In this document: one piece after another, positions 1 to 10,274 of the stretch
Numbering within the stretch: position 1 is the stretch's first letter
Layout: every line of letters begins with the position of its first letter
Notes under the pieces: generated by a model
The model's input: the letters and a program-made list of their open reading frames with translations, nothing else
Told to the model about the DNA's origin: nothing
Databases searched by the model: none
Origin: Deltaproteobacteria bacterium
GTDB lineage: Bacteria > Desulfobacterota > Anaeroferrophillalia > Anaeroferrophillales > Tharpellaceae
DNA: 10,274 nucleotides
NCBI GenBank assembly: GCA_030595135.1
Contig: JAUVDU010000031.1
Location: 1-10,274 of the forward strand
Direction: 5' to 3'
Translations under genes and position numbers: made by a program

Positions 1-614
1 GCGAGAAAAGCGAGCAGAGAGAAATTTTTTCGCAAAGGCAGAACTCGGCTCGGGTCAATGCCTGAGGGTAGGTAAGCCGGGCTTCGGTTGGCGACGATAT
101 CATCGACCTGATGACGTTTTAAGTGGTGATTTTCGCCTAAAACTTTGGCAAAGTGGCGGCGTGTGATATTGTCACCGCAAGCTTCTATCTCGGCCACCGT
201 CAAAGGTTTCTTGAGCAGGAGGGAAGGGGAGTCCGGGCCGAAAAATTGATTGATGGACTCGACTCGATCCCGAACCAGGGCGGTTCCCCGGCCGGCGGCA
301 AAGAGAGTCTGAATAGTTTGCAGGAACTCTCGGTTTTTGAGCTGTTTTGGCTGAAAGTAGAGCAGTAGATGAAGTGAACCGACAAAAGCTGGACGTCGAA
401 AACGTAGAGTTAGTTCAACCCCGGGAACGACTTTGATGTCCGACTCCAAACCCGCTTGTAAGGCTTCGTCAAGACCCATTATGGTATCATGGTCGGTCAG
501 GGCCACCGCCTCCAACCCTTTTTCAGCCGCCTGCTTTACGACCTCCGACGGCGATAGCTCACCGTCGGATGCAGTACTATGATTATGTAGATCAGCAACA
601 ATTTTTTGTGACAT
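1..614 (-). CDS. PHP-domain phosphoesterase, TrpH/YciV-like (C-terminus cut by window edge)
   Basis: My translation gives about 204 residues from ATG at 614 and runs open off the left edge. It carries the metal-binding motifs of the PHP superfamily: DLHNHSTASDG (residues 8-18), TDHDT (40-44) and PGVEL (64-68). Further on, ITRRHFAKVL (about 150-160) matches the R-x-H-F/I-A segment of the TrpH/YciV branch. Characterised members of that branch are metal-dependent phosphoesterases; E. coli YciV (RNase AM) degrades short RNA 5' to 3'. The exact substrate here cannot be read from sequence. A ribosome site GAGAGGAA lies 4 bases before the ATG, and the gene starts 10 bases after the response regulator stop, so it is probably the last visible gene of that operon. 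PHP domains also occur in polymerases and histidinol phosphatase, but motif order and spacing favour TrpH. Confidence 0.85.
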   Translation of the reverse strand, partial: MSQKIVADLHNHSTASDGELSPSEVVKQAAEKGLEAVALTDHDTIMGLDEALQAGLESDIKVVPGVELTLRFRRPAFVGSLHLLLYFQPKQLKNREFLQTIQTLFAAGRGTALVRDRVESINQFFGPDSPSLLLKKPLTVAEIEACGDNITRRHFAKVLGENHHLKRHQVDDIVANRSPAYLPSGIDPSRVLPLRKNFSLLAFL

Positions 615-624
615 TAGATTCCTC

Positions 625-1956
625 TCAGGGTTTACGAATTTTATGTTTGTTGATTTTGTAGCGCAGGACGCGTTCGCTTAAACCCAAAGCTTCGGCGGCT
701 CGGGTTTGAATCCAATTGTGTTTTTCCAGGGCTTCAACTATGAGTCGGCACTCGATTACGGTTAGGTGTTCTTCGAGCGTGCCGTTACTGTTTTTTTCCG
801 GAAAGCGAACTTCGGCAGGCAAGTCAGCGGCCCGAATCATGGAGCTCCGGGCCAGGGTCGAAGTTCTCTGGACGATATGTTCGAGCTCCCTGATATTGCC
901 GGGGAAATGGTAACGGGCTAAAGTATTCAGGGCATCGGCGGAAAATTGGATTCCGCTTAAGCCATAGCGTTCAAGGAAAGCTGTGATCAGATCGGGAATA
1001 TCTTCACGCCGGCTGCGCAACGGTGGGATTTCGACCTCAATTACTTTGAGACGGTAGAAGAGATCTTCACGAAAAGTTCCGGCTTTAACCATTTCACTCA
1101 AATTACGGTTGGTCGCCGCCAGCAGCCGGATATCAACCTCAATCTCCTTCTCTCCACCCACCCGGGTAATCTTTTTCTCCTGTAGGGCGCGTAAGAGTTT
1201 GGCTTGGGTGCCAAGTGGCAGTTCGCCAATTTCATCAAGCATCAAAGTACCGCCGGAGGCGATCTCAAAATGGCCGCGGCGGCGTCCTGAAGCTCCGGTA
1301 AAAGCTCCTTTTTCATGACCGAATAGTTCTGATTCGACCAGGTTTTCCGGCATTGCCGCACAGTTTATGGCAACGAAAGGATGTTCCCGGCGTGGACTCA
1401 AGAGGTGCAGCAGCCGGGCAATAAGCTCTTTGCCGGTACCTGTTTCACCACTAATTAAAACCGTCCACGGGGTTGGTGCGGCCCGTCGTATAATCGAAAG
1501 CAGCTCGCGCATGGCAACGCTACTACCGACCAGTTTCAGTGGTAGTTCACGCTCTTGGTCGAGTACCGCATTCACCTCCTCGGCGTCACAGTCAACCATT
1601 ATCTCCTGTTCCAGGGCTCTTAAACGTTCGAGGAGATGGTTAAGGTCGACCGGCTTTTCAAAAAAATCATCAGCCCCCGAGCGCATAACAGTAACGGCGG
1701 TTTCAACCGCGCCATAGGCGGTGATCATGATGGTTCTCAACCGAGAATTAATCTCTTTCAAGGCGATCAGGAGCTCGTCGCCGTTGATATCGGGCAAACG
1801 ATGGTCGAGCAGGGCCAGATCGATATTCTCATGGTTTACTAAAGCCAGAGCCTGTTTGCCATCACCCGCCAAGCTGATAGTAAATCCCTGTTTTTCAAGA
1901 AAACCGCCCAAGAGCTCGCACTGGTCTTTTTCATCATCAACAATTAAAATATGCAT
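625..1956 (-). CDS. Sigma-54-dependent response regulator, NtrC family
   Basis: This 443-residue protein is a complete NtrC-type activator. The receiver domain (about 1-115) has the acidic pair D7/D8, phosphoacceptor D51, T79 and K101. The AAA+ domain (about 140-370) has Walker A GETGTGKE (170-177), the sigma-54 contact loop GAFTGA (217-222), Walker B ending LMLDE (238-242) and the R-finger region around LRSRREDIP. The C-terminus (about 400-443) is a Fis-type helix-turn-helix with the sequence AAEALGLSERVLRYKI. When phosphorylated such proteins oligomerise on upstream sites and drive sigma-54 RNA polymerase. The start lies 5 bases after the kinase stop, so the kinase is almost certainly its partner. 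No residue needed for phosphorylation, ATP hydrolysis or sigma-54 contact is missing. Its targets are unknown; a candidate sigma-54 promoter lies at 5965-5980. Confidence 0.96.
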   Translation of the reverse strand: MHILIVDDEKDQCELLGGFLEKQGFTISLAGDGKQALALVNHENIDLALLDHRLPDINGDELLIALKEINSRLRTIMITAYGAVETAVTVMRSGADDFFEKPVDLNHLLERLRALEQEIMVDCDAEEVNAVLDQERELPLKLVGSSVAMRELLSIIRRAAPTPWTVLISGETGTGKELIARLLHLLSPRREHPFVAINCAAMPENLVESELFGHEKGAFTGASGRRRGHFEIASGGTLMLDEIGELPLGTQAKLLRALQEKKITRVGGEKEIEVDIRLLAATNRNLSEMVKAGTFREDLFYRLKVIEVEIPPLRSRREDIPDLITAFLERYGLSGIQFSADALNTLARYHFPGNIRELEHIVQRTSTLARSSMIRAADLPAEVRFPEKNSNGTLEEHLTVIECRLIVEALEKHNWIQTRAAEALGLSERVLRYKINKHKIRKP

Positions 1957-1961
1957 AGTCT

Positions 1962-3599
1962 CTAATTTGGTAAAAAAATGTGCTGCCGCAGAACCCCGGG
2001 CTCAGCGGCTGCAACTGTGAATCGGCCATTGTGGGCCCGGATGATCCGCTCTACCATTGCCAGGCCAAGGCCGGTGCCGCGGGTTTTGGTGGTGAACCAG
2101 GGCTCGATAATTTTTTTAACCTCTATCTCTGGAATTTCAAGTCCGCCATTTTCAAAGATTAATTCAAGCTCTTGGTTGCTTTTTTGCAATGTGATTTTGA
2201 GAAATCCGCCTTCAGGTTGGGCTTCGAGTGCGTTTTTTAAGAGGTTTTCCAGGGCTTGACCGAGGAGGTCGGCGTCAGCCTGGATGGATCTGTCTGGTGT
2301 TGATAATTTGCTTTTTAGAGTGATCTCGATAGCCAACGTATCAGCTTTTGTCTGATAAAGGGCTATAATATCAGTGACCAGAGCGCTGATGTCCAGGGCG
2401 TTACGTTCAGGATTAAGGGGTTGGGCAAAGCGGCGCAGATCACCGACAATGCTGTCGGCCCGGCCGACGGCATTGCGCATAGCACTTACCAATGGGTCAT
2501 ATTCTGACTTTAAACCACTCTCCTCAATCTCTAAGCGCTGGAGACCGATACTGATGGCATTTAAGGGGTTGCGAATCTCATGGGCTAGGGCCGCCGCAGC
2601 TCTTCCTAATGCCGCATCTTCGCGTTCGCGGGCGAGACGTTGTTCATAGCGGCGGACATTTAATAAAGAGGCCAGTTGATAACGGTAGAGGAGCCAGGAG
2701 CAAAAACATCCAAGTCCCGCTAAAAGCAGGGCGAAAAGGAAAAAATCGCGCCAAAGACCCTGTTTTCTGGCCACTAAAAAATCTGATTTAAAACCGGCCG
2801 TAAGGGTCTGCCCGTTCATCGGCAGCCGGGCCTCAACTATCATTTTGCTATCTGTGATAATCTCTTTTAAGGGTTGTTGGGGAGATATTGGGGAGAGGTT
2901 TGTGGGCTCAAGACGAACGTAGGTTATTCCCGGTACATTGTTTAGGGTTTCAAGCAGTTGTTCAATGCCGACCTGTTTTTGCAGGGATTCGAGTCGTTGA
3001 GCTCCGAAACCGAGCCACATATTGCCCTCTCCCTCCTGTCGGGGATAAGAAAGGGTAAAAATATGGCCTTCAGTATGATGCGTAAAGCGGATCTGGTTGT
3101 CGATTTTTTTCAGCGAGATAGCGCTATAGTCGTTTTGCCATTGCGGTGGACCACTGACCCTTTTATGACCATCATCAATGGTGATTCCATTAAGACCGGA
3201 CTCTAAAGCCAGAGCCGTCAATTCGGCTTCGGTGAAAGGTTCGATCGCAGCTAGATAGTCGATAAAGCGGGCTGAATTAAGCATGAACGTACGGGCCACC
3301 GTTTTGACCACTGCGGCCGAGGCGATAGCGTTATCGGCGTTAAGCTGAATTACCTGAGCCAGAAGTTGGGTGTGTTCTCGGGTGTGGCGATAGAATGAGC
3401 GCTGTTCACGGTCGGCCTGCCAGAAAAAATAGAGCAGAACAACCAGGATGAGAGCTCCGAAGAGCAAGAGGTTGGTCAGCCATAAAGGCAGTTTGCGCTT
3501 TTCGGACGTTTCGCTTGCAGGCCGATTTTTCTTTCTCCTTTGAATTTTCCTGGCTGGGGAGGAAAACTCCGGCTCGTGATTTCGTTTAGCGTCCGCCAT
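1962..3599 (-). CDS. Membrane sensor histidine kinase, partner of the adjacent NtrC-type regulator
   Basis: From ATG at 3599 the protein has 545 residues. It has a basic N-terminal tail, TM1 (about 37-60), a periplasmic sensor region of about 220 residues with no domain I recognise, TM2 (about 285-306), a short coiled linker without clear HAMP, the H-box AHEIRNPLNAIS with H340, the N-box ENLLKNALEA (N456 in the core), and the G2 box GTGLGLAMV (508-516). The G1 region reads ENGGLEIP, so the usual Asp is absent; related kinases with an N-x-G G1 box exist. A longer frame begins with GTG at 3650, but it has no ribosome site and would overlap the upstream gene by 65 bases through a shadow of its Gly/Arg tail. 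The ATG at 3599 overlaps by only 14 bases and has GGGAAAGG upstream, so I prefer it. The stop is 5 bases before the regulator. Confidence 0.93.
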   Translation of the reverse strand: MADAKRNHEPEFSSPARKIQRRKKNRPASETSEKRKLPLWLTNLLLFGALILVVLLYFFWQADREQRSFYRHTREHTQLLAQVIQLNADNAIASAAVVKTVARTFMLNSARFIDYLAAIEPFTEAELTALALESGLNGITIDDGHKRVSGPPQWQNDYSAISLKKIDNQIRFTHHTEGHIFTLSYPRQEGEGNMWLGFGAQRLESLQKQVGIEQLLETLNNVPGITYVRLEPTNLSPISPQQPLKEIITDSKMIVEARLPMNGQTLTAGFKSDFLVARKQGLWRDFFLFALLLAGLGCFCSWLLYRYQLASLLNVRRYEQRLAREREDAALGRAAAALAHEIRNPLNAISIGLQRLEIEESGLKSEYDPLVSAMRNAVGRADSIVGDLRRFAQPLNPERNALDISALVTDIIALYQTKADTLAIEITLKSKLSTPDRSIQADADLLGQALENLLKNALEAQPEGGFLKITLQKSNQELELIFENGGLEIPEIEVKKIIEPWFTTKTRGTGLGLAMVERIIRAHNGRFTVAAAEPGVLRQHIFLPN

Positions 3600-4023
3600 G
3601 GCCGCCTTTCCCGCCACTGCGGCCGCCACCGGAACGTCGGCCACGGCCACTTAAACGTGAACGTACCCCGGTCGGGTCGTAGCCCCGGCCGTATGAAATC
3701 CGCACTGTCTTAGATGGGTTGTCGTTTTGTTTCCAGATTCGGATAAGATCGCCCTCTTTGAGGCGGGGCGGTAACTCTTGGTGAGGAACTTCCAGGTCAA
3801 TAGTAGTTTGTGAGATTTTTGCGGCCGTCGATTCTTGACTTTTGTCTGCTTGAGAGTTAGTGATGACGGTCAGGTGAATTTTACCATTGACCTCGACCAT
3901 GGTGCGGATGCGGCCGCATACCAGTTCCCAGGCCCGGGCTTGATTTGGTCGCCCGGCATCCAGGAAAAAGAGCATGTAGGCCCCGATGAGGCTTAATATG
4001 AGTATGTTAAACGACCTTGCCAT
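3586..4023 (-). CDS. Small exported or membrane-anchored protein with Arg/Gly-rich tail, function unknown
   Basis: This 145-residue protein has a hydrophobic segment at 6-21. A possible signal-peptidase site follows after the ARA at 29-31. A compact, mostly beta middle part covers about 32-115 and includes LKEGDLIRIWKQN, which is reminiscent of a small OB- or SH3-like barrel, though I cannot assign a family. The tail (about 125-145) is made almost only of Gly, Arg and Ser with a few Lys and His and is strongly basic. The start overlaps the end of the beta-barrel gene by 31 bases, and its 3' end overlaps the kinase start by 14 bases, so it is firmly inside the operon. A ligand-binding or envelope-associated accessory to the kinase is a guess from position. 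The ATG at 4023 has only a weak ribosome site, which suggests translational coupling. Confidence 0.72.
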   Translation of the reverse strand: MARSFNILILSLIGAYMLFFLDAGRPNQARAWELVCGRIRTMVEVNGKIHLTVITNSQADKSQESTAAKISQTTIDLEVPHQELPPRLKEGDLIRIWKQNDNPSKTVRISYGRGYDPTGVRSRLSGRGRRSGGGRSGGKGGHGGR

Positions 4024-5009
4024 AAATTGTGCCGATAGTCATCTTCGTTGATAACTGAATCTCTTTTGCTCCAGTTCCAGGCGCCTGAAATAGTCCAGCT
4101 GCCCCGTCGCCAGGAAGCAATAATTTCGGAGGTGTAGATCTTTTCCGTGCGCTCTTCTTTGCGGTAATCATATTTATAGGGAAGCCGTTCTCCGCTTAAG
4201 GCCCAGATAAATTCCAAGGTTGCGGTCGGGTGCCAGTTAAGATTTACGCCTAGGCCATAAGCTGAACGCTTTTCCGCATCAATTGAAGAGTGGCGGTGCC
4301 GCCAGAAAACTTCGCTGCCGCCATCCAGATAAGGGGTGAAGGCATAAAAAGCTTTAAGTGCAGTTGCGACCAGCCGATCACTGCGGTCACCGCTGTTATG
4401 GTGTTTCGGTTGTCCGGTATTATGTGGGTTAAGAGAGTTTTGTTGGTTTAGCGGTTGCTTCTTGTCGGTACTGCCATTAAGGCTGTGCCCGCCATTTCTT
4501 TGATTTTCCGGGGTGATTGTCCGGCAATAATCTTCCCAACTTAAACTAGCTTCAAACTCCAGATTCAGGCGGGATCCGGCAAACCAGATCAGGCGAGAGC
4601 CGAGGCTTAAATTGTCGAACTCGTTATCATCGACCAAGGGGTTGCGATAGGCGGTCAGGTCACTGAAAAACTCCAGGCGACAGGGTAGTTCTGGTAACTG
4701 GGTTGAGGTTACTACTCCGGCCCCAAGCTGCCAATTATCGTCAAGCCCGTCATAGAGTTGATAGTTGGCGAAACTCAACAGGGTAATTGAGGTGGATGGG
4801 TAATTTGGCAGCGGTAAAGTCCACCATATATTAATTTCAGCCTCAGTAAAAGCCGCCCCTTCAGAGCCCTTTTCCAGGCGTGGATTGTCATCATAGCCGC
4901 TGCCGACACTCATTTCGAGATCCAGTGCCCGGGCGCTGGTTGCCGTCAACAGGCAGATAATGCTTAAAAGAAGCAATCCCCGCCAATTCCATCTTTCGGA
5001 TCGTAGCAT
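3993..5009 (-). CDS. Outer-membrane beta-barrel protein, uncharacterised
   Basis: From ATG at 5009 the protein has 338 residues. A clear signal peptide (basic start, hydrophobic core 12-24, cleavage after ARA at 26-28) is followed by alternating polar and hydrophobic strands rich in Trp and Tyr. The mature protein begins LDLEMSVGSGYDDNPRL, the 'GYDDNP' opening common in proteobacterial outer-membrane beta-barrels. The last residue is an aromatic Tyr, as expected for barrel assembly. Residues 167-210 form a low-complexity Asn/Gln/His/Ser-rich stretch, probably a surface loop. An in-frame TTG at 5033 would give 346 residues but lacks a ribosome site and adds charged residues before the signal peptide, so the ATG is preferred. 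It is the first gene of the minus-strand operon. Fold is well supported; transport or structural role is not known. Confidence 0.8.
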   Translation of the reverse strand: MLRSERWNWRGLLLLSIICLLTATSARALDLEMSVGSGYDDNPRLEKGSEGAAFTEAEINIWWTLPLPNYPSTSITLLSFANYQLYDGLDDNWQLGAGVVTSTQLPELPCRLEFFSDLTAYRNPLVDDNEFDNLSLGSRLIWFAGSRLNLEFEASLSWEDYCRTITPENQRNGGHSLNGSTDKKQPLNQQNSLNPHNTGQPKHHNSGDRSDRLVATALKAFYAFTPYLDGGSEVFWRHRHSSIDAEKRSAYGLGVNLNWHPTATLEFIWALSGERLPYKYDYRKEERTEKIYTSEIIASWRRGSWTISGAWNWSKRDSVINEDDYRHNLWQGRLTYSY

Positions 5010-5061
5010 TCCCTGATTTCTTTTAAATCTCAATTAAATTGAAGGTATGTCGTAATTTATA

Positions 5062-5090
5062 TTTATAGCAATAATTCTAGGTTATTTCAG
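5062..5090 (-). promoter_or_regulatory. Possible sigma-70 promoter of the five-gene operon
   Basis: On the minus strand CTGAAA (5090-5085) and TATAAA (5067-5062) are separated by 17 bases. This lies in the AT-rich gap between the beta-barrel gene and the MITE at 5111. The -35 match is weak (4 of 6). A second TATAAA follows 6 bases downstream. Transcription would start near 5056, leaving a leader of about 45 bases. Confidence 0.3.
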
Positions 5091-5110
5091 GAATATATGC
5101 AATGAAAAAA

Positions 5111-5240
5111 GTAAAAATTCGGATAACCCGTAAATTCAGGGTACACAATCCCGATTTCCTGTGGAGAATCAGGTTATGTCCCCAAAATTTGCTAAAATCC
5201 ATCAATATTCGGTGCTTTTTTACTTACGCCGAATATTTAC
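5111..5240 (-). mobile_element. MITE copy A (IS66-like ends), 130 bp, with 8-bp target duplication
   Basis: The element starts GTAAAAATTCGGA and ends with a sequence whose complement is GTAAATATTCGGC, an imperfect terminal inverted repeat. It is flanked by perfect direct repeats TGAAAAAA at 5103-5110 and 5241-5248. Read on the minus strand it aligns without gaps to copy B (6047-6176) at about 85% identity by hand. It has the same internal hairpin: arms 5130-5145 and 5177-5192. No protein is encoded. It sits just upstream of the promoter region of the minus-strand operon and downstream of the glycine-rich gene. GTAA ends and 8-bp duplications are the signature of the IS66 family, so it is probably a non-autonomous derivative mobilised in trans; the family assignment is inference. 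Confidence 0.9.
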
Positions 5241-5261
5241 TGAAAAAATAGCTGCAACTAT

Positions 5262-5306
5262 TCCTCCTCCATCTGTGATCCTTTTAAGACCACGGATGGA
5301 GGAGGA
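5262..5306. repeat. Long inverted repeat (16-bp arms, 13-base loop)
   Basis: TCCTCCTCCATCTGTG (5262-5277) pairs with 5291-5306, whose complement is TCCTCCTCCATCCGTG, so 15 of 16 positions match. The loop is 13 bases. No T-run follows the stem directly on either strand, so it is not a standard intrinsic terminator. It lies 3' of the glycine-rich gene and next to MITE copy A, and may form the end of that gene's transcript. Confidence 0.75.
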
Positions 5307-5312
5307 GGGAGG

Positions 5313-5384
5313 CTGTCCGGGAAGGTGTAATTTTTTCGAAATAACGATGATTAGTTGAGGAGAAGAGGGGCCTCCCTCGGACAG
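5313..5384. repeat. Second, imperfect inverted repeat downstream of the glycine-rich gene
   Basis: CTGTCCGGGAAGG (5313-5325) is matched by 5371-5384, whose complement is CTGTCCGAGGGAGG. The core CTGTCCG is perfect and the arms differ by one inserted base and one mismatch. The spacer is 45 bases. Together with the 5262-5306 stem it makes the 27-base 3' flank of the glycine-rich gene (5384 to its stop at 5411) lead straight into a strongly structured region. The remainder of 5241-5410 holds no gene that I can see. Confidence 0.5.
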
Positions 5385-5410
5385 TCTTCTTAGAGCTGTT
5401 AGTTTAACTT

Positions 5411-5917
5411 TTATTCAGTAACCAGAGGGCAGATTCCAGTGCCATTGCAGGTTCCAGTGCCGCCACCGCCGCCGGCACCAGCACCACCTTGTCCCCGCCA
5501 GGACGGACGGCCGTCTTCGTCGCGCAAATCTACGGTGATGTCTTCGCCGTCGGCGATAATGATGGTTAGACTGACAGCAATTAAGCGGGATGTACCATCA
5601 CTGAGGGTGACTTCGACGACATCAATCTCAACTTCGTCACTAACTGCTGGTTTGAGCACCTCGATGCTGTTCCAGAACCCTAAAGGACCCATGCCATAGA
5701 CGGTTATAAGTTCATCACCGTTATCAACGATCAAGCCGGAGCCCGAAATTCCGGCATCGGTAACGAATCCTTCGATAGTACCTGCCGGGACAGCATCAAG
5801 CATTAAGCCGCCGCCTGTTCTTGCCCCAGCTCCTGCGCCGTTGCGAGCCCAAAGTGAAGTGTTGCAAAGAAGCCCGAAAACCATAACCAGGGTGATCATT
5901 AAAATACTTTTTTTCAT
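5411..5917 (-). CDS. Secreted glycine-rich protein, conserved hypothetical
   Basis: From ATG at 5917 the protein has 168 residues. A signal peptide (MKKSILMITLVMVFG, probable cleavage after LWA at 23-25) is followed by a Gly/Ala-rich linker, then a beta-rich core (about 45-130) with VYGMGPLGFWNSIEV (73-87), and the segment DLRDEDGRPSWR (130-141). The tail is nearly all glycine with two cysteines (C157, C163), which could form a disulfide. From memory, similar small secreted proteins with a 'VYGxGP..W.S..V..P' core and 'LRD..G.P.WR' end occur in Desulfuromonas- and Geobacter-like bacteria, none with a function known to me. Ribosome site GGAG (5924-5927) sits 7 bases before this ATG; the in-frame ATG at 5932 has none. 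It stands alone, between MITE copies A and B. Confidence 0.82.
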   Translation of the reverse strand: MKKSILMITLVMVFGLLCNTSLWARNGAGAGARTGGGLMLDAVPAGTIEGFVTDAGISGSGLIVDNGDELITVYGMGPLGFWNSIEVLKPAVSDEVEIDVVEVTLSDGTSRLIAVSLTIIIADGEDITVDLRDEDGRPSWRGQGGAGAGGGGGTGTCNGTGICPLVTE

Positions 5918-5964
5918 TTTTTTCTCCGTCATAAAAGTTTTTGTAAATTGTTGTCAGACAGGGG

Positions 5965-5980
5965 AGCAATCCCCCTCCCT
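5965..5980 (-). promoter_or_regulatory. Candidate sigma-54 (-24/-12) promoter for the glycine-rich gene
   Basis: Read on the minus strand, 5980-5965 gives AGGGAGGGGGATTGCT. GG and GC are exactly 10 bases apart, and 9 of the 12 specified positions of TGGCACG-N4-TTGCW match. Transcription would begin near 5954, about 37 bases before the ATG at 5917. The same stretch can also form a small hairpin, GGGGA-gcaa-TCCCC (5961-5974). A sigma-54 activator is encoded nearby at 625-1956. Confidence 0.35.
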
Positions 5981-6009
5981 CACGCTTTTGAGTGATGTTG
6001 TTAAAAGCA

Positions 6010-6023
6010 TGTCCGGCCGGACA
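6010..6023. promoter_or_regulatory. 14-bp perfect palindrome upstream of the glycine-rich gene, possible operator
   Basis: TGTCCGGCCGGACA is a perfect 14-bp palindrome in otherwise AT-rich intergenic DNA, 93 bases upstream of the ATG at 5917 and about 60 bases upstream of the start point predicted from the candidate sigma-54 promoter. Position and symmetry suit a dimeric DNA-binding protein. No second perfect copy was seen in the window; the half-site CTGTCCG also occurs in the inverted repeat at 5313-5384. Confidence 0.4.
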
Positions 6024-6046
6024 AGTTGTGATGAATTAAAGATGAC

Positions 6047-6176
6047 GTAACTATTCAGCGTAAGTAGGAAAGCACTTAATTTTGATGGATTTCAGTGAAT
6101 TCTGGGGACATAACCTGATTCTCCGAAGAAAATCGGGATTGTGTCCCCTGAATTTACGGGTTAGCTGAATAGTTAC
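6047..6176 (+). mobile_element. MITE copy B (IS66-like ends), 130 bp, perfect 13-bp terminal repeats and 8-bp target duplication
   Basis: GTAACTATTCAGC (6047-6059) and its exact complement GCTGAATAGTTAC (6164-6176) bound the element. Direct repeats AAGATGAC at 6039-6046 and 6177-6184 flank it. Inside, GTGAATTCTGGGGACA (6095-6110) pairs with 6142-6157 at 14 of 16 positions, and a second stem CCTGATT / AATCGGG (6114-6120 / 6131-6137) closes on a 10-base loop. It is the best preserved copy, which suggests it is the youngest. It encodes nothing. Its orientation is opposite to copy A and the same as copy C. Confidence 0.93.
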
Positions 6177-6690
6177 AAGATGACATCACATGTTTCGTTT
6201 CTATGTTTTCTTGTTTAGCGATTGTCGTGCCAATACTAAAAAAATAAAAAATCCTGGTTTTGTAGCAATTTACTAAGTCTTGACCGGAAAACAGACGACA
6301 ATCACAGTAATCTTTCGACAATTTTGTCGAATCAAGAAAAATCATGCCGACGTAGAGAAAATTAATAGGCTTTTACGAATGAAATTTCACTTAAAATGGT
6401 CAAAACTTTTTTGACTACGAAATAATACAAAAAGTTTTTATCCGTGTTATCCGTGCCATTCGTGGTTATTTTTTTATTTCTTTTAACCACGGATTACACG
6501 GAGAAGAAAATCTTTTTGCTTCCGGCAAAGCCGGGTTGTGATTTATGATAATTGGTAACTTGTTTATATTGTAGGTAATCTTTTTTTGTTTTTTTTTAGG
6601 GCATTTTATGTTATGCAGGTCATCGGATCAAATAGTGTTATAGAACTATGTAGATATTTTGACTTGAAGGCAAATTCGAAAAGCAATTTT
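6177..6690. other. AT-rich intergenic region without a convincing gene
   Basis: No reading frame here looks coding. A 63-codon minus-strand frame (6154-6345) runs into the MITE, has no family features and is rejected. The region holds the inverted repeat at 6449-6503, a short GTCAAAA/TTTTGAC palindrome at 6399-6415, a CCGGC-aaa-GCCGG hairpin (6522-6534) and, further right, the promoter of the SUMF1-fold gene. Base composition is much more AT-rich than in the genes on either side. Confidence 0.6.
6449..6503. repeat. Interspersed-type inverted repeat built from CCGTG / CACGG units
   Basis: ATCCGTG (6449-6455) and GTGGTTA (6462-6468) are mirrored by TAACCAC (6484-6490) and CACGGAG (6497-6503). 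Two tandem ATCCGTG-like units precede the left arm (6440-6455). The text 'AACCACG...CACGGATAACACGGAT' on the complementary strand resembles a short intergenic repeat that I recall from many unrelated bacterial genomes. It codes for nothing. Confidence 0.55.
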
Positions 6691-6720
6691 TTGACGTACT
6701 TGAGTTCTAGAAAATATAAG
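6691..6720 (+). promoter_or_regulatory. Likely sigma-70 promoter of the SUMF1-fold gene
   Basis: TTGACG (6691-6696) and TATAAG (6715-6720) are 18 bases apart, each with 5 of 6 consensus bases. Transcription would begin near 6727, giving a leader of about 23 bases that still contains the ribosome site GGAG (6734-6737), 12 bases before the ATG at 6750. Confidence 0.5.
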
Positions 6721-6749
6721 CCTGTGAAAAATCGGAGAGTGTTAAGCAA

Positions 6750-7646
6750 ATGAAAAAAACTGTTTTGCAAATCTCTTTTTTACCTTTTTTGTGGTTGTGC
6801 CTGATGCTGGTTGCGGTTCCGACGGCATCAGCCGAACCCGCTTTTATCGATCCTGTGACTGCTATGGAGTTTGTCTGGGTGCCGTCGGGCACTTACCAGA
6901 TGGGACAGACGAAGTCGGAGAAAGAGGATTTGATCAAAGTGATGGGGCGCGATAAATACGAAAAATATTGTGCCGAGGAGTTACCTCGTCATCAGGTCAT
7001 AGTTGACGGTTTCTGGATGGGGCAGTACGAGGTGACAAATGCCCAGTATCGGCAATTTAAGTTGGCTCATGACAGCAAATCGTACGCAGGGCACTCATTG
7101 AATAGTAATAAACAGCCGGTGGTTGAGGTCTCCTGGGAAGATGCGGTTGCTTATGCTCAATGGTTGTCGGCTAAAAGTAAGAGAAAATTTCGCCTGCCGA
7201 CTGAGGTCGAATGGGAGTATGCCTGTCGGGCCGGGACGACCACGGTTCGTTATTGGGGTGATGATGAGAACTTAGCTTGTCGCCACGCGAATGTCGCCGA
7301 CCAGACGGCCAAGCAGGAGTGGCCAAAATGGAGAGCACATGATTGTGATGATGGTTTTATCGTGACCGCCCCAGTGGGCAGCTTTCAGCCCAACGATTTT
7401 GGTCTTTACGATATGCTGGGTAATGTCTGGGAGTGGTGTTCTGATTGGTATGGTGAGAATTATTACAAAGAGAGCCCGGAGAAAAATCCGCAGGGTGTTG
7501 ATTCGGGTACTTATCGAGTTGCGCGTGGTAGTTGTTGGGATAATCCGTCACGGTTTGTGCGTTCGGCCAGTCGCAATCGACGCCGACCTGATAATCGCGG
7601 CTACGCCCTCGGGTTCCGGTTGGTGGCTTCAAATGTGTCGCCTTAA
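6750..7646 (+). CDS. Exported SUMF1-fold protein (formylglycine-generating-enzyme-like), probably not a sulfatase activator
   Basis: The protein has 298 residues with a Sec signal peptide (basic MKK start, hydrophobic 5-22, cleavage after ASA at 26-28). The remainder is one SUMF1/FGE domain: FVWVPSGTYQMG (41-52), YEVTNAQYRQF (93-103), VSWEDAVAYAQWLS (127-140), RLPTEVEWEYACRAG (148-162), YDMLGNVWEWC (220-230), RVARGSCW (256-263) and LGFRLV (287-292). True formylglycine-generating enzymes have a C-x4-C copper site just after the GGS motif. Here that stretch reads SCWDNPSRFVRSASRN and the pair is absent, so aerobic sulfatase-type Cys oxidation is unlikely. Family relatives without the cysteines serve as binding or accessory domains. 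No sulfatase gene is nearby. MITE copy C follows the stop directly: before that insertion the next gene would have begun 2 bases after this TAA. Confidence 0.9.
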   Translation: MKKTVLQISFLPFLWLCLMLVAVPTASAEPAFIDPVTAMEFVWVPSGTYQMGQTKSEKEDLIKVMGRDKYEKYCAEELPRHQVIVDGFWMGQYEVTNAQYRQFKLAHDSKSYAGHSLNSNKQPVVEVSWEDAVAYAQWLSAKSKRKFRLPTEVEWEYACRAGTTTVRYWGDDENLACRHANVADQTAKQEWPKWRAHDCDDGFIVTAPVGSFQPNDFGLYDMLGNVWEWCSDWYGENYYKESPEKNPQGVDSGTYRVARGSCWDNPSRFVRSASRNRRRPDNRGYALGFRLVASNVSP

Positions 7647-7653
7647 ATATGAT

Positions 7654-7785
7654 GTAACTGCCCAGCGACAGGGTGTTTCGTATCTTATTTGAGATGAATT
7701 TCAGGGTAATCTGGGGGCATAACCTGATTCTTCGCAGGAAATCAGGATTGTGTACCATGATTATCCGGGTTCGCTGAGCAGTTGC
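7654..7785 (+). mobile_element. MITE copy C (IS66-like ends), 132 bp, inserted at the start codon of the methyltransferase gene
   Basis: Terminal repeats GTAACTGCCCAGC (7654-7666) and GCTGAGCAGTTGC (7773-7785) match at 11 of 13 positions. Perfect direct repeats AATATGAT flank it at 7646-7653 and 7786-7793. The internal CCTGATT / AATCAGG stem is perfect. The body is clearly related to copies A and B but more diverged, so it may be older. The left duplication begins with the last base of the SUMF1-fold gene's TAA, and the right one contains the ATG (7789-7791) of the next gene. Confidence 0.88.
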
Positions 7786-7788
7786 AAT

Positions 7789-8946
7789 ATGATTTCAGTC
7801 GTTATTGAAAAATATGCGCCGCCGGGAAACGGACTTGGTTTTTATCAGGACAAGGCGGTTTTTGTCCCTCAAACAGCGGTTGGCGATGAGGTTCTGGTAA
7901 GGGTTGAAAAAGAGAAAAAACGCTATATCATCGGGCGCCTTGAGGAGGTTGTAAAACCCGGCTCTAAGCGTCGAAAAGTGCCTTGTCCGCATTATGCAGA
8001 GTGTGGCGGATGCGATCTACTCCATCTCCCTTATCGGGATCAGCTGGAGCTTAAACAGGAGATGTTGGTTCAGGTTCTGGCCGGAGCCGGGATTCAGGCG
8101 GCAGTTAATATGGTTGCCGCACCGAGCGAATTTCATTACCGGCATCGGGCTCTTTTCCGGCGTGATCTGGAGACCGGAGAATTTGGCTTTTTGCGTCGTC
8201 GCAGCCATCAGGTGGCGGTTGTTCCCGACTGCCTGGTTTTAGCTCAGGGTTTGACAAACTTGTTAAAAAAGTTTGCCGTGTCACCGGATTTGCCGAAAAA
8301 AACAACGGCCTGTTACGGTTTGGCAAGTGTCAACGGTGATTTCGCTGCGGCCGCAGATAATGGTCGCAACTATCAAGCGATTCCCGGGATTCCGGAAACT
8401 GTGACCGAAAACTATGGTTTTGGCGATCTTGAACTGGCGGCTTCAGGTTTTGCCCAAGCAAATCCGGCGATAACCCGGCTGATGATCAACGATCTTCGGC
8501 AATATTGCGTCGATGCTCGTGAAGTGGCTGAACTCTATGGCGGTAGCGGCACTTTCTCGTTGCCGTTGGCAACCATTGCCCGGAATCTGACCGTTTACGA
8601 AAGTGATTCAGCGGCCGCCGCCAGAGGCCGCCGCAACGCGGCTCGTAACGGTTTGGAAAATGTTCATGTAGTCAGTGGTAGGGTCGAGAAAAAAGCGTTG
8701 CCCAAAGCTCTCGATACGCTGGTTGTTGATCCTCCGCGTAGTGGCTTGCAACCGGTTATTATCGAAAAAATGGTTAAAAGCCGGGCTGCACAGCTTATCT
8801 ATATCAGCTGTAATCCGGCCACCCTGGCCCGCGATCTCGCCCGTCTCAAAGCTTTTTCTAACGGTTTTACTTTAGATTCACTTAGTGCCTACGACATGTA
8901 TGCCGGTACTACCCACCTTGAAGTCATGGCCGTTCTCAAACGTTAA
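7789..8946 (+). CDS. TrmA/RlmD-family RNA (uracil-5-)-methyltransferase
   Basis: The protein has 385 residues from ATG at 7789. It has an N-terminal TRAM RNA-binding domain (about 1-60), a 4Fe-4S cysteine set (C66, C72, C75, C148) typical of the RlmC/RlmD branch, FAQANP (221-226, with the base-binding Gln223), the SAM motif ELYGGSGTFSLPL (248-260), DPPRSGL (314-320), the nucleophile motif ISCNPATLARDL with C341, and HLE with E378 as general base. Such enzymes methylate U to m5U in 23S rRNA (U747 or U1939 in E. coli) or tRNA; which site cannot be told, as many bacteria have one enzyme of mixed role. All catalytic residues are present. The start codon lies in the right target duplication of MITE copy C. 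No good ribosome site precedes it; an in-frame GTG at 7750 inside the MITE follows AGGA and could add 13 residues. Its stop overlaps the stop of the convergent hypE remnant. Confidence 0.93.
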   Translation: MISVVIEKYAPPGNGLGFYQDKAVFVPQTAVGDEVLVRVEKEKKRYIIGRLEEVVKPGSKRRKVPCPHYAECGGCDLLHLPYRDQLELKQEMLVQVLAGAGIQAAVNMVAAPSEFHYRHRALFRRDLETGEFGFLRRRSHQVAVVPDCLVLAQGLTNLLKKFAVSPDLPKKTTACYGLASVNGDFAAAADNGRNYQAIPGIPETVTENYGFGDLELAASGFAQANPAITRLMINDLRQYCVDAREVAELYGGSGTFSLPLATIARNLTVYESDSAAAARGRRNAARNGLENVHVVSGRVEKKALPKALDTLVVDPPRSGLQPVIIEKMVKSRAAQLIYISCNPATLARDLARLKAFSNGFTLDSLSAYDMYAGTTHLEVMAVLKR

Positions 8947-9386
8947 CAAATTCTTGGTACCAGATCACCGCTCGGTTGATCAATAATGCGTTCTCCCCCG
9001 ATCAGCGTTTTCATCGTGACTCTTCCCGTTGGCTGATTTTCATCACGAACCCGGCCGATAATTGCGGCATTTTTTCCTAAGGGATCATCTTGCATGATCT
9101 CCAGAACTTTTTTGGCCTCGTCAGCCGGACAAAAGAGCAGCATTTTCCCCTCATTAGCTAGAAACAGAGGTTCCAATCCGTAGATTTCAGCAAAACCGCG
9201 AACCTCCTCTTTGACCGGAAGAGACTTTTCCTCAATTTGCAGATGGGTTCGAGATTGTTCGGCGAGTTCGGCCAGAACGCCGCCGGCACCGCCTCGGGTG
9301 GCATCCCGTAGACTGTGAATGTTGACAGAGTTTTTCTGTAATTTTTGTACCAGATGGTTCAAGGCGGAGGTAAGGCGACCACCACC
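8943..9386 (-). pseudogene. hypE: HypE (hydrogenase maturation) C-terminal remnant, joined in frame to a transposase fragment
   Basis: About 143 residues match the C-terminal part of HypE, which is normally about 330-340 residues: LRDATRGGAGGVLAEL, LPVKEEVRGFAEIYGLEPLF, LANEGKMLLFCPADEA, DPLGKNAAIIGRV, and the family's invariant end PRIC. In intact HypE the final Cys carries the thiocarbamate/thiocyanate used to make the CN ligands of [NiFe] hydrogenase. The whole N-terminal ATP-binding half is missing. Instead, the frame continues upstream without a stop into transposase sequence; the join lies near residues 80-85 of the chimeric frame, about 9374-9386, at a glycine run. The frame opens with GTG at 9626 and is 227 codons long. 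It is expected to be non-functional. Selenophosphate synthetase shares the fold, but the PRIC end settles it as HypE. Confidence 0.85.
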
Positions 9387-9750
9387 GCCGTTACCTTCAG
9401 TTAAGAAGATCTTTTGCGGAATAGAGCAGTTAATATTAAACCCAATATGAACTTTTGCCTTCTTTGCCCCTTTGCGATAGTCGGCCCAGACCATGGAGAG
9501 AACTGAATCGATCAGTGAACCATCAATAGCAACAAGGTCTCCCAGCTCAGAAAACTCTTTTAGGTCTCTGATTGCTCGCTTGTTTAAACAGATTTTGAAA
9601 AACGTGTAAAAATTGTTCGAGGCCACGTTCGTTTAGTGAATCAAAAAAAGTACTTTTACCGATTCCTCCACTGGATATTAATAGTAAAGTATGCCGTGTA
9701 TAATTTTTTTGCCAAGCAGTTTGGTCAACGTTATGGTTGCGGGTTTTTAC
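9387..9750 (-). pseudogene. IS4-type DDE transposase fragment with a frameshift
   Basis: Two minus-strand frames together give one continuous transposase segment. Frame one (9750-9547) reads ...RHTLLLISSGGIGKSTFF, NERGLEQFLHVFQNLFKQAS and ends at TGA 9547-9549. Frame two continues FSELGDLVAIDGSLID, LSMVWADYRKGAKKAKVH, GFNINCSIPQKIFLTEGNG. The join is explained by one extra A (T on the plus strand) in the run at 9558-9561. The motif AIDGS holds the first catalytic Asp of the DDE triad; the other two catalytic residues and the whole C-terminal half are gone, replaced by HypE sequence. The N-terminus is also lost or diverged beyond a TAG at 9751-9753. I recognise this from IS4-family transposases of Desulfobacterota. 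No terminal inverted repeats could be found. Confidence 0.8.
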
Positions 9751-9797
9751 CTATTTAGAGTTCTGTCCGTTTGCTTTTATCAGGAGAGCTTAAATCT

Positions 9798-10190
9798 TCA
9801 GTAGCTTTGTCGGGCCGGGATAACGCCACGAATGCCGCCGCGCGGTTTTTAGACATCACCGCAGCGTCTCGGGATTAGATGGATATGGGTGTGGAAGATT
9901 GTTTGTCCGGCATCATGGCCACTGTTGAAGCCCACATTGAAGCCGGAGATTGAAGGATCCTCGGCCAACAGCTTTTTTCGCATATCTTGGACTAACAGCC
10001 AGATCTCGGTGATCTTTTTAGGGTTTAATTCGAGGGGGTCGGCGATGTGATGATAGGGGATAATCAGGCAATACCCCGGTGTTACCGGGGCGTTGTCGTT
10101 AATGACGTAAAAATTTCGGCTGTAGGCGACAACCCCCAGTTTTTCCGGAGAACAGAAAGGGCATAATGGAAGGGCTTGTTTGTTTTTCAT
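9798..10190 (-). pseudogene. HIT-family nucleotide hydrolase with an in-frame TAA that removes the C-terminal tail
   Basis: From ATG at 10190 the frame runs 113 residues to TAA at 9849-9851. It has the zinc-like CPFC pair (10-13 region), the HIT core with LIIPYHHI (43-50), GFNVGFNSGHDAGQTIFH and the catalytic HTHIHLIPRR. HIT hydrolases of this branch cleave dinucleoside polyphosphates or nucleotide conjugates. Relatives continue after '..GDV' with a conserved tail like xxPRGGIRGVIPxxxxY. Here the same frame directly after the TAA encodes KPRGGIRGVIPARQSY and then TGA at 9798-9800. So a single base change (GAA to TAA is the simplest) has cut off 17 residues. The active site is intact, so the 113-residue form could still work. 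The gene starts 7 bases after the end of the partial frame upstream and has only a poor ribosome site. Confidence 0.8.
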
Positions 10191-10197
10191 ATCAAAA

Positions 10198-10274
10198 TTA
10201 AGCTGCCTTTTTACTCCTCATTCCTTTAATTTGGGAGTACCAGTAGCCGCTGAGAATATAGGAGTAGAGCCAGG
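10198..10274 (-). CDS. Possible C-terminal end of an unidentified gene (cut by window edge)
   Basis: A minus-strand frame enters from the right edge and runs 24 codons to TAA at 10198-10200. It reads WLYSYILSGYWYSQIKG and then a short basic end, MRSKKAA. The aromatic-rich stretch and basic tail look like a real protein end, perhaps of a membrane-associated protein. The stop is 7 bases from the HIT gene start, as in an operon. Too little is present to name a family, and the other two minus-strand frames also stop within or near this stretch, so it may be chance. Confidence 0.35.
   Translation of the reverse strand, partial: WLYSYILSGYWYSQIKGMRSKKAA

What the first reader, a model, noticed from the sequence alone, without database searches (positions are those of the whole stretch)
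5103..7793. Three copies of one 130-132 bp MITE within 2.7 kb, each with an intact 8-bp target duplication
Copies A (5111-5240, minus), B (6047-6176, plus) and C (7654-7785, plus) share GTAA-type terminal inverted repeats and an internal hairpin. Each is flanked by a different perfect 8-bp direct repeat: TGAAAAAA, AAGATGAC and AATATGAT. This shows three independent insertions. By established knowledge, GTAA ends and 8-bp duplications are typical of IS66-family elements. No transposase is inside them, so they must be moved in trans. Divergence among copies (A to B about 85% identical by hand, C less) suggests insertions of different ages.
Basis: partly seen in the sequence, partly recalled or inferred. 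Interest (0 to 1): 0.75.

Follow-up and report, generated by a model that had tools for sequence, protein, structure and literature searches.

The report
IS66 MITEs carrying REP-like palindromes
Three short jumping DNA pieces in this uncultured sea-floor bacterium belong to a large family with the ends of a known transposon (IS66), and each carries inside it a second, mobile-looking palindrome that also occurs on its own in a related genome, so one kind of mobile DNA seems to ride inside another.

Summary
In detail: three 130-132 bp copies, each with a perfect 8-bp duplication. The genome (a MAG of the genus Candidatus Tharpella) holds about 70 cores, 52 of 70 with both ends. Of 60 TIR-paired elements, 31 have an exact 8-bp duplication (cross-element control 0). 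A related genome holds the empty site of copy C. The ends are IS66 ends: 17 of 17 bases match the end of an IS66 fragment in this genome, and the 13-bp end matches named ISGst1, which has an 8-bp duplication too. The IS66 MITE reading is therefore supported and, alone, fairly ordinary.

New beyond the finding: the internal hairpin looks like a separable module with GGGGACA...TGTCCCC feet. It occurs without IS66 ends, most clearly in one relative (5 of 12 cores). Two other palindromes with GGGG(A/T)CA feet sit between the same ends. 14 of 25 Y1 (HUH) transposase loci tested have matching inverted GGGG(A/T)C ends (control 0 of 2000), the printed 'TIRYT' signature. I read the elements as IS66-mobilised MITEs carrying TIRYT/REP-like palindromes. 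No Y1 gene bracketed by this exact palindrome was found (0 of 35), so that half is inference.

The parts
5103..5110 (.). left 8-bp target duplication of copy A (TGAAAAAA)
5111..5240 (-). MITE copy A, 130 bp, decayed TIRs
   Evidence: 15 of 130 differences from the consensus of 37 copies
5139..5183 (-). palindromic core of copy A (GGGGACATAACC..GTGTACCC); with outer arms 5131-5191
5241..5248 (.). right 8-bp target duplication of copy A
6039..6046 (.). left 8-bp target duplication of copy B (AAGATGAC)
6047..6176 (+). MITE copy B, 130 bp, intact TIRs GTAACTATTCAGC / GCTGAATAGTTAC
   Evidence: 4 of 130 differences from consensus
6104..6148 (+). palindromic core of copy B (GGGGACATAACC..TTGTGTCCCC); with outer arms 6096-6156
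6177..6184 (.). right 8-bp target duplication of copy B
7646..7653 (.). left 8-bp target duplication of copy C (AATATGAT); overlaps the last base of the stop codon of the FGE-sulfatase-domain gene 6750-7646 and holds an ATG
7654..7785 (+). MITE copy C, 132-bp subfamily
   Evidence: empty site in G001:C239
7713..7757 (+). palindromic core of copy C; with outer arms 7705-7765
7786..7793 (.). right 8-bp target duplication of copy C; holds the probable ATG (7789-7791) of the (uracil-5)-methyltransferase-like gene
   Evidence: choice of start codon is mine

Best explanation
The three copies are non-autonomous IS66-family MITEs. Their shared ends (GTAACTATTCAGC) let an IS66 DDE transposase supplied in trans insert them, making the 8-bp duplications. 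The payload between the ends is a REP/TIRYT-like palindrome (feet GGGGACA / TGTCCCC) that behaves as a module: it also occurs alone, and other palindromes with the same kind of foot sit between the same IS66 ends. So IS66 ends appear to have captured, more than once, palindromes of the kind that bracket Y1 (HUH) transposase genes in this lineage, and carried them round the genome. Shown here: the anatomy, the TSDs, an empty site, the identity of the ends with IS66 ends, cores with and without IS66 ends. Inferred: active IS66 transposition, capture, and any past or present handling of the core by a Y1 enzyme.
For: IS66 side: 31 of 60 exact 8-bp TSDs in own elements and 37 of 68 in relatives; other lengths from 4 to 11 bp give at most 3 of 60 and 2 of 68. 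IS66 fragment C203 ends, about 30 bp after its stop, in a TIR identical for 17 bases. A 475-aa IS66 transposase gene in G014 lies between GTAACTATTCAGC and GTAACTATTCACC ends. ISGst1 has GTAACTATTCAGC / GTAACTATTCACC ends and an 8/8 TSD. Empty site of C. Module side: of 70 cores in the G000 stretches 52 have both TIRs, 16 one, 2 none; of 12 in the G006 stretches 5 have none, 6 one, 1 both. Five 67-bp elements equal the 130-mer minus the 63-bp core and are nearest to four different 130-mers. IS66-ended elements of 152, 188, 189 and 166 bp carry other palindromes with GGGGTCA..TGACCCC or GGGGACA..TGTCCCC feet. 14 of 25 Y1 loci have matched inverted GGGG(A/T)C ends, control 0 of 2000, agreeing with the printed TIRYT consensus GGGGWSAS. 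Of 24 copies without a right IS66 end, 18 stop at consensus 105-113, around the hairpin foot. The outer core arms covary: 53 double-change cells against 13.6 in shuffles.
Against: No Y1 gene bracketed by GGGGACAyAAyCC was found among 35 Y1 matches in 22 genomes, so a cognate enzyme is unproven; the shared signature is about 7 bases. No complete IS66 is assembled in the own genome, only a contig-edge fragment, and only 3 of 10 IS66 matches in 22 genomes show this TIR at an end. L249 has no TSD directly at its TIRs. The 67-bp elements have ATTT/GAATTT direct repeats at the deletion ends, so plain slippage explains them. TIR-less cores could be decayed MITEs: of the 2 in G000, L051 keeps part of a MITE arm. 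The pile-up at the hairpin foot is modest (about 11 of 24 expected if spread evenly over 103-121, my arithmetic). All genomes of the lineage used are fragmented MAGs.
Confidence: 0.7

Rival explanations
1. Plain IS66 MITE: the hairpin is simply this MITE family's own filler, perhaps kept as a transcription terminator or RNA structure, and the resemblance of its feet to Y1-transposase ends is coincidence. Cores without IS66 ends are decayed copies.
For: Most cores in the own genome keep both IS66 ends (52 of 70). In G008 and G011 the 14 best-scored matches each (a capped list, of 44 and 112 candidates) are full or nearly full length. No cognate Y1 gene was found. Strong fold (z -8.0 for copy B). 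Some TIR-less cores show remnants of MITE arms (L051, L117).
Against: By eye the five TIR-less cores of G006 show no trace of the MITE arms, and two of them (L194) have iterated AGAATTT-type tails. Two other palindromes with GGGG(A/T)CA feet sit between the same IS66 ends. 14 of 25 Y1 loci have such ends against 0 of 2000.
Confidence: 0.22
2. Two-transposase element: a Y1 enzyme still acts on the core, excising it (giving the 67-bp form) and nicking at the hairpin foot (giving the truncated copies), while IS66 moves the whole. This is a stronger form of the best explanation, not exclusive of it.
For: The same 63-bp loss is seen in five separate 67-bp elements nearest to four different 130-mers. 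18 of 24 right-truncated copies stop around the hairpin foot. G000 has two Y1 matches, one of them short.
Against: Direct repeats at the deletion ends allow simple slippage. No cognate Y1 found. Breaks at the foot also follow from replication stalling at hairpins. Copies broken inside the palindrome could not be seen by the pattern used, and left-side ends mix truncation with divergent subfamilies.
Confidence: 0.2
3. Assembly or binning artefact of a metagenome (repeat collapse, chimeric contigs).
For: The genome is a 415-contig MAG, 70.5% complete.
Against: TSDs match within elements and not between them; an orthologous empty site exists; similar copies occur in other MAGs.
Confidence: 0.01

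Closest known systems
IS66 family with a single transposase gene (ISGst1 in NC_010420; G014 element L249)
   Same: TIR GTAACTATTCAGC / GTAACTATTCACC; 8-bp TSD in ISGst1; IS66 transposase by Pfam and NCBIfam for L249
   Different: The window's elements are 130-132 bp, without any gene, and carry a palindrome
TIRYT / TIRtron repeats (PMC3733652, section 16 and passages read; subclass 2.1 in PMC6006769, section 20 and passages read)
   Same: GGGGWSAS-type feet; inverted; dispersed in the genome
   Different: Here mostly inside IS66-ended MITEs; no Y1 gene bracketed by the same sequence found
REPINs (PMC3116915, passages read)
   Same: Two inverted units forming one hairpin in many dispersed copies; that paper also reports excisions
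   Different: No GTAG foot (by eye); here between IS66 ends with TSDs
Other bacterial MITEs tied to an IS (MITECca01/IS982 in PMC9769881; MITEPye1/IS1182 in PMC11578231; passages read)
   Same: Short, no gene, TIRs of an IS family
   Different: Other IS families; no REP-like module mentioned in the passages I saw

Membership tests
IS66-family MITE | TIRs equal to those of an IS66 element in the same genome | tested here: met
   17 of 17 bases with the end of the IS66 fragment C203; only one end of that IS is assembled
IS66-family MITE | 8-bp target duplication | tested here: met
   31 of 60 exact in own elements, 37 of 68 in relatives
IS66-family MITE | short and without a transposase gene | tested here: met
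   the 60 own elements are 67-188 bp, too short for a transposase gene
IS66-family MITE | complete IS66 partner in the same genome | tested here: inconclusive
   only a contig-edge fragment in the 70.5% complete MAG
IS66-family MITE | moves in trans by an IS66 transposase | not testable with these tools
   needs a transposition assay
TIRYT-type (GGGGWSAS) repeat, for the core | GGGGWSAS motif at the feet | tested here: met
   GGGGACAC on one arm; the other arm reads GGGGACAT, which misses the last position
TIRYT-type (GGGGWSAS) repeat, for the core | brackets a Y1 transposase gene | tested here: not met
   0 of 35 Y1 matches in 22 genomes; so the core is not filed as a member
TIRYT-type (GGGGWSAS) repeat, for the core | dispersed independently | tested here: met
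   cores without IS66 TIR: 5 of 12 in the G006 stretches; 2 of 70 in G000, one of these with a MITE-arm remnant
classical GTAG REP/REPIN | GT[AG]G tetranucleotide at the hairpin foot | tested here: not met
   the foot reads mostly GTAA, GTGA or GCAA in the 57-row alignment (by eye)

The most novel reading that the evidence does not exclude
A chimeric miniature element served by two unrelated transposition chemistries. IS66 DDE transposase moves the whole 130-bp unit with 8-bp duplications, while a Y1/HUH enzyme recognises the inner palindrome, excises it exactly (67-bp form) and nicks at its foot (copies that stop at the palindrome edge). IS66 ends act as a general shuttle that has picked up several different GGGG(A/T)CA palindromes.
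Probability: 0.2. Interest if true: 0.75.

Novelty: new variant of a known kind. Interest (0 to 1): 0.5.

Why it matters
How REP-like palindromes spread is poorly understood (so says the abstract of PMC8266576, seen in the listing). A lineage in which such palindromes ride between DDE-transposon ends, with clean duplications and an empty site, offers another route that can be tested in closed genomes and in the laboratory. It also shows an IS66-ended miniature element in about 70 copies.

Tried and rejected
A Y1 gene between the two inverted solo cores of G006:C8: none seen. A cognate Y1 gene for GGGGACAyAAyCC: not found in 22 genomes, nor in the 30 loci of the phylum scan. Rfam: no match in the window at gathering scores. 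Plasmids and phages with copy B: no match. The 67-bp form as ancestor of the 130-bp form: not favoured, because 67-mers are nearest to four different 130-mers and have direct repeats at the junction. The 347-bp TIR pair in L024 looks spurious and was left out.

A first count of right-truncated copies (20 of 26 at the hairpin foot) used a poor rule for orientation and took two intact relatives' copies (L098, L154) for truncated ones; the recount is 18 of 24 (5 of 9 own, 13 of 15 relatives).

The core outside the lineage: the 18-base core pattern hits 8 of 395 phylum genomes: 7 in the host's family (of 13 sampled) and G103, a single hit that by eye is not the palindrome.

Rows dropped or chosen: elements within 15 bases of a locus end; 8 of 148 cores of other length; 57 of 140 cores aligned, chosen by me for diversity; cores within 95 bases of a locus end. 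Of 188 TIR hits the first 100 were listed, and 20 stretches were fetched for TIRs away from listed cores, so TIR-only elements are not fully counted. The G006 stretches are on all 12 contigs with the matches scored (14 of 27 candidates scored). The 10 Y1 loci were not in the count, only looked at by motif. Of the TIR-less cores in the named contigs (5 of 77), one lies at a contig edge, three are G006 loci again and one (L117) has a decayed TIR by eye.
Full report
Observation. The window holds three related elements at the stated places, each with a perfect 8-bp duplication. The window is contig C183 of a 2.18-Mb, 415-contig, 70.5%-complete MAG. The only Tharpella paper in the library is PMC9213671 (passages seen, where no word beginning with 'transpos' occurs).

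Copy number. BLAST with copy B scored 40 of 114 candidates and listed 40 near-full copies, the other 10 rows being the hairpin matching itself backwards. A 21-base core pattern finds 71 places (one, L072, is not the hairpin) and the 13-base TIR 188, with 0 in the reversed controls. In the stretches fetched 60 elements have paired TIRs: 130 bp (37), 129 (9), 67 (5), 132 (2), 134 (2), and one each of 73, 91, 128, 152 and 188. Exact 8-mer duplications flank 31 of 60, with at most one mismatch 42 of 60; exact duplications of 4-6 or 9-11 bp: 0, of 7 bp: 3; left and right flanks of different elements match at 8 bp never. In relatives 37 of 68 are exact at 8 bp (cross-element control 0.0007 of pairs). 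Copy B matches 17 of 59 genomes in the relatives search, own included: all 12 same-genus ones and four others (G014, G018, G020, G029; the last two bits of evidence, G018 and G029, are short matches of 52 and 22 bases).

Empty site. In relative G001 the neighbours of copy C are joined with a single copy of the 8 bases (window AATATGAT, G001 AAAATGAT), the two BLAST pieces overlapping by exactly 8 bases. Before insertion a stop codon and an ATG were two bases apart. The insertion separates them by the MITE, and the right duplication restores an ATG (7789-7791). The choice of start codon is my reading. For A and B no empty site was shown.

IS66 link. The only IS66 match in the own genome is a contig-edge fragment (C203). 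About 30 bases past its stop it ends in TTACGCTGAATAGTTAC, identical over 17 bases to the MITE end. In 22 genomes of the lineage there are 10 IS66 matches. Three show the TIR at an end: C203, L249 (both ends, around a 475-aa IS66 transposase gene) and L252 (one end, one mismatch). Seven do not, several of them cut by contig ends. Of six plasmid IS66 copies fetched out of 189 matching records, four have GTAAC-type ends with an 8/8 duplication, among them ISGst1 (GTAACTATTCAGC / GTAACTATTCACC). One (Oceanisphaera) has GTAACTATTCAGC at both ends but no duplication, and one shows no convincing ends. L249 has no duplication directly at its TIRs.

The core as a module. The hairpin (GGGGACATAACC..GGGATTGTGTCCCC, 45 bp plus 8-bp outer arms) also occurs without IS66 ends within 75 bases (TIR allowed 3 mismatches). 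In the G006 stretches 5 of 12 cores have no TIR, 6 have one, 1 has both. In G000 it is 2, 16 and 52 of 70; of the two, L054 stops exactly at the palindrome while L051 keeps part of a MITE arm. In named contigs 5 of 77 have none: one at a contig edge, three being G006 loci again, one (L117) with a decayed TIR by eye. Two G006 solo cores (L194) carry iterated AGAATTT-type tails. Of 24 copies lacking the right IS66 end, 18 stop at consensus 105-113, around the hairpin foot: 5 of 9 own, 13 of 15 relatives. If ends were spread evenly over 103-121, about 11 would fall there (my arithmetic), so the excess is modest; copies broken inside the palindrome could not be seen, and left-side ends mix truncation with divergent subfamilies. 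Five 67-bp elements equal the 130-mer minus 63 bp and are nearest to four different 130-mers; an ATTT or GAATTT direct repeat at the junction allows slippage.

Structure. On 57 cores chosen for diversity, 53 cells change on both sides of a pair against 13.6 +/- 2.9 in shuffles, and sliding the partner by 1 to 3 columns drops this to 10-16. 48 of the 53 lie in the outer arm (for example U-A 42, A-U 13), while the GGGGACA feet hardly vary; one G-C pair of the foot is unpaired in 29 of 57. Related rows can inflate such counts, and quasi-palindrome correction can make compensatory changes without selection (recalled). Copy B folds as single-stranded DNA at -28.3 kcal/mol, z -8.0.

What kind of palindrome. 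Y1 (PF01797) matches in 22 genomes number 35 (two of them own). Of the 25, 14 have inverted ends GGGG(A/T)(C/G)(A/G)+7 bases matched with at most 2 mismatches, against 0 of 2000 random intervals in loci L094-L165. Of the other 10, at least L240, L245 and L247 do by eye. The printed name for such genes is TIRYT, with consensus GGGGWSAS (PMC3733652 section 16; PMC6006769 section 20); two papers in the library use the word. L217 also shows the weak C-terminal DnaA-type helix-turn-helix match that the second paper gives for this subclass. IS66-ended elements with other palindromes exist: 152 bp (L079), 188 bp (L076) and 189 bp (L165) with GGGGTCATTGCTGG feet, and 166 bp (L118) with GGGGACACAGCTC..ATATGTCCCC; three of these four have exact 8-bp duplications. 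GGGGTCA palindromes also occur without a TIR within 95 bases in three named contigs (L148, L156, L159; a fourth listed match, L099, is a chance match), and a partial copy with one foot lies next to the own genome's Y1 gene at C137. Against the reading: no Y1 gene is bracketed by the GGGGACAyAAyCC palindrome itself. So the core is not filed as a TIRYT repeat; it looks like one and may work like one.

Distribution. In a sample of 395 phylum genomes the exact core pattern occurs in 8: 7 of the 13 sampled of the host's family, and G103 with one match that is not the palindrome. Plasmids and phages hold no match to copy B.

Print. Searches for REPIN/RAYT/MITE/IS66 (at least 3 of 4 terms; 0 papers), IS66 family+MITE+miniature inverted-repeat (2), REP/MITE/nested/tyrosine transposase (at least 3 of 4; 3) and ISBst12/MITE/non-autonomous/IS66 (at least 3 of 4; 4) showed no IS66 MITE with a REP-like core in what I saw: the listings, and passages of three papers. 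Subscription papers and ISfinder entries were not searched, so IS66 MITEs as such may well be known.

Verdict. The surplus is the nested, exchangeable REP/TIRYT-like palindrome, which makes it a new variant of a known kind. Interest 0.5.

Noticed in passing
7644-7653 and 7786-7793: Copy C lies between a stop codon and an ATG that were two bases apart before insertion; the left duplication's ATG now reads ATG-ATG-TAA into the MITE, so any translational coupling of the two genes should be broken.
   Followed up: partly
5255-5395: Next to copy A: a CCTCCTCCATC..GATGGAGGAGG hairpin and a second pair of inverted segments (GAGGGAGGCTGTCC / CCTCCCTCGGACAG); seen by eye, purpose unknown.
   Followed up: no
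8943-9626: Minus-strand gene for which Pfam shows only the AIRS_C domain; the N-terminal part seems missing (HypE/SelD-like by eye).
   Followed up: no
L194 2487-2576 and 3872-3944: In G006 solo cores have iterated AGAATTTAC or AGAATTT/AATTTCC tails, as if the outer arm were amplified.
   Followed up: partly
L127 2534-2762: A 229-bp element with GTAAATATTCGGC-type ends and an exact 8-bp duplication carries a different repeat payload (tandem and inverted CTTTGTGCC units).
   Followed up: no
L043 238-310 and L052 242-314: In L043 the core lies in the opposite orientation to the MITE arm beside it, and in L052 a right-type arm stands on both sides of the core (by eye).
   Followed up: no
A2 alignment columns 7-13 / 62-68: Outer arms of the core differ between subfamilies on both sides at once while the GGGGACA feet stay nearly fixed; selection, template switching or exchange of outer arms could each explain it.
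   Followed up: partly
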